Assembly (NCBI GenBank): GCA_026418535.1
Contig: JAOABC010000002.1
Coordinates: forward strand, 186,001 to 250,000
Direction of reading: 5' to 3'
Source: Hydrogenothermaceae bacterium
GTDB lineage: Bacteria > Aquificota > Aquificia > Aquificales > Hydrogenothermaceae
Length of the DNA: 64,000 nucleotides
The translations under genes and the position numbers were made by a program. Under the pieces are notes generated by a model that did not search any database, was not told the origin of the DNA, and saw only the letters and a program-made list of their open reading frames with translations. The first letter of the stretch is position 1. Every line of letters starts with the position of its first letter. Below are positions 1 to 64,000 of this stretch, in pieces.

Positions 1-160
1 CCTCTGCGTACTTGTTTGTAAGGACACTCCCTTGTGCCTCCATGACAGCTTGAGATGTGTAATTTTCAGAGGCTATCATCTCAAGGCGATCCTGCTGTCT
101 TCTAAATTCTTTAACAAAGGCGTCGTAAATTTCCTTATCAGCTTTTAGATGGTTTAGCAT
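1..160 (-). CDS. glyA: Serine hydroxymethyltransferase, N-terminal part (cut by window edge)
   Basis: The 53 visible residues match the start of the PLP enzyme that interconverts serine and glycine and loads one-carbon units on tetrahydrofolate. The diagnostic stretches are [11 protein letters not shown] and [17 protein letters not shown], typical of residues 25-55 of the family. The ATG at 160 has a strong AAGGAGG-type ribosome binding site about 6 nt upstream, overlapping the end of rpiB, so the two genes are probably one transcript. The rest of the gene lies left of the window. Confidence 0.95.
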
Positions 161-172
161 AAAAAACCTCCT

Positions 173-628
173 TTATATCTTTCCTTTCTCTATATCGTGT
201 ATGAGCCTGACCCTTCTCTCGTGCCTTCCTCCTTCAAACTCTGTCTCCAAAAAGACATCTATAACAGTCAGAGCATGGTCTAAACCTATGACCCTTTGGC
301 CAAGGGCTAGGACGTTAGCGTCGTTGTGAGACCTTGCCATACGAGCCATGAATTCGTTCGTACAGAGGGCAGCTCTTACACCAGGGACTTTATTAGCGGC
401 TATGGATATTCCTATTCCTGTTCCACAGATGATTATTCCAAAATTTACCTCTCCAGAAGCAACAGATTTAGCAACCTCTTCTCCAAAGTATGGATAGTCT
501 ACAGGCTCCGGCGAGTAGGTTCCCTTGTCTACCACCTCATACTTTTTACTCTTTAGGTACTCCTTTATCTTCTCCTTGTAGAAAAAGCCTCCGTGGTCAC
601 TTCCAACAGCTATCTTCAAAAGATTCAC
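173..628 (-). CDS. rpiB: Ribose-5-phosphate isomerase B
   Basis: RpiB interconverts ribose 5-phosphate and ribulose 5-phosphate in the non-oxidative pentose phosphate pathway. The protein (about 150 aa, family-typical) opens with KIAVGSDHGGFFYKE and carries GIIICGTGIGISIAANKVPG, the phosphate and anomeric-site loop with the catalytic Cys, and the RSHNDANVLALG signature. The reading frame allows a GTG start at 628, but a TTG at 619 fits better: AGAGGTG lies 6 nt before it and the protein would then begin at the conserved MKIAVGSDHGG. It sits 12 nt upstream of glyA. Linking a pentose-pathway enzyme to glyA is common in bacteria. Confidence 0.95.
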   Translation of the reverse strand: MNLLKIAVGSDHGGFFYKEKIKEYLKSKKYEVVDKGTYSPEPVDYPYFGEEVAKSVASGEVNFGIIICGTGIGISIAANKVPGVRAALCTNEFMARMARSHNDANVLALGQRVIGLDHALTVIDVFLETEFEGGRHERRVRLIHDIEKGKI

Positions 629-709
629 CTCTGAAGGTTTTAAACTTGGATTATTTTATCACACCACCTAATCTGATAAAATATAACTAATCACAACTCA
701 GAGGTAGTT

Positions 710-2017
710 ATGGTTAAAAACATCCTCATTTTAGCTTTGTTTTTTAACTCTTTGAGTTTTGGGTCCGATTTGATAAAGTTTGAGGAAGACCCTTTCAACT
801 TGGCAATCAGAGAGATCTCCACAAAGAAGTTTCAGTCCTCTATACTAAAAGCTGTTAAGTTCTATGAAGACGGGGTATACTCAAAATCTATAGACACACT
901 AAAAGAGCTCCTGTCAAAAGGTGATATATCTGACAACGATAAACAGATCGTGTACCTAATACTCTCTTCAAGCTTCTACAAACTGAAGGATGAAGACAGT
1001 ATGATAGGTCTTATAAAGACATTAGACCCAACGAAAATATCGGACAGATACATCCTCTACAGAATATACCAGCTTGCTTCTTTACTCTTTACAGAGAGGA
1101 AAAATCAGGAAGGGATATCGCTGGTTTTAAACTCAGTACTCCCCAGAAAAAACATCGCTTTTAATCAAATCCAGAAAGAGAGTATATTCAAGGTTTACTC
1201 AGGGAACCAATACATAAACTACAGAGGTGTTAACTTTGAGTTGAACAAAAATATCTTTGTTTTTTCTCCTGCTAGTCGAGTCTTTGGTGAGTTGTTCATG
1301 TACGTAGTAGATAGGGACACAACTCTACTTGAGATATCTAAGGCCCTTGGGTTTGGATACTATGAGTTAAAAAACGCAAACCCTCTGCTAGACCCTTTTG
1401 ATGTCAGAAAAGACCAATTAGTTATACTCCCATTCAGAAGGATCTTTCCATACGAGAGGTTTGAATATGGGAGCGTATACATAAACATAGTTGAGAAGAG
1501 ATTGTACTATCCGGTTATTATAGATGGAAAAGAGTACATTATAACTTTCCCCATCGGGATAGGGACAGATGATGCCCAATCTCCAGTTGGAGAATTTAGG
1601 ATAACAGAGAAGAGGAAGGATCCAGCTTGGTATCCTCCGGAGAGTATAAGGAAGGAACAGCCAGACTTACCTAAAGTCTTCCCTCCAGGCCCTGATAATC
1701 CTCTTGGGACAAGAGCCATGAGACTTGGTAATACAGCCTATCTGATGCACGGTACAAATAAAGAGTACGGTATAGGTATGAGAGTAAGTCATGGGTGTAT
1801 AAGGATGTACAACCACGATGTAGAAAAACTGTTTGAGGTGATAGAAATAGGGACTAAGGTTATAAGTAACGAGATCTACTTGAAGAAGGCAAACGGAGAG
1901 GTAGAGATATTTGATGATGAGAGTGTAAAGTATCTGACAAATGGCTACTCTAAAGTATTTTTAACCTTATTTAAAACAGATATGTTAGGTAAGAGTTTCT
2001 CTATAAAAACATTCTAA
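710..2017 (+). CDS. L,D-transpeptidase with LysM domain (YkuD family)
   Basis: This predicted exported enzyme forms or edits peptidoglycan cross-links. The first 18 residues are a signal peptide (MVKNILILALFFNSLSFG). Residues about 20-190 look helical and repeat-like. A LysM peptidoglycan-binding motif follows at about 198-245 (DTTLLEISKALGFGYYELKNANP), then a YkuD domain at about 255-393. The YkuD active site is intact: HGT near 348 and SHGCIRM at 360-366 with catalytic Cys363. bioA follows after 12 nt, probably co-transcribed. Which cross-link or lipoprotein it acts on cannot be read from the sequence. Confidence 0.9.
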   Translation: MVKNILILALFFNSLSFGSDLIKFEEDPFNLAIREISTKKFQSSILKAVKFYEDGVYSKSIDTLKELLSKGDISDNDKQIVYLILSSSFYKLKDEDSMIGLIKTLDPTKISDRYILYRIYQLASLLFTERKNQEGISLVLNSVLPRKNIAFNQIQKESIFKVYSGNQYINYRGVNFELNKNIFVFSPASRVFGELFMYVVDRDTTLLEISKALGFGYYELKNANPLLDPFDVRKDQLVILPFRRIFPYERFEYGSVYINIVEKRLYYPVIIDGKEYIITFPIGIGTDDAQSPVGEFRITEKRKDPAWYPPESIRKEQPDLPKVFPPGPDNPLGTRAMRLGNTAYLMHGTNKEYGIGMRVSHGCIRMYNHDVEKLFEVIEIGTKVISNEIYLKKANGEVEIFDDESVKYLTNGYSKVFLTLFKTDMLGKSFSIKTF

Positions 2018-2029
2018 AAGGAGTAAAGG

Positions 2030-3388
2030 ATGAACAGAGAAGAGTTGATAAAATGGGATAAAGAGTACTTCTGGCACCCATTCACCCAGATGAAGGTTTA
2101 CAGAGAAGAGGACAATCTCATAGTAGAAAAGGGAGATGGGAACTACGTAGTGGATATATTTGGTAATAAGTATTTAGATGGTATTGCTTCTTTGTGGTGT
2201 AATGTTCACGGTCATAACCATCCAAAATTAAATCAGGCCATATGTGAGCAAGTTGGGAAGATATCCCACTTTACTACCCTTGGAGCATCAAACGTTCCGG
2301 CAATCCTACTGGCTAAGAAACTGGTAGATATAACACCTTCTTCTTTGAATAAGGTTTTTTACAGTGAAGATGGCTCTGAGGCCATGGAGATAGCTATAAA
2401 GATAGCCTACCACTACTGGCATAACAGGGGGTTTAAGGAAAAAAGTAGATTTATAACCCTAAGTGAAGCATACCATGGAGACACTATAGGTAGTGTTAGT
2501 GTTGGTGGTATAAATATATTCCATCAGAAGTACAGGCCTCTTCTGTTTGATGTATATAAACTTCCATCTCCGTACCTGCGAGCTTTGGAACTCATGGGAA
2601 AGGAAAGAGCTCTCTCGAGAGATGCTACTAAGAGGTTGATAGATGAGGTTGAAGAGTTTGTCTTCCAACACCACAAAACTGTAGCAGGGTTTGTCTTAGA
2701 AGCAGGAGTTCAAGGAGCGGCAGGAATACTACCATTTCCAGAAGATTATCTAAAAGAGGTCGAAAGGATATGTAGAGAGTATAATATACTGATGATAGTG
2801 GATGAAGTTGCTACTGGTTTTGGAAGAGCCGGAGAGATGTTTGCATCCATAAAAGAGGGCATAAATCCGGATATAATGGCTGTAGGTAAGGGAATAACTG
2901 GTGGATATCTACCTTTAGCTGCAACCCTCACAACTGACGAGATCTTCAACTCCTTCCTCAGTGAGTTTGGAGAAGCAAAACATTTCTACCATGGTCATAC
3001 TTATACCGGAAACCCAGTAGCCTGTAGTGTTGCTATAACAAACATAGAGATCTTTGAGGAGGATAGGGTGTTAGAAAAAGTTAAAGAAAGAATAAAGCTC
3101 TTGGAGAAGAGATTAGGGGAGTTTTGGGAGTTAAAGCATGTTGGGGATGTAAGACAGTTTGGCCTGATGGCTGGAGTTGAACTGGTTAAAGACAAGAAAA
3201 TTAAAGAGCCTTTTGATTATGGACTTCGTACAGGGTTCAAAGTGGCAAACAGTATGAGAAAAAGAGGTATATGGGTCAGACCTCTTGGAGATGTGATGGT
3301 CATCATGCCACCTCTCTCTATAACAGAGGAGGAGCTAAACTACTTCTTAGACAGCCTTTTTGAAAGTATCAGAGAGTTAGAGATCTAA
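2030..3388 (+). CDS. bioA: Adenosylmethionine-8-amino-7-oxononanoate aminotransferase
   Basis: BioA makes 7,8-diaminopelargonate in biotin synthesis. It is a class III PLP aminotransferase of the usual length (452 aa). The N-terminus has the BioA-specific FWHPFTQM followed by GIASLWCNVHGHNHPKLN. SEDGSEAMEIAIK is the PLP phosphate region, IVDEVATGFGR is the Asp motif, and K287 in MAVGKGITGGYLP is the PLP lysine. The ATG has AAAGGAG 6-7 nt upstream. The last 20 nt overlap the convergent pabB. No other biotin genes lie in the window, so the pathway is scattered. Confidence 0.95.
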   Translation: MNREELIKWDKEYFWHPFTQMKVYREEDNLIVEKGDGNYVVDIFGNKYLDGIASLWCNVHGHNHPKLNQAICEQVGKISHFTTLGASNVPAILLAKKLVDITPSSLNKVFYSEDGSEAMEIAIKIAYHYWHNRGFKEKSRFITLSEAYHGDTIGSVSVGGINIFHQKYRPLLFDVYKLPSPYLRALELMGKERALSRDATKRLIDEVEEFVFQHHKTVAGFVLEAGVQGAAGILPFPEDYLKEVERICREYNILMIVDEVATGFGRAGEMFASIKEGINPDIMAVGKGITGGYLPLAATLTTDEIFNSFLSEFGEAKHFYHGHTYTGNPVACSVAITNIEIFEEDRVLEKVKERIKLLEKRLGEFWELKHVGDVRQFGLMAGVELVKDKKIKEPFDYGLRTGFKVANSMRKRGIWVRPLGDVMVIMPPLSITEEELNYFLDSLFESIRELEI

Positions 3389-4514
3389 GGTTAGCCTTAG
3401 CTTTCAAGAGTGTCTCCTGATACTCATGTTGAGGCTCTGAGTCTGCCACTATTCCTGCTCCTACGTGGATATAACATCTATCTCTTGTGAAGATCATTTG
3501 TCTTATAGCTACGCTCATGGTAAAGTCAAAGTTTGGTTTTATTAAGAGTGTGGCTCCACAGTAAGCCGTCCTTCTGCTGTCTTCCAGTTGGTCTATAATC
3601 TGAGTAGCTCTCTTTTTAGGTGCTCCTGTGACTGAACCTGGTGGAAAGGTTGAGTAGATTATATCCTTTAAAGTTAATTCTGTCGTTAGTCTACCGGTTA
3701 TTGTAGATGACATCTGGTAGAGAGTAGTGTATTCATCCACTTCAAACAGTTTCTCAACCTGAACATTTCTACATATTCTACCAAGATCGTTTCTCATAAG
3801 GTCTGTTATCATAAGGTTTTCTGCTATCTCTTTCTTGTTGTTCAGTAGATGCTTTCTGTAGTCTTTTGATCTATCACAAGTTCCCTTTATAGGCTTTGTG
3901 ATGAGTTTATCCTTTTCCTTTTTTAGAAATAGCTCCATTGAGCCGGATATAATCCTAAAATCCTTATCAACTATATACATCATGTATGGAGTGGGTTGGA
4001 GTTTTGTAAGTCTTAGGAATATAGACAGAGGTCCGAATATACCCTCTACATCGATTCTGTGAGAGAGGTTAAGCTGGTATACATCTCCAGACTGTATGTA
4101 GTATTTTGCTTTTTTTATCTTCTCTAGAAATGACTCTTTGGATGTTTTGTAAACTATCTTTTTTAGGATGTTTCTAAAAAAACTATCTTTTGGTTTTATC
4201 TCTCTGTATGACCTGTAGAGGTTTAGGTATATGAGAGGTATATTAGGTATTCCTTCTTTTGGAACGTTACTTTTGTTTTTAAGGGTATAAAAACCGTACT
4301 CATAGGATATAAACCCAGTTGTGTAGAATCTTCCGGAGGATACAAACTTTTGGATGATAGGTAGAGGATCTTGTATGTGGATGATCTCATTCCCAACTAT
4401 AAGTCTATTCCGATAATACCTTATATTCAGGATAGGTTTTTCAAATAGGTAGTATCCTGCATGCCCTAACCATCCATCCTCTGAGTTAGAGTATATGTAA
4501 GTAGATAGTACCAT
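3369..4514 (-). CDS. pabB: Aminodeoxychorismate synthase component I
   Basis: This chorismate-binding enzyme makes 4-amino-4-deoxychorismate for folate together with the glutamine amidotransferase PabA (candidate at 29450-30043). The C-terminal two-thirds hold the chorismate-enzyme core: ITKPIKGTCDR, MITDLMRNDLGRI, FPPGSVTGAPKKRA and GAGIVADSEPQHEYQET. The Lys in PIKGT marks PabB; anthranilate synthase TrpE has Ala there (PIAGT). At 381 aa it is short because the N-terminal subdomain is trimmed. It lies 22 nt downstream of the DUF151 gene and overlaps bioA tail to tail. Confusion with TrpE is the main alternative and the Lys argues against it. Confidence 0.88.
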   Translation of the reverse strand: MVLSTYIYSNSEDGWLGHAGYYLFEKPILNIRYYRNRLIVGNEIIHIQDPLPIIQKFVSSGRFYTTGFISYEYGFYTLKNKSNVPKEGIPNIPLIYLNLYRSYREIKPKDSFFRNILKKIVYKTSKESFLEKIKKAKYYIQSGDVYQLNLSHRIDVEGIFGPLSIFLRLTKLQPTPYMMYIVDKDFRIISGSMELFLKKEKDKLITKPIKGTCDRSKDYRKHLLNNKKEIAENLMITDLMRNDLGRICRNVQVEKLFEVDEYTTLYQMSSTITGRLTTELTLKDIIYSTFPPGSVTGAPKKRATQIIDQLEDSRRTAYCGATLLIKPNFDFTMSVAIRQMIFTRDRCYIHVGAGIVADSEPQHEYQETLLKAKANLRSLTL

Positions 4515-4536
4515 CAGATAATTATATCAAAATACG

Positions 4537-5073
4537 CTACACTGCCTCTCCTTTTCCAAGTAGGAAGTCATCAGGTTTTACGTTTTCTATAAACTTTTTA
4601 AATTCCTCTAACTCCTTGTCAGAAATAGACTCTTCTTCTTTCTCCTGGGAGGTAGGTTGAGTGTTCTGTTGTATATCACTCCAGTCTATTTTCTCTACCA
4701 CATCCTCGTTTAGGAATATTGGAGCGTTGAACCTTAGGGCTAAGTTTACGGCGTCACTTGGTCTTGCATCGATGTAGATGTCCTTTCCGTTCTGCTCTAT
4801 AACTATGTTTGCGATGTAAGCGTTATTTACTTTGCCTACAATCTCAACAGCTTTTACAAAGCCATCAAGTTTTTCTACCACGTTTTTGAATAGTTCATAA
4901 GTTAGGGATCTTGGAAACTTATTACCAGTTTGATACATCATTATTCCTTCTGCCTCTGGAACTCCTATCCAGATAGGGAATATTTCTTTCTCATTCTCTT
5001 TGTTTGCAAGTAGTAGTATGGGATTTCCAGTTATGTTGTCTACTCCCAAGCCTTTTACAATAACCTGTATCAT
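4537..5073 (-). CDS. DUF151 / bifunctional nuclease family protein
   Basis: A 178-aa protein with an N-terminal DUF151 (BFN) domain at about 1-125: IFPIWIGVPEAEGI, PRSLTYELFKNVVEKL and DARPSDAVNLALRFNAPIFL are the conserved blocks. Family members in plants and thermophiles have been described as nucleases, but most bacterial ones are uncharacterised. The tail (130-178) is acidic and Ser/Glu-rich, a common variable extension. It is probably expressed with pabB downstream, and divergently from the helicase at 5142. The name is secure; the biochemical role is not. Confidence 0.88.
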   Translation of the reverse strand: MIQVIVKGLGVDNITGNPILLLANKENEKEIFPIWIGVPEAEGIMMYQTGNKFPRSLTYELFKNVVEKLDGFVKAVEIVGKVNNAYIANIVIEQNGKDIYIDARPSDAVNLALRFNAPIFLNEDVVEKIDWSDIQQNTQPTSQEKEEESISDKELEEFKKFIENVKPDDFLLGKGEAV

Positions 5074-5126
5074 CTATAATCACCTCTATAAATTTTATTT
5101 ACAATAATTTACTAAAATTCTTCTCT

Positions 5127-5153
5127 TTGTCAAGATGTATAATGATGTATAAT
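5127..5153 (+). promoter_or_regulatory. Possible sigma-70 type promoter for the helicase gene
   Basis: TTGTCA at 5127-5132 and TATAAT at 5148-5153 are separated by 15 nt, slightly short. A second TATAAT lies at 5138-5143. Transcription would begin near 5160, only a few bases before an in-frame ATG at 5163. The region is very AT-rich, so chance matches are likely. Confidence 0.35.
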
Positions 5154-7604
5154 AATTTTAGGATGTTTGAGATTATAGATAAAAATATAGTCTTTGAAAG
5201 GGTCTTAGAGGGAAAAGAAGCTACCTATGGGGAGTACAGGTTTAGATCTGAAAAGATAAACCAGTTTCTTCGGAGAAGTAAAATAAATCTCTACTCTCAC
5301 CAAGCAGATGCTATCAAGATACTGTTAAAAGATAAAAAAAATGTGGTTATAACCACTCCAACGGCTTCTGGAAAGTCTTTAATCTATATTCTTACAATAC
5401 TTCAGAAAATAGAGGAGAACCCTTCCTCGACATCAATCCTCATGTTCCCTATAAATGCCCTTGTAAACGACCAGTACGAGAGGATAAAGGAGATCATAGA
5501 GAAGGTTGGATTAAAGGCTACTGTCTCAGTGTATACAGGTCAAACTGAAGAAAAGGAAAGAAGGAGGATAAAAACTGATCAACCAAACATCCTGATAACC
5601 ACTCCAGATATGCTAAACAAAGGTATACTACCATGGCACAGGAATTGGGACTTCTTCATCGGAAACCTTGATACAGTAGTTATAGATGAACTTCATTCTT
5701 ACAGAGGTATATTTGGCTCTCATGTTGCAAATGTAATAAGGAGACTAAACAGGATGGTAGAACACTACAGAGGAATCAAACCTCAGTATATACTAAACTC
5801 GGCCACTATAAAGAACCCTAGAGAGTTTGCTCAGAGGTTTGTTCAAGACGACGTGGTCCAAGCATCAGCCTCCGGTTCACCTTCCCCAAAGAGGATAGTA
5901 AGGGTGTACAAGTCTTTGGACAAGAATACTGTATCTAAAATGGTTATTGAGTTTTTAGTAAAGAATATACCAACGATTGTCTTCTTGGACAGTAGAAGGG
6001 AGGTGGAGCTATTAGCCCTAAGGATAAATAATATTCTCAAAAGAGAGGGTAGAGAAAAACTTATAGACTATATAACATCTTATCGTTCTGGATATGAACC
6101 ATCAGAGAGAAATGAGATAGAGAGAAAACTGAAGAGTGGAAAGTGTAAAGTGGTAATCTCCACAAGTGCCCTTGAAATGGGCGTGGATATAGGATCTTTA
6201 GACGCCTGTATTGTTGTAGGCTATCCGGGAACTCTATCCTCCATCTGGCAGAGATTCGGTAGAGTAGGTCGTAGAGGGAAAACAGCTTACAACCTATTCA
6301 TCCCTAGCACCAATATCTTAGACCAGTACTTTCTAAAAAACCCAGAGGACCTATTTATAAGGAGTATGGAAGAGCCAGTTATCAATCCAGAGAACTCTTA
6401 CATTCTGAAAAAGCACCTGATAGCAATGGCTTCTGAGAAACCTATATCCATATCCAGTATAAGAAACTCTACTGAGAAGTACTACATAAGAGAACTTATG
6501 CTTGAAGAAAAGTTAACCCTAAAAGGGAATAAATTGTACCCAAAAATTAAAGAGTCTTTCTCAATACGCCAGGATGATGAACATTTTGTTATAGTGAGTA
6601 GAGAAACCGGAAGAACTATAGGTAGTATAAATGGACATATGGCCTTTTACGAAACCCATAAGAACGCTGTGTACATACACCAAGGTAAGAGGTATATAGT
6701 AGACTTTATTGATTTTTTGTCAAAAACTGTCTATATCTCAGAAAAAGATATAGACTACTTCACAGACCCCATTGTAAATACGGATGTAAAAGTACTTAAA
6801 GTAGAAAAGTCAAAGAGTTTGGGAGATATGGAGCTTTTCTATGGAGATATCAGTATAAAGTCCACTTTAGTTGGTTATAGCCTGAGAGATATAAATTCCT
6901 ACAGAAAGATAAAGGATGAGAAGCTTGAGGAGGTTTTAGAGAGGAAAATCACAACAAAGGCTATGTGGTTTGTGATGCCTCTGGAGTGGGAGGATATAGT
7001 ATTAGAGCAGACAAAGAAAGAGAAGATAAAAGATCTACTCCAGTTTTTAAAGGACTTTCCGGTAGAACCATATCTGTTAAAAGCATTTCAGGAGTTACTA
7101 AACAGGCCTTCTTACAAAGTCTCTGAGTTGAGAGATTTGCTACAGAATCATGAAGGCTACTTTAAGAACCTCTTTTCGAAACCAAATATGAAGAGTAAGT
7201 ATACAGACTTGGCTGATTTTGGTAAATCAGTTATTTTCATATCTGAAGTCTTTTTAGGTGGACTACATGGGGTAGAGCACTCTATGATAGGAATGTTTTC
7301 ACTTATCACTATGAACGATAGATGGGATATAGGAGGTATGTCTACTCAAATCCACCAAGACACAGAGAGATCTACTGTGTTCATCTACGACGGATTTGAA
7401 GGAGGGATAGGGTACAGTGAAATGGGGTTTGAGAGGTTTACTGACCTGGTGGAGCTGACCTATAAAAACGTCTCAAAGTGCACCTGTCTCAATGGCTGTC
7501 CATCTTGTATTTTGTCTCCAAAATGTGGAAATATGAACCAATTTTTAGACAAAACCTCCACTAAGGTACTACTTAGGATGATAAGGAATATCCTTACTTT
7601 TTAG
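5142..7604 (+). CDS. DEAD/DEAH-type helicase with DUF1998 domain (MrfA/YprA-like)
   Basis: Superfamily 2 helicase of the group containing Bacillus MrfA (YprA), which acts in repair of mitomycin-type DNA damage. Motif I is TTPTASGKS, the Walker B box is DELH within VVIDELHSYRGIFG, motif III is NSATIKNP, and motifs IV-VI end in QRFGRVGRRG. The C-terminus is a DUF1998-type domain with four clustered Cys in CTCLNGCPSCILSPKCG, a likely metal site that is typical of MrfA. The start is uncertain: in-frame TTG 5127, ATG 5142, ATG 5145 and ATG 5163 all lack a good ribosome binding site. The 3' end overlaps convergent secG by 11 nt. Confidence 0.88.
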   Translation: MMYNNFRMFEIIDKNIVFERVLEGKEATYGEYRFRSEKINQFLRRSKINLYSHQADAIKILLKDKKNVVITTPTASGKSLIYILTILQKIEENPSSTSILMFPINALVNDQYERIKEIIEKVGLKATVSVYTGQTEEKERRRIKTDQPNILITTPDMLNKGILPWHRNWDFFIGNLDTVVIDELHSYRGIFGSHVANVIRRLNRMVEHYRGIKPQYILNSATIKNPREFAQRFVQDDVVQASASGSPSPKRIVRVYKSLDKNTVSKMVIEFLVKNIPTIVFLDSRREVELLALRINNILKREGREKLIDYITSYRSGYEPSERNEIERKLKSGKCKVVISTSALEMGVDIGSLDACIVVGYPGTLSSIWQRFGRVGRRGKTAYNLFIPSTNILDQYFLKNPEDLFIRSMEEPVINPENSYILKKHLIAMASEKPISISSIRNSTEKYYIRELMLEEKLTLKGNKLYPKIKESFSIRQDDEHFVIVSRETGRTIGSINGHMAFYETHKNAVYIHQGKRYIVDFIDFLSKTVYISEKDIDYFTDPIVNTDVKVLKVEKSKSLGDMELFYGDISIKSTLVGYSLRDINSYRKIKDEKLEEVLERKITTKAMWFVMPLEWEDIVLEQTKKEKIKDLLQFLKDFPVEPYLLKAFQELLNRPSYKVSELRDLLQNHEGYFKNLFSKPNMKSKYTDLADFGKSVIFISEVFLGGLHGVEHSMIGMFSLITMNDRWDIGGMSTQIHQDTERSTVFIYDGFEGGIGYSEMGFERFTDLVELTYKNVSKCTCLNGCPSCILSPKCGNMNQFLDKTSTKVLLRMIRNILTF

Positions 7605-7884
7605 GTTGTTCAGCTGGGATATCATTTATAACGGATTTTGACTTCGCCATATGATTACTAAGGTAGCTCATTCCTATGACTATAACCATGAATATAGCAC
7701 CTAACCAGTAGGTTACCTTTGTAAGTATGGTGGTAGCTGAGGCTCCAAGGACAGCTTTAGCAGCTCCAGAACCGAAAACAGCTCCAATCTCCGCTCCCTT
7801 TGTTTTCTGCATCAACACTAAAAGTATAAGTAGCCCTGAAACGATTAATAGTAACACGGTCAACAGTCCGTATAAAAACTCCAT
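7594..7884 (-). CDS. secG: Protein translocase subunit SecG
   Basis: Small membrane partner of SecYE in Sec export. The 96-aa protein has two transmembrane helices (about 5-24 and 55-75) around the conserved loop VLMQKTKGAEIGAVFGSG, which is diagnostic for SecG. GGAGG lies 7 nt before the ATG. It is 2 nt downstream of tpiA in the order gpmA-tpiA-secG; the tpiA-secG pairing is widespread in bacteria. Confidence 0.95.
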   Translation of the reverse strand: MEFLYGLLTVLLLIVSGLLILLVLMQKTKGAEIGAVFGSGAAKAVLGASATTILTKVTYWLGAIFMVIVIGMSYLSNHMAKSKSVINDIPAEQPKK

Positions 7885-7886
7885 AT

Positions 7887-8642
7887 CTAAGCCTCCAAAC
7901 AGTGGGTAATTATTTTATAGAACCTCTCAGGATCTATGCTGGCAGTCCCGACTAAAAAGCCTTCCACATCTTTCTCTTTTATGAGTTCTTTAGCATTATT
8001 CTCGTTCACGCTACCACCATACAATATACGACATCCATTATCACTTTCCTTAGAGATACTTTTTAGAAGCTCTCTTATGAACTGATGAACCTCCTGAGCT
8101 TGATCAGGTGTAGCATTTATCCCTGTTCCTATAGCCCAAACAGGTTCATAGGCTATGTCTACAAGGAATACATCCTTATCTAATCCTGCTATCCCTGACC
8201 TTACCTGTCTTTCTATTACATTTAATGTCTTCCCAAGCTCTCTCTCTTCCAAAGTCTCTCCTACACAAAGAATTGGTCTTATACCATGTTTTATAGCAGA
8301 TAGTACTTTCTTATTTATTACTTCATCCTTTTCTCCAAATATGTGTCTTCTTTCAGAGTGTCCTAATATCACATACTCTACATTCAGTTCTTTTAGCATA
8401 TATGGAGATATCTCTCCAGTGAAAGCCCCTTTCTCTTCAAAATGCATATTTTGAGCACCAAGCTTTATAAGACTGTCTCTAAGTTGGATACTTGCGGTAG
8501 ATAGAGAGGTAAAGGGTGGAGCTACCATTACCTCTACGTTTGGAAGAGGTTCTCTATAGAGCTTCTTAAAGATTTGTAGATATTCAACTGTCTGAGCGTT
8601 GGTTTTGTTCATCTTCCAGTTTGCAGCAACCAAGTAAGACAT
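7887..8642 (-). CDS. tpiA: Triosephosphate isomerase
   Basis: TpiA interconverts dihydroxyacetone phosphate and glyceraldehyde 3-phosphate. All active-site elements are present at 251 aa: N8-K10 in AANWKMNK, His95 in VILGHSERRH, Glu166 in AYEPVWAIGTG, and the phosphate loops YGGSV and FLVGTAS. The ATG shares one base with the gpmA stop (TGATG), implying translational coupling between two glycolysis/gluconeogenesis enzymes. Confidence 0.97.
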   Translation of the reverse strand: MSYLVAANWKMNKTNAQTVEYLQIFKKLYREPLPNVEVMVAPPFTSLSTASIQLRDSLIKLGAQNMHFEEKGAFTGEISPYMLKELNVEYVILGHSERRHIFGEKDEVINKKVLSAIKHGIRPILCVGETLEERELGKTLNVIERQVRSGIAGLDKDVFLVDIAYEPVWAIGTGINATPDQAQEVHQFIRELLKSISKESDNGCRILYGGSVNENNAKELIKEKDVEGFLVGTASIDPERFYKIITHCLEA

Positions 8643-9250
8643 CAGTGTCTCCTAATCTCTTTAGATATGATGTTTCCTTCCATGTCCAGCTCGTAAACCA
8701 CTGGAACTCCTGTGTCTAACTCAACCTTTATTATTTCCTCCGGAGACAGTTTCTCCAAGTACATTATGATAGACCTTAAAGAGTTTCCATGGGCTACTAC
8801 CAACACATCATTGTCCTCGTATATGTCTCCAAGAATAGCTCTCTCCAGGAAAGGTATAGTCCTTGCTGCTGTATCCTTTAAAGACTCTCCTTCTGGAGGG
8901 GCTATATCGTAGCTTCTTCTCCATAGATGGACTATATCCTGACCGTACTTCTTTCTTGCCCTATCTTTGTTAAGACCCTGTAGAGCTCCGTAGTGTCTTT
9001 CGTTCAGAGCTTGATCTCTTATAACAGGTATCTGTAGTCCTATAACTTCAAGTATTATCCGGAGGGTCTCCTGAGCTCTTGTGAGTGCAGAAGTGTATGC
9101 AACTTTAAACCTTATATCTTTTAACAGTTCTCCGGCTTTAAAGGCCTCTTCTTTACCCTTCTCTGTAAGTGGTACATCAACCCAGCCGGTGAACCTGTTT
9201 TGAAGGTTCCAGAAAGATTGACCATGTCTAACTAAAACAAGCTTAGGCAT
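8642..9250 (-). CDS. gpmA: Phosphoglycerate mutase, histidine phosphatase type
   Basis: Interconverts 3- and 2-phosphoglycerate in the cofactor-dependent (dPGM) manner. The start at 9250 is chosen over the longer open frame to 9349 because AAGGAG lies 8 nt before it and the protein then begins MPKLVLVRHGQSFWN, the family N-terminus with catalytic His9. Other marks are RFTGWVDVPLTEKG, TRAQETL, LNERHYGALQGLNK and the second catalytic His in VVAHGNSLR. The length is 202 aa, a little short because the usual C-terminal tail is trimmed. It heads the gpmA-tpiA-secG group. Confidence 0.93.
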   Translation of the reverse strand: MPKLVLVRHGQSFWNLQNRFTGWVDVPLTEKGKEEAFKAGELLKDIRFKVAYTSALTRAQETLRIILEVIGLQIPVIRDQALNERHYGALQGLNKDRARKKYGQDIVHLWRRSYDIAPPEGESLKDTAARTIPFLERAILGDIYEDNDVLVVAHGNSLRSIIMYLEKLSPEEIIKVELDTGVPVVYELDMEGNIISKEIRRH

Positions 9251-9408
9251 TCTCTTGCTCCTTATTTTTTGAAAATATTTTAACACAAGAAGATTTATAG
9301 TAGTAAGAATTATAAACCAGGACTGACAAAGGTTTCTAACTATAATCATACAAAATGCGGAGATTAGGATCTATCATTTAGTTAACGAATAACTTTAAGG
9401 TAAAGATA

Positions 9409-10005
9409 TTGTTTTTAGGGATTGAGTATTATAACAGTTACATGTTTTTAGTTTCCGTTATGGATAAGAGTTCTCGGGTGGTTCAACTGTCTCAGTACAC
9501 GTTAGAAGGTTTGTTTTATCTGTTAGATCATTCAAACTTGAGAGTTGTTGCCTTTAATCTTGATTTTAACTTAAGTTTTAATACCTCCCTTTCAAACAGA
9601 GCTTTAAAGAGTTTGAGCAAGAATTTAGCAGAGTACTTTGAGTTTAGGACTGTCCAAAGAGAAGATAGAAAGAGCTTCCGGAGTATAGTGTACACAGATG
9701 TGGAGGAGTTCTTTAAGAGGATCATCAGGAAGGAGTTACAGCCTATGAATACTCCGGAGGGAGTAGAGCAGAGACTGTACAATATACCCAAAACTGGCAT
9801 AAAACTAAACAGGAATTTACTCTCTAAAAACAGGGACATACTCCAGAGACAGATAAAAGCGATTATTCTTTCATACACTGCATACTCATACTATACCAAC
9901 AACTACGAGATCTTAGAAGAGGAGGATAGCTTCTATATCATACCAAAGTATAAGTATATCCCCTTAAAGGAGAGAGTGTCTCCGGAAAATAGCCTACTTA
10001 AATAG
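9409..10005 (+). CDS. Hypothetical protein, possibly a divergent RNase H-like fold
   Basis: I do not recognise this 198-aa protein. It starts at TTG 9409, with AAGG about 9 nt upstream. The opening FLGIEYYNSYMFLVSVMD resembles a first RNase H-fold strand pair, and a later strand VVAFNLDFNLS is where DUF429-type predicted nucleases have an acidic residue. A C-terminal helix (QIKAIILSYTAYSYY) fits the same layout. The key acidic residues are mostly missing, so any nuclease role is doubtful. The gene stands alone after a 158-nt AT-rich spacer (9251-9408) in which I see no convincing promoter or RNA, and it overlaps the convergent DUF218 gene by 12 nt. Confidence 0.7.
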   Translation: MFLGIEYYNSYMFLVSVMDKSSRVVQLSQYTLEGLFYLLDHSNLRVVAFNLDFNLSFNTSLSNRALKSLSKNLAEYFEFRTVQREDRKSFRSIVYTDVEEFFKRIIRKELQPMNTPEGVEQRLYNIPKTGIKLNRNLLSKNRDILQRQIKAIILSYTAYSYYTNNYEILEEEDSFYIIPKYKYIPLKERVSPENSLLK

Positions 10006-10725
10006 TTTAAAGTGAAAGTAATAACTCACAAGTCCTATATACTCCCTAAGAACCTTTGTAGAGTCTTGGAGGACGTTCATCTTTGGAAGGTAGCTGTAGA
10101 AAGTGTATCTCTTATCCATCTTAAAATCTGTAGAGTATGGTATCACTTCAATACCTGCTTGCTTAAAAGTCAAGATAGAACGGGGCATATGGTAGGCTGA
10201 TGTTACTAAGATCACTCTTCTAAATCCTTTAGACTGACATATCTTCTTTGTAAAGAAAGCATTCCCTAATGTATCTCTACTGCTTACATCTGTGAATATT
10301 TGAGACCTATCTACTCCCAGTTCTATCAAAACACTTTTCATAACCTCAGACTCTGGAAGGTTTATGATGGCAGAACCTCCGGAGAGGATTATGGGAATGT
10401 TTAACTGTTTTTGAAGTATAAACCCTGTTAATAATCTCTTTAGAGAGTCATCTGTGAGGACACCTGTGTTGTAGCTACCACCTCCAAGAACAACTATCAC
10501 ATCTCCTGTTAACTGTTTAGGTCTTTTGTACTTTTCTTCCAGAGGTGAGAGTAATAAGTCTTTAATCGGTTCTATTGACAGAAGATAGATAGACACTGCA
10601 GAAGCTACAGAGATAACAGATGCCAGTCTCATCTTCTTCCGAAGAAAGGCAATAGATAGAAAAAGTATTACAAATATACCTGGTGGCAGTATCATGAAAG
10701 TGATCAGTTTCTTCAGAAAGAACAT
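9994..10725 (-). CDS. DUF218 family membrane protein (YdcF/ElyC-like)
   Basis: A 243-aa protein with two N-terminal membrane helices (about 7-27 and 34-53) and a periplasmic DUF218 domain. Family marks are VIVVLGGGSYNTG, IPIILSGGSA, SRDTLGNAFFTKKI and VTSAYHMPRSILTF. Escherichia ElyC of this group affects peptidoglycan assembly; the molecular activity is unknown. The start is 1 nt downstream of the mazG stop, so the two form an operon. Confidence 0.85.
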   Translation of the reverse strand: MFFLKKLITFMILPPGIFVILFLSIAFLRKKMRLASVISVASAVSIYLLSIEPIKDLLLSPLEEKYKRPKQLTGDVIVVLGGGSYNTGVLTDDSLKRLLTGFILQKQLNIPIILSGGSAIINLPESEVMKSVLIELGVDRSQIFTDVSSRDTLGNAFFTKKICQSKGFRRVILVTSAYHMPRSILTFKQAGIEVIPYSTDFKMDKRYTFYSYLPKMNVLQDSTKVLREYIGLVSYYFHFKLFK

Positions 10726-11499
10726 CTACTGTCCCTTTTCAAACTCTTTGGCCTCATTCCAGTATTTATCCATCTTCTCCAAGCTCATCTCTTCTAAACT
10801 ACGGTTTTGTTCCTTAGCTTTCTTCTCTATATACCAAAATCTACTTATCATCCTGTCTACGGATAGGTGTAGGGCTTCCTCTGGATCTACTTTCATAAAC
10901 CTTGAGAGGTTTGTTATAGCTATGAGTATATCTCCAACTTCATGTATCTTCTCTTGTTGACTCTGTGCATCTTTCAGTTCCTGGAGTTCTTCCTCTACCT
11001 TCTTCCAGACATCTTCTATCTTGTTCCACTCAAATCCAACTTTTCCTGCTCTGTTTTGGACCTTTACGGCCCTTGTAAGGGCGGGCATTCTCTTTGGGAT
11101 ACCGTCAAATATGGACTTACCCTCTCTCTCTTTCTGTTTTATCTCATGCCACTGTTTTAGGACACCCTTACTGTCCGATACCTGACTCTCTCCAAATATG
11201 TGAGGATGTCTCCTTATTAGCTTCTCTGTCAGATTCTCTATTACCGTGTTTATATCGAATTTTCCACTATCTTTCTTTATCTGGCTATGGAACACTACCT
11301 GTAATAGTAAGTCTCCAAGTTCTTCTATGATCTTCTCATCGTTCTCTTCCTCTATAGCTTCAAACAGCTCGTAAGCCTCTTCTATCAGATTGTTTTTTAT
11401 AGATTGGTTTGTCTGTTCTCTATCCCAAGGACACTCTCTCCGGAGTCTTTCCACTAACTCTACTAATCTTTGGAAGTTTTCTCCTTCTTTCTTAATCAC
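10726..11499 (-). CDS. mazG: Nucleoside triphosphate pyrophosphohydrolase MazG
   Basis: All-alpha NTP pyrophosphatase that hydrolyses NTPs/dNTPs to monophosphates and helps clear non-canonical nucleotides. Two MazG repeats are visible: LRRECPWDREQTNQSIKNNL followed by EEAYELFEAIEEEN and EELGDLLLQVVFHSQ, then VGFEWNKIEDVWKKVEEEL followed by EVGDILIAITNLSR. The metal-binding EExxE and ExxD motifs are intact. The start is set at GTG 11499 (257 aa, usual size) because AAGAGGT lies 4 nt upstream and the family begins there. The open frame extends to 11547 without a better signal. Confidence 0.94.
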   Translation of the reverse strand: MIKKEGENFQRLVELVERLRRECPWDREQTNQSIKNNLIEEAYELFEAIEEENDEKIIEELGDLLLQVVFHSQIKKDSGKFDINTVIENLTEKLIRRHPHIFGESQVSDSKGVLKQWHEIKQKEREGKSIFDGIPKRMPALTRAVKVQNRAGKVGFEWNKIEDVWKKVEEELQELKDAQSQQEKIHEVGDILIAITNLSRFMKVDPEEALHLSVDRMISRFWYIEKKAKEQNRSLEEMSLEKMDKYWNEAKEFEKGQ

Positions 11500-11560
11500 A
11501 TTTACCTCTTGGTATTTTTTTTTATAAAATATTATATTACTAACCAAGTGAGGTTTTTGT

Positions 11561-13294
11561 TTGAAAGGAGACTACACCTGGGCTTTAGACTACATAGATA
11601 GGGCTCCGGAAAGTTCTGGAGTGTACATGTTTAAAAACAAGGAAAGGTTTATATACATAGGTAAGGCTGTAAATCTAAAGAACAGGTTAAGGGGACACTA
11701 CAACCTTCTAAAGGAAGACCCAAAGGAGAGGAAGATATTTTCAGAGAGTAGTTCCATAGAGTGGATAGTTACCAGTTCTGAGTATGAAGCCTTTGTCCTT
11801 GAGAACAATATGATAAAGCTCTATAAACCTAAATACAACGTAATGCTTAAATCTGGAAGTGGCTACCCTATGATAGTCATAACAGATGAAGAGTTTCCTA
11901 CTGTAAAGATAAGTAGAAAGTTTGGTGAGATAAAAGGAGACTATTATGGGCCTTTTATTCGAGGCAAGAATGCGAGAGCTCTAAAACAGTTGATCCATAA
12001 ACTTTTTAAACTTAGAACCTGTGACCCTATGCCCCAGAGGGATATAGTATGTTTTGACTACCACCTTGGGCTGTGCTGTGGACCTTGTGCAGGGAAAATT
12101 TCTAAGAAAGAGTACAAAGCAGCCTCTGAAGTGGTAAACTCCTTTCTATCTGGAGATGTTAAGAGAACTATATTCAAACTTTATGATAGGTTGAAGGAAT
12201 ACTCTGACAAGATGCTATTTGAGAAAGCAGCTGTAGTTAGAGACCAGATCAAAGCACTGGAAACCGTGGTCAAAAAACAGGAAGTCTTAGGGCTTGAAGT
12301 AGAAGAGGCGGATATATTCTATATAACCCAAACTGATGTCTACCTTATAGTGGTGAGAGGGCATAATGTAGTGGGAAAAGAGAGGCTGAACATATCAGAC
12401 AGTCCGGATGAAAGTTTCATAAACGTAATAATGGGATACTACGACAGAAGAAACTATGTACCACAGAGGATAATACTCAACAGAAAAGTTGAGGATGCAG
12501 AGCATTTCCTCCGGTGGTTGAAGGAGTACAAAAACAGAGAAGTTAAGTTAGAGTTAAACCTACCAAACAAGATAGTAAGTTTTATAGAGAGAAACTTTCC
12601 CAGCATAGAGTTAACCCAGATAAGTAACACATTCAGACAGGTCTTTGGTTTTGAGCTACCAAGGAGGATAGAATGCTTTGATATATCCCATCTACAAGGA
12701 AGCTTTACAGTTGGTTCGTGTGTAGTTTGGGAAAATGGCGCTATGAATAAGAGAGATTACAGGAGATACAGAGTTCGTGGTGTAAACCAGATAGATGACT
12801 ACAGCTCGTTAAAAGAAGTTCTCACAAGAAGGTTCTCAAAGTACAAACAGATGGATAACCCTCCTGAGTTAGTTCTGATAGACGGAGGAAAAGGTCAGCT
12901 ATCTGTAGGTATAGAAGTTAGAGATAAATTAAAGATAGAAGGATTAAAGATATTTTCACTAGCTAAAAGGGAAGAGAAGATATTCACAGAGGATGGAAAA
13001 GAGATAAACCTCTTTGGTTATCAACCACTTTTAAAACTCTTCACATCCATCAGGGATGAAGCTCATAGGTTTGCTATCAGCTATAGTAGAAAACTGAGGG
13101 AGAAAGAGGGGTTAAAGTCTATACTTGATAAGGTTGAAGGTGTTGGAGAGAAGAGGAAAGAAGTACTCTACAGAACCTATAAAACATTAGATAATATCCT
13201 GAAAGCTTCTGATAAAGAGCTTGTAAAGCTAGGTATTCCTTTTAAACTTTCCCAGAGGATAAAGAGGTATATAAAAGGAGAGAGTTTTGATTAG
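11561..13294 (+). CDS. uvrC: Excinuclease ABC subunit C
   Basis: UvrC makes the dual incisions of nucleotide excision repair with UvrA and UvrB. The domains are in order: GIY-YIG nuclease at about 13-90 (GVYMFKN, FIYIGKAVNLKNRLRGHY); a Cys cluster near 150-170 (RTCDP, CCGPCAGK); the UVR motif LFEKAAVVRDQIKAL; the RNase H-like 5' nuclease (ECFDISHLQG, LVLIDGGKGQLS); and C-terminal HhH repeats (KVEGVGEKRKEVL). It starts at TTG 11561 with GTGAGG upstream. At 577 aa it is slightly short. The last 8 nt overlap the SGNH gene. Confidence 0.96.
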   Translation: MKGDYTWALDYIDRAPESSGVYMFKNKERFIYIGKAVNLKNRLRGHYNLLKEDPKERKIFSESSSIEWIVTSSEYEAFVLENNMIKLYKPKYNVMLKSGSGYPMIVITDEEFPTVKISRKFGEIKGDYYGPFIRGKNARALKQLIHKLFKLRTCDPMPQRDIVCFDYHLGLCCGPCAGKISKKEYKAASEVVNSFLSGDVKRTIFKLYDRLKEYSDKMLFEKAAVVRDQIKALETVVKKQEVLGLEVEEADIFYITQTDVYLIVVRGHNVVGKERLNISDSPDESFINVIMGYYDRRNYVPQRIILNRKVEDAEHFLRWLKEYKNREVKLELNLPNKIVSFIERNFPSIELTQISNTFRQVFGFELPRRIECFDISHLQGSFTVGSCVVWENGAMNKRDYRRYRVRGVNQIDDYSSLKEVLTRRFSKYKQMDNPPELVLIDGGKGQLSVGIEVRDKLKIEGLKIFSLAKREEKIFTEDGKEINLFGYQPLLKLFTSIRDEAHRFAISYSRKLREKEGLKSILDKVEGVGEKRKEVLYRTYKTLDNILKASDKELVKLGIPFKLSQRIKRYIKGESFD

Positions 13295-13829
13295 GAAAGT
13301 ATTCCTAACGTTACTTTTGCTCACATCTTTTAGAGTCTTTGGGGAAGATGTTACTATCATTGGAGACAGCTTAACTGTGGGAAGTGAAAAGTACATAAAA
13401 TATTTTATTCCTAGTGCGGTTGTAGATGCTAAAGTAGGAAGGAAGTTTCAGGAAGTTATGGGAATTATAAAAGAGTTAGAGGAGACGGGAAGACTTAGAA
13501 ATACGGTAGTCATAGGCTTGGCAACGAACTCTCAGATATCTATAGAGGAGCTTGTGTACGTCATAGACTACTTAACAGCCAAGGGTCGAAGGGCGATCCT
13601 GGTAAACGCAAAAGTCCCACGGAAATGGGAAGAGATAAACAACTACAACATATACCTTACAAAAGTTTTAAGACCAAACATAGAGGTAGTAGATTGGAAG
13701 AAAATCAGCGAGTATTACTGTAGGGCTTATATCTGCTTTAGGAGTGATGGATACCATCTTACAGATGTTGGAAGTTACATATACAGCTATGCTATATACT
13801 ATTACATAAAAAACAGTGGAACTAACTGA
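13287..13829 (+). CDS. Exported stand-alone SGNH-hydrolase-like protein
   Basis: A 180-aa protein with signal peptide MIRKVFLTLLLLTSFRVFG. The mature part is an SGNH esterase-like domain: TIIGDSLTVG with the nucleophile position Ser28, DAKVGRKFQEV, GLATNSQ at the oxyanion block, and the D154/H157 pair in SDGYHL. The same motif order recurs in the C-terminal domain of the next gene, including the unusual DAKVGR block, so the two are probably paralogues. It starts at TTG 13287 inside the end of uvrC. A role in adding or removing acyl groups on a cell-envelope polymer is inferred from that neighbour. Confidence 0.82.
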   Translation: MIRKVFLTLLLLTSFRVFGEDVTIIGDSLTVGSEKYIKYFIPSAVVDAKVGRKFQEVMGIIKELEETGRLRNTVVIGLATNSQISIEELVYVIDYLTAKGRRAILVNAKVPRKWEEINNYNIYLTKVLRPNIEVVDWKKISEYYCRAYICFRSDGYHLTDVGSYIYSYAIYYYIKNSGTN

Positions 13830-13835
13830 AGAAAG

Positions 13836-15779
13836 ATGGAATACATAAAAGGAATTGATGGTTTTAGGGGAGTACTAGTATTAGTTATAACCCTGTTTCA
13901 CACCTTTACAGTGTTTTTTCCAGAGAAGTTGGAAAAATTTCCGGGTGGTTTTCTAGCAGTAGAGTCCTTCTTTGTCCTTTCCGGATACCTGATAACAAAG
14001 ACTCTAATAAAGACCTTCTCTGAGAGAGCGCGTCTCTCTGAAGCATTTATAACTTACATTAAAAGAAGATTCCTAAGGATATTCCCATCTCTCTTCTTTG
14101 TGATATCTGTAATTTCCCTGTTTGTGGTCCTCTCGAACCTATTTACAGGCAACCACGTAAAGGATGAATCTATTTCAGGACTTTCCTTTTTTTACAACTA
14201 CTACCTTATATTCAGGGATATGCCTTACTTCCAGAAATTTGAGGATATCAGCTTCTTCCTCCATCTATGGTCTCTATCTATAGAATTTCAGTTATACCTG
14301 ATTGCAGGACTTATATTCCTAACAGTAAGTCTTGTAGATAGAAAAGATTCTGTTATAAAATTTCTTATTTTCTTATTCCTTGGATTTATTTCCGTTTTTT
14401 TCAGCTACTACTACTCTAATGTGTTGAACATAAATCCGGATAATATCTACTTTAGCTCTGAAGCTAGAAGTTTTGGGTTCTTCTTTGGTGGAATTGTATC
14501 CCTACTTGAAGATAAGATAAAGGGAAAACTGGGAGAGCTGTCTGGGTACATCCTCGGGACTGTAGGAAGTACTAGCTTAATGTTTAGCTTCTTCAGTGTT
14601 TCAGTTTATACAGACTGGTGCTACCCTTTAAGCTTTCTTTTAGGAGATTTCTTTTCTATAATGGTTTTACTGGGATTTCTTAACTCTAATTATATAAAGG
14701 AATCTTTCGGGATATTAGATTGGTTTGGTAAGAGGTCTTATCCTTTCTACCTATGGCATTATCCAATCTTCGTAATCTTAAACAGTCTGTATGGCTCTGA
14801 TCTTTTCTACGTGATTTTTGCCTACATTCTTGTCTTCTTACTCTCTGATCTGACTCACAGGTTGATCGAAGAACCCTTTAGGAAGTTAAACTTCAATATA
14901 AAACCAATACCTACTCTTCTGTCTGCATCTATTCTCAGTAGTTTAATTACTATATTTTTCTACTTTGAAACCTACAATCAGGTCTACCTTGGAAAAGAGT
15001 TCTCAAAAGAGGATGAGATGGTAAAAAGGAAGGACTCAGCTTCTTCAGATACTGTGTTAGTTAGAGATGTTATTATAGAAGAAAAAAAAGAAGAAAGAAA
15101 AATCGGATTAGAAGAGATCTCTTCAGTAAAAACTAAACCGATAGAAGGGTCTATCCTTATGATAGGAGACTCTGTCCTACTTGGAGCTTCAAACTACATA
15201 AAGAGGACTATATCAGATGTTGAGATAGATGCTAAAGTGGGAAGACAGGCTTCTGAGGTCTTCCAGATAATAGATAATTATAAAGATAACATAGACAGAA
15301 GCTCTGCAGTAGTCATACACCTTGGAAACAACGGTTTTATAAAACAAGATATCCTTGAAGGAATAGTAAAAAGGATAGGAAAAGACAAAAAGATTTACTT
15401 TCTTACGGTGAATGCTCCTGTTCCTTGGAGAGACAGAGTAAACTCAAATATCAGATCTATGACAAGGTATGAAAATGTTAAAGTAATAGAGTGGGATAAG
15501 CTCAACAATCCTGAGTTGTTTGTGAAAGACAGAGTTCACCTGAGTGGTAAGGGTATAGTTCAATATGTTAAACTGATAAAATCTAGTTTACCTGGAAAAG
15601 TTAAGTTTCCATCAGATAGGAGAGAAGGTGGAGTAGATGCTAAAACAGAGGAGGAAAAGCAGGCTAAAAAAGAGAATATGGCAGAAAACAGTCCAACACA
15701 TTTTGAAATCTACTCTGTAGAGATAGAAAACTCTTCTGATTACATCATAAAGCTTGTGAACAAAGAGTCCGGGAAGTGA
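13836..15779 (+). CDS. Membrane acyltransferase-3 fused to SGNH domain (OatA-like)
   Basis: A 647-aa envelope O-acyltransferase. Residues 1-380 hold about ten membrane helices with family marks YIKGIDGFRGVLVL, FFVLSGYLI, RRFLRIFPSL and LWSLSIEFQ. A charged linker of about 50 residues follows, then an SGNH domain with MIGDSVLLG (Ser446), HLGNNG, and D565/H568 in KDRVHLS. This is the architecture of OatA/WecH-like enzymes, in which the membrane half brings acetyl groups across and the SGNH half transfers them to peptidoglycan or polysaccharide. The acceptor is unknown here. It sits 6 nt after the SGNH paralogue. Confidence 0.9.
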   Translation: MEYIKGIDGFRGVLVLVITLFHTFTVFFPEKLEKFPGGFLAVESFFVLSGYLITKTLIKTFSERARLSEAFITYIKRRFLRIFPSLFFVISVISLFVVLSNLFTGNHVKDESISGLSFFYNYYLIFRDMPYFQKFEDISFFLHLWSLSIEFQLYLIAGLIFLTVSLVDRKDSVIKFLIFLFLGFISVFFSYYYSNVLNINPDNIYFSSEARSFGFFFGGIVSLLEDKIKGKLGELSGYILGTVGSTSLMFSFFSVSVYTDWCYPLSFLLGDFFSIMVLLGFLNSNYIKESFGILDWFGKRSYPFYLWHYPIFVILNSLYGSDLFYVIFAYILVFLLSDLTHRLIEEPFRKLNFNIKPIPTLLSASILSSLITIFFYFETYNQVYLGKEFSKEDEMVKRKDSASSDTVLVRDVIIEEKKEERKIGLEEISSVKTKPIEGSILMIGDSVLLGASNYIKRTISDVEIDAKVGRQASEVFQIIDNYKDNIDRSSAVVIHLGNNGFIKQDILEGIVKRIGKDKKIYFLTVNAPVPWRDRVNSNIRSMTRYENVKVIEWDKLNNPELFVKDRVHLSGKGIVQYVKLIKSSLPGKVKFPSDRREGGVDAKTEEEKQAKKENMAENSPTHFEIYSVEIENSSDYIIKLVNKESGK

Positions 15780-15801
15780 TTTTTAGACTTTTTGAAAAAC
15801 T

Positions 15802-17493
15802 CTAATTCAGTTGCTTATCGGGCTTTTGTTTGTAGTAGAACATAATCCTGTCTACGATTAACTTTAGTACATCAGCTGACACACCACCACCACCTATATG
15901 TTCCCCTAGATATTTAGGTTTTGGTTCATTGGCAAAGATTACTACCACAAACTTTGGGTCAGAAACTGGAAAGAAACCAGCAAACCATGTATACCACTTT
16001 GAATTGGAAAGAGCTCTAATTGCAGGGTCGTACTTCTGTGCTGTTCCTGTTTTACCTGCTACCGTAAAGTAGTTAGATTTCCCTGCCTTTGCTGTTCCGT
16101 TTTCAATAACCTCTACCATAGATGGAATAACTGTATCTACCACATCCTTAGAAAAAATTTGCCTATCTACTTTAGGTTTGTTGTACCATACAAACTTTCC
16201 AGATGAATCTACCAAACCCTTCACCAAAATTGGTTTTACTCTATATCCACCATTTGCAAACACAGAGTAAGCTATAGCTATCTGTAAAGGTGTTGCTGTC
16301 CAGTTCTGACCGATAGATCCATAGGCTATATCAACAGGACGGTTGTTTAACTTTACGAGTCCGGAAGCTTCTCCAGGGAATATGTCATGCTTTTCACCAA
16401 AACCCAACATCTTTAGTTTCTCTATAAATCTCTTCCCATCTAATCTAAGAGCTATCTTTATAGCTCCTACATTTGATGAATGCTGGATTATCCGGACTGG
16501 GTTTAAGATTCCAAACCTTTTATGGTCTCTTATCTTCACTCCATCAACATCTATAGCACCATTTAAACAGTCAATAGTCTCATTCATATTGACTTTTCTT
16601 TCCTCTACCGCTTGTGCTAATATAAACGGTTTTGCTAGAGATCCTACTTCGTAAGCATGTTGGAAGTTTATATTCTTCCTTATCCTGTACTTATAGTAAC
16701 TGTTTGGGTCATAGTTAGGGTAGGTAGCAGATGCGAGGATCTCTCCTGTTTTTGGATCCAGGATAAGGATGCTTGCCTCTAATGGGTCCCTATGAAATAC
16801 AAGCTCATTTAAAGCTTCCTCTGCTATATACTGGATATTTATATCTATCGTTAACACAGCATGGTATGATAGTTTCTCCACATTAGCTTTTTCTATCGTT
16901 ATTGGATTACCTTTTGCATCTTTCAGAAAGATGAATTTAGCCTGTCCACCCCCAAGGTAGTTATCCAACAGATACTCTATACCATCGAGACCTTTTCCGG
17001 TTTTTCTACTTACACAACCAATTGTAGAACCTGCAATCTGATTGTTCGGATAAAATCTAATATTGTTTTCAGTTATTCCTATATTCCACTCTTTCAGGTC
17101 TGACCTTAACTTTAGTAACTTAGGTTTTATTTGGATGTCTACATCGTTAGCTACAACTGTATAGTTTCTCCTGCTGTTTAGTATGTTCAGTAACTTTTCA
17201 TATGGTATACCCAGTATGTTAGATAGTCCTTTAGCGGTGGCTTCTTTATCCTTTATATACTTTGGCACTACCCATACAGCAAGCTTTGGGACACTTATTG
17301 CTATAAATTTACCGTTTCTGTCATATATGATACCTCTAGGTAAGAATATCTCTTCGCTCGTGTAATACTGGTTCTTAGCTAACTTTAAGTAATGCTCTTG
17401 GTTCAACCACTGAAGCTCTAATATCCGCAAGATGATCGCTATGAATACTACTGTAAATAGAAAAAGGATTATAAAGACACGTCTTCTCTCCAT
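15802..17493 (-). CDS. ftsI: Penicillin-binding protein, FtsI/PBP2-type D,D-transpeptidase
   Basis: Septal peptidoglycan cross-linking enzyme. An N-terminal membrane anchor (about 7-27) is followed by a dimerisation domain (FLPRGIIYDRNGK, then SRKTGKGLDGIE). The transpeptidase domain has all three active-site motifs: SLAK with Ser285, SSN in IIQHSSNVGAIK, and KTGT in VAGKTGTAQ. It lies 3 nt after ftsL and downstream of rsmH, the normal division-cluster order, which supports FtsI rather than an elongation PBP2. Length 563 aa is usual. No mraY or mur genes follow; instead it ends 22 nt from the convergent acyltransferase. Confidence 0.94.
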   Translation of the reverse strand: MERRRVFIILFLFTVVFIAIILRILELQWLNQEHYLKLAKNQYYTSEEIFLPRGIIYDRNGKFIAISVPKLAVWVVPKYIKDKEATAKGLSNILGIPYEKLLNILNSRRNYTVVANDVDIQIKPKLLKLRSDLKEWNIGITENNIRFYPNNQIAGSTIGCVSRKTGKGLDGIEYLLDNYLGGGQAKFIFLKDAKGNPITIEKANVEKLSYHAVLTIDINIQYIAEEALNELVFHRDPLEASILILDPKTGEILASATYPNYDPNSYYKYRIRKNINFQHAYEVGSLAKPFILAQAVEERKVNMNETIDCLNGAIDVDGVKIRDHKRFGILNPVRIIQHSSNVGAIKIALRLDGKRFIEKLKMLGFGEKHDIFPGEASGLVKLNNRPVDIAYGSIGQNWTATPLQIAIAYSVFANGGYRVKPILVKGLVDSSGKFVWYNKPKVDRQIFSKDVVDTVIPSMVEVIENGTAKAGKSNYFTVAGKTGTAQKYDPAIRALSNSKWYTWFAGFFPVSDPKFVVVIFANEPKPKYLGEHIGGGGVSADVLKLIVDRIMFYYKQKPDKQLN

Positions 17494-17496
17494 AAA

Positions 17497-17808
17497 CTAC
17501 TTTGTCTCTATGAACTTCACCTGTTCGTACCGGGCATTTATCATACCAAGTTCTTGTTTTGCTACACTGCTTATCCTCTCTGGGTTAGAAATTTCACTTA
17601 TTTTTTTCTTAAGTTGAAAGTTCTCTGATATCAGTAAACTTTTCTGTTTATTTAGGTTGTAGAGTTCGCTTTCTACCCTAAAAATATAGTGATTATAACT
17701 TATAAGACCTATCAGTGAGATAGTGGATATCAAGATAGATACTTTGTATCTTTTTATTGCCACAAGCAAATCAGCTATAGCTACTTTATGAATACCGTTA
17801 TCGTACAT
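17497..17808 (-). CDS. ftsL: Cell division protein FtsL-like
   Basis: A 103-aa bitopic protein: a cytoplasmic start, one membrane helix at about 27-45 (VSILISTISLIGLISYNHY), and a periplasmic coiled coil (ELYNLNKQKSLLISENFQLK) ending in the FtsL/DivIC-type NPERISSVAKQELGMI. FtsL joins FtsB and FtsQ to activate septal synthesis by FtsW/FtsI. Sequence similarity within this family is weak, so the position between rsmH and ftsI carries much of the assignment. AAGGAGG precedes the ATG. Confidence 0.85.
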   Translation of the reverse strand: MYDNGIHKVAIADLLVAIKRYKVSILISTISLIGLISYNHYIFRVESELYNLNKQKSLLISENFQLKKKISEISNPERISSVAKQELGMINARYEQVKFIETK

Positions 17809-17811
17809 AAC

Positions 17812-18696
17812 TTATAACCTCCTTACTACTCTCAGCTTTCCACTTCGCGAAGCGGGGTTTTCCATCAACTCTTTTTTTGATGGAATTACTGGTTTTTTCG
17901 TCAAAACTTCTAAAATCTTTAGCTGTTGATACTTTTTAAATGTGTGTTTTACTATCCTATCTTCGATAGAATGGAAAGAGATTACTGCTATTATTCCATC
18001 TTTCTCCGTAAGCTTTATAGCTTTCTCTAAACCAGTTTCTAACTGGTTTAGCTCATTGTTTACGTAGATCCTTATAGCTTGGAAGGTCCTGGTGGCAGGA
18101 TGTATTCTTGAGCTGTATCTTAGGTTCGGTGGGTAAACTTGGCAGACTATATCTGCCAACTCTCTCGTGGTTTCTATTTTCTTATTTCTCCTATAATCTA
18201 CAATCCTCTTTGCTATTCTAAGAGCGAACTTCTCTTCTGAATAGTCTCTTATGATTCTGTAGAGTTGCTGTTCTGATAGACTGTTTACTACATCAAAGGC
18301 TGTGAGTCTCTGAGATCTATCCATCCTCATATCTAAGAACTCTTCTCTCTGAAAGGAGAAACCTCTCTCTAACTTAAGCTGAAAGTGGGATACTCCTAGA
18401 TCGAACAGAAATCCGGAAGCTTTTTTTATAGATAAACTTTCTAATAATATGTCAATATCTTTAAAGGAGCCTTTCTGGATTATGACTCTGTCTTTAAACT
18501 CTGAGAGTCTATCCTTTGCTATCTCTATAGCGTATTCATCCCTATCTATCCCTACTACCTTTAGGTTAGGATTATATTTCAGTATAAGAAAAGAATGTCC
18601 TCCTCCTCCTAGCGTTGCGTCAACTAAGTACCCATTTTCTATATATCTGAAAAACTGGATGATCTCTCTGTATAAAACTGGATAATGATCTACCAA
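17812..18696 (-). CDS. rsmH: 16S rRNA (cytosine1402-N4)-methyltransferase
   Basis: RsmH (MraW) methylates N4 of C1402 in 16S rRNA. Conserved blocks: HYPVLYREII, VDATLGGGGHS (SAM loop), GIDRDEYAI, FLFDLGVSHFQL, RGFSFQREEFLDMRMD, RIHPATRTFQAIRIYVN and VISFHSIEDRIVK. The length is 294 aa. It starts at TTG 18696 directly after the TAG of the upstream MBL gene. It heads the rsmH-ftsL-ftsI division group. Confidence 0.96.
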   Translation of the reverse strand: MVDHYPVLYREIIQFFRYIENGYLVDATLGGGGHSFLILKYNPNLKVVGIDRDEYAIEIAKDRLSEFKDRVIIQKGSFKDIDILLESLSIKKASGFLFDLGVSHFQLKLERGFSFQREEFLDMRMDRSQRLTAFDVVNSLSEQQLYRIIRDYSEEKFALRIAKRIVDYRRNKKIETTRELADIVCQVYPPNLRYSSRIHPATRTFQAIRIYVNNELNQLETGLEKAIKLTEKDGIIAVISFHSIEDRIVKHTFKKYQQLKILEVLTKKPVIPSKKELMENPASRSGKLRVVRRL

Positions 18697-19461
18697 CTAA
18701 CCTTTAAACCTCTGGACAGGTACCTTATAAACTTCATCCATAAGGTCCACTCCTGTCTCCAAGTTCTCTACCCATCTTATAAACTTGTTCACCATCTCTT
18801 TACCTTTTAAGATAGCACCATGTTGAGGTGCAATAATCTCTATATCAAGCTGGCGAACCATTTTAGCCCAGTTCCTCAGAGCTCTCCCGCTTGATATATA
18901 TCTTCTATGGAAACCTTCCATATACTTTATGTGTTCCTCGAAGTTTGACACAAATGTATAGTCTTGCCCTAAAGAAGCTCCAAGGTCTCCAGAGTAGAGT
19001 ATCTTGGATACTGGATCATAAACTTGGAAGTTACCGGGAGAATGCATCCAGTGAGCTGGCAATATGTACATATCTGTGTTTCCAAGTTTTATTATTGTTC
19101 CGGTATCATCTATTCCTTTTATTCTGTCAATAACCAGTCTATCAACACCGAAGTGAGGAATGAACCTAAGCCACAACTTAGAAGCTATGGCAGTGGCCTT
19201 CGTGGTCATGAGCCAGCCGTTAGCGGCTGCTACTATATCTGGATCCTGGTGGGAGAAGAATATCCACTCTAAGTTATCAATTCCTATGACAATTCCTATC
19301 TCCTGGATAAGGTGTTTAAAGACCTTGTGACCTCCTGGATCTAAAATCATACCTTTTCCGCTATCTACAATAAGATGGACGTTGGCCTGTACCATCTCCC
19401 CGTGTCCAAAGTCTTCTAGAAGTAAGTTTTTATGTACTCCATTGTCAAATAAAGTTTCCAT
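18697..19461 (-). CDS. MBL-fold protein of the diiron (ODP/flavodiiron) type
   Basis: A 254-aa metallo-beta-lactamase-fold protein. Instead of the hydrolase HxHxDH it has HQDPD (SHQDPDIVAAANGW), followed by His in PAHWMHSPGNFQVYD, Asp in LYSGDLGAS and His in APQHGAI. This is the ligand pattern of flavodiiron and oxygen-binding diiron (ODP) proteins. There is no flavodoxin domain, so it is a stand-alone diiron domain that could bind or reduce O2 or NO, or sense O2, through a separate partner. The partner is unknown. It precedes rsmH without a gap, and the shared transcript with division genes is unexplained. Confidence 0.82.
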   Translation of the reverse strand: METLFDNGVHKNLLLEDFGHGEMVQANVHLIVDSGKGMILDPGGHKVFKHLIQEIGIVIGIDNLEWIFFSHQDPDIVAAANGWLMTTKATAIASKLWLRFIPHFGVDRLVIDRIKGIDDTGTIIKLGNTDMYILPAHWMHSPGNFQVYDPVSKILYSGDLGASLGQDYTFVSNFEEHIKYMEGFHRRYISSGRALRNWAKMVRQLDIEIIAPQHGAILKGKEMVNKFIRWVENLETGVDLMDEVYKVPVQRFKG

Positions 19462-19482
19462 CCAATCCTCCTTAACTTTAAG

Positions 19483-19941
19483 TTAGGATATTATATTATG
19501 CTTTTTTCTGTTTGAAACTACTTTAATATCTATCTTAAACAGCTCATCAAACAGAAAGTATTCCAGTTTAGGTTTTTTTCTACTTTTCTTGAAGGCTACA
19601 CTCTTTAATTCGCTGTTTGATAAGTTGTCGTATATCTGTTTTTTACCAACAGAATCTCTAAAACCTGCTACAACCACTCCGGATAATATCAAGTCTATCT
19701 CTATCATTGGGTAGTTGTCGTAGAGACACAGAGAGAGAGCACCTATAGATGCCGTCCTTTCAAGAATACCTCCTGTATAGTTCCTTAACTTTCTGTCTTT
19801 TGCTCTTTTGAAGATCCCAAACCATTCTCTGTTGTTCATTAGTTTCTGTATTTCCTCTCTGTAGGAGGGTTTTCTTATGTTGCTTATCACTATTTCCAAC
19901 TGATGGATTAAAAACTCTTCAGCGTAAGGTGTTCTATCCAT
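19483..19941 (-). CDS. Degenerate HD-domain-like protein
   Basis: A 152-aa protein of no firmly recognised family. Residues 58-101 (GGILERTASIGALSLCLYDN through SGVVVAGFRDSVGK) resemble the HD core of YhaM-type exonucleases, where one expects GLLEHT...HDIGK. The first metal His is Arg62 and the HD pair is replaced by FRD, so metal catalysis is unlikely. The C-terminus is Lys-rich. It overlaps the end of ppiD by 8 nt and so is co-translated with a chaperone gene. A structural or regulatory role of a dead HD domain is possible but unproven. Confidence 0.65.
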   Translation of the reverse strand: MDRTPYAEEFLIHQLEIVISNIRKPSYREEIQKLMNNREWFGIFKRAKDRKLRNYTGGILERTASIGALSLCLYDNYPMIEIDLILSGVVVAGFRDSVGKKQIYDNLSNSELKSVAFKKSRKKPKLEYFLFDELFKIDIKVVSNRKKHNIIS

Positions 19942-21313
19942 CTTCTAAGATCCTTCTGTTGATCTTTATCTTTGCCTTTTCCTTCAGTTTGTCTACATAC
20001 ATCTGATATGTGTCATTAAACTTCTGCCCCTTTATAAGAGGTAGTAAGGTATTTTTCATCTCCTTAGCTGAAGCCTTATCAGGTTCTGATATTCCTGAGA
20101 GTGTGAAGATCAGCAATCCATCTCTCACGTTTATCGGAGGAGTCTTCTGTCCCAATTTTAGGTTTAGTATTTTACCTGTATCATCCGGCTTTATACCGTA
20201 CTTTACGATAAGCTCCTGCATAGTGCTGTTCTCTATATTCTCTGTAGTTGACACGTTATCCTTCAGCAGTTCAGTTATACTCAGGTTAGACTTATGTAGC
20301 TTCTCTACTTGTTTGGATATCTCCTGGTTCTTTAGCTTCTGCAATATAGAATCTCTAACAGATTCGAAGACTATCTCTTCAGATATCTCTCCCTTATACT
20401 GTAGGATATAGTAAGCTGTGGAGTTCTTGATAAACAGTATGTTTTTTGAACTGGATAAGCTTTCCACTGAAGAGGAAACATCTGAAGGTATATCTGTCTT
20501 ACTCTTCAAAGATTGGACTCTATCTTCAAAAACCTTTTCTACCTCTTGTGTGGGAGTCTGTCCTGATTTCAGCTTACTAAAGGTATCCTTAGCTAAAAGT
20601 TCAGCCTTTTCTTGACCCAACCTTTGAATGTCTATCCTGTAGATTGCTACCTTCTTGTCTTGTACTGATGAGTAATCCTTCTTATGTTTCTGATAGTACT
20701 CCCTTGCCTGCTGTTCAGTGATTGTAGGTTCTTTAGGTTTTATGAGTGTTGCCTCTCCAGATAACTTTGTAAGTTGCTTTCTAGTAAAGGTTAGCAACTC
20801 ATCTTCTGATACGTAGAGAGATGCAAGGATTATAGCTCTCACAAAGTTTGCGGACAGATCTTTCTTTAGTATCTCCTCAAAGGCTTCCGGAGATAGGCCC
20901 AGGGAGTTTATAGTCTGTAAGTAAACCTGCTTGTCAAACTTACCGTTAATCTGGAATGCTGGTATGTTTAGTATCTCCTTCTTTACTTGTTCTGATGAAG
21001 CATCAAAACCCTCTTTTTGAGCCTGTTGATACAATAGCTCTGTTTCTATGAGAGACTCTATAGTCTGTTTTATTATCTCTTTTTTAAGAATCTGGGTATC
21101 TATGTTCTGAGATTCTAAGTTTCTCATGGCTATCTGATAGGCATAGTTAAACTCATAGAGTGGTATCTCTATTCCGTTTACTTCTGCTACACCACTTATT
21201 TCCCCACTTAACTTGTACACTATAACAGCCACTATGGATGTGGCTACGAAAGTAAATACTGTGATAAACATAACTACATGTTTCCATCTTGACTTTGCTA
21301 TCTTATCGAACAC
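19934..21313 (-). CDS. ppiD: PpiD/SurA-type periplasmic folding factor
   Basis: A 459-aa membrane-anchored chaperone. A short cytoplasmic start and one helix (about 12-34) lead to the SurA_N_3-type domain: GVAEVNGIEIPLYEFNYAYQ, IKQTIESLIETELLYQQAQK and LGLSPEAFEEILKKDL. The C-terminal half is helical and Lys/Glu-rich. I see no clear parvulin motif, so it may be a chaperone without isomerase activity. Escherichia PpiD binds clients leaving SecYEG. The start is GTG 21313. Genes downstream are the degenerate HD protein and the diiron MBL protein. Confidence 0.82.
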   Translation of the reverse strand: MFDKIAKSRWKHVVMFITVFTFVATSIVAVIVYKLSGEISGVAEVNGIEIPLYEFNYAYQIAMRNLESQNIDTQILKKEIIKQTIESLIETELLYQQAQKEGFDASSEQVKKEILNIPAFQINGKFDKQVYLQTINSLGLSPEAFEEILKKDLSANFVRAIILASLYVSEDELLTFTRKQLTKLSGEATLIKPKEPTITEQQAREYYQKHKKDYSSVQDKKVAIYRIDIQRLGQEKAELLAKDTFSKLKSGQTPTQEVEKVFEDRVQSLKSKTDIPSDVSSSVESLSSSKNILFIKNSTAYYILQYKGEISEEIVFESVRDSILQKLKNQEISKQVEKLHKSNLSITELLKDNVSTTENIENSTMQELIVKYGIKPDDTGKILNLKLGQKTPPINVRDGLLIFTLSGISEPDKASAKEMKNTLLPLIKGQKFNDTYQMYVDKLKEKAKIKINRRILEDG

Positions 21314-21357
21314 TACTATACCTCTGATATTTTTTGAATAACTATTATAGCAAAAGG

Positions 21358-21825
21358 TTAAAAGCTACTTTTAAGCAGATAGTTGTTCAGTTTTTCATTC
21401 TGCTTTTTGGACAAGATCGACTGTATAGATTTAAAAAGATTTATATCAAGGGCTGAAAGCTCTGTCTTTAGTTTTGCCACCTCTATAAGCATATCTCTTA
21501 TCTTTTGAGAGTCGTTTGTTTTTACAACTAAACTCCGAAGCTCCTCTTCCTTGTCTTTAACCATCCTTGCTTTTCCAAGCATTATAGGGAATATCTTGTT
21601 GTACTCTGTTGTGATATCTGCTATCTGTTTTTCTGAAAGTTCAAACTCTCCCTTCTTTAGCATTAGTAAGTCATAAACGTTAAAACCCTCTATCAGGTAG
21701 TATCTCTCCATCCATGAGTAATCCTCTGTTTTTGAGGTTGTCTGAGCTACTATGTAGTAAGACCTCTCTTTGCTGTAGGATATACATACACAACCTAGCA
21801 AAACAGACAGTATAAACCTCTTCAT
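21358..21825 (-). CDS. Small exported helical protein, Spy/CpxP-like
   Basis: A 155-aa protein with signal peptide MKRFILSVLLGCVCISYS. The mature part is almost wholly helical. It has two LTxxQ-like repeats: FELSEKQIADI near 82 and ILSKKQNEKL near 142, separated by charged helices. Spy/CpxP-family proteins are periplasmic ATP-independent chaperones or metal-stress sensors. The lipobox-like LLGCVC might also make it a lipoprotein. It lies 44 nt upstream of ppiD, fitting a periplasmic folding group. Function is inferred from the repeat pattern only. Confidence 0.7.
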   Translation of the reverse strand: MKRFILSVLLGCVCISYSKERSYYIVAQTTSKTEDYSWMERYYLIEGFNVYDLLMLKKGEFELSEKQIADITTEYNKIFPIMLGKARMVKDKEEELRSLVVKTNDSQKIRDMLIEVAKLKTELSALDINLFKSIQSILSKKQNEKLNNYLLKSSF

Positions 21826-21869
21826 CTTCTCTCCTTACTATAATCACTAATCTTTTTCGATACATACTC

Positions 21870-22523
21870 TCAAAGCTTTAATGGTCCTTTCAAGAAGGAA
21901 GGAACAAGAAACCAGCCAGCTAAAAATCCACCGATGTGAGCATACCAAGCAACACCTCCCATAGAGACAGGTACGAACATAGCGTACAGTATCTGTAATA
22001 TAAACCAGTATCCTATAAAGAACCAGGCTGGTAGTGTGAAAATCAGAAAAATGAAAGGTGGAATGAATGTCAGTATCTTCCCAAAGGGAAACAGTCTCGT
22101 ATAGGCAGCCAGTATACCACTTACTGCTCCAGATGCTCCTATCATCGGTGTTGAGACATCTCCGGATAAGAGAGATACGATGGATTGTAAAAATGCAGCT
22201 AAGATTCCAGATAGTAGATAAAATAGTATGAAGTTTAACCTCCCTAGAACATCCTCCACATTGTTGCCAAATACCCAGAGGAACAACATGTTTCCTATTA
22301 TATGCCCAAAATCTCCGTGCAGGAACATGTGTGTAACTAGATTTGCGATATTAAACCCGAAAACATCCTCTGGAAGTAAACCAAATTTGTAAACCAGCTG
22401 TTCTAGTTCCTCCTCAGGTAGTGTTATCTCATAAAAGAATACTAGGATGTTTATGATCATAATGATAACTGTGATAAATGGAAAGTGTCTAGTTGGGATA
22501 TTGTCTCTTATGGGTATCATCAC
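21870..22523 (-). CDS. Rhomboid-family intramembrane serine protease
   Basis: A 217-aa polytopic protein with about six helices. Rhomboid marks: LVTHMFLHGDFGHIIGNMLFLW in loop L1/TM2, catalytic Ser131 in GASGAVSG, and catalytic His196 in AHIGGFLAGW. It cleaves substrates within the membrane; no substrate can be named. The ATG overlaps the stop of the upstream MFS gene (ATGA), implying coupled translation. Confidence 0.93.
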   Translation of the reverse strand: MMIPIRDNIPTRHFPFITVIIMIINILVFFYEITLPEEELEQLVYKFGLLPEDVFGFNIANLVTHMFLHGDFGHIIGNMLFLWVFGNNVEDVLGRLNFILFYLLSGILAAFLQSIVSLLSGDVSTPMIGASGAVSGILAAYTRLFPFGKILTFIPPFIFLIFTLPAWFFIGYWFILQILYAMFVPVSMGGVAWYAHIGGFLAGWFLVPSFLKGPLKL

Positions 22524-23719
22524 TTATTGCTAGGCATATTCATTGGTATTACCACTAACATCCAAAGAACTGTAAGGATCAGAAGAAATATGAAGTTAAG
22601 GTTGAAGGAAGAGTCTATCTTTGCAAAGTATCCTCCAATAGCTCCACCTAAGAAAGCTCCCACTAACTGAAAAGTGTTGAATACTCCGGAAGCTGTCCCC
22701 TTGACCCTTGGGTCTGAGTATTTACTCATCAGAGATGGCATAATGGGCTCAAGCATCATAAATCCTGTAAAGTATACAACTATCGCAAATACAGTCATGT
22801 AGAAGTTCTCTTGAAACAGTGGAAAGAGTAGAAAGGATACTATCAGTATGGATATACCAAGTAGTTTTACTTCCTTTATCTTCTTCTTCTTTTCAGCAAT
22901 GATGGTAGAGGGAACCATCAATGTTAATCCTGCAAAAAACATTAACAAGTATATCTTCCACAGATCTTTAAGGTCTATAACATGTTGATGGGCAAAGATC
23001 AATGGCACTACTGTAAATACAGATGTTAAGGTCATATGTAGAACAAACATCCCAAAATTCATCCGGATTAAATTCCTATCCTGCAAGACAACCTTTAGGT
23101 AAGAGGATGTAAATTCAGCGTCATCGTGATGGGATATCTTAGAAGGTTCTCTTATCCCAAAGAGTATATAGGGTAGAGATATTATACCCAGCATACCTGT
23201 GAAGATAAAAACAGCCCAAAGTCCAAAATGTGCCGCTATAATAGGACCTAAGACCATGCCAAAAGCAAAAGCCATACCTATAGAAGCTCCTATGGTAGCC
23301 ATTGCTCTTGTTCTTACCTCTTCTCTGGTCATATCTGCCAACAATGCCATCACTACAGAAGAAACAGCTCCTATACCTTGAAGAAACCTTCCCAATATCA
23401 GGAGGAATATACTCTCTTGGTATGAAGCATAAGCAGACAGGAAGCTTCCTACTATGAAGATAAGTGTGCTACTTATCAGTATAGGCTTTCTACCTACTTT
23501 GTCACTCCAAAGTCCATAGGGTATTTGGAAAATAGCCTGAGTAAGGCCATAAGCACCTATGGCTAAGCCTGCAAGGAAAGCATCCGAACCTGGCATACTC
23601 TTAGCGTATATACTTAAAACAGGTAGAGCCAAAAACAGCCCTAACATCCTAAGACCAAGCACTCCTGCTAAACCTAGTGTTATTCTCTTTTCTGAAACTG
23701 TAAAATCCTTATCTACCAT
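22520..23719 (-). CDS. MFS transporter (YajR-like drug/H+ antiporter group)
   Basis: A 399-aa protein with twelve predicted helices. The MFS loop 2-3 motif is GLWSDKVGRKPILISS and the motif-C-like stretch is FAFGMVLGPIIAA. The N-terminus LGLRMLGLFLALPVLSIYA resembles the YajR branch. Substrate is unknown. The ribosome binding site (AGGAG) lies inside the end of the broken DUF29 gene, 3 nt upstream. It is coupled to rhomboid downstream. Confidence 0.87.
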   Translation of the reverse strand: MVDKDFTVSEKRITLGLAGVLGLRMLGLFLALPVLSIYAKSMPGSDAFLAGLAIGAYGLTQAIFQIPYGLWSDKVGRKPILISSTLIFIVGSFLSAYASYQESIFLLILGRFLQGIGAVSSVVMALLADMTREEVRTRAMATIGASIGMAFAFGMVLGPIIAAHFGLWAVFIFTGMLGIISLPYILFGIREPSKISHHDDAEFTSSYLKVVLQDRNLIRMNFGMFVLHMTLTSVFTVVPLIFAHQHVIDLKDLWKIYLLMFFAGLTLMVPSTIIAEKKKKIKEVKLLGISILIVSFLLFPLFQENFYMTVFAIVVYFTGFMMLEPIMPSLMSKYSDPRVKGTASGVFNTFQLVGAFLGGAIGGYFAKIDSSFNLNFIFLLILTVLWMLVVIPMNMPSNK

Positions 23720-23722
23720 CTT

Positions 23723-24187
23723 CTAAACTTCTCCTTCCATTGCTTGTTGGTATGTGTAAAGACACCTTTTAGGTATCTGATAGTTCTCTGATTCATAACC
23801 ATTTCTCTCAAGCCACTTTTCTATTCTTTTTCTTGCTAGTATCCAACCTTTATCTATTTCTCCAGGTAATTTTGCCCTGAGACTTGGATGGATTTCAAAC
23901 ATAGCTATGATATCCTTTCTAGCATTCTTTGTACTCCTGATCCAGCCTTTCCTTGCAGTTTGTCTTCCTGCTAACTCCTTGAAGTTATCAAAAAGTTAGC
24001 TGATACAAGCCTTTAGGTGTCTTGTTCCCATATCCTCTATCTCCTGGAGCATGTTTTCCCAGTCTATCATCTCGTAGGCCTTATCTTTCAAGAACTGTAA
24101 GTTTATTTCAACCCAGAGTGGGTAGTCTTTACTGTAGAGCTGTTTTAGCTCCTCTCTTGATATGTCTTTAACGGTCATATACATCAC
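23723..24187 (-). pseudogene. DUF29-family gene interrupted by an in-frame TAA
   Basis: The frame from ATG 24187 reads DUF29 protein (YPLWVEINLQFLKDKAYEMI, then WENMLQEIEDMG), stops at TAA 23996-23998 after 63 codons, and then continues in the same frame to TAG at 23723. The continuation is clearly the rest of the family: KGWIRSTKNARKDI, EIHPSLRAKLPGEID and NYQIPKRCLYTYQQAMEGE. The total of about 154 codons equals a normal DUF29 protein. One nonsense change therefore separates an otherwise intact gene. DUF29 function is unknown; it is abundant in cyanobacteria and some thermophiles. A sequencing error is possible. Confidence 0.85.
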
Positions 24188-24192
24188 CTCTC

Positions 24193-25179
24193 TTAAAACT
24201 CTGTTTTCAAGTCTCTTGCCATTAAGTAAGAGACTGCATCTTTTGGGTCTAAACCTTGGTATATTATCTTATACACTGTTTCAGAAATTGGTAGGTCTAT
24301 ATCATATACATTCTTCATTCGGTATACTGCTTCTACTGTTGATTTTCCCTCTATAACCTGCTTTACTTGATCTTGAGCTTCCTCTACAGACAGACCTTTA
24401 CCTAAAAGATACCCAAATGTCCTGTTCCTAGATAACTCTCCTGTTGCTGTCAGAACTAGATCTCCAAGTCCGGATAAGCCATATACAGTCTGTGGATTAC
24501 CACCGTAAACCTTTGCTATTTTTGTAATCTCGTACAATCCCCTTGTTATCAAACTTGCCCTTGCATTGTTCCCCATTCCAAGACCGTCACTTATTCCACA
24601 CCCTATGGCTATAACATTTTTTATAGCTCCACCAACCTCTACACCCACAATGTCGTCAGACAGATATACTCTGAAGGCAGGTCTACTAAGTAGATACTGG
24701 AGTTTTTTCCCGTGTTCAAAGTTACCTGCAAGGGTTATAGCTGTTGGTAAACCTCTTATAACTTCCTTCGCGAAAGATGGTCCGGAAAGGGCAAATACAT
24801 AATCTGGACTAATACCTAGCACTTCAATTACTATATCTGATACCAATTTTAAACTGTCTATCTCTATCCCTTTGGAAGCTGATACAATATACTTGGTACT
24901 AGTTAGATGTACACTCCTTAGAGTCTGTCTTATAAACTGGGTAGGTATTGCTACGATTAAAACTTCAGACCTATCTATCAGTTCTTGTAAATCCTCTACA
25001 GGTTCTATTTTCTGGTTTAGTAAGACTTCCGGATGATACTTCCTGTTTATTCGGAGTTCCTTTATGTCCTCTAAAACGCTTCTATCTCCATCCCATAGGT
25101 AGACCTTTGAAAAGTTATCTGCCAATGTATGAGAGAGAGCTGTCCCCCAGCTGCCACCACCGATTACACCGAGTATCAA
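24193..25179 (-). CDS. gpsA: Glycerol-3-phosphate dehydrogenase [NAD(P)+]
   Basis: GpsA makes sn-glycerol 3-phosphate from dihydroxyacetone phosphate for phospholipids. The Rossmann loop is [11 protein letters not shown]; other marks are [38 protein letters not shown] with catalytic Lys, and [21 protein letters not shown]. Length 328 aa is usual. The start is TTG 25179 with GGAGGT 6 nt upstream. It is divergent from alr across 58 nt of AT-rich sequence that contains TATAAT-like boxes on both strands but no clear -35 match. Confidence 0.96.
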
Positions 25180-25237
25180 AAAGAGACCTCCAGATAAAGT
25201 ATAATATTAATTATAATCTAAAACACAAGGAGAGCCT

Positions 25238-26305
25238 TTGTTTTTAAGAAGTTGGGCGACTGTTAACCTAAACAACCTCACAGAAAACTTAAACAAACTC
25301 CACTCCTTCACAAAAAAAGGCATATTCTCTGTAGTTAAAGCTGATGCTTATGGTCATGATTCAGGGATAGTTTCAAGAGCTCTTCAAGATTTAGAGTTTG
25401 TGGAGAAGTTATGTGTCGCTACTCCAACAGAAGGAAAGGAGCTAAGAGACACAGGTATAACCAAAGATATACTGGTATTGGGAGGACTGTTAGAGGGTGA
25501 GGATGAGCTGTTTTTGAGATACAATCTGATACCTGTGATATCCACCTACGAATCTCTATACCTTGCAAAGCAAAAGGGTATAAGGAAGATCCATCTTAAG
25601 TTTGATACTGGAATGAGTAGACTTGGTTTCTTTCCAGAGAATTTAGAAAAGCTGAAGAAAGTTCTTGATAGTTTTTATGTAGAGGGTGTTATGAGTCATT
25701 TTCCCTCGGCTGATACAGATGCTGAATTTACAAATAGACAGATAGAAATCTTCAGATACATAGTCCAAGAACTGGGAAGTCCAAGACATATTCATATACA
25801 GAACTCAGCAGGAATTACTTTCACCTGTGATTTCTGCACAGATGTAAGGATAGGACTTAGTATGTATGGAGAGAAACCTACAAGCAGCTTTCCTGTAGAA
25901 CTAAAAGGAGTCATGTCAATATATGCAAAGATTATAAGTGTGAAGGATGTTAGAAAGGGTAGTAGAGTATCATACTGTGGGACTTTTCAGGCGGACAGAG
26001 ATATGAAAGTGGCGGTTGTTTCCTTCGGGTATGCAGATGGACTTCCAAGACTACTCTCCAACAGAGGACAACTACTGTTAGATGGAAAAAGGGCAAGGAT
26101 AATTGGAAGCATAACTATGGATATGACCATGATAGATGTCTCTGATATAATAAGAGTAAAAGTAGGGGATGAGGTTGTGATAGTTGGAGAGAGTAACTCT
26201 GAGAAGAATACCTTTACAGAGATAGCAAAACTCTCTAAAACTATCCCATATGAGATTATGTGTGGTATATCAAAGAGAGTTGTTAGAATACCTATAAGAG
26301 GATAA
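25238..26305 (+). CDS. alr: Alanine racemase
   Basis: A PLP enzyme giving D-alanine for peptidoglycan. The PLP lysine sits in FSVVKADAYGHD near residue 33; HLKFDTGMSRLGF, HIQNSAGI and SFGYADGLPRLLSNRG follow, and the catalytic Tyr is in SRVSYCGTF. The length is 355 aa. It starts at TTG 25238 with AAGGAG about 5 nt upstream. The next gene, an NtrC-type regulator, begins 3 nt after the stop. Confidence 0.96.
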   Translation: MFLRSWATVNLNNLTENLNKLHSFTKKGIFSVVKADAYGHDSGIVSRALQDLEFVEKLCVATPTEGKELRDTGITKDILVLGGLLEGEDELFLRYNLIPVISTYESLYLAKQKGIRKIHLKFDTGMSRLGFFPENLEKLKKVLDSFYVEGVMSHFPSADTDAEFTNRQIEIFRYIVQELGSPRHIHIQNSAGITFTCDFCTDVRIGLSMYGEKPTSSFPVELKGVMSIYAKIISVKDVRKGSRVSYCGTFQADRDMKVAVVSFGYADGLPRLLSNRGQLLLDGKRARIIGSITMDMTMIDVSDIIRVKVGDEVVIVGESNSEKNTFTEIAKLSKTIPYEIMCGISKRVVRIPIRG

Positions 26306-26308
26306 AGG

Positions 26309-27670
26309 ATGTTAAACATACTTGTTGTAGACGATGAGGAAAACATAACATCCCTACTTAGGGATATACTAACAGATGAAGGTTATACAGTAGACACAGC
26401 TAGAAGTATAACTTCAGCTAAGGATATGATAAGGAGGAACTTCTACGACGGAGTATTTTTAGATGTTTGGCTTTCTGATGGAGACGGTATCTCCTTTATT
26501 CCGGAGATAAAAGCAATCTCTCCAAAAACACAAGTTATCATGATTTCCGGACATGGGAACATCCAGCTGGCTGTAAAAGCTATAAAGGAGGGTGCCTTTG
26601 ACTTCTTAGAAAAACCCCTCTCAACAGAAGTAGTTTTAGCAGTGTTAGAAAAGGTATACAGGGAGATAAAGCTCCAGCAAAATTTAGAATACTTAAAAGA
26701 AAAAGAGAGTCAAGGAGTACATATAATAGGAAACAGTCCTCCAATGGAAGAACTTAAGAAGCAGGTAGAAAAGGTTGCAAAATCCAACGCTTGGGTAATG
26801 ATATTTGGAGAGAACGGGACGGGGAAAGAGTTAGTTGCAAAGAGTATACACTACCAAAGCCCAAGAAAAGATTTTCCATTCGTAGATATAAATGCTGCAG
26901 CTATTCCAGATGATCTTCTTGAGTCTGAGCTCTTTGGTTATGAAAAGGGAGCGTTTACAAACGCCTTTACGAGAAAGATAGGTAAATTGGAGTTGGCTGA
27001 CAAAGGAACTCTTTTCTTAGATGAGGTCACAGATATGAGCCTTTCATCCCAAGCTAAACTCCTGAGAGTTCTAGAGGAGAGGGAGTTCTCAAGACTTGGG
27101 AGCAATGCGAAGATAAAGGTGGATTTAAGGGTGATATCAGCTACAAACAAGAACTTGGAAGAGGAGGTAGAAAAAGGTAGGTTCAGACAAGATTTAGCCT
27201 TCAGGTTATCTGTGATTCCTATTATGGTTCCGCCTTTAAGAGAAAGGGGAGAAGATATCCTAACATTAGCAGACTTCTACCTTAAGAAGTTTGCCAATGA
27301 GAACAGAGTAGAACTACCTATTCTATCTGAGGAAACGAAGAGGATACTTCTGAACTACAGATGGCCAGGAAACGTAAGGGAACTGAAAAACCTCATGGAA
27401 AGAGTTGTTATACTCCACAGTGGGAGTATAGTGACCCCAAAAGAACTTCCATCTTACATGTATCAGAATGTTAGAGCATCTAAAGAAGATGTTCTACCGA
27501 TAACCATCAGACCTCTGAAAGACGTTAGAGAAGAAGCAGAAAAACTTGTTATAAAGAAAGCTTTAGATGTAATGGGAGGTAATCTAAAAGAGATCGCCAA
27601 AGTATTGGATATTGATTTATCATCCTTATATAGAAAGTTAAAACAATATCAGTTGGAGGTATACGACTGA
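26309..27670 (+). CDS. Sigma-54-dependent response regulator (NtrC family) with altered GAFTGA loop
   Basis: A 453-aa regulator. The receiver domain is at 1-120 with DD at 8-9, phospho-acceptor Asp52 and Lys in FLEKPLS. The AAA+ domain spans about 140-380, with Walker A GENGTGKE, Walker B GTLFLDE and arginine fingers in RFRQDLAFRL. A C-terminal Fis-type helix-turn-helix has GNLKEIAKVLDIDLSSLYRK. The sigma-54 contact loop reads GAFTNA at 214-219 instead of GAFTGA. No sensor kinase lies nearby. It is packed between alr and the tautomerase/lipoprotein frame, whose ATG overlaps this stop. Confidence 0.92.
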   Translation: MLNILVVDDEENITSLLRDILTDEGYTVDTARSITSAKDMIRRNFYDGVFLDVWLSDGDGISFIPEIKAISPKTQVIMISGHGNIQLAVKAIKEGAFDFLEKPLSTEVVLAVLEKVYREIKLQQNLEYLKEKESQGVHIIGNSPPMEELKKQVEKVAKSNAWVMIFGENGTGKELVAKSIHYQSPRKDFPFVDINAAAIPDDLLESELFGYEKGAFTNAFTRKIGKLELADKGTLFLDEVTDMSLSSQAKLLRVLEEREFSRLGSNAKIKVDLRVISATNKNLEEEVEKGRFRQDLAFRLSVIPIMVPPLRERGEDILTLADFYLKKFANENRVELPILSEETKRILLNYRWPGNVRELKNLMERVVILHSGSIVTPKELPSYMYQNVRASKEDVLPITIRPLKDVREEAEKLVIKKALDVMGGNLKEIAKVLDIDLSSLYRKLKQYQLEVYD

Positions 27671-28545
27671 TGCCTTATGTAAACGTGAAAGTAGTCAGAA
27701 AATTAATTAAAGAACAGAAAGAGAAGATTGTTCAAGGAATATCAAAACTACTTAGGAAAACTGGGGAAAAAGGGGAAAACTTCTATGTGACACTTAAAAC
27801 TCTACTGTTAGCTTTTCCTCTGATTTTTCTACTTTCTTCTTGTGGCGGTTCTTCTGAGAGTCAGACAGTTCCCAAGCAGACTACACCAAAAGCAGTTCTT
27901 ATTCCCCTCTACCCTCATCCTAACAGTTATAGAGAGGAGTACGAAAAAGTCTTATCCCTAAACAGTAAAGTTGATATACTTCTGGTAGTAAACCCCTCAA
28001 ATGGCCCTGGAAGTAACAAGGATGAAAGTTTTTCTCAAGTTGTGGATAAGTTGAAGGAAAAAGGTTTTTTAGTTTTTGGTTATATTTACAGCTCTTATGG
28101 TAAGAGGGATATAAGTCAGCTTAGATCAGAGATGGATAAATATACGCAGTTTTATCCGAAGTTAGATGGATTTTTCATCGACGAGGTTTCAAACAGTCTA
28201 TCCATTTTTGGATACTACTCTCAGGTTTACACCTATGGAAAGTCTCTTGGCAAAAGGATAATTCTAAATCCAGGGACCACTGTTCCGGAAGAGTTTTATC
28301 AGGTATCAGATATGGTAGTGATCTTCGAGAGGGATTCAAACTTCCTACTCCAAGGTTACAATATACCCTCAAGAGTCTCAGATAGAGATTGTCTACTGGT
28401 TTACGGTGTTGATACTCAGGAGAAGGCGTTATATACGAAGGATTACCTACTAAAAAGGGGATTTAGTTGTTTCTACATAATAGATGAAAATCCACCAACA
28501 TGGTTTAAACTGAGTCCTTACATTGGAAATCTTATAGCTGACTGA
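27670..28545 (+). CDS. Chimeric frame: 4-oxalocrotonate tautomerase N-terminus joined to a Spherulin-4-like lipoprotein
   Basis: Residues 1-42 (MPYVNVKVVRKLIKEQKEKI, then QGISKLL...FYVTL) match the first two-thirds of a 4-OT/DmpI tautomerase, including the catalytic Pro1-type start. At about residue 40 the frame runs into a lipoprotein signal, LLLAFPLIFLLSSCGGSS, then a Spherulin-4/GH135-like domain (IPLYPHPNSY, VVNPSNGPGSN, VFGYIYSSYGKRD, DGFFIDEVS). A GTG at 27787 could start a free 252-aa lipoprotein with an ideal signal peptide. The tautomerase C-terminus is missing. Either two genes fused or the lipoprotein is translated from 27787. The lipoprotein may act on an exopolysaccharide; this is inferred from the fungal relatives. 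Confidence 0.75.
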   Translation: MPYVNVKVVRKLIKEQKEKIVQGISKLLRKTGEKGENFYVTLKTLLLAFPLIFLLSSCGGSSESQTVPKQTTPKAVLIPLYPHPNSYREEYEKVLSLNSKVDILLVVNPSNGPGSNKDESFSQVVDKLKEKGFLVFGYIYSSYGKRDISQLRSEMDKYTQFYPKLDGFFIDEVSNSLSIFGYYSQVYTYGKSLGKRIILNPGTTVPEEFYQVSDMVVIFERDSNFLLQGYNIPSRVSDRDCLLVYGVDTQEKALYTKDYLLKRGFSCFYIIDENPPTWFKLSPYIGNLIAD

Positions 28546-29405
28546 TCTTTTCCTGTAGTTTCATGATGGCTCTCTCTTTTCCTTTTGCCTCTACTACCAC
28601 ATCCACCTGATAGCCTTTGAACATACTGTGAAGTTCTAAAAAATCCTTTAAATCTACCCAGTATCCATGCTCTCCAAATCTGTGACTTTCTTTTGGTTTT
28701 GATGAGAGATGGAACTCTGGTCTCCTTCCCTTCCAGCTATCTATTACATCTTCTGGGTTAAAAATGGAAGGGTTTAACGTGTGGTGGTAGTAATCAAACA
28801 CTACAGGGATATCATACTCAGAGAGAGGTATTAGGTCGGATACTGTGTAGAGTCTTTCGTCGTTCTCTATAGCTATCCTCTCTTTTAACCAGGGGTTTGA
28901 GTTTATAGTATTTACAAGCTTATCTAAACTCTTTTCTTTATTCCCGTACACACCTCCAGCGTGTATCACAACAACACCCTCTCTATCAACACCGAGACAG
29001 TCTAAAATCCAGAAGTGGCACTTTAACTCCTCCAAGGATGCCTCTACGACCTGATGGTTTGGTGAATTTAGGACTAAACTGTCCTGGATGCATAGTTATC
29101 CGGATGTTGTATCTTCTGAGAGTTGGAGAGAACTCTTTCAGTATCATCTCTACATTTTTTAGCCAACATTTATTGAACTTTGGATGAGAGATAAAAGGGA
29201 CTAGATACGAACCCAGTCTAAATATCCCTAAACCAAGCTTGTTTGAAAGTTCTAGTAGCTCCTCAAAGTCAGAAAGGTTCTTCTCTACTATCTGTAAGAG
29301 TTTGTCTTGACGAAGGTCGGTAAATCTAAATCTTCTATTTGTTGTAAGCTTACCGTCTGATGTGGAACAGAAAAATCCGAGTCTAAATCCTCTGTATTCA
29401 AACAT
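28532..29405 (-). pseudogene. uvsE: UV damage endonuclease UvsE, frameshifted
   Basis: Two adjacent frames make one UVDE-family DNA repair nuclease. The first (29405 down to about 29075) has FRLGFFCSTSDGKLTTNRRF, FRLGSYLVPFISHPKF and ITMHPGQF. The second gives VLNSPNHQVVEASLEELKCH directly after it, then VVVIHAGGVYGNKE, ERIAIENDERLYT, IPVVFDYYHH and the end at 28532. The join is at about 29071-29079 (TTTAGTCC on the coding strand). Removing one base there restores a 290-aa protein of normal size, so a +1 insertion, or a sequencing error, is the likely cause. It overlaps the convergent lipoprotein gene by 14 nt. Confidence 0.88.
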
Positions 29406-29449
29406 AGATCTGATTGTAATTTAAGCAGCCTTTAATTTGAACCTAAATT

Positions 29450-30043
29450 TTAACTTTTTAACACTCTGTTTTCTTTGGAAAGTTTAAGGAAGTTCTCTAA
29501 AAGTTTTTTACCGTACTCTGTTAGGATGGACTCTGGATGGAACTGAACTCCCCAGATAGGATATCTTTCATGTTCTATTCCCATTATCTCTCCATCTTCA
29601 GAGCGAGCAGTTATTCGGATCTCATCCGGAAGAGTCTTCTCATCTATTGCCAAAGAATGGTACCTGACTGCCCTGAATGGGGAAGGGATGCCTTCAAAGA
29701 GACCTCTTCCGTCATGGTAGATATTTGAGACTTTACCATGCATCAGACACTTTGCCTTTACTATCTTAGCTCCAAAAGCTTGTCCGATAGACTGATGTCC
29801 TAAACAGACTCCAAGGATGGGATATTTACCTTTTAAAGTCTTTATAACATCCACTGAGATGCCAGCTTCGTTTGGTGAACATGGTCCGGGAGATATGACT
29901 ATAGCGTCAATACTTTCCATCTTCTCTATCTCTTCTATGGTTATCTCGTCGTTCCTCTTCACTAATACATCTTCTCCAAGGTCATACAGATACTGGACTA
30001 TGTTGTACGTGAAGGAGTCATAGTTATCTATCATCAGTATCAT
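29450..30043 (-). CDS. pabA: Glutamine amidotransferase component (PabA/TrpG)
   Basis: Class I glutamine amidotransferase that feeds ammonia to aminodeoxychorismate or anthranilate synthase. Marks: MIDNYDSFTYNIVQYL, ISPGPCSPNEAG, catalytic Cys in GVCLGHQSIGQAFG, VRYHSLAI, and the His/Glu pair in WGVQFHPESILTEYG. At 197 aa it is a single domain. Its PabB partner is at 3369-4514, 25 kb away. Many bacteria use one such subunit for both folate and tryptophan pathways, so TrpG is an equal name. It lies 45 nt downstream of gap. Confidence 0.93.
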   Translation of the reverse strand: MILMIDNYDSFTYNIVQYLYDLGEDVLVKRNDEITIEEIEKMESIDAIVISPGPCSPNEAGISVDVIKTLKGKYPILGVCLGHQSIGQAFGAKIVKAKCLMHGKVSNIYHDGRGLFEGIPSPFRAVRYHSLAIDEKTLPDEIRITARSEDGEIMGIEHERYPIWGVQFHPESILTEYGKKLLENFLKLSKENRVLKS

Positions 30044-30063
30044 CTTTTTACCTCAAATCATGA

Positions 30064-30077
30064 GGGCTTAAAAGCCC
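30064..30077 (-). terminator. Short hairpin between gap and pabA
   Basis: GGGCT-TAAA-AGCCC forms a 5-6 bp GC-rich stem in the 45-nt gap between the gap stop and the pabA ribosome binding site. No T-tract follows on either strand, so it is at best a weak attenuator or an mRNA stability element. Confidence 0.3.
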
Positions 30078-30088
30078 CCATCGTACAT

Positions 30089-32411
<2,323 letters not shown>

Positions 32412-32415
<4 letters not shown>

Positions 32416-33038
32416 CTAATCCCCTCCAACTTTTTTCCAATTATCAAGAATACAGGATACTCTCTATTAAAACCTTCCCTCTCCTTCTCCACCTTAAAGA
32501 TTATCTTCTTGTGTACATCTGCAAATCCGGAAGCTCTCAGATACCCCTCAAACTCCTCTATATCAAAACCAAAATGTTCCACACCTTCGTTATCTTCGTG
32601 GAAAGTCCCATCTTCCTTAAGCAGGTCAGCTACAGCCATGTACCCATTGTCCTTCAGGTATATGTTTAACTTCTTTAGGATGGCTACGGGATCTTTTATG
32701 TGGTGGAAGGTCATACTACTAACTATAAGATCGAAGTCTCTATTTTTGAGGTCTTCTCTCATTAAGTCCATTTGGTAGGCTGCAGCGTTTATCTGGCTCT
32801 TCTGAGCTTTTTTATTGAACACATCTACCATTCCTTTAGAGCTGTCTACTCCGACAATGGCCCCTACAGAGTCTGCTAAAAAGAAGGACACAAGTCCAGT
32901 TCCACAACCAAAGTCTAGTATTTTAAAATTTCTTTCAAGAGGAACTAAATCCTTTACTTCTTCAGCTACAGATCTTGCTATATTGACCCTTGCAGGTTTT
33001 TCATCCCAAGTTAAAGCTGCTACGTCAAACTTCGACAT
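32412..33038 (-). CDS. Class I SAM-dependent methyltransferase (UbiE/type 11)
   Basis: A 208-aa Rossmann methyltransferase: motif I ILDFGCGTGLVSFFLAD, acidic end of strand 2 GVDSSKGMVDVF, motif II DLIVSSMTFHHIKDP and post-II YLKDNGYMAVADL. No substrate-specific feature is visible; close relatives are broadly annotated as small-molecule methyltransferases. It heads the run with murF and gap and has the best promoter in the window upstream. Confidence 0.88.
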
Positions 33039-33072
33039 ATCTTACTCCTTCTACAGATTATTCAGAGGAGAT

Positions 33073-33101
33073 ATAATAGATTATTAAAGAAAGAGTTTCA
33101 A
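33073..33101 (-). promoter_or_regulatory. Sigma-70 promoter for the methyltransferase-murF-gap run
   Basis: On the minus strand TTGAAA (33101-33096) and TATTAT (33078-33073) are separated by exactly 17 nt. The start would fall about 33066, 28 nt before the ATG at 33038, leaving room for the AAGGAG ribosome binding site. Confidence 0.65.
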
Positions 33102-33118
33102 TGAGAAAAGGAGAGGCT

Positions 33119-33130
33119 GATAGTACTATC
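33119..33130. promoter_or_regulatory. 12-bp perfect palindrome upstream of the methyltransferase promoter
   Basis: GATAGTACTATC is a perfect inverted repeat about 18 nt upstream of the -35 box at 33096-33101. The position fits an activator or repressor operator. One copy only was seen. Confidence 0.3.
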
Positions 33131-33255
33131 TTCTTCTTTATGAAACTTCTGTTTTCTGATGTTGGATGTATTTTATAGTTATAACTTTTAAACTTTATCT
33201 TCTGGCTGTAGATAGTATATAATATATTCATAACACTGTAGACTCTGGGGGTTAT

Positions 33256-34759
33256 ATGAGAAAAAACCAATATATAAGTTTGAAGGGGATAAAAACTTTA
33301 AAGTAGTAGGGTATGAAATTTTAGCAGATTTTCCTCATCTCCTTGGTTAATCCAGAATTAGATTTGATCACATTCAAGACTCATATTGATCAGATAAATA
33401 AAGAAGAAAAATCAGATTATGTATACCACCTTAACATTAAGTTAGAAACCATCCATGATTATACCGGGATTATATGGAAGAGGTTAAGAGAACAATACTG
33501 ACTTTTCCAAAGAAAGAACAGATAGTTTTGGAGATATTAGAGGATGAAATAGATCAAAAAACTCTTGACCTAATAATCTCAAGTATGGCAGGTGAAGGGA
33601 TAAAGATATTCATCGATGATTTTGGAACTAAAAGTTCAAATTTTGATAGAGTACTCAAGTACAAAAGTTTAATAGAAAGTATAAAGATAGACAGGGTAGT
33701 CTGGAAAAATATGCAGTATGTTATAAAATCTCTAGTGGAAGAGATGAAAGATATTAAAATCATAGCAGAGAAGGTAAAGACCGAGGTAGAGCTAAAGTCT
33801 CTACTGGATATGGGTGTAGTGCTATTTCAGGGCTGGTACTTTAAGGACAACTTTGACAAGCTGGTAAAAAATCTATAGACTTAGAGTTTGATAACTTTGA
33901 AGAGGAAGCTGTGTTTATTGTGTTAAAACAGGTATTGAAGTTGTCAAACGGATCCCGTGAAAGGAGAGAGATAGGCAACCTTTTAAGTACTCCTACTTTG
34001 CCTATAAATTAAATATAGATATAAATAGTGAAGAGTTCCATAAACTAAAAAAACACTTTCTCCCACAAAGAAAAGTAGTTTTATAGATAAAGAATCTCTC
34101 CAGAGCGAGATTAAACTTGTTAACTTTATAGTAGGGGAACTAAGGATTTTCACAGAAGAACTACAAGATTTTAAAAAGGAGATTTATATAACAGAGATTT
34201 TAATAAATTAGAGACGATAGCATCTCGGTTTGTAAAAAAGATTAACAGCTACATATCCAGTTTAAGGGATAAAGAGTTAGAGATAAAGTTATTATCTCGA
34301 ACTTAGACGTCTCAAATGGCTCTCTACTACCCAGAGAAAATTTTAAAAAAAGCTATTTTAAACGCCTATCTAAGCAGGGGAGAATCTAAGAATGGTAATG
34401 TTTATACTCTAATCCTCTGTTTTCCATTATTAGAAGAGATACACAGCTCTTTTGGATATAGTCTATACGAGAAGGCTTTAAAGAAGATAAATGAAAGTCT
34501 GTCCAAACTTTTACCACCAAACAGAGTAGTTGTCAACTATGACCTAGAGACATTGATTACGTTTGTTGAAGGAAATCCAGAAAGGATAAAAGATAAACTG
34601 ACAAACTTTTTTGATAAATTCGAAATTCTATTAGACAAAAGGTTTGTCCACCAAAGAGCTAAAATATCCTATATACCTCTTGAAAAGAATCCAGAAGAGA
34701 CTATAGATGATTTAACCATAAAGGTAGAGTCTGTAGTGTACGAATTGAAGAACTTCTAG
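33256..34759 (+). pseudogene. Decayed cyclic-di-GMP signalling gene (EAL then GGDEF-like)
   Basis: The 1.5-kb stretch carries one protein spread over all three frames with at least five frameshifts. From ATG 33256: KPIYKFEGDKN, KVVGYEILA (EAL start); then in another frame PELDLITFKTHIDQ and HLNIKLETIHDYTG; then 33474-33878 with IVLEILEDE, IKIFIDDFGTKSSNF, IESIKID and LDMGVVLFQGWYF. Short frames with LEFDNFEEEAVFIVLKQVLK, YKLNIDINSEEFHKLKKHF and VNFIVGELRIFTEELQDFKK follow. The end (34316-34759) looks like a GGDEF-type fold without the GGDEF residues. Breaks are short indels, so the gene is dead. Confidence 0.85.
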
Positions 34760-34767
34760 GTAAAAGT

Positions 34768-35790
34768 ATGAAATCACTAGCTTGGTTATTGGAAAAGAGG
34801 AATGATGGTAAGGTTCTCTGTAAAGCCTGCTCCCAGAGATGTGTCTTAAGTACTGGGGAGTATGGAAAGTGTGGTATAAGAAAGAATGAAGAAGGGAAAC
34901 TTTACCTTACTGTATACGGATTAGCAGCAGCCTACAACATAGACCCGATCGAGAAGAAACCTCTGTTTCACTTTTTACCTGGAAGTGAAATACTATCTAT
35001 CGGAACTGTCGGGTGTAACTTCAGTTGTAAGTTCTGCCAGAACTACGAGATCTCCCAGTATCCCAAAGAGCACAACTTCCAAGTTTTCGGAACAACCCTC
35101 ATGCCAGAAACGATAGTTAACATAGCAAAGACTAAAGGAATTCCATCTATAGCTTTTACTTACAATGAACCAGTTGTGGTTTTTGAATACGCTTACGATA
35201 CTTTTAAGTTAGCCAAAGAATCAGGTATAAGGACAGTATTTGTAAGCAGTGGGTACGAAACTAAAGAAGCTATTGACATGATCGTTCCCTATCTGGATGC
35301 AAACAATATAGATTTAAAGGCTTTTACGGATAGGTTTTACAGGGATATATGTGGAGCAAGGTTAAAATCTGTTCTGGATGCTATAGAGTATCACTACAAA
35401 AAAGGTATCTGGATTGAGATCACCACTCTCATTATTCCTAGAGAGAATGATACTAAGGAGGAGCTTAGAGATATTGCAAAGTTTATAGCATCTATAGATA
35501 AAAACATACCTTGGCATATCTCAAGGTTCTACCCTATGTACAAAATGCTGGATAAACCTCCGACACCTATTTCAAAGCTAAAGGAGGCTTACGAGATAGG
35601 TAAAGAAGAGGGTCTAAAATACGTTTATATTGGAAATATTATCGATGAGGACAGAGAGTCTACCTACTGTCCCAGTTGTGGACTAAAAGTTATAGAAAGG
35701 AGAGGATACGTAGGTGAAATAGTTAAGAGTCATCTACTGGATGAAAAGTGTCCGAACTGTTATACCTCTATAGTCGGTGTGTGGGCTTAG
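34768..35790 (+). CDS. amrS: AmmeMemoRadiSam system radical SAM protein
   Basis: A 340-aa radical SAM enzyme. The 4Fe-4S cysteines are C83, C87 and C90 in GCNFSCKFCQNYEIS. A Cys-rich N-terminus (CKACSQRCVLS, GKCGIRKN) and a C-terminal zinc-like set (YCPSCGLKV, CPNCYTS) are typical of the family. It is defined by co-occurrence with AMMECR1 and MEMO proteins, both encoded just downstream on the other strand. The reaction is, to my knowledge, not established. Its TAG abuts the TAG of amrA, so it is convergent with the partners it is usually expected to join. Confidence 0.92.
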   Translation: MKSLAWLLEKRNDGKVLCKACSQRCVLSTGEYGKCGIRKNEEGKLYLTVYGLAAAYNIDPIEKKPLFHFLPGSEILSIGTVGCNFSCKFCQNYEISQYPKEHNFQVFGTTLMPETIVNIAKTKGIPSIAFTYNEPVVVFEYAYDTFKLAKESGIRTVFVSSGYETKEAIDMIVPYLDANNIDLKAFTDRFYRDICGARLKSVLDAIEYHYKKGIWIEITTLIIPRENDTKEELRDIAKFIASIDKNIPWHISRFYPMYKMLDKPPTPISKLKEAYEIGKEEGLKYVYIGNIIDEDRESTYCPSCGLKVIERRGYVGEIVKSHLLDEKCPNCYTSIVGVWA

Positions 35791-36399
35791 CTACTCTTCA
35801 AAGGTTGATGTTCTATACCTGAAGACCTCTATATCCATAATCTTATAACAGTTGTATGGTAGATCTGCCTTCATACACAAGTTTGACATGAAGAGCTCTT
35901 TATCCGGAAGTGTTTCCCAAACATCCGGAAGGAACGTAGTAGTTTTATTTTTATGCTTGATTATCAATCCATCCTTGTAAGGTTCGATCTTTGATAGTAA
36001 CTCTCTCCAGTCCTGGTGTTCTATCTTCTCCGGATAAGTGAGTATAGATAGTTTTATCCTTACAGACTTCAACTCATCTATAGATAGAGGAGAGAACCTT
36101 GGGTCAGAAACTGCAGCAGATATAGCATTGTGTATAACATCTTGGTAAAGATGTGTGTGGGGTATTATAGAGCCTATACATCCTCTAAGCTGACCTTTTT
36201 TCGTTTTCAGTGTAACGAAAGAGGCTCCAGCTTTCTTTAGGTTCTCAAAGGGTATATTATCTTCAGACATATGTAGAACTTCACCCGTCCTTAAGTAGTG
36301 GTCTATCGTCCGTCTTGCAAGCTTAAGCAGAAAAAGACCTTCTTCTTTATTTATAGAAGATATAACTTCCATAGCCAACAACCACTGAGGAATCTCCAC
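35791..36399 (-). CDS. amrA: AmmeMemoRadiSam system protein A (AMMECR1 domain)
   Basis: A 202-aa AMMECR1-family protein. Signature blocks are GASFVTLKTKKGQLRGCIGS (with conserved Cys), SAAVSDPRFSPLSIDEL, IKLSILTYPEKI and DGLIIKHKNKTTTFLPDVW. GTG 36399 has CGGAG 6 nt upstream; ATG 36372 (193 aa) is an alternative with a poorer site. Either start lies inside the end of amrB (overlap 53 or 26 nt), so translation is coupled. The biochemical role is unknown. Confidence 0.92.
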   Translation of the reverse strand: MEIPQWLLAMEVISSINKEEGLFLLKLARRTIDHYLRTGEVLHMSEDNIPFENLKKAGASFVTLKTKKGQLRGCIGSIIPHTHLYQDVIHNAISAAVSDPRFSPLSIDELKSVRIKLSILTYPEKIEHQDWRELLSKIEPYKDGLIIKHKNKTTTFLPDVWETLPDKELFMSNLCMKADLPYNCYKIMDIEVFRYRTSTFEE

Positions 36400-37150
36400 T
36401 ACTATCTCCGGAAGTTCTATAGTCTAAAAGCTTAGCTTTCAGACCATTCTCCTTTCCGTAGAGTATCACCCCCTCTATCCCTATCTTACCGCAAGCTTCA
36501 CAACCGTTTAATTGTTCCACGCTTAACATCTCAACAGCCTTGTGGCAGTTAGAGTCTAAAACTCTTGCAACATTATCCTGATGGTAATGGCTTAGGTCTG
36601 AGCTTATGATCACAACTGTGTTATCATCCTTAAAGTAGTCTATGATAGTCTTTATCACAAGACTTTCTACATCGCCGTAAACCACAGGTATGATATCAAA
36701 CTTATCCATCATAACCTGTAGAAAAGGAATCTGCACTTCCAGCGAGTGTTCTCTCTGATGAGGAGCTGAACTCAGTGTTATAGGTAGACTAGGATTATAT
36801 TCTATAAACTGCTCTATCTTGTTTTTATTTACCTTTACATCTCCGAGGGGAGTACTCCAATAGTCATAGTAACTAAAGGATGCACCACTTAAATATATAT
36901 AGTGAGAAGGACCCAAAAGCAGGAACGTGTATCCTCTATTCTTTTCCAAGTTCAAGAGTTGTTTGTAGGATACAGCCGCAGTCCTTCCAGAGTAGATATA
37001 TCCTGCATGGGGAGAGACAAGAGCTTCCGGTCTGTGGCTGTATAGAGGAGCATCTTTTAACAGTTCTTCTATCTCCTTGTAGAGCTCGTCCTTACTACCA
37101 GGGTAGAATAGGTCTGTTACTGCTGGCTTTCTTACTGAAGCTGTAGCCAT
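36347..37150 (-). CDS. amrB: AmmeMemoRadiSam system protein B (MEMO)
   Basis: A 267-aa MEMO-family protein related in fold to extradiol dioxygenases. Blocks: VSPHAGYIYSGRTAAVSYKQ, LLLGPSHYIYLSGASF, APHQREHSLEVQIPFLQ, VVIISSDLSHYH and CGKIGIEGVILYGKENG. Conserved His and Cys residues for metal binding are all present (human MEMO1 binds copper or iron). It is the first of the amrB-amrA pair and follows the Mrr-like membrane gene by 1 nt. Confidence 0.93.
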   Translation of the reverse strand: MATASVRKPAVTDLFYPGSKDELYKEIEELLKDAPLYSHRPEALVSPHAGYIYSGRTAAVSYKQLLNLEKNRGYTFLLLGPSHYIYLSGASFSYYDYWSTPLGDVKVNKNKIEQFIEYNPSLPITLSSAPHQREHSLEVQIPFLQVMMDKFDIIPVVYGDVESLVIKTIIDYFKDDNTVVIISSDLSHYHQDNVARVLDSNCHKAVEMLSVEQLNGCEACGKIGIEGVILYGKENGLKAKLLDYRTSGDSSGDSSVVVGYGSYIFYK

Positions 37151-37151
37151 C

Positions 37152-37958
37152 TTAACCTCCCTTTCTATATCTTAATTTATTTTCATTAGCTATGGCTTCA
37201 AGGATTTTCTGCTCTACCTCTTCTAACCAGTGGTTTCTCCGGATTATTTCGTCAAACATCTCTTTACGAAGTATCTCAGTAGCGTGAAACTTGTTCCTTA
37301 GTTCCTGATATTCATAGAAGAAGTTCAAAGATGGTAAAAACCTCGTTAGATAATTTATATCCAGTAGATTAAAATCAAACTGATAGATCTTTTTAAGTTT
37401 CTCCTCTTTTATATCTGTGTTGGTTATGATCCACACCTTTTCTATACCGTACTTCTGCTTTCCTTTATCTAACTCTCTAAGATAGTTTTCATTTAACCTA
37501 CCAATCTGAGAAAAATCCAGGTAGTCCACCATTATGTACTCTTCCTTGCCTTCATCCTCCAATAGTAGGATACTGTCTATGTTATACTCTTTGTAGTATT
37601 CTGGGTCTAACACTTTAAAGCCTAACATCTCAAAGGTAGTATTTAAAAAGTATTCAAACTCTGAGCCCTTCATACTCTTTAGGTAATCTATCTGAGAATC
37701 TGTCCAAGGAAAAAGGTCCTTCTTACTCTTTAACTCTTCTAAATTCTTCTTTATCTGGTTAAGTTTCTCTTCGTAGGACTTGGCCCTGTTAGCATAATCT
37801 TCCCTCTCTTTAAGAAACTTCTCTCTGAATAACTCTAAGGTTGGGATGAGTTGTTCTTTTTGCTTTTTTTTCTCCTCTCTGTACCGTATAAAAGCGTAGT
37901 AAAAAACAATCGTAAATATTACTGAAATTATGACTAAATCTACTACATCTACGCTCAT
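37152..37958 (-). CDS. Membrane-anchored protein with degenerate Mrr-type nuclease domain
   Basis: A 268-aa protein: one N-terminal membrane helix (about 6-25), a coiled coil to about residue 85, then a domain at about 95-215 resembling Mrr_cat restriction-endonuclease folds. The match is KGSEFEYFLNTTFEMLGFKV, IDSILLLED, YGIEKVWIITNTDIKEEKLK and LLDINYLTRFL. The catalytic E/QxK is replaced by the sequence YIMVDYLDFS, so cleavage is unlikely, although the preceding Asp is kept. Its stop is 1 nt from amrB and its ATG overlaps the fur stop (ATGA). A membrane nucleic-acid-binding or scaffold role is speculation. Confidence 0.68.
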   Translation of the reverse strand: MSVDVVDLVIISVIFTIVFYYAFIRYREEKKKQKEQLIPTLELFREKFLKEREDYANRAKSYEEKLNQIKKNLEELKSKKDLFPWTDSQIDYLKSMKGSEFEYFLNTTFEMLGFKVLDPEYYKEYNIDSILLLEDEGKEEYIMVDYLDFSQIGRLNENYLRELDKGKQKYGIEKVWIITNTDIKEEKLKKIYQFDFNLLDINYLTRFLPSLNFFYEYQELRNKFHATEILRKEMFDEIIRRNHWLEEVEQKILEAIANENKLRYRKGG

Positions 37959-38398
37959 CTATCGGTTTTTATATTTTTATTACAGTCCTCACATATGCCG
38001 TATATTTCTAATCTATGATAGAGGGGTTTAAAGTTGAACTGCCCACAAATCTGGTCCTGTACCTCCTCTATCCTATTGTCGTGAAACTCTATAAACTTAC
38101 CACAGTTAAGGCATATGAGATGGTCGTGGTGTTCTTTCGTCCCTATCTCGTAGTAAGTCTTATTACCAAACTTAACAACCTCGTTTAGTAATCCAACCTC
38201 TTTTAGTATGTTCAGTGTTCTGTATACAGTAGCTCTCGATGCCTTAAGCCCCTTTCTCCTAATCCTATGGACTATATCCTCTACCTCAAAGTGTCCCCGT
38301 TTACCTAATATCTCCTTGAAAATCTCAACCCTCTGTTTTGTAAGTTTAAAACCTTTGTCTCTTAAAACCTTTTCAACATTTATACTCTGAGGCTTCAT
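37955..38398 (-). CDS. fur: Fur-family metal-responsive regulator
   Basis: A 147-aa Fur-fold repressor: winged-helix part with FKLTKQRVEIFKEIL and SRATVYRTLNILKEVGLL, metal region KEHHDHLICLNCGKFIEFHD, and a second CxxC in YGICEDCNKN. HHDH and two CxxC pairs fit Fur with a structural zinc. Which of Fur, Zur or PerR it is cannot be proven; a second, PerR-like member is at 43413. It overlaps the flavin reductase stop by 4 nt. Confidence 0.9.
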   Translation of the reverse strand: MKPQSINVEKVLRDKGFKLTKQRVEIFKEILGKRGHFEVEDIVHRIRRKGLKASRATVYRTLNILKEVGLLNEVVKFGNKTYYEIGTKEHHDHLICLNCGKFIEFHDNRIEEVQDQICGQFNFKPLYHRLEIYGICEDCNKNIKTDR

Positions 38399-39003
38399 CT
38401 CTTATCTAACCTCTTTAGGGTAAATATACTCTCCGGAGAGACTAGACAGTAGTCAGCTCCACCCATTCTACCAACCACCTTGAGCTTTCTGTTGTCTACA
38501 TAACCTTTTTCGTTTAGGAGAGAGTCTTCTATATGGAACTTAAGTATCTCCCCTATCACAACACCCATATCTGCTATCTCAATTATCATATGCTTTCTAC
38601 ATTCTATGTTTATCAGGGATTCTTTTATCCTAGGTGATTTAACAGTATGGGATGGAATAGGGGTCAGATCTGCCTGTACAAACTCATCTACCTCTTCCTC
38701 AAATGCTGTTGCTGTAATGTTCATCTTCTCTACAAGGTCGTGAGTTACTATGTTTATTACAAAGTCCCCCACTTCATCTATGTTCTTCCAGGTATCTTTC
38801 TTAACACTACTCTCTTTTCTACCTATAGATACCAGTATAAGTGGTAGTTTGCTGGTTATACCTGTATAGAAGCTAAAAGGTGCTATATTGTATATGCCCT
38901 CCTTTGAGATGGTAGATATCCAAGCTATAGGTCTTGGAACTATACAGCTTAACATAAGTTTGTATACAGACTCTCCTGTGAGTTCAGACAGATTAAATTC
39001 CAT
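38395..39003 (-). CDS. Flavin reductase family protein
   Basis: A 202-aa FMN-binding split-barrel protein: VPRPIAWISTISKEGIYNIAP, SFYTGITSKLPLILVSIG, KDTWKNIDEVGDFVINIV, TAFEEEVDEF and IECRKHMIIEIADMGVVIGE. Members reduce flavin with NAD(P)H or act as flavoredoxins. In an operon that continues into fur it may help reduce ferric iron, but that is inference. It overlaps the upstream LOG gene by 11 nt. Confidence 0.87.
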   Translation of the reverse strand: MEFNLSELTGESVYKLMLSCIVPRPIAWISTISKEGIYNIAPFSFYTGITSKLPLILVSIGRKESSVKKDTWKNIDEVGDFVINIVTHDLVEKMNITATAFEEEVDEFVQADLTPIPSHTVKSPRIKESLINIECRKHMIIEIADMGVVIGEILKFHIEDSLLNEKGYVDNRKLKVVGRMGGADYCLVSPESIFTLKRLDKR

Positions 39004-39676
39004 ATGCCTCTCCTCTTAAGAACTTCATGCCTTGTATATAGAACTTTTCTATAATGTCTACCACTTTATCTATCTCATCAGTCATGTAGAATATAACAAG
39101 GTCTTCTCTGTCTATGTATCCTTCTGTTGCTACTTTGTCTTTAAGCCAGAAATAAAGCCCTTCCCAGTATTCTTTACCGTAAAGAATAACCGGAAAAGGT
39201 TTTAACTTCTCTGTTTGTATGAGAGTTATTGTCTCAAAGAACTCATCTAAGGTTCCATAACCTCCAGGAAACAGTACAAAAGCTGTAGCATACTTTACTA
39301 GCATCACCTTTCTTGCAAAGAAGTAATGGAAACTGAGAGAATGGGTTAAATATGGATTAGGCTTTTGCTCTTTAGGTAGTTTTATGTTTAAGCCTACCGA
39401 GTTTCCACCTACCTCAAAAGCTCCTCTGTTTGCAGCCTCCATTATACCTGGTCCACCGCCTGTAACTACTGTGAAACCTTTCTCCGCAAGTTTACTTCCA
39501 AGCTCCATCGCCCTTTCGTAGTACATCTCCCCCTCTTTGGCTCTTGCAGAGCCAAAGACTGTAACAGAGGGTTGCAAGTCCGGCATTATTTCGAACCCGT
39601 CTATAAAGTCTCCTATTATCCGGAAGAGTCTCCAGGATTCTTCTTTTTTTAACTCATTTATGATGTAGCTATTCAA
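38993..39676 (-). CDS. LOG-family protein (predicted nucleotide phosphoribohydrolase)
   Basis: A 227-aa Rossmann protein of the TIGR00730/LOG family: VTVFGSARAKEGEMYYERAM, VTGGGPGIMEAANRGAFEVG, SFHYFFARKVMLVKYA and PGGYGTLDEFFET. The PGGxGTxxE motif is intact. Relatives cleave ribose 5-phosphate from nucleoside monophosphates; older databases wrongly call them lysine decarboxylases. The start is TTG 39676 with AAGGAG 7 nt upstream, inside the end of tatC. Confidence 0.9.
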   Translation of the reverse strand: MNSYIINELKKEESWRLFRIIGDFIDGFEIMPDLQPSVTVFGSARAKEGEMYYERAMELGSKLAEKGFTVVTGGGPGIMEAANRGAFEVGGNSVGLNIKLPKEQKPNPYLTHSLSFHYFFARKVMLVKYATAFVLFPGGYGTLDEFFETITLIQTEKLKPFPVILYGKEYWEGLYFWLKDKVATEGYIDREDLVIFYMTDEIDKVVDIIEKFYIQGMKFLRGEAYGI

Positions 39677-40430
39677 CTTGACTCTCCTTGTACCTCATAC
39701 TCTTTGGATATAGGATCTTAGCCATAAATATGGATAGTTCATAAAATACTACCAAAGGAATAGCCAACATAATTTGGCTAAACACATCTGGAGTTGGTGT
39801 TAAGATCGCAGCTACAATAAAGGCTATAACTATGAAGTATGGTCTTGTTTTCACTAAAAACTCTGGTGTTACTATTCCCAACCTGGACATTAGGGACAGG
39901 ATGACAGGAAGCTCAAAGGTTATACCGAAAGCAAAGAGCATCCTCAAAACAAAAGATATATACTCTCTAACAGAGAATATAGCTTCAGCTCCAAGCTGTA
40001 TATTACCAAAACTTATAAAGAATCCTATTGCAATTGGGAGTACAAAATAAAAACAGAAGGACACTCCTATGATGAAAAACGTGGTTGTAAATAGGACAAA
40101 AGGCAAAGCCAGTTTTTTCTCATGCTCATAGAGAGCAGGCTCTATGAACTTCCAGACTTGGTAGAAGATATAGGGAGACATAAGAATAAGACCAAATAGA
40201 AGAGATATCTTAAAGGCTGTAAAGAATGGCTCTGTAGGTGATAAGAAGTAGAGCTTTAAATTAGGATTCACCTTCAGAAGAGGAGACTTAAGTATCTCAA
40301 AAAGAACAGATGCTTTTGTAAAGACTACCATAGTCCCAAGGATCAGGGACAGCAAAATTCTTATAAGCCTTGTTCTTAACTCTGCTAAGTGCTCTGTAAG
40401 TGGTGCTTCTGGAAGTTGCTGGCCTGTCAA
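39669..40430 (-). CDS. tatC: Twin-arginine translocase subunit TatC
   Basis: The polytopic receptor of the Tat pathway for folded proteins. A 253-aa protein with six helices; marks are PLTEHLAELRTRLIRIL, LSPTEPFFTAFKISLLFGLI, YQVWKFIEPALYEHEK, FGITFELPVILSLMSRLGIV and AILTPTPDVFSQ. It starts at TTG 40430, overlapping the tatB stop (TTGA). Confidence 0.96.
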   Translation of the reverse strand: MTGQQLPEAPLTEHLAELRTRLIRILLSLILGTMVVFTKASVLFEILKSPLLKVNPNLKLYFLSPTEPFFTAFKISLLFGLILMSPYIFYQVWKFIEPALYEHEKKLALPFVLFTTTFFIIGVSFCFYFVLPIAIGFFISFGNIQLGAEAIFSVREYISFVLRMLFAFGITFELPVILSLMSRLGIVTPEFLVKTRPYFIVIAFIVAAILTPTPDVFSQIMLAIPLVVFYELSIFMAKILYPKSMRYKESQVE

Positions 40431-40774
40431 CTCTGTACCTCTGAACTTTTATTCTCTTTTGTAAAGGAAACCTTCTCTCTTTTTAACTCGTCTCTCGGGG
40501 GACTTCTACGTCTTATCTCACTTTCAAACTCTTCCTCGAAGGTAGTTTTACGGTTATCTTTTTGTGTTTCCTGTTTTAGGATACTCTCCTTCTGTATATC
40601 TTTTATGTTTGATATATCCTGACTGATAGAGCTTTTTACCTCATCTAAAGAGCCCTTTACTTCCCGGTAGAACTTTCCCAGGCTCTTTGCAACCTCTGGA
40701 AGTCTATGAGGCCCCAAGACTATAAGGGCAACCACCACTATAAGTATAAGCTCCTGTAGTCCAATACCAAACAT
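40427..40774 (-). CDS. tatB: Sec-independent translocase TatB/TatA-type subunit
   Basis: A 115-aa protein with one N-terminal helix, the hinge ALIVLGPHRLPEVAKSLGKF, an amphipathic helix and a long charged tail. The N-terminal MFGIGLQELILI has the Glu8 typical of TatB, and the tail length also favours TatB over TatA. No second Tat subunit is in the window, so it could serve both roles if none exists elsewhere. Confidence 0.88.
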   Translation of the reverse strand: MFGIGLQELILIVVVALIVLGPHRLPEVAKSLGKFYREVKGSLDEVKSSISQDISNIKDIQKESILKQETQKDNRKTTFEEEFESEIRRRSPPRDELKREKVSFTKENKSSEVQS

Positions 40775-40800
40775 AAAGATCCTCCGTAAAATATTCTAAC

Positions 40801-43350
40801 CTAAAAACTCCCACCTATGCTGAACTCTATCCTATAACTGTCTTCTCCAGGTTTCTTATCCAATTTCTTGGCAACATCAAATATAAGGGCTCCAACAGGA
40901 GTAGGCAAGTAGAAACCCAACCCAGCGGACTTCCTCACTTTTAGGTCCGAAAGCTCCCTATTATCTTTATAAACATTCCCCAAGTCAATGAAAGAGAACA
41001 GGTATAGGTTGTATTTAGGGTATACAGACAATCTAATATCGTTGTTTAAAAGCAAGAAACTACTTCCCCCTATCTTACTCTCTCCAGCCACTTCCTCTAA
41101 AGCAAAACCTCTGAGAGATGATATCCCTCCAAGAAAGTATCTCTCTCCAAGAGGTATGTTCTCTGCATCTGAAAAAATATAACCTCCAGATAACCTCTGA
41201 GAGAGTATAAACTTCTCAAAAAAAGAAAAGAAGTGTTTACCATGAAACTCTACCTTCGTAAAGCTACTGTTTCCGGATGCTCCTTCAAACTTTAAGTTTG
41301 TTATATACCCTCTGTGTGGGTCTACTTTAGAGTCCCTGTGGTCGTCAGAAATACTGAATGTAAACTTATTAAGACTGTACTCTTTAAATCTGGTATATAT
41401 AGAGCTGTTAAAAACTTGAGCAGATATAGAGCTAAATAATATAGAACTACTGACCCAAAGGTTATGCCTTTTTTCTAAAGATAACTCATACCCCTTCTGT
41501 TCTAAATCAAAATACCTTCTATACTGCTCAGAGTTAAACATAGATATAAAACTTGACAGTCTGAAAGGTAGTAGCCTATTCCCAAAAGAGAGTCTGTAGT
41601 TTGTCTGAAAGTTTGACCTCTCTAAATATCCGGAAGCTTCAAAACCATAACCAAATAGATTCTTAAACACTCCAAGGATAGATACCTTCAACTTTTGGTC
41701 TGTACTGTACCCAACGCTTCCCTGGAACAATCCTCTCTTATCATCGTGGAGAAATACTGCTCTGTTTATTACCTTTTTCTCTCTGTCTTCTAAAAGATAG
41801 AGATTTACAGATTCAAACAGTTTAGAGACATACAACCTCTCCAACGATCTCTCTAACTTTCTGTTGTCAAAGTAATCTCCCTCTTTTGGAAACTGGTATA
41901 CAATCATCTTAGGATTAACGTACTTAGAACCGTATACAAATAAAAACCCATTCTTATACCTGTCCTTTAACTCAAAGAGGTACTTTGCGCTAACATCTAT
42001 AAAACCATCTCTCTTTTCCATATCTATATCCAGAAGAACTTCTGAATCGTAATAACCTTTCTCCCCAATCAACTTTCTCAGACTATCCTGTAACTCTAAA
42101 ACCTCGTAAGGGTTATAGATCTTTGGTAATTTAATGTTTATGTATTTTTTATCCAGTGGATAGTTTTCAAAGTATATATCTTTTAATATATACATTTCCC
42201 CTTTAAATAGTCGTATCTCTAAATCTACTACACCTTCATCTGCTAGAGACTCGTCTATCTCAAACTTAGCTGTCAGGTATCCCTCTTTTCTCAACTCTGA
42301 CACTGCTTTTTCTAGAAGATCATTTAACTCTTTCTTTTTATAAAACTTTTCCCTAAAGAGACTCTTTATCCTCTGGTCCAAACCAGGAACATCTGTATCT
42401 ACCCTTATCTTACCTAAACTGAACTTGTTTCCTTCCTCTATTTGAATGTCTACTAATGTAAAGTTTGGATAGAGACCATCTACCCTCTCTTCTGATTCAT
42501 GGATATCAAAGTTTATCCTAACGTTTAGAAAACCTTGATTGTTGTAGTATTGGATAATATTGTTTAGACTCTGTCCAAGTTGATAGTAGTTGAAACCTTC
42601 TGTTAAAAATGTTAGCAAGGACTTTAGTTTTTCTTCCGGAACATATTGATTTCCCGAAAATCTAACTATGTACTTCGTGCCAAAGTTTATAAGAACATCC
42701 ATATCGACGTAATCATATTCAGAGGTTCTTATCTCTTTTAACTCAATATTACTGTCGTAGTATCCTAAGCTATAAAGGTATCTTTTCAGCCTTTCCAAAG
42801 CGTCTTGAATCTGGGAAAACTTTACTACCTTCCCAGACTTAAGCTCCATAACTTTTTTAAAGGTTTCAACATCAACTTCAGATATAGATTGGTCTACAAA
42901 GAACCTTATATCTTTTAGTTTAGACTTTCTTCCTTCATCTATCTTTATGTTGATGAAGAGATAGTCTCCATCCTGACGATACTCTAACTCAGTTTTGATG
43001 GAAAAGTAACCATTATCGTTGTAAAACTGCTTTAGCCGAAGAGGTATGTTCTCTAAGGTCTCCATATCCACTGGGTAGCCTTCTCTTAAACCTGTTATAG
43101 CTAATACTTCCGGATCCCAAAAAGACCTGTTTCCACTGATAACCAATTTTTTCAAGATAGGCTTTAGAGTTAAAACTAACCTATCACCATCAAACTTTAC
43201 TTCTTTAAAATCTTCAGTAAGGTCAAATAGTTCTTTTATTGTATCCCTATTTTTGGTTTTTAGGTATACATCTTCCCAGTTGTTCTTTGGAATCTCAAGG
43301 GAGTAAGCGTATAGAAAAGATGTTAAAAGAAGTATGATAAAGTTTCTCAT
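40801..43350 (-). CDS. Outer-membrane Omp85-family protein with several POTRA domains
   Basis: An 849-aa exported protein with signal peptide MRNFIILLLTSFLYAYS. It has about five POTRA-like units (for example KKLVISGNRSFWDPEVLAIT, YIVRFSGNQYVPEEKLKSLL) and a C-terminal barrel of about 350 residues. The Omp85 lid motif is SLRGF in LGGISSLRGFALEEV, and the last strand ends in Phe. The true bamA is at 58090, so this is a paralogue, TamA-like or a dedicated export pore. It is the first gene upstream of tatBC. Divergent perR starts 63 nt away across candidate operators. Confidence 0.88.
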   Translation of the reverse strand: MRNFIILLLTSFLYAYSLEIPKNNWEDVYLKTKNRDTIKELFDLTEDFKEVKFDGDRLVLTLKPILKKLVISGNRSFWDPEVLAITGLREGYPVDMETLENIPLRLKQFYNDNGYFSIKTELEYRQDGDYLFINIKIDEGRKSKLKDIRFFVDQSISEVDVETFKKVMELKSGKVVKFSQIQDALERLKRYLYSLGYYDSNIELKEIRTSEYDYVDMDVLINFGTKYIVRFSGNQYVPEEKLKSLLTFLTEGFNYYQLGQSLNNIIQYYNNQGFLNVRINFDIHESEERVDGLYPNFTLVDIQIEEGNKFSLGKIRVDTDVPGLDQRIKSLFREKFYKKKELNDLLEKAVSELRKEGYLTAKFEIDESLADEGVVDLEIRLFKGEMYILKDIYFENYPLDKKYINIKLPKIYNPYEVLELQDSLRKLIGEKGYYDSEVLLDIDMEKRDGFIDVSAKYLFELKDRYKNGFLFVYGSKYVNPKMIVYQFPKEGDYFDNRKLERSLERLYVSKLFESVNLYLLEDREKKVINRAVFLHDDKRGLFQGSVGYSTDQKLKVSILGVFKNLFGYGFEASGYLERSNFQTNYRLSFGNRLLPFRLSSFISMFNSEQYRRYFDLEQKGYELSLEKRHNLWVSSSILFSSISAQVFNSSIYTRFKEYSLNKFTFSISDDHRDSKVDPHRGYITNLKFEGASGNSSFTKVEFHGKHFFSFFEKFILSQRLSGGYIFSDAENIPLGERYFLGGISSLRGFALEEVAGESKIGGSSFLLLNNDIRLSVYPKYNLYLFSFIDLGNVYKDNRELSDLKVRKSAGLGFYLPTPVGALIFDVAKKLDKKPGEDSYRIEFSIGGSF

Positions 43351-43356
43351 TGCAAA

Positions 43357-43400
43357 TTAAAACTATTTCATAATATTATATCTAACTATTAAAACTATTT
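43357..43400. promoter_or_regulatory. Candidate PerR/Fur-type operator region
   Basis: In the 62-nt divergent gap between the Omp85 gene and perR the 12-mer TTAAAACTATTT occurs twice, at 43357-43368 and 43389-43400. The repeats are 32 nt apart, about three helical turns. Between them lies the perfect palindrome ATAATATTAT (43370-43379), similar to the core of Fur/Per boxes. Autoregulation by the adjacent PerR-like protein is the simple reading. Confidence 0.5.
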
Positions 43401-43412
43401 TGAGGTAAAGAG

Positions 43413-43820
43413 TTGCAGAGAAGAAACACACAGCAGAGAAGGCTTATATACGACATCCTATCTAGAACAGATAGCCATCCAACCGCAGACTGGATATACG
43501 AGAGAGTTAAGAGGTACATCCCTAACATAAGTTTGGGGACTGTGTACAGAAATTTAAAAGTATTAAAAGATGAAGGACTTATATTAGAAATATCTGATGG
43601 TAAGCAAAGTAGATACGATGCGAGGATAGACGACCACTACCACTTCAGATGCGACGTGTGTGGAAATGTATACGATATCGAATATGACATTATAGAAATA
43701 AACCCTAAAGTAGATCAACTAAGAAGAAGCTGCGGGTTTAAAGTTTCAAGATTCAATATAGAGTTTTATGGAATATGTAGAAGCTGTGCAAGAGGAGAGG
43801 AAAGTGAAAAGAATAATTAG
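43413..43820 (+). CDS. perR: PerR-like peroxide/metal regulator (Fur family)
   Basis: A 135-aa Fur-family repressor: NTQQRRLIYDILSRTDSHPT, SLGTVYRNLKVLKDEGLIL (recognition helix), DARIDDHYHFRCDVCGNVYD and YGICRSCARG. The DDHYHF metal region and the lack of the extra HHDH of the other Fur resemble PerR. It starts at TTG 43413 with GAGGT 6 nt upstream. The end overlaps the sulfite-oxidase-fold gene by 17 nt. Confidence 0.86.
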   Translation: MQRRNTQQRRLIYDILSRTDSHPTADWIYERVKRYIPNISLGTVYRNLKVLKDEGLILEISDGKQSRYDARIDDHYHFRCDVCGNVYDIEYDIIEINPKVDQLRRSCGFKVSRFNIEFYGICRSCARGEESEKNN

Positions 43821-44397
43821 CCCTATAAACTTTAGAGAGGATAGATTACCCCCTGGTCAGCACTGGACAGACAGGTTAATAATACTGGGGATATCTGACC
43901 CTCCGGAGATGGATCTGTCAGAGTACAGGCTGAAGATATTTGGAGAGGTAGAAAAGCCAGTTAGTTTAACATGGGATGATATACTTAGTTTGGAAAAGGT
44001 AGAACTGGTAGCGGACTTTCATTGCGTAACAAGATGGAGTTGTAAGGATATTGTTTGGCAAGGCTTCCATGTAGACGAACTGAAAAAGATCGTTAAAATA
44101 AAAGATAACGTAAAGTCTGTTATGGTCCACTCTTTGGATGGTTATACAACAAACGTTCCAATTGAATACTTCTTCGATAAAGATGTTATCCTGGCTTACA
44201 AGCTGTTTGGTAAACCAATTCCAGCAGATAATGGCTACCCATTGAGATTAGTAGTCCCTAAGCTATACTCCTGGAAAAGTGCAAAGTTCGTATCCGGAAT
44301 AGAGTTCATGCCAGAGGATATACCAGGTTTTTGGGAAAAGAGAGGATACCACATACTTGGAGACCCGTGGAGAGAACAGAGATACTGGGATGATTAA
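43804..44397 (+). CDS. Molybdopterin-dependent oxidoreductase, sulfite-oxidase fold (YuiH/MsrP-like)
   Basis: A 197-aa protein with one oxidoreductase molybdopterin domain. The Moco-ligand Cys is in VADFHCVTRWSCKDIVWQG; other marks are YRLKIFGEVEKPVSLTWDDI, VPIEYFFDKDVILAYKLFGK and YPLRLVVPKLYSWKSAKFV. There is no signal peptide or heme domain, so it is cytoplasmic unlike MsrP. GTG 43804 is preferred over the longer frame (43768) because AGGAGAGG lies just upstream and the family starts about here. Coupling to perR suggests an oxidative-stress or methionine-sulfoxide role. Confidence 0.85.
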   Translation: MKRIISPINFREDRLPPGQHWTDRLIILGISDPPEMDLSEYRLKIFGEVEKPVSLTWDDILSLEKVELVADFHCVTRWSCKDIVWQGFHVDELKKIVKIKDNVKSVMVHSLDGYTTNVPIEYFFDKDVILAYKLFGKPIPADNGYPLRLVVPKLYSWKSAKFVSGIEFMPEDIPGFWEKRGYHILGDPWREQRYWDD

Positions 44398-45236
44398 CCT
44401 GAAAGTAGAGCCTGCCTCATAACTTCTACAGGAGCCTCTCTCCCAGTCCATATCTCAAAGGACCTGACTCCCTGATACAGGAGCATAGGATATCCATCCT
44501 GGTACTTACAGCCAATAGCCTCAGCTTTCTGTAGCAGTTCTGTCTTTTTGTATATAATATCTACCACAGTGTGATGGGGCTTTAACTTTCTATAGTCAAA
44601 CAAAGGGCTGTCATTATCTTTTAAACCTACAGAAGTTGTATTTACTATTATATCTACATACTCCAGGACCCTGTTTATCTCTTCCAGTCCGATAGGGTTA
44701 ATAATCTTATCTACTAACCTATAATGTTCCTTAAATTTTTGAACAGTGTCCACAGCTCTCTGGACTGTCCTGTTAGATAGATAAATTTTATCTACTCCAT
44801 CTTTAAGCAATCCGTAGATTACAGCCTTTGAAGCTCCTCCAGCTCCGATGACTAGAACTCTCTTACCCTCTATCTTCTCCTCTAACTCTTTAAGACCTTT
44901 TACAAAACCGTGGTAATCTGTGTTGTATCCAATTAGATAACCATCTAAGTTTTTTATGGTGTTTAAGGCACCGACTACTCTAACTTCCTCAGAGAGTTCA
45001 TCTACGTACTTCAAAGACTCTTCTTTAAAAGGGATAGTTATATTGACACCTTTTATATCTAATATCTTTATAGACTCTATAGCTTTCTGTAAGTTTTCTG
45101 GTTTTACCTGGAAAGGTATGTATACCGCATTCAGACCAAGCTGTAAGAAGGCAGCAGTCTGAAAGGTTGGAGATTTTGAGTGTTTTACTGGATAACCGAA
45201 TATACCATAAACAGCTGTCTCTCCATTTAACTTCAT
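44394..45236 (-). CDS. aroE: Shikimate dehydrogenase
   Basis: AroE reduces 3-dehydroshikimate with NADPH in aromatic synthesis. A 280-aa protein: YGIFGYPVKHSKSPTFQTAA (shikimate site), GVNITIPFKEESLKYVDE with catalytic Lys, GYNTDYHGFVKGL, VLVIGAGGASKAVIYGLL, NTTSVGLKDND and DIIYKKTELLQKAEAIGC. ATG 45236 shares its A with the NFU stop (TAATG), better than the longer frame to 45269. It ends 4 nt into the convergent oxidoreductase gene. Confidence 0.95.
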   Translation of the reverse strand: MKLNGETAVYGIFGYPVKHSKSPTFQTAAFLQLGLNAVYIPFQVKPENLQKAIESIKILDIKGVNITIPFKEESLKYVDELSEEVRVVGALNTIKNLDGYLIGYNTDYHGFVKGLKELEEKIEGKRVLVIGAGGASKAVIYGLLKDGVDKIYLSNRTVQRAVDTVQKFKEHYRLVDKIINPIGLEEINRVLEYVDIIVNTTSVGLKDNDSPLFDYRKLKPHHTVVDIIYKKTELLQKAEAIGCKYQDGYPMLLYQGVRSFEIWTGREAPVEVMRQALLSG

Positions 45237-45487
45237 TATGCTATATTGTACTTCTCCTCCCCGATACAAACAGACTTAACCCAAGGTAAACTCTCCTGGA
45301 TAGTGTAGATAACTAACTCCTTCATAGTGATGTCTGCTACAGGACACTGCTGACATGTCCCGTATAGTTTCAGGTATACATCTTCATTCTCTACCTTTAC
45401 AAGCTCGATGTTGCCTGTATCTTTCATGAGTGCAGGTCTTATTCTTTCCAAAATCTCTTCAACTTCTTGCTCTTTACTTATCACCAT
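45236..45487 (-). CDS. NFU (NifU C-terminal) domain protein
   Basis: An 83-aa stand-alone NFU domain, an Fe-S cluster carrier: VEEILERIRPALMKDTGNIE, KLYGTCQQCPVADITMKELV with the cluster CxxC, and SLPWVKSV. It belongs to the run TusA, DUF1858-like, NFU behind iscU and the IscS-like gene, supporting a role as a downstream cluster carrier. aroE is translationally coupled to it. Confidence 0.9.
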   Translation of the reverse strand: MVISKEQEVEEILERIRPALMKDTGNIELVKVENEDVYLKLYGTCQQCPVADITMKELVIYTIQESLPWVKSVCIGEEKYNIA

Positions 45488-45499
45488 CCAACAAACCTC

Positions 45500-45721
45500 T
45501 TAGGTTTTGTTTAGTATTCTGTTTATTCTTTGTATAACTTTTTCCCTCTCTTCCTGAGGGATATTAACAAGTTTAAGGGCACCTTGCAAACTTAACCTCT
45601 TAAAGGTTATCTCTTCAAGTCTCTCCTTATATAAGAAGGATAAGTAGGGTCTGACTATCTCCTCTACTTGAGGATACTGAGAAAAGATATCTGCTATCTT
45701 ACTTTCTACAGTTATCCTCAT
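45500..45721 (-). CDS. Small DUF1858-like protein
   Basis: A 73-aa protein: ITVESKIADIFSQYPQVEEI near the start and ITFKRLSLQGALKLVNIPQE later. The layout (short strand, helix, xYPxxxE, long helix) fits DUF1858. The Cys pair found in many DUF1858 proteins is absent. DUF1858 domains often sit beside or are fused to hybrid-cluster and sulfur-transfer proteins, which fits this neighbourhood. Its ATG overlaps the tusA stop by 4 nt. Confidence 0.65.
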   Translation of the reverse strand: MRITVESKIADIFSQYPQVEEIVRPYLSFLYKERLEEITFKRLSLQGALKLVNIPQEEREKVIQRINRILNKT

Positions 45722-45951
45722 ACTTTCCTCACGTAAAAATGATAAACTCCGTCTTCCTCCTTGTACCCTAAAAACTCATTCCCCGTAGCCTGACACCAAG
45801 CTGGTACATCCTGAATAGCTCCTTCGTCATCTGCTAATAATTCTATTATCTGCCCCTTCTCTGCCTTTCTTGAAACTTTTGCAAGCTCAGTTATAGGTAT
45901 AGGACAGTAAGTTCCTGTTGCATCATGGACTATGTCAGCTTTTATATCCAT
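45718..45951 (-). CDS. tusA: TusA-family sulfur carrier
   Basis: A 77-aa TusA-fold protein with DATGTYCPIPITELAKV, where Cys in the CPxP motif carries persulfide. DEGAIQDVPAWCQATGNEFL supplies the second Cys near 53 seen in many sulfur-oxidiser homologues. It probably passes sulfur between a donor and the PP-loop enzyme directly upstream (1 nt gap). A role in dissimilatory sulfur trafficking rather than tRNA thiolation is possible. Confidence 0.92.
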   Translation of the reverse strand: MDIKADIVHDATGTYCPIPITELAKVSRKAEKGQIIELLADDEGAIQDVPAWCQATGNEFLGYKEEDGVYHFYVRKV

Positions 45952-45952
45952 C

Positions 45953-46993
45953 TCATATCCTCCATCCTTCTAATACTCTGTCCTCTATACCTCTTCCCGT
46001 CAAGACCATCTCTTCACCGGAAGGGTCACTATAGAGTATATCTATTTTACCATCTTCCAATTTAGAATATCTCCCTATTATGTCTGGAATAATAGATAGG
46101 TCTTCTTCCGGTATATGGTCTACACTAAAAGGTTTTGCTAGAACAATAGGTCCCTTTCCTATTACCTCAAAAAAGTGATATCTACTCCTGAAACCGTAAA
46201 GAAAATTGTTCTCTCCTTCATTCCTAGATACTATAAGTTTCGTTTTAGCAGGTAGCCTGAAATGTCTGCCTACAGTCAGGAGGGTCAAGTCTTCCATGGT
46301 TATTCTACTTTCTATTTTTACAGCTTCCCTGTACTTTTTTGCATAGTTCTCGTCCGTAAGATAACAACAGCCTCCACCTGGATGTTCAAACTCATCTATC
46401 CCTAGTTGTTTTAAAAGCTCTATCTGTCTCTTTCTACTTCTTCCAACTATCCCCTCTAACTTATCCCTGTCTACCCAACCTTCTATTTCAGGGATGGTAG
46501 GTTGTAATCTTTTTGCAGAGAGAGGTTTTAAAACAAGACCCTCTAAACCAGAATCTCTCTCTATTATCTTCATAGCTTGTAAATGCTGGCTCATTGGTCT
46601 TTGTCCTAAAACCTCCCCAGTTATAACAAATTTTGCTCCTATCTCTTCCATTATCTCCTTAGCTTTTTTGAACATGTAGATGCGACAGTCTATACATGGA
46701 TTTACATTTGAGCCATATCCATACTTCGGACTGGTTATAACGTTAAGATAGCCTTCTGATATATCTACAATCTCTATTGGAAATTTGTATTTAGCTGCAT
46801 ACTTTAGGGCAGGGTTTATATAGGAGGTTCCATCCTCTCTCTTTTCCCCTCTTCTTCTCTTTGTCTCAGTTATGCAAAAACCTGTATAGAAATGGACTGC
46901 TAATATGTCTATACCTTGTTTTTGGATGAGCTTGATAGCGAGGGTACTATCAAGCCCTCCGGAGTAAAGTGCTACCGCTTTTACTCTCTCCAT
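45953..46993 (-). CDS. PP-loop ATP pyrophosphatase, MnmA/ThiI-like thiolation enzyme
   Basis: A 346-aa protein. The PP-loop is VALYSGGLDSTLAIKLI at the N-terminus. A CxxC lies in NPCIDCRIYMFKKA and a CC in GGGCCYLTDENYAKKYRE. It is related to tRNA 2-thiouridylases (MnmA/ThiI superfamily) but not a standard member of either: there is no THUMP domain and the C-terminal third is unlike MnmA. ATG 46993 shares one base with the iscU stop (TGATG), preferable to the longer frame to 47047. Between iscU and tusA it most likely activates a substrate for sulfur insertion. Confidence 0.85.
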   Translation of the reverse strand: MERVKAVALYSGGLDSTLAIKLIQKQGIDILAVHFYTGFCITETKRRRGEKREDGTSYINPALKYAAKYKFPIEIVDISEGYLNVITSPKYGYGSNVNPCIDCRIYMFKKAKEIMEEIGAKFVITGEVLGQRPMSQHLQAMKIIERDSGLEGLVLKPLSAKRLQPTIPEIEGWVDRDKLEGIVGRSRKRQIELLKQLGIDEFEHPGGGCCYLTDENYAKKYREAVKIESRITMEDLTLLTVGRHFRLPAKTKLIVSRNEGENNFLYGFRSRYHFFEVIGKGPIVLAKPFSVDHIPEEDLSIIPDIIGRYSKLEDGKIDILYSDPSGEEMVLTGRGIEDRVLEGWRI

Positions 46994-47454
46994 CACCCTA
47001 CGTGTTCTAAAGCTACCTGTTCTTCTTCGTGGTCCTCTTCTATGCACTCTGGTATTCTACTAGCCTCTTCCATTCTACCTTGCTTTAGAAGGTAGTCCTT
47101 TATAGCCACATGTAGAGTTTCCAACCCAAGGTTTGTACAGTGTATCTTCTGAAATGGTAGTCCACCAAGCTCTTCGAAGATCTCTTTGTAGGTTAGATTC
47201 AGTGCATAATCTATAGGCTTACCCTTAACCATCTCTGTAAGGACTGAAGAAACAGCTATAGCAGAGCCACATCCAAACGTTTTAAACTTAACGTCAGTTA
47301 TTACGTCCGTATCTTTGTCCACCTTGATAGTAAAGAGCATAGCGTCCCCACATGATGGATTACCACACTGACCGTAGCCGTCAGGGTTGGGTATCTCCCC
47401 TAAGTTCCTTGGGTTCATAAAGTGGTCCATAACCTTATCTGTATATTCAAACAT
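46993..47454 (-). CDS. iscU: Fe-S cluster scaffold IscU/NifU-N type
   Basis: A 153-aa scaffold: MFEYTDKVMDHFMNPRNLGE, the Cys block YGQCGNPSCGDAM, FKTFGCGSAIAVSSVLTEM and KIHCTNLGLETL. The three cluster Cys and the Asp of CGD are present; an extra Cys precedes the first. ATG 47454 has AGGAGG 8 nt upstream, better than the longer frame to 47511. An acidic tail (CIEEDHEEEQ) is added at the C-terminus. The IscS-like gene upstream is its expected partner but looks catalytically dead. Confidence 0.93.
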   Translation of the reverse strand: MFEYTDKVMDHFMNPRNLGEIPNPDGYGQCGNPSCGDAMLFTIKVDKDTDVITDVKFKTFGCGSAIAVSSVLTEMVKGKPIDYALNLTYKEIFEELGGLPFQKIHCTNLGLETLHVAIKDYLLKQGRMEEASRIPECIEEDHEEEQVALEHVG

Positions 47455-47534
47455 TGTTTTATACCTCCTACTGTTTTGAATTAAAATATTCCTTCTGATA
47501 CCATTTTCCAATGATATTTATCATCTGATGTTTA

Positions 47535-48749
47535 TCATCCCTTGAACTTTGAGGCCCTCTTCGTAAACTCTTCCCAGTTTTCCGGATTGAAAGGAGATAT
47601 CTCTCTGAGCCTTGCTATAACCTTAGGATACTCTTCTATGATGTAGTCTATATCCTCCTCGATGTTGTCTCTACCTAGAGAGAAGACTATAGAGCCATTA
47701 GATGCCTCCTTTTCTACTCCTACTGCAGCAAGAACGTGAGACTGTTTTAATGCGTACGATACACAGGCTGAACCAGAAGCTGTGTAAGTTTTCTTTATGT
47801 TCAACATAAGTAGCATAGCCTCTCCCTCTATATACACGACGATTAGGGATAAGTGGTTTGGAAGTCTCTTTTCCGGATGTCCGGTGAACCTTATATGGGG
47901 GATCCTTTCCTCTATTCCCTTCTTAAGTTTATCCCTCAAGTACTTTAATCTGTTAACCCTATCGTCCATCTCCTTTACAGCAAGCTCTGCAGCGGCACCC
48001 ATACCAACTATACCCGGTACATTCTCAGTACCTGCTCTTCTCCCCCCTTCCTGTATACCTCCCTCTATGAGAGGCTTTAGTCTTATACCTTTCTTTACAT
48101 AGAGTCCACCTATACCTTTAGGGGCATAAAAGTAGTGTCCTGTAAAGGATGCCATATCCAATCCCCAATTTTCCACATCTACCGGATAGTGTCCCACGGC
48201 AGCAGCTATATCTGAATGAAAGACTACCCTTGGGTTTTTCTCCTTAACAGCAGCAACTAGTTGGGGCATATCCTGTAATGTGCCTATCTCCCTGTTTGCA
48301 AACCCAACAGACACCAGTATAGTATCATCCCTAACAGCCTCTGCAAGCTTGCTAGGGTCTATAACACCATACTCATCAGGTTGAACCTCTGTTATCTCAA
48401 ACCCCTCTTTTTCCAAAGTCTTACAGGAGTGGAGTATAGAGTGGTGCTCTATAGAAGAGACCACTATATGCTTTCCTCTTCTTCCAGGAGCTTTGGCGAA
48501 TCCTTTTATGGCAAGGTTGTTTGCCTCTATAGCTCCAGATGTGAAAACTATCTCCTCTGGATTGTTAACGTTTAAAAGCTGAGCTACCTGTTCTCTGGCT
48601 CTGTTTATAGCCTTCTTAGCCTCAACACCCATTTCGTGTAGAGAAGTTGGATTGCCGAACTTTTCCTTAAAGAAAGGCATCATAGCCTCTATAGCTTCAT
48701 CACATACGGGAGTGGTAGCTAAATGGTCTACGTAAACTCTTCTATCCAT
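47535..48749 (-). CDS. IscS/NifS-like protein lacking the PLP lysine
   Basis: A 404-aa cysteine desulfurase homologue, full length and alignable throughout. The sulfur-carrying loop is intact: Cys329 in TASGSACVSYALKQSH. The PLP site is not. Where IscS has the Schiff-base lysine (GHK) this has Tyr206 in SFTGHYFYAPKGIGG. The Thr of GATE is Ile74, the Gln of VDAxQ is Ala183, and the Asn of NNE is Arg153. The His stacking on PLP (H102) and Asp180 remain. Archaeoglobus IscS is a known case with the lysine lost. It may serve as a structural IscU partner or accept sulfur from elsewhere, not as a desulfurase. Confidence 0.88.
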   Translation of the reverse strand: MDRRVYVDHLATTPVCDEAIEAMMPFFKEKFGNPTSLHEMGVEAKKAINRAREQVAQLLNVNNPEEIVFTSGAIEANNLAIKGFAKAPGRRGKHIVVSSIEHHSILHSCKTLEKEGFEITEVQPDEYGVIDPSKLAEAVRDDTILVSVGFANREIGTLQDMPQLVAAVKEKNPRVVFHSDIAAAVGHYPVDVENWGLDMASFTGHYFYAPKGIGGLYVKKGIRLKPLIEGGIQEGGRRAGTENVPGIVGMGAAAELAVKEMDDRVNRLKYLRDKLKKGIEERIPHIRFTGHPEKRLPNHLSLIVVYIEGEAMLLMLNIKKTYTASGSACVSYALKQSHVLAAVGVEKEASNGSIVFSLGRDNIEEDIDYIIEEYPKVIARLREISPFNPENWEEFTKRASKFKG

Positions 48750-48750
48750 C

Positions 48751-49839
48751 TTAAGCTCCTTTTCTCGTCAATTTTTCTACTAATTTCCTTGCTATACTCA
48801 AGAACTCCTGAGTAACTGTGGAATCCTCTTTAGCAAGTACAACAGGTATACCAAGGTCAGAGAACTCCGCCACTTTAGGGTCTGTTGGTATCTGACCCAA
48901 GAGCTCTGTGGAGTAATCCTTAGCCACATCTGCTGTTTTACTCTTGCCGAATATCTCGTACTTCTTACCGCTGTCCGGACAGATGAAATAACTCATATTC
49001 TCAACTACACCTATTATAGGGATCTGTACCTCATTAAACATCTGTATTCCCTTCTTAACGTCTATCAAAGCCACATCCTGAGGAGTAGTTACGATTATGG
49101 CACCGTCTACCTCAACTGTCTGTCCTATGGTTATCTGTATATCTCCGGTTCCGGGAGGAAGGTCTACAACCAAGAAGTCTAAGTTCTCTTCTCCCCAGTC
49201 TATATCAAACAGGAATTGAGTCAAAGCTTTGAAAAGGACAGGACCTCTCCATATAACAGGTGTGTCTTCAGATGGTAGTAGAAAACCTATGGACATCACC
49301 TTTACACCGTGAGCTTCAGGGGCGATTATCTTTGTCCCTTCAGGAGTTTCTTTGGCTATTACCTTTTTATCTTTAGCTCCAAACATAGTAGGACCACTTG
49401 GCCCATACATATCTGCATCTAGATATCCAACATTGTATCCAAGTCTTCTTAGAGCGGATGCTATGTTTACAGCTACTGTTGATTTTCCCACACCACCCTT
49501 CCCAGAGGCTACAAGAATAACCTTATCTACCTTAGGTATCCTTCTTCTGTTTTCGAAAGGGTTCTGAGGTGGAGGAGGAGGTGGTGGCTGTGTCTGTCTC
49601 TGGACTGGAGGTTCCTGACTGAACTCAACCTCTATATGCTTTGCTCCAAGGGGCTTTAATGTACTTTTTATCTTTTCCCTTAAATAGTCGTAGTACTTCT
49701 CAGATGGAGAGAAAATTTTTATATAAACATCATCTCCACTTATTCTTATATCCTTTATAATATCTGACAGAGAGAAACTAACACCTATCTCCTGTAAGGT
49801 AGTCCTTTTTAAAGCATCCATCACACCTTGTAAAGCCAT
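48751..49839 (-). CDS. mrp: Mrp/ApbC-type Fe-S carrier ATPase with N-terminal DUF59
   Basis: A 362-aa P-loop protein: DUF59 at about 1-80, a Pro-rich linker, the deviant Walker A ILVASGKGGVGKSTVAVNIA, DADMYGPSGPTMFG and VVDLPPGTGDIQ. Mrp proteins carry Fe-S clusters at a C-terminal CxxC; here it reads CPDS (Cys287, Ser290), so one ligand is missing. ATG 49839 with AGGAGG 5 nt upstream is preferred over 49887. It begins the minus-strand Fe-S/sulfur run, 1 nt before the IscS-like gene. Confidence 0.92.
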   Translation of the reverse strand: MALQGVMDALKRTTLQEIGVSFSLSDIIKDIRISGDDVYIKIFSPSEKYYDYLREKIKSTLKPLGAKHIEVEFSQEPPVQRQTQPPPPPPPQNPFENRRRIPKVDKVILVASGKGGVGKSTVAVNIASALRRLGYNVGYLDADMYGPSGPTMFGAKDKKVIAKETPEGTKIIAPEAHGVKVMSIGFLLPSEDTPVIWRGPVLFKALTQFLFDIDWGEENLDFLVVDLPPGTGDIQITIGQTVEVDGAIIVTTPQDVALIDVKKGIQMFNEVQIPIIGVVENMSYFICPDSGKKYEIFGKSKTADVAKDYSTELLGQIPTDPKVAEFSDLGIPVVLAKEDSTVTQEFLSIARKLVEKLTRKGA

Positions 49840-49946
49840 AAATACCTCCTCTTTTTTAGTTATGTTATAATAAACTTCTACCATCATTATACTATGATAG
49901 TTGTCAGAAAATAAGATCTTTTGGTCTTAAAAGGAGCTGAGATAAG

Positions 49947-50159
49947 ATGGAACCATTACAACAGGTTTTAAATATGTCTGAGAGTAGCTATACCGCAATG
50001 CAGGGTATAGTTCACTTTATAGGTTGGAGTATAGCTATAGTTATACTGTACTATGTATTTAGGTTTGTAAAGAAACACAATCAGGAAGATGAAAGAGCAA
50101 AGAAGTACAAGCAAGAGGACATATCCTCTCGCCTTGATGACCAGAATAAAAGTAGTTAG
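49947..50159 (+). CDS. Small single-helix membrane protein
   Basis: A 70-aa protein of no recognised family: a polar start, one membrane helix at about 22-42 (IVHFIGWSIAIVILYYVFRF), and a charged tail (KKHNQEDERAKKYKQEDISS). The size and the Lys-rich end after the helix resemble CcoQ-like or other small respiratory-complex subunits, which is only a guess. ATG 49947 has AAGGAG 10 nt upstream. It is divergent from mrp and ends 4 nt into the convergent DUF2267-like gene. Confidence 0.7.
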   Translation: MEPLQQVLNMSESSYTAMQGIVHFIGWSIAIVILYYVFRFVKKHNQEDERAKKYKQEDISSRLDDQNKSS

Positions 50160-50371
50160 TCTAACAGAGTTTTAAGGTGGCGTAGTAAATCACCTTTTAA
50201 GTCTTGTATCTCTTCGTCAGATACATAGTTCTTTATCATTCTGAACAGAGTCTTTACGATCTCTAGAGAATGTTCCCTATTCCCAAAATCCATTCCAGCA
50301 GTTCTTTGATCGTACTCCAAAACAGCATCGATAAAATCGTCCACCGTTCCTATACTCTTACCAGGAGTCAA
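50156..50371 (-). CDS. Small DUF2267-like protein without a clear start codon
   Basis: About 71 residues: SIGTVDDFIDAVLEYDQRTA, SLEIVKTLFRMIKNYVSDEE and QDLKGDLLRHLKTLL. This is the helical pattern of DUF2267. There is no ATG or GTG start; TTG 50371 is the first usable codon and has no good ribosome binding site. The frame is the same as that of atpZ and stays open from the atpZ TAG (50399-50401), so readthrough or reinitiation are options. Function unknown. Confidence 0.6.
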   Translation of the reverse strand: MTPGKSIGTVDDFIDAVLEYDQRTAGMDFGNREHSLEIVKTLFRMIKNYVSDEEIQDLKGDLLRHLKTLLD

Positions 50372-50398
50372 CTTGGGTTTCCAACCAAGATAAAAAGC

Positions 50399-50617
50399 CT
50401 ATCTATCCTTTGACTGACTATTGATATATCGCTTTGCATCTTTATACATGTTGTTAAGACCTGCTAAGAACCCGAGAAAAAAGAAGATGATTACCAAGTA
50501 CGGAGAGGTGTTAAACAACCTATCCAAGAAGTATCCAATAGCTGTCCCTACGATTATCCCTGAGACAAGATGAAGACCTATGGTTAAGAATGAGAATGTT
50601 TTGTTAACATCACCCAT
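50399..50617 (-). CDS. atpZ: AtpZ/AtpI-family ATP synthase-associated membrane protein
   Basis: A 72-aa protein with two helices: LTIGLHLVSGIIVGTAIGYF and PYLVIIFFFLGFLAGLNNMY. The GxxxGxxxGYxLD and GxxxGxxxxY pattern is that of AtpZ/AtpI, implicated in c-ring assembly or Mg handling for F1Fo ATP synthase. No atp structural genes lie in the window. The ATG is 8 nt inside the dapB end. Confidence 0.85.
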   Translation of the reverse strand: MGDVNKTFSFLTIGLHLVSGIIVGTAIGYFLDRLFNTSPYLVIIFFFLGFLAGLNNMYKDAKRYINSQSKDR

Positions 50618-51410
50618 TTAAACCTAATACATCCATCATATCGTACAATCCTGGTTTTTGGTTAATCGCCCATTTTGCAGCTTCTAAAGCTCCCTTGGCG
50701 AATATGTCCCTTGAGGTAGCCCTGTGGGTTATCTCTATCCTTTCTCCATGACTTGCGAATATTACAGTGTGCTCTCCAACCACATCTCCACCTCTGAGAG
50801 CAAAGACACCGATCTCTCTACTGTTCCTCTCTCCGGTAATCCCCTCTCTTCCATAAACCACGTTCTCTATACCTGTCTGAGCTTTCAGTATATCCACTAT
50901 CTTTACAGCTGTTCCGGATGGGGCGTCCTTCTTATACCTGTGATGCATCTCTATAACTTCTATATCGAACCCCTTATCCTTCAGGACAGAAGCAGCTTTT
51001 TCTACCAGTTTAAACAGAAGATTTACACCAACACTCATATTTGGAGTAAAAACTATAGGTATATCTTTGGATAGTTCTTTTATCTCTGATAAAGCTCTGC
51101 TATCAAATCCTGTAGTTCCTACTACCGCAGCTTTTCTATCTGCTGCTAAGATCCTCAGATGTCCTAATGCTGCTTCCTGACTGGAGGAAAACTCTATGAG
51201 AACATCTATCTTATCCAAAATCTCTGAGAGATCTGAGGTTATAGGGGATGAGTTTTCTATCTTCAAAAGCTCTCCAACAGTACCGTGGTAGTGAGCACAG
51301 TCAGGACTCTCTATTCCTGCTGTAATTAATAGATCTTTTTCGTTAAGAGAGAGCTCTACTATCTTCCTACCCATTCTCCCCATTATTCCGGATATACCTA
51401 CTTTAAGCAT
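50610..51410 (-). CDS. dapB: 4-hydroxy-tetrahydrodipicolinate reductase
   Basis: DapB reduces the dihydrodipicolinate precursor toward lysine and diaminopimelate. A 266-aa protein: KVGISGIMGRMGRKIVEL (NADPH loop), VVGTTGFD, FTPNMSVGVNLLFKL, IEMHHRYKKDAPSGTAVKI with catalytic HH and KK, and GEHTVIFASHGERIEITH. Three ATGs in a row (51416, 51413, 51410) follow AGGAGAG; the third gives ideal spacing and the family N-terminus. Confidence 0.96.
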   Translation of the reverse strand: MLKVGISGIMGRMGRKIVELSLNEKDLLITAGIESPDCAHYHGTVGELLKIENSSPITSDLSEILDKIDVLIEFSSSQEAALGHLRILAADRKAAVVGTTGFDSRALSEIKELSKDIPIVFTPNMSVGVNLLFKLVEKAASVLKDKGFDIEVIEMHHRYKKDAPSGTAVKIVDILKAQTGIENVVYGREGITGERNSREIGVFALRGGDVVGEHTVIFASHGERIEITHRATSRDIFAKGALEAAKWAINQKPGLYDMMDVLGLNG

Positions 51411-51651
51411 CATCATCTCTCCTGTTGAATATAACATTTCCAAACTCATGAAGGAGGTCGTTTGCTTGGTCCGGTGGGACTATAGACGGAGCAAGAGCTA
51501 CATCCACACTAGATTTAAAGAGCTTTTCTTTTACCAATCTTTCTATCTCTTCCATATCTTCAGCGGTTACATCTTCCCGGAAAATCTCTATAGGCTCTTT
51601 GTCTGTTATAAAGAAGCCTGCAAAGACAAACGCATATGCTTTTTTTTCCAT
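51403..51651 (-). CDS. Hypothetical 82-aa protein
   Basis: Not recognised. It starts MEKKAYAFVFAGFFITDKEP, has an acidic helix (VTAEDMEEIERLVKEKLF), then VDVALAPSIVPPDQANDLLH and an Asp-rich end. No membrane segment is likely beyond the hydrophobic start. It overlaps dapB by 8 nt, so it is co-translated. Ferredoxin-like or ACT-like small-domain folds are possible but unproven. Confidence 0.6.
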   Translation of the reverse strand: MEKKAYAFVFAGFFITDKEPIEIFREDVTAEDMEEIERLVKEKLFKSSVDVALAPSIVPPDQANDLLHEFGNVIFNRRDDDA

Positions 51652-51670
51652 AACTTCTCCTTTAGGATTT

Positions 51671-51699
51671 AAATAAAAAGCCAGCTTTTATGCTGGCTT
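51671..51699 (-). terminator. Rho-independent terminator after the 40-aa membrane gene
   Basis: On the minus strand AAGCCAGC (51699-51692), a 6-nt loop and GCTGGCTT (51685-51678) form an 8-bp stem followed by TTTTATTT. It lies 9 nt after the stop of the small membrane gene. It is the only classical intrinsic terminator I find in the window. Confidence 0.85.
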
Positions 51700-51707
51700 C
51701 ATAGAGA

Positions 51708-51830
51708 TTACTTACCCTCTTTTGTTCCCATCTTATACATTATCGAACCCCAAAGGAAAACAAGCTGAGCAAGCATCAAAACCAAAAGAACTCCTTCTGC
51801 AATAGGTATTCCACCGAACGTCATTTCCAT
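51708..51830 (-). CDS. 40-aa single-helix membrane protein
   Basis: A 40-codon gene between the cytochrome c gene and the terminator. ATG 51830 has GGAGG 9 nt upstream. The protein has a helix at about 12-31 (EGVLLVLMLAQLVFLWGSIM) and ends KMGTKEGK. Its size and place after a cytochrome c lipoprotein suggest an accessory subunit of a respiratory complex. I cannot match it to a family. A good ribosome binding site plus terminator on either side argue that it is real. Confidence 0.72.
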   Translation of the reverse strand: MEMTFGGIPIAEGVLLVLMLAQLVFLWGSIMYKMGTKEGK

Positions 51831-51850
51831 GGCAACACACCTCCTAAATT

Positions 51851-52312
51851 TTAATGTTCTAAAATATAGTCAACTACAGCGTTGAGCTCTTCTTGGGGCA
51901 TCTTCTTCGTTATCTCTATCTGTGGTTTCATTATCGTTTCTTTTGAAGGGTCTACTATAGGTTTACCTTCACCTCTTAAGAAGGCAGTTAGCTTCGTTCT
52001 GTCTGATTGATAGGTAGATGCTATCTTCTTAAGAGATGGACCTACAGTGTCTGTGTTCTCTTGGTGACAAGAGCTACAACCTTTAGAAGCAAAGAGAGTT
52101 TTACCATCTATAGATTTTTTTGCTGGCTCTTGAGCAGGTTTCTCCTCCATTGACATTTGAGGTTGAGGCTGTTGATCTGTCCCAGGCGTAGCCTTTCTCT
52201 CTATTACGGGGGTCTGTGTCTGTGGTGCTTGTATAGAAGATACTTGCTCTTTCTTCTGACAGGACATCAGAACTAAAGTGGATAGTAGAGCTACACCCAC
52301 TATCTTTTTCAT
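51851..52312 (-). CDS. Lipoprotein cytochrome c, single heme
   Basis: A 153-aa exported lipoprotein. Signal peptide MKKIVGVALLSTLVLMSC has its lipid Cys at 18. A Pro/Gln-rich flexible linker (about 20-65) leads to a class I cytochrome c domain: ASKGCSSCHQEN (heme CxxCH), DTVGPSLKKIA and distal Met in TIMKPQIEIT. ATG 52312 has GGAGGT 8 nt upstream. A promoter lies just before it and a terminator after the next small gene, so the two form a short operon. An electron carrier tethered to a membrane is the likely role. Confidence 0.92.
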   Translation of the reverse strand: MKKIVGVALLSTLVLMSCQKKEQVSSIQAPQTQTPVIERKATPGTDQQPQPQMSMEEKPAQEPAKKSIDGKTLFASKGCSSCHQENTDTVGPSLKKIASTYQSDRTKLTAFLRGEGKPIVDPSKETIMKPQIEITKKMPQEELNAVVDYILEH

Positions 52313-52340
52313 AATATAGACCTCCAACAAGCACTAATTA

Positions 52341-52369
52341 ATTTTAATATCTTTTAAAGGATTTAGCAA
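52341..52369 (-). promoter_or_regulatory. Promoter for the cytochrome c operon
   Basis: On the minus strand TTGCTA (52369-52364) and TAAAAT (52346-52341) are 17 nt apart. The start would be about 52335, giving a 20-nt leader containing the GGAGGT site. The rest of the 146-nt gap down to 52476 is AT-rich with no other feature seen. Confidence 0.6.
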
Positions 52370-52476
52370 ATTTTCTAACGGATGTTTAAAATTTTTCAAA
52401 AAAGTTGTATATACTACACACATCATCTTACTGTCTCTCTCATTATTTTATTAGAATCATCATCACTTTTAGTTTT

Positions 52477-53658
52477 CTATATAGACGGGTATACTTTTAT
52501 GAGAGAAGCTGCTCTTTTAGCTTTTTCTCTTGCTTCCTCTATACTATCTCCGGATGCTAAAGTTATTCCCATCCTTCTCTTTAGTCTTGTTGTAGGCTTA
52601 CCAAAAATCCTGACTTTGTCAGCTATCTTAAGAGCTTCTTCTACTCCTTCGTACACAGGAGCAACACCTGTCTTCCAAGAGTGAAAACAGTAGGAAGCTC
52701 CGGCTGATAGTAGTTTGACATCTATTGGAAGTCCAAGGATGGCTCTTAGATGTACTTCAAATTCTGAGATGTTCTGGGTTATTAGTGTAACCATCCCTGT
52801 GTCGTGAGGTCTTGGGGAGATTTCATTAAACCAAACCTCATCCCCTTTAACAAACATCTCACAACCGAATATACCGTATCCTCCAAGTTCATCTGTTATC
52901 TTCTTTGCTATATCCTTTGCTTTTTCTAAGGCCACTTCTGACATAGAGTGAGGTTGCCAGCTCTCCCAGTAGTCTCCATCCACTTGAATGTGACCTATAG
53001 GTGGGCAGAATAGAGTCTCTTGATTCTTTGTTCTAATAGTTAGGAGGGTTATTTCGTAGTCAAAGTTTATAAACTCCTCTATGATAACTTCTCCTCCTTT
53101 ACCTCTAGCATTTTCCTGGGCATAGTACCATGCTCTGTCTATCTCTTCCGGAGTCCTTACAACAGACTGTCCTTTTCCTGAAGAACTCATGACTGGTTTA
53201 ATAACTGCAGGTAGGCCTATTTCCTGTATCTTCTCTCTGTATGTTTGAATATCTGAAGCAAATGCATACTTTGATGTCTTTAGACTTACCTTCTCAGCGG
53301 CCAACTTCCTGATACTTATTCGGTTCATTGTGTACTTAACAGCTTTACCGGAAGGGACTACGTTGAAACCCTCTTCCTCAAGTTCTAAGAGAGCGTCTGT
53401 ATCTATAGCTTCTATCTCTGGGACTATGTAGTCAGGCTTTTCCCTGTAAACTATATCCTTTATGAGCTTTCCGTTTTTCATATCTACCACGTAGTTTCTG
53501 TGAGCCAACTGCATAGCAGGAGCTGACTGGTAGTTATCAACCGCTATCACTTCCAATCCAAGCCTCATCGCCTCAATTACAAACTCCTTCCCTAACTCCC
53601 CACTTCCCAGTAATAGTATTTTGGTTGACTTGAAACTGTTTGGTGTACCTATTATCAT
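52477..53658 (-). CDS. purT: Formate-dependent GAR transformylase
   Basis: PurT makes formyl-GAR for purines from formate and ATP. A 393-aa ATP-grasp protein: ILLLGSGELGKEFVIEAMRL, VIAVDNYQSAPAMQ, KPVMSSSGKGQSVV, EEFINFDYEITLLTIRTK, GIFGCEMFVKGDEVWFNEIS and RPHDTGMVTL. Using formate fits an autotrophic or C1 lifestyle. ATG 53658 has GAGAGGT about 5 nt upstream. It is divergent from lolC. Confidence 0.96.
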   Translation of the reverse strand: MIIGTPNSFKSTKILLLGSGELGKEFVIEAMRLGLEVIAVDNYQSAPAMQLAHRNYVVDMKNGKLIKDIVYREKPDYIVPEIEAIDTDALLELEEEGFNVVPSGKAVKYTMNRISIRKLAAEKVSLKTSKYAFASDIQTYREKIQEIGLPAVIKPVMSSSGKGQSVVRTPEEIDRAWYYAQENARGKGGEVIIEEFINFDYEITLLTIRTKNQETLFCPPIGHIQVDGDYWESWQPHSMSEVALEKAKDIAKKITDELGGYGIFGCEMFVKGDEVWFNEISPRPHDTGMVTLITQNISEFEVHLRAILGLPIDVKLLSAGASYCFHSWKTGVAPVYEGVEEALKIADKVRIFGKPTTRLKRRMGITLASGDSIEEAREKAKRAASLIKVYPSI

Positions 53659-53670
53659 CGTCTACCTCTC

Positions 53671-53699
53671 TTAGATTTTGATATAATCTATTTTATAAT
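53671..53699 (+). promoter_or_regulatory. Possible promoter for lolCD
   Basis: TTAGAT (53671-53676) and TATAAT (53694-53699) are 17 nt apart, in the 60-nt divergent gap to purT. The -10 box is perfect and the -35 match is poor. Confidence 0.4.
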
Positions 53700-53718
53700 T
53701 TTTTATACAAGGAGTTGT

Positions 53719-54930
53719 ATGCCACTCTATCTAAAGATAGCCTTTCGATACTTACTAAGCTTAAAATCAAAAACTCTCTCCTTTATGGCTATTGTATCCA
53801 TACTTGGAGTTGCTTTAGGGGTTAGTGCTATGATTATAACCTTGTCTGTGATGAACGGTTTTATGTTCGGAATAAAGACGAAGTTACTTCAGACAGCTCC
53901 TCAGGTTATGATAGTGAAAGCAGATGGAAAGTTTTTAGAATACAGAGATATAGAGAGATCTGTCCGGAAGCATCCGGAGGTTATAGATACAGAACCTTTC
54001 ATCTACACCCAAGGGCTACTATCTAAAGGATCAAACATCATGGCTGTTTATGTAAGGGGTGTAGATCCCTTGAAAGATAAGGGTTTTATGTCTGTAGACA
54101 AGAAGGTTGTTGCTGGTAGATATGAAGATATATTAAAAGAAGACAGGGTAATAATTGGGAAAGATCTGGCCATTACCCTGGGAGTGTGGGTTGGGGATAA
54201 GGTTAACCTAATGTCACCTATAGGTAAGAAGACTCCCTTCGGTTTTTTACCTAAGATAAAAGAGGTTGAGATAGCTGGTATAGCTGAATTTGGTATATAC
54301 GAGTACGACTCAGCATTCTTAATGGTAGATATAAACACAGCTTTAGACTTCTTTGATATGAACGACTCTGTCACCGGTATACAACTTAAGATTAAAGAGC
54401 CTTTCAAAGCAGATCATGTTAAATCTGCCCTTGAAAAAGAACTTGGTTTCCCTTACATAGTAAAGAGCTGGATGGACATAAACAAAAGTATGTTCCAAGC
54501 TTTAGAACTTGAGAAGCTTGCTATGTTCTTAGTTATAACTCTGATAGTGGTAGTTGCTTCTTTTAATATATCCAGTCTTCTGATAACGAAGGGAAGAGAG
54601 AAGAGGAAGGAAATAGGAATACTCCGAGCTGTAGGTGCTGACAACAGATTTATACTAAAGATATTTGTATCCCAAGGGTTGATAATAGGCTTTATAGGGA
54701 CGATGTTAGGTCTAACTGTTGGATTATCGGTTATATACTTCGGGGACAGTTATCATCTTATAAAACTCAATCCTGAGGTTTACCTTATAGACTATCTTCC
54801 TCTGAAGGTATCTGTACTAGAAGTGGGTGTTGTGGTTATATCTTCTCTGTTTATATGCTTTATCTCATCTCTGTTTCCAGCTAGGTCTGCCTCTGTCTCT
54901 ATTCCAGCAGAGGTTATAAGGTATGAGTGA
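53719..54930 (+). CDS. lolC: Lipoprotein-releasing ABC transporter permease (LolC/E)
   Basis: A 403-aa FtsX/LolE-type permease: N-terminal helix with FRYLLSLKSKTLSFMAIVSI and LGVALGVSAMIITLSVMNGF, a large periplasmic domain (about 50-265), then three helices with RGREKRKEIGILRAVGADNR-like coupling (ITKGREKRKEIGILRAVGAD). It extracts outer-membrane lipoproteins from the inner membrane. Only one permease is seen, so it may act as a homodimer (LolF-like) with LolD, whose gene overlaps by 8 nt. Confidence 0.92.
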   Translation: MPLYLKIAFRYLLSLKSKTLSFMAIVSILGVALGVSAMIITLSVMNGFMFGIKTKLLQTAPQVMIVKADGKFLEYRDIERSVRKHPEVIDTEPFIYTQGLLSKGSNIMAVYVRGVDPLKDKGFMSVDKKVVAGRYEDILKEDRVIIGKDLAITLGVWVGDKVNLMSPIGKKTPFGFLPKIKEVEIAGIAEFGIYEYDSAFLMVDINTALDFFDMNDSVTGIQLKIKEPFKADHVKSALEKELGFPYIVKSWMDINKSMFQALELEKLAMFLVITLIVVVASFNISSLLITKGREKRKEIGILRAVGADNRFILKIFVSQGLIIGFIGTMLGLTVGLSVIYFGDSYHLIKLNPEVYLIDYLPLKVSVLEVGVVVISSLFICFISSLFPARSASVSIPAEVIRYE

Positions 54931-55609
54931 TAAGATAGTACAGGCAAAAAACCTCAGAAAGGTTTACAAAACAACTGATGGTTCTGACACTGTAGCTCTA
55001 AAAAGTGTAGACATGGAGATAGAGAGAGGAGAGATGGTAGCGGTTATGGGGCCTTCCGGCTCTGGAAAGAGTACACTATTACATCTCCTTGGGGGGATAG
55101 ATATTCCTACAGAGGGGGAAGTCCTTATAGAAGGAAAGAACATATACAAAATGGAAGATAAAAAACTATCTAAATTTAGGAATGAGAATATAGGGTTCAT
55201 CTTTCAGTTTCACTACCTACTTTCTGACTTCACAGCCCTTGAAAATGTAGCTATACCTTTAGAACTCCGAGGCGATAAAGAGGCTTATCTGAAGGCCGAA
55301 GAGATGCTAAGGAGACTATCTTTGGAACATAGGTTAAACCATAAGCCAGCCATGCTCTCAGGAGGAGAACAGCAGAGAGTAGCGATAGCAAGAGCTGTGG
55401 TCTGTAGTCCAAAGATACTTATAGCAGATGAACCAACGGGAAACTTAGACTCTGAGAATGCTAAGAAGACTATGGAGATTATAAAGGGTTTATCCGAGGA
55501 GTTTCAGATGAGCATTATCATTGCAACTCACGATGTTGAAATTGCACAATACTGTAACTATATTTATCACTTGAAGGACGGTATGATAGCCAAGATTGAA
55601 AAAAAATAA
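54923..55609 (+). CDS. lolD: Lipoprotein-releasing ABC transporter ATPase
   Basis: A 228-aa ABC ATPase: Walker A GPSGSGKSTLLHLLGG, Q-loop FIFQFHYLLSDFTALENVAI, signature LSGGEQQRVAIARAV, Walker B ILIADEPTGNLD and H-loop IIATHD. The LLSDFTALENV block favours LolD over MacB or FtsE. It is co-translated with lolC. Confidence 0.95.
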   Translation: MSDKIVQAKNLRKVYKTTDGSDTVALKSVDMEIERGEMVAVMGPSGSGKSTLLHLLGGIDIPTEGEVLIEGKNIYKMEDKKLSKFRNENIGFIFQFHYLLSDFTALENVAIPLELRGDKEAYLKAEEMLRRLSLEHRLNHKPAMLSGGEQQRVAIARAVVCSPKILIADEPTGNLDSENAKKTMEIIKGLSEEFQMSIIIATHDVEIAQYCNYIYHLKDGMIAKIEKK

Positions 55610-55657
55610 AGTAGTATAAAATTTTATGTAGGAAAATTTTGGTAAAAGAGGTTTATC

Positions 55658-58093
55658 ATGTTTGAGAAGTTTACAGAGAAAGCAAGAAAAGTTATACTGG
55701 ATGCAAGGGAGCATGCGACAAACTACAAGAATAACTACCTAGGAACTGAGCATCTATTGCTATCTCTTATAGATCAAGATGACATAGCTGTCTTAGCTCT
55801 GTCTAAATTCGGTCTATCCATAGATAAAGTCAGAAAAACTCTAACATCACAGATATCTAGAGGTAACTACACAGGAGAGGTTCTCTTTGCTCCAGATGCA
55901 AAGCGGGTGTTAGAGTTTGCTGTTGAGGAGGCAAGAATACTCCACCATTCTTTTGTAAGTCCTGAACACCTACTGATTGGAATAGTTAGGGAAAAGACAG
56001 GTCTTGGGGGAAGAGTGCTAAGAGGATTTGGAATAGATGAGTACTCTATCCGGAGAGAGATCCTACAGATCCTGGGAGAAATACCATCCCAAGAACAGTC
56101 TAAGCAAGTTCCTACGCCAAACTTAGATAGATTTGCCAGAGATCTTACATCCTTGGCTAAAGAAGGTAAGCTAGACCCAGTGGTTGGAAGAGCCAGGGAG
56201 ATAGAAAGGGTCATACAGATACTTTCAAGAAGAAGGAAGAATAACCCAGTCCTCCTAGGAGAACCAGGGGTTGGAAAAACAGCTATAGTGGAAGGTTTAG
56301 CCCAGAGGATAGTGAACAAAGAAGTTCCGGAGACACTCCTTGGGAAGAGAATAGTGTCTTTAGACCTAGCATCCCTGGTAGCAGGAACTAAATACAGAGG
56401 TCAGTTTGAAGAAAGATTAAAAAATATACTGAAAGAGCTGGAAAAAGCTACCCATGTCATACTCTTCATAGATGAACTTCACACCATGATAGGAGCAGGT
56501 GCTGCAGAAGGTTCGATAGATGCCTCTAACATGTTAAAACCAGCTCTTGCAAGGGGAGAGATACAGGTAATAGGAGCCACCACTCTAGATGAGTATAGAA
56601 AGTACATAGAGAAAGATGGAGCCTTAGAGAGAAGGTTTCAACCTGTAATGGTGGACCCACCAACTCCAGAAGTTGCTATACAGATACTAGAGGGTCTAAA
56701 GTCTAAGTTTGAAGATTTCCACAATGTATCATACTCAAAAGAAGCTATAGAGAAAGCGGTAGAGTTCTCTGTTAAATACATATCTGACAGACAACTTCCA
56801 GATAAAGCTATAGATCTATTAGATGAAGCTGGAGCTTTGGTGAGACTCAGGGAATCTGGCCTTCCAGAGAACTTACAAAAGATGGAAGAAAAGATAAAAC
56901 AGTTAGAAGAGGAAAAAGCTAAAGCTATAAAGGAAGAGAACTTTGACAAAGCTGCTAAATACAGAGATGAAGAGCTGAAACTCAGAGCAAAGTTTGAAAC
57001 AGAGAAGATGAAGTGGAAAGAAGAGACCTCTAAAAACAAACCTAAGGTCACAGAGAGGGATATAGCGGAAGTAGTAGCCAGATGGACAGGAATACCTATC
57101 GCAAGATTGACAGAGTCTAACAGAGAAAAACTACTTCACATAGAACAGGAGTTACACAAGAGGGTTGTAGACCAGTCTGAGGCTATCACGGCTATAGCAA
57201 AGGCTATAAGGAGAAACAGTGTAGGTCTGAAGGGAAGACACAGACCTATTGGTGTTTTCCTTTTCTTAGGACCGACGGGAGTTGGAAAGACAGAAACAGC
57301 AAAGGCTTTGGCTGAGTATCTCTTTGGTAGAGAGGACGCTCTCATCAGATTCGATATGTCTGAGTATATGGAGAAACATACAGTTTCCAGGTTGATAGGT
57401 GCACCTCCAGGTTATGTAGGCTACGAGGAAGGAGGACAACTTACAGAAGCAGTCCGGAGAAAACCATACTCAGTTATACTCTTTGATGAGATAGAGAAAG
57501 CCCATCCGGATGTATACAACATCTTCCTGCAGATATTCGACGATGGAAGACTTACAGACTCTCTTGGAAGGGTTGTAGACTTCAGTAACACCATAATTAT
57601 CATGACCTCAAACCTTGGAGCCAAGATGATACTAGAGAGTGGTAAGATGGGCTTTGAGACTAAATCTGCCATCTTAGACTATAAAGAACTGAAAAAGAAC
57701 GTTATGGATCAAGTTAGGAAAGCCTTCAACCCAGAATTCATAAACAGACTTGATGAGACGATAGTCTTTAAACCATTGGACAAAGAGGTGATTAAAGGTA
57801 TAATAGATATACAGATTACTGAAATAAACAAAAGGTTGAAGGAATGGCAGATAACCGTAGAACTATCTCCAGAGTTTACAGATTACCTTATAGAGAAGGA
57901 GTTCAGGCCAGAATACGGAGCCAGGAGCATAAAGAGAGCACTTCAGGCGAAAGTAGAGGACCTGCTAGCAGAGGAGATTCTTGCTGGAAAGATAATCTCC
58001 GGCTCGAAAGTGGAGATAGTTTTAGACAAGGACGGCAACGTGACTCTAAAGACAAAAAAACCAAGAAAGAAAAAAGAGCTTCAGTTAACATAA
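55658..58093 (+). CDS. clpC: Clp protease ATPase subunit ClpC
   Basis: An 811-aa AAA+ unfoldase. N-domain at about 1-145 ([20 protein letters not shown]). D1 has GEPGVGKT at 201-208, and a middle region carries a UVR-like motif ([16 protein letters not shown]). D2 has [20 protein letters not shown] at 538. The ClpP-binding type loop is plausible near ILESGKMGF. The UVR motif marks ClpC rather than ClpA or ClpB. No clpP or mcsAB are nearby. The gap to lolD (48 nt) holds only AAAATTTT repeats and a ribosome binding site. Its stop overlaps the start of bamA. Confidence 0.94.
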
Positions 58094-60465
58094 AAAAGGC
58101 CAAGGTAGCCAGTTTATCCCTGGCTATCTCTCTTCTACTTCAAAACATCTCCTATTCCCAGGATAACCGGACTCCTAAGATAGAGGCTGGTAATATAGCA
58201 AAAGAATACGAAAAGTTAAAAGTATACAGGATAAGAAAGATAGAGATAAAAGGTCTTCAGTTCTTTGAACCTCAGATCATCCAACCTCTGATCCCCTTCG
58301 GTAAAGGGGCTATTGTATCAAGAGAAACAATATCCTCTACCCTTAGAGACCTGTACAAGTTAGGTTACTTCTCAAATGTGGAAGCCTACACAAAGTTTAC
58401 AGAAGAAGGGGTAGATCTAACATTTGTCTTCAGGGAACTTCCTGTAGTCCAGAGAATAGAGTTTGAGGGGAATAAAGCTATATCAAAGGAAGACCTGGTA
58501 AAGGAGCTTGGGATAGACACTTCAGAGAGAATGGAAACTGGGAAAGCCCTTCCATTTACAACTCTAGGCCCAGAGTTAACCCAGAAACTTATGGGGATAA
58601 AGAGGGGATTAGGTAGAGTTCTCTCTGTAGATGAGATAAGTCAGATGGAAAAAAGACTGCTAAAACTCTATGAAAAAAGAGGATATCATCAAACTAAGAT
58701 ATCTTACTACTACCGAGGTAATAGTCTGATATTTAAGGTAGAAGAAGGCTCAAAGGCATACATAGAAGAGATAAGGATAATAGGGAATAAAAGTATAAAG
58801 AAGAAAGAGATCCTCTCTGTTATGGATACTTCTGAGAGAAATGTGTTTAAGCTAAAGTTTTACCCATCCTTGGTAAAAGAAACTCTCTACGAGGATATAG
58901 AGAAGATTAAACAGCTGTATATAAATAGAGGTTTTCTAGATGTAGAGGTTGAGGAGCCTCAGATATTCTTTGAAAGAGGTAAGAGTTACATAATAACTAT
59001 CAAAATAAAGGAGGGAGAAAGATACAGAGTAAACAAGGTAGATATACTAAATAACGATCTTTATACAAACGATGAGATACTAAAGCTATCTAAGAAAAGG
59101 GAGATAGAGGTTGGAGATTACTATGAAGGAGAAAAAGTAGAATTTATAAAAAGAAACCTGCTAGATAGGTATAACGATCTTGGTTATATATTTGCTAATG
59201 TATCAATAAATAAGATAGTAGATAGAGAAAAGAAGACTGTAGACATCATCTTTGACCTTCAGAAAGGAAACATCTACTATGTGGATAAAGTTGATATATC
59301 CGGAAACTATGAGTCAAGGGATTCTACGATCCGGAGAGAGCTAAGGTTGTCTCCAGGAGATCTATTCCTGAAAGACAAACTTATGAGGTCTCAAGCTAGG
59401 TTATACAAACTTGGATACTACGATATGATTGGATTTGACCCTAACGTAAAGTCGGACAGTGAGATAGACCTAGATACAAAAGTTAACGAGAGGTTCACAG
59501 GTCAGATGTCTATAGGTGCTGGATACAGCCAGCTAACTAGCCTATCCTTCCTTGCATCCCTAAGAAAAGGAAACTTTTTGGGAACTGGAGATACAGCTGG
59601 ACTGTCTCTCTCCCTGGGTTCTAAGTACAGAAGTAACAGTGTAAACTACATCCACAAGTGGGCTTTCTACAGACCCATAGATTTAGGGATTGACCTATAT
59701 GATAGATACGTTAACTACGTATCTTTTGTTTCTATAAAAACCGGATTCTCTCCAACCTTGTCCTTTGAGTTTAGGGAATTCTGGAGGAGTGGTATTGGCA
59801 TAAACCTTGAGAAAGGTGAGTATAAAGATATAGCAAATACAGCTTCCTACTACATAAAGAGACAGGCTGGAAAGTACAACTTGTACTCTGTATACTGGTT
59901 CATAAATAGAAACTCTCTAAACAACCCTCTCCTGCCTACAGAGGGTAGTGATTTTACGCTAACTCTGAAAGCTGGAACCGGAACCAGAGACTTTTACAAA
60001 GTAGTTCTATCTGGTTCTAAGATAATACCAGACAAGATTTTCTACACAGACTTTGTGTTTTCTATAAAAGGTAGCTTTGGATTTGTAGAGAATATATCAA
60101 AGACCATACCTCTTGATGAGCTATTCTTTGTAGGAGGAGACTTCACCCTGAGAGGTTTTAACTGGGGTATGGCAGGACCAAGAGATGTGGACAATAACCC
60201 TTCAGGGGCAAAGAGGCAGATAGTCATAAACAACCAGCTCTCCCATCCACTGGTTGAAAGGATGCTCTGGGGGTTTGTATTCTTGGATGTTGGAAAGGGT
60301 TTTGACTCAAGTTCACCTTTCACAGATCTTTACAAATCTGTAGGTGGTGGTATAAAGATAATCACACCTTTTGCGCCGATAGAGCTATACTACGGTAAGG
60401 TTTTAAACCCTCCTTCTGGGGTTAGTGACTCTAAGTTTGGGTTTATCCTTGGAACGTTCTTCTAA
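58090..60465 (+). CDS. bamA: Outer-membrane assembly factor BamA (ATA start)
   Basis: A 791-aa Omp85 protein that inserts outer-membrane barrels. Signal peptide [18 protein letters not shown], cleaved near SYSQ, then five POTRA units (for example [40 protein letters not shown]) and a barrel with RGF in [10 protein letters not shown], ending in Phe. The frame has no ATG, GTG or TTG between an ATG deep inside clpC (57844) and the signal peptide. ATA 58090, in ATAA overlapping the clpC stop, is the only start that gives a normal signal peptide. skp and lpxD follow, the classical order. Confidence 0.88.
58106..58126 (+). other. Hairpin at the clpC/bamA junction
   Basis: TAGCCAG (58106-58112) pairs with CTGGCTA (58120-58126) around a 7-nt loop, 13 nt after the clpC stop and inside the bamA signal peptide codons. 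A pyrimidine-rich but not T-only stretch follows. It could pace ribosomes or partly terminate clpC transcripts. Confidence 0.4.
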
Positions 60466-60486
60466 AAATTTTTTAAGGAGTTAACC

Positions 60487-60987
60487 ATGAGAAGATTGCT
60501 AACAATGTTTATGTTATTTGTCCTTTTTGTAGGTAGTGGCTTTGCAGGAAACTACGCATACGTAGATATCGACAAAGTTATGAATGAGTCTGTAAAGGGG
60601 AAAAAGTACAAAGCAGACCTGGAAGGAAAGTTAAAGTACTATCAAGAGAAAGTAAGAGAGTTAAACGATAAGCTACAAGAGGCTCAAAAGCAACTTTCAA
60701 GTCCAACCCTAAACGATAAGGCAAAAGAGCAGAAGAGAGAAGACATAAGACAGCTTGCAAGGGAGATACAGTCATTGGAAAATCAAGCAAACCAGGAGCT
60801 TGCTAAGATGAAAGCAGATGCAGAGACAGCTATGGTAAAAGAGATAAAAGAGATAGTAAAGGGAATAGCTCAAAAAAACAATTATGACATAGTTTTCTAT
60901 GGTGGATTACTTAGTGGTATTCTTTACTCTAACAAAAGTTTGGATATAACAGAGCAAGTTATAAAGGAATACAATAGTAGAAAATGA
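60487..60987 (+). CDS. skp: OmpH/Skp-like periplasmic chaperone
   Basis: A 166-aa protein with signal peptide [20 protein letters not shown]. It has the OmpH start [20 protein letters not shown] and long alpha-helical tentacles (about 45-125, rich in Lys, Glu and Gln), closing with [18 protein letters not shown]. It escorts unfolded outer-membrane proteins to BamA. AAGGAG lies 7 nt before the ATG. bamA-skp-lpxD is a conserved gene order. Confidence 0.93.
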
Positions 60988-61964
60988 GACTATCTGAAAT
61001 AGTAGAGATATTTGATGGGAGGGTCTTCAACCTAAAGGAAGACTTTGAAGTTGAGGGGTTAAAGAGTTTAGACACAGCAGGAGAGAGGGATATATCCTTT
61101 ATCGTAAACCCAAAATCCATAAAGTCTGAGGTAAAGGCTGGAGCTGTATTCGTCAGGGAAAGAATAGACGGACTACAGACAACACAGATATTAGTAAAAG
61201 ATCCTGCTGTTACATTCTATAAACTCATAGATTTACTAAACCAGGAAACTCAAAAGGTAGGACACATCTCAAAAACGGCCATAATTAGTGGAGATGTGTC
61301 TATAGATAGTTCCTCATTCGTAGGAGATTATGTGGTAATAGAAGAAAGAGTGAAAATAGGGAGAAACAGTATTATAAAGCCGTTTACCTTTATTGGCAAG
61401 AATACATTTATAGGTGATAACTGTATAATCCACCCCAGAGTGGTAATATACGGAGACACAACTATAGGGAATAACGTTATAATACATTCTGGTGCTGTCA
61501 TAGGATCTGATGGATTTGGCTACTATCAGGAGGATGGAAGACACAAAAAAATCAAACACATAGGAAAAGTTGTTATTGAAGATGATGTTGAGATAGGATC
61601 TAATACGACTATAGACAGAGCCATGCTTGACGTAACAGTAATAAAGAAGGGAACTAAAATAGATAACCTTGTGATGATAGGGCATAACTGCAAAATAGGG
61701 GAGAACTGTATACTGGTCTCTCAAGTTGGAATAGCAGGGAGTTGTAATATCGGGAATAATGTTATACTCGCTGGTCAAGTTGGTGTGGCAGACCATATAA
61801 ACATAGGAGACAATGTGATAGTTACCGCAAAATCCGGTGTTGGAAGTGACTTACCACCAAACAACATCTATGGAAATGGTCTACCTGCTATTGAATGGAG
61901 GAGATGGAAAAAGATACTGGTCTACCTCCAAAAACTTCCAGAACTTTTCAAATCCAAATCATAA
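60984..61964 (+). CDS. lpxD: UDP-3-O-acylglucosamine N-acyltransferase
   Basis: LpxD adds the second acyl chain of lipid A. A 326-aa protein: N-terminal uridine-binding domain ([17 protein letters not shown]), then hexapeptide repeats forming a left-handed beta helix ([20 protein letters not shown]), catalytic His in [20 protein letters not shown], and a C-terminal helix. The ATG overlaps the skp stop (ATGA). It shows the cell makes LPS. Confidence 0.96.
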
Positions 61965-62019
61965 AAAAAGCATCATAATCTGTATTAAAATCTTCAAAAG
62001 TCTGGAAGAGGTAATACTG

Positions 62020-62652
62020 GTGAAGTTGGTGCAAGAGGGCTCTATTTATGTTCATCTAGACCAAAACGGTATAGAGATAGGTAGATACTACTACATTTTT
62101 AAGGAAGGTTATCTGAAATCTGTGTCAGAGTACTTTGTTGCCACTGAAGAACCATGCCTTTCTCCCAAGGATCTAAACAGAGTTAAATGGTCGCTTTACT
62201 CCATAGAGAGTGGAAGAGTAAGTGATCACTTTGATTGGGTCCATACAAATGGTATAGTAAAGGGACAGTCTCCGTACTATAAAGGAACTAAAGGAAAGTA
62301 TGAAGCTCTGTACACATTGGAAGGAAAGGTAAGTGATGACTTTGAGAAGATAAGGGATAGAGGTGCCCTTACAGGAGAGAGTAGGTTTTTCTGGGGAAAG
62401 AAAAATGGAAAATTTGCCATATACAATATTTTAACTGGTGAAAGGTTGACAGAAGAGTATAGATCTTCTGTGATAGCTGGTGTTGTTATAGGAAAAGGGG
62501 ATTACTATGTGGGAAGTTATGGAGATGAGATGTTCTACATCTTTGATATAAAAACAGGGGAGAGACTGACAAGAGCTTTTGATGAGCATAGATTGATAGA
62601 GATATTAAAGCACGGGAATTTAGTTAAAGCTGTAGAGGAATTAGGAAAGTAG
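62020..62652 (+). CDS. Repeat protein resembling WG-type beta repeats
   Basis: A 210-aa protein of unknown role. GTG 62020 with AGAGGT 9 nt upstream is chosen, since the longer frame (61837) is a shadow of lpxD. Four units of about 40 residues share a pattern (Y..L/I.SG.VSD.F....GI..G.S.YY.G): SIESGRVSDHFDWVHTNGIV, LEGKVSDDFEKIRDRGALTG, ILTGERLTEEYRSSVIAGVV and IKTGERLTRAFDEH. WG-repeat proteins show similar spacing. There is no signal peptide, so it is cytoplasmic. It is between lpxD and mtaB, 1 nt before the latter. Confidence 0.7.
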   Translation: MKLVQEGSIYVHLDQNGIEIGRYYYIFKEGYLKSVSEYFVATEEPCLSPKDLNRVKWSLYSIESGRVSDHFDWVHTNGIVKGQSPYYKGTKGKYEALYTLEGKVSDDFEKIRDRGALTGESRFFWGKKNGKFAIYNILTGERLTEEYRSSVIAGVVIGKGDYYVGSYGDEMFYIFDIKTGERLTRAFDEHRLIEILKHGNLVKAVEELGK

Positions 62653-62653
62653 G

Positions 62654-63976
62654 ATGGGAAAGGTAAAGGTTGCCTTTACAACTCTTGGTTGTAGGATGAA
62701 CCAATTTGAGACCAGTGCTCTTGAAGAAAAATTCTCTGAGAGAGGTTACACTATTACCAACTTTGAAGATACAGCTGACATATACGTTGTAAACACCTGT
62801 ACAGTTACAAAAGATGCAGATAGAACTTCCAGGAAAATCCTTCGTCAGGCAAAGAGGAAAAACCCAAACGCTGTGGTGGTAGCAACCGGATGTTACGCCC
62901 AGATATCTCCGGAAGATCTCTCAAGGATGGAAGAGGTAGACATAGTAGCAGGTAACAGTCATAAAACAGATCTTCTAGAGATAGTAGAGAGCTACATAAA
63001 TGAGAGAAATGAAGATAAGGTCTTTATAGATAATATCTTCAGGGAAAAAGACTTTAAAACCTTTAGTATATCAACTTTCTTCGAAGGGACCAGACCTATA
63101 CTAAAGGTCCAAGAAGGTTGTAATAGTTTCTGCTCTTTCTGTATTATACCTTTTGCAAGAGGAAGAGTGAGAAGTGGGAAGGTAAGGGAGATTTTGGAGC
63201 AAGTGAGAATTTTAGTAGACCGTGGCTACCGAGAGATAGTTCTAACGGGAACTCAGCTTTCCCAGTATGGATTCGACCACAGAGAGGCAAACCTTCTGAC
63301 CCTTCTGAAAGAGATAACGAAAATAGAAAACCTCTACCTTGTGAGGCTCTCCTCTATGGGTATAGATGAGCTAGATAACGAGATGATAGACTTCTTAACA
63401 GACAATCAGAAGATAGCTCCTCACTTCCATCTATCCCTACAGTCTGCAGATGACAGAGTTTTAAGTGATATGAGAAGAAACTACACAGTTTCTGACTATA
63501 TAAGGAAAGTGGAGAGAATGCTGAAAAGAAGACCTGAAACAGCCATCGGAACAGACATAATAACAGGATTTCCTACAGAAGACAGGGAAGCCTTTAAAAA
63601 TACTGTTAAGAATGTGAAGGATATACCTTTTGCGTATATCCATGTGTTTACCTATTCACCTCGAGAAAACACACAGGCATTTAAGCTTAAGGACACAGTC
63701 CCTCCTCAGGAGAAGAAAAAAAGAACTAAGATAATGATTGATGTATCCAAAGAGAAGAGTTTTAGGTTTAGAGAGAGATTTTTAAATTCAAAACTAAAAT
63801 TTTTGATAATAGGACAAAAGGATGGAAAAAGTATAGGCTTGTCTCCAAACTATATACATGCCTCTCTGCCTGTAGAGTTAGAGTATAACTCCATCGTAGA
63901 GGGGAAGCTTGTCAGGATAGGCTTGGATAGGGAAGATAACACAGCAGAGGTAGTACATGCCTTTAATCACATCTAA
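62654..63976 (+). CDS. mtaB: tRNA t6A37 C2-methylthiotransferase MtaB
   Basis: A 440-aa radical SAM methylthiotransferase that makes ms2t6A37 in tRNA. N-terminal UPF0004 domain with TTLGCRMNQFETSALEEKF, NTCTVTKDADRTSRK and ATGCYAQ (three cluster Cys); radical SAM site QEGCNSFCSFCIIPFARGRV; TGTQLSQYGFD; and a C-terminal TRAM-like domain. LGCRMNQ and CSFCIIPFARG favour MtaB over MiaB (which has LGCQMN and CTFCVVPYTRG). Confidence 0.93.
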   Translation: MGKVKVAFTTLGCRMNQFETSALEEKFSERGYTITNFEDTADIYVVNTCTVTKDADRTSRKILRQAKRKNPNAVVVATGCYAQISPEDLSRMEEVDIVAGNSHKTDLLEIVESYINERNEDKVFIDNIFREKDFKTFSISTFFEGTRPILKVQEGCNSFCSFCIIPFARGRVRSGKVREILEQVRILVDRGYREIVLTGTQLSQYGFDHREANLLTLLKEITKIENLYLVRLSSMGIDELDNEMIDFLTDNQKIAPHFHLSLQSADDRVLSDMRRNYTVSDYIRKVERMLKRRPETAIGTDIITGFPTEDREAFKNTVKNVKDIPFAYIHVFTYSPRENTQAFKLKDTVPPQEKKKRTKIMIDVSKEKSFRFRERFLNSKLKFLIIGQKDGKSIGLSPNYIHASLPVELEYNSIVEGKLVRIGLDREDNTAEVVHAFNHI

Positions 63977-64000
63977 GGAAAAGATAAGAAAAATCCTCCA
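63957..64000 (+). CDS. Start of a further gene, cut by window edge
   Basis: ATG 63957 lies 5 nt after AGAGGT and opens MPLITSKEKIRKIL, overlapping the mtaB end by 20 nt. Only 14 codons are visible, so no identity can be given. The overlap style matches other operon joins in this window. Confidence 0.5.
   Translation, partial: MPLITSKEKIRKIL

Follow-up and report, generated by a model that had tools for sequence, protein, structure and literature searches.

Iron-sulfur (Fe-S) cluster assembly on the scaffold IscU is commonly described as requiring cysteine desulfuration. Escherichia coli IscS and human NFS1 are PLP enzymes with Lys206, Asn155, Gln183 and a substrate Arg. An IscS that lacks the lysine and stands beside IscU is already known from Archaeoglobus and Methanosarcina. 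According to PMC7585200, citing Pagnier 2014, the IscS of the anaerobe Archaeoglobus fulgidus carries Asp for Lys, is inactive and ligates the [2Fe-2S] cluster of IscU through a Cys. Likewise, IscS1 of Methanosarcina acetivorans is described as adjoining IscU and as being without the essential Lys, in an archaeon whose genome encodes another two IscS with complete sites (PMC7585200). In E. coli without IscS, H2S feeds IscU under anaerobic conditions (PMC13015791). Closest in sequence to the protein described here is a set of PDB entries: over 395 residues, 9WFY has the same sequence as the IscS of a genome (G061) taken to be Aquifex aeolicus VF5, and 9wep, 9wer, 9wew, 9wf8, 9wfb and 9wfe are mutants of A. 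aeolicus IscS that stepwise restore Asn, Lys, Arg, Gln and Thr. Another group therefore has this orthologue in hand; no paper on entries 9WEP-9WFY was found in the open literature.

An iscS-like gene beside iscU in Hydrogenothermaceae

The window, a stretch of 64,000 nucleotides from a Hydrogenothermaceae bacterium, contains an iscS-like gene in the order mrp, iscS-like, iscU, PP-loop protein, tusA, small protein, nifU-C and aroE, with the following features:

48751..49887, minus strand: mrp/ApbC-type Fe-S carrier ATPase, directly upstream of the iscS-like gene; the mrp-iscS pair is common to Hydrogenothermaceae and Aquificaceae
47535..48749, minus strand: iscS-like gene without the PLP site, 404 aa (Pfam Aminotran_5, 243.9 bits)
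46993..47454, minus strand: iscU, NifU_N scaffold (PF01592, 1.6e-50); start 47454 set from orthologue comparison
45953..46993, minus strand: PP-loop tRNA-thiolation-type protein (ThiI/MnmA-like plus NFACT-R_2 domain), in the same order beside iscU in an Aquificaceae genome (L300)
45718..45951, minus strand: tusA, candidate sulfur carrier (PF01206, 1.6e-22)
45500..45721, minus strand: small protein retained in the iscU-tusA operon; Pfam and NCBIfam gave no match
45236..45487, minus strand: NifU C-terminal-type Fe-S protein (PF01106, 4e-21)

The iscS-like frame, separated from mrp by 1 bp, starts with ATG and has no internal stops, and the plus-strand translation is full of them. In Aquificaceae the mrp-iscS pair is kept, and iscU, the PP-loop protein and tusA form a separate block. 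The distance between tusA and iscU is about 1.3-1.5 kb in 9/9 Aquificales genomes where both coordinates could be compared. In Persephonella-type genomes (L100, L101, L105, L109), about 2 kb of other sequence lies between the iscS-like gene and iscU. A plasmid search returned only matches below 60% identity.

The AlphaFold2 model of the protein has a mean pLDDT of 92.3, and confidence is lowest (<50) at residues 328-333, as expected for a mobile loop. The best Foldseek match of the model is 4eb5, the A. fulgidus IscS-IscU complex (TM 0.91), so that the parallel with Archaeoglobus drawn in the initial annotation finds support both in this fold match and in the published account of the archaeal protein (PMC7585200). 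The 9W entries did not appear among the Foldseek matches, and the database searched (to April 2026) may lack them. The likeness to A. fulgidus IscS2 (4eb5, 4hvk; D199K mutant 4r5f) covers the fold (TM 0.91-0.97), the lost lysine, the lost substrate Arg and Gln and the retained loop Cys, and the archaeal protein forms the IscU complex; it differs from the window protein in having Asp rather than Tyr or Leu, in keeping Asn and Thr and in its separate branch in the tree. E. coli IscS and human NFS1 share the fold, the Cys loop and the IscU partner, whereas they have the PLP residues given above. The IscS/NifS equivalog models do not discriminate between these kinds: the window protein scores 471 bits against a cut-off of 530.75 for TIGR03402 and 380 against 643 for TIGR02006, and an intact paralogue (L001) falls short of both as well.

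Conservation of the altered site

Orthologues were collected as 88 distinct Aquificales sequences from two families, 39 from Hydrogenothermaceae (with Sulfurihydrogenibium and Persephonella among the named loci) and 49 from a second family, read as Aquificaceae; some rows are partial or near-duplicate, and the counts are not fully independent. The comparison set consisted of 67 relatives picked for having the PLP lysine (the lysine set). The residues concerned are:

48528..48530, minus strand: codon 74, Ile replaces Thr/Ser of GATE (Ile in 88/88 Aquificales)
48291..48293, minus strand: codon 153, Arg replaces Asn of NNE (Arg in 88/88 Aquificales, Asn in 67/67 of the lysine set)
48201..48203, minus strand: codon 183, Ala replaces Gln of VDAxQ (Pro or Ala in 88/88 Aquificales, Gln in 66/67 of the lysine set)
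48132..48134, minus strand: codon 206, Tyr replaces the PLP Schiff-base Lys (Tyr in 39/39 Hydrogenothermaceae, Leu in 49/49 Aquificaceae)
47763..47765, minus strand: codon 329, mobile-loop Cys (SGSAC) retained, invariant in all groups
47685..47687, minus strand: codon 355, Val replaces the substrate-carboxylate Arg (Val in 88/88 Aquificales, Arg in 66/67 of the lysine set)

The alignments show that the PLP lysine is missing in all 88 orthologues, each of which carries Arg153, Val355 and Cys329. They agree with the initial annotation, which had read Tyr206, Ile74, Ala183 and Arg153 and had described a PLP site lost with its Cys329 loop intact (loop Cys in 88/88), and they add two further losses to its list: at residue 355 the window protein has SIVFSLGR for the canonical SIRFSLGR, and Thr203 stands in place of Ser. 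Compared with PLP-dependent cysteine desulfurases, the protein has neither the Schiff-base lysine (Tyr206; Lys in 0/88 orthologues) nor the PLP contacts and substrate Arg (R153, A183, I74, V355). Compared with a PLP-less IscU partner of the A. fulgidus type, it has the IscS fold and the loop Cys, the lysine is replaced across the whole lineage, and iscU is co-encoded in the window and in Hydrogenothermaceae relatives but not in Aquificaceae. The A. aeolicus orthologue (9wfy; 68% identity) shows the same losses at Thr, Asn, Gln, Lys and Arg; it differs in having Leu at 206, and iscS lies away from iscU in the Aquificaceae loci examined.

Median pairwise dN/dS was 0.060 in Hydrogenothermaceae and 0.038 in Aquificaceae. 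Because 88/88 orthologues share the loss and dN/dS is about 0.04-0.06, the comparative data indicate that the loss of the PLP site is a fixed state under purifying selection and not decay, as had been claimed at the outset from the clean frame. Decay or a sequencing error, contradicted by the same figures and by the intact frame, has a negligible probability, and chance was ruled out by the conservation and the dN/dS.

Retention of His102, Asp180, His205 and Thr241 in the window protein, seen in the alignments, would suit an enzyme that is still an active desulfurase and holds PLP non-covalently. However, Lys, Gln, Asn and the carboxylate Arg have been lost together, and entries 9WEP-9WFE restore exactly these residues in A. 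aeolicus IscS. Putting the canonical residues back suggests that the wild-type protein is without activity, and a non-covalent PLP enzyme is highly improbable. Since the residues that would form the Schiff base, contact PLP and bind the carboxylate of cysteine have been replaced, and the replacements are fixed under purifying selection, PLP-dependent desulfuration of cysteine by the window protein appears very unlikely.

Lysine-less IscS also occurs in other lineages. Asp stands at the lysine position in 30/30 archaeal loci closest to A. fulgidus IscS, and Val, Thr or Ser in 20 loci of the Endomicrobium order, these 50 being the best matches to lysine-less queries and not an unbiased sample. 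In both groups the substrate Arg is also lost and the loop Cys retained. In a tree built with the trait columns removed, in which Hydrogenothermaceae were represented by the window alone, Aquificales group with Endomicrobium (93/83), apart from the archaeal Asp clade. On this topology, the lysine would have been lost independently at least two times, and a single loss shared with Archaeoglobus was rejected because at least two changes are needed. The Val/Thr/Ser form is widespread in the Endomicrobium order (Elusimicrobiota; L276-L295), and most of these genomes carry a second IscS; the one of these that was examined, L241, has the lysine. A Nitrospirae IscS (L298:1128-2360), which branches beside Aquificales and Endomicrobium and has iscU and tusA downstream, keeps Lys and has Met for Gln and Leu for the substrate Arg; it may resemble an intermediate state.

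Arg153 has not been seen in the archaeal or Endomicrobium lysine-less IscS, and its fixation together with Val355 in 88/88 Aquificales raises another reading, in which Arg153 and Tyr206 or Leu206 would bind a different anionic molecule, for instance one that donates sulfur, and Cys329 would react with it. On the other hand, Arg153 could merely fill an empty cavity, and residue 206 is not the same in both families. We know of no ligand for the former PLP pocket, which also counts against this reading, and a repurposed pocket must be considered improbable.

Possible sources of sulfur for IscU

A search for a desulfurase of the active type found one with all motifs intact in the window's own genome (G000:C24:145183-146292), and most Hydrogenothermaceae also have such a second, intact desulfurase. 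No other IscS/SufS-type protein was found in eight genomes, of which G008, G037, G041, G043, G049 and G053 are single-contig (the others are G010 and G051). A SufS hidden among the Aminotran_5 matches of about 100 bits was rejected, these being of the LFTPGPV type and read from sequence as serine-pyruvate aminotransferases. SUFBD (SufB/D) was found in 0/15 Hydrogenothermaceae and Aquificaceae genomes tested, each of which has one full-length IscU; the iscU of the window is the only NifU_N match in its genome. A hidden SUF system was also rejected, SUFBD being present only in a further family of the order (f3). The three genomes of that family (G038, G046, G050) have no IscS-like or IscU match and one short SufB/D-type match each, which suggests a minimal SUF system.

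Additional paralogues were observed. One (L218:262-1458, G085) shares 46% identity with the window protein and shows GHYF together with a changed loop, NSPC. L296:7239-8432 (G084), L189, L191 and L221 contain a second lysine-less IscS/NifS paralogue, which has diverged much further and has GPSL and the loop STPC/SSPC; in L296 and L297 it neighbours a gene resembling homocitrate synthase, nifB and an aldehyde ferredoxin oxidoreductase, in what is apparently a cluster for nitrogen fixation.

The explanation that we consider the best, and somewhat better than an even bet, is that a desulfurase-dead IscS has been retained as a cysteine-loop partner of IscU, with sulfur coming from sulfide or via TusA. 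The Cys329 loop would swing into IscU and supply either a persulfide or, as the A. fulgidus protein does, a thiolate ligand; the sulfur itself would arrive as free sulfide or be delivered to IscU by TusA, and would not come from cysteine desulfuration on the IscS-like protein. The evidence for it comprises the residue losses, the dN/dS values, the invariant Cys329, the fold match to 4eb5 and the adjoining, sole iscU. It is supported further by the lack of SUFBD, by the sole IscS-type protein in eight genomes and by tusA beside iscU. By analogy, the Cys ligand of A. fulgidus IscS (PMC7585200) and the H2S feeding of E. coli IscU (PMC13015791) would point the same way, as do the archaeal and Endomicrobium IscS, which have lost the same residue classes while keeping the loop Cys. 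The E. coli rescue is independent of IscS and anaerobic, and thus explains neither the kept loop Cys nor oxygen-respiring cells. The linkage of tusA to iscU fits a role of TusA. TusA is not a general requirement, because no TusA match was found in an Endomicrobium genome (G137) whose IscS is lysine-less.

Against this explanation stands the intact second desulfurase in the window's own genome, which leaves a cysteine route to persulfide open in this organism. Cys329 could then act in a persulfide relay, in which TusA or the second desulfurase would donate sulfane sulfur to it for transfer to IscU, so that the source would be cysteine or oxidised sulfur and not free sulfide. Such a relay agrees with the intact desulfurase in this genome and in most Hydrogenothermaceae and with the linkage of tusA to iscU, which both families share with the Nitrospirae relative. 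Against it stand the six complete (single-contig) genomes without a second desulfurase and the missing TusA match in the Endomicrobium genome G137, and tusA may instead serve the adjoining PP-loop tRNA-thiolation protein. A relay of this kind is rather unlikely, but deserves more credit than a repurposed pocket.

Implications for the Aquificales

A dead IscS partner of IscU, the preferred reading, differs here from the archaeal cases in occurring in a bacterial order, in having Tyr or Leu with an invariant Arg153, in being the sole IscS-type protein of several SUF-less genomes and in its likely oxygen-respiring hosts. A COX1 (haem-copper oxidase-family) gene was found in 10/11 genomes; because this family includes nitric oxide reductases, oxygen use by some of the genomes that bear it is likely rather than shown. 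The heat-loving Aquificales probably build clusters with sulfur that is not taken directly from cysteine. More tentatively, and with the odds against it, a whole order of mostly oxygen-respiring bacteria might assemble its IscU clusters without feeding by a PLP desulfurase; the sulfur would come as sulfide or on TusA, and the pocket that once held PLP (Arg153, Tyr/Leu206) would have been remodelled for another function. In conclusion, a dead IscS is maintained under strong selection in two bacterial families, and several of their genomes encode no other IscS-type protein. This sets what IscS does structurally apart from what it catalyses and makes the Aquificales a natural system for testing the feeding of IscU by sulfide or TusA in oxygen-respiring cells.
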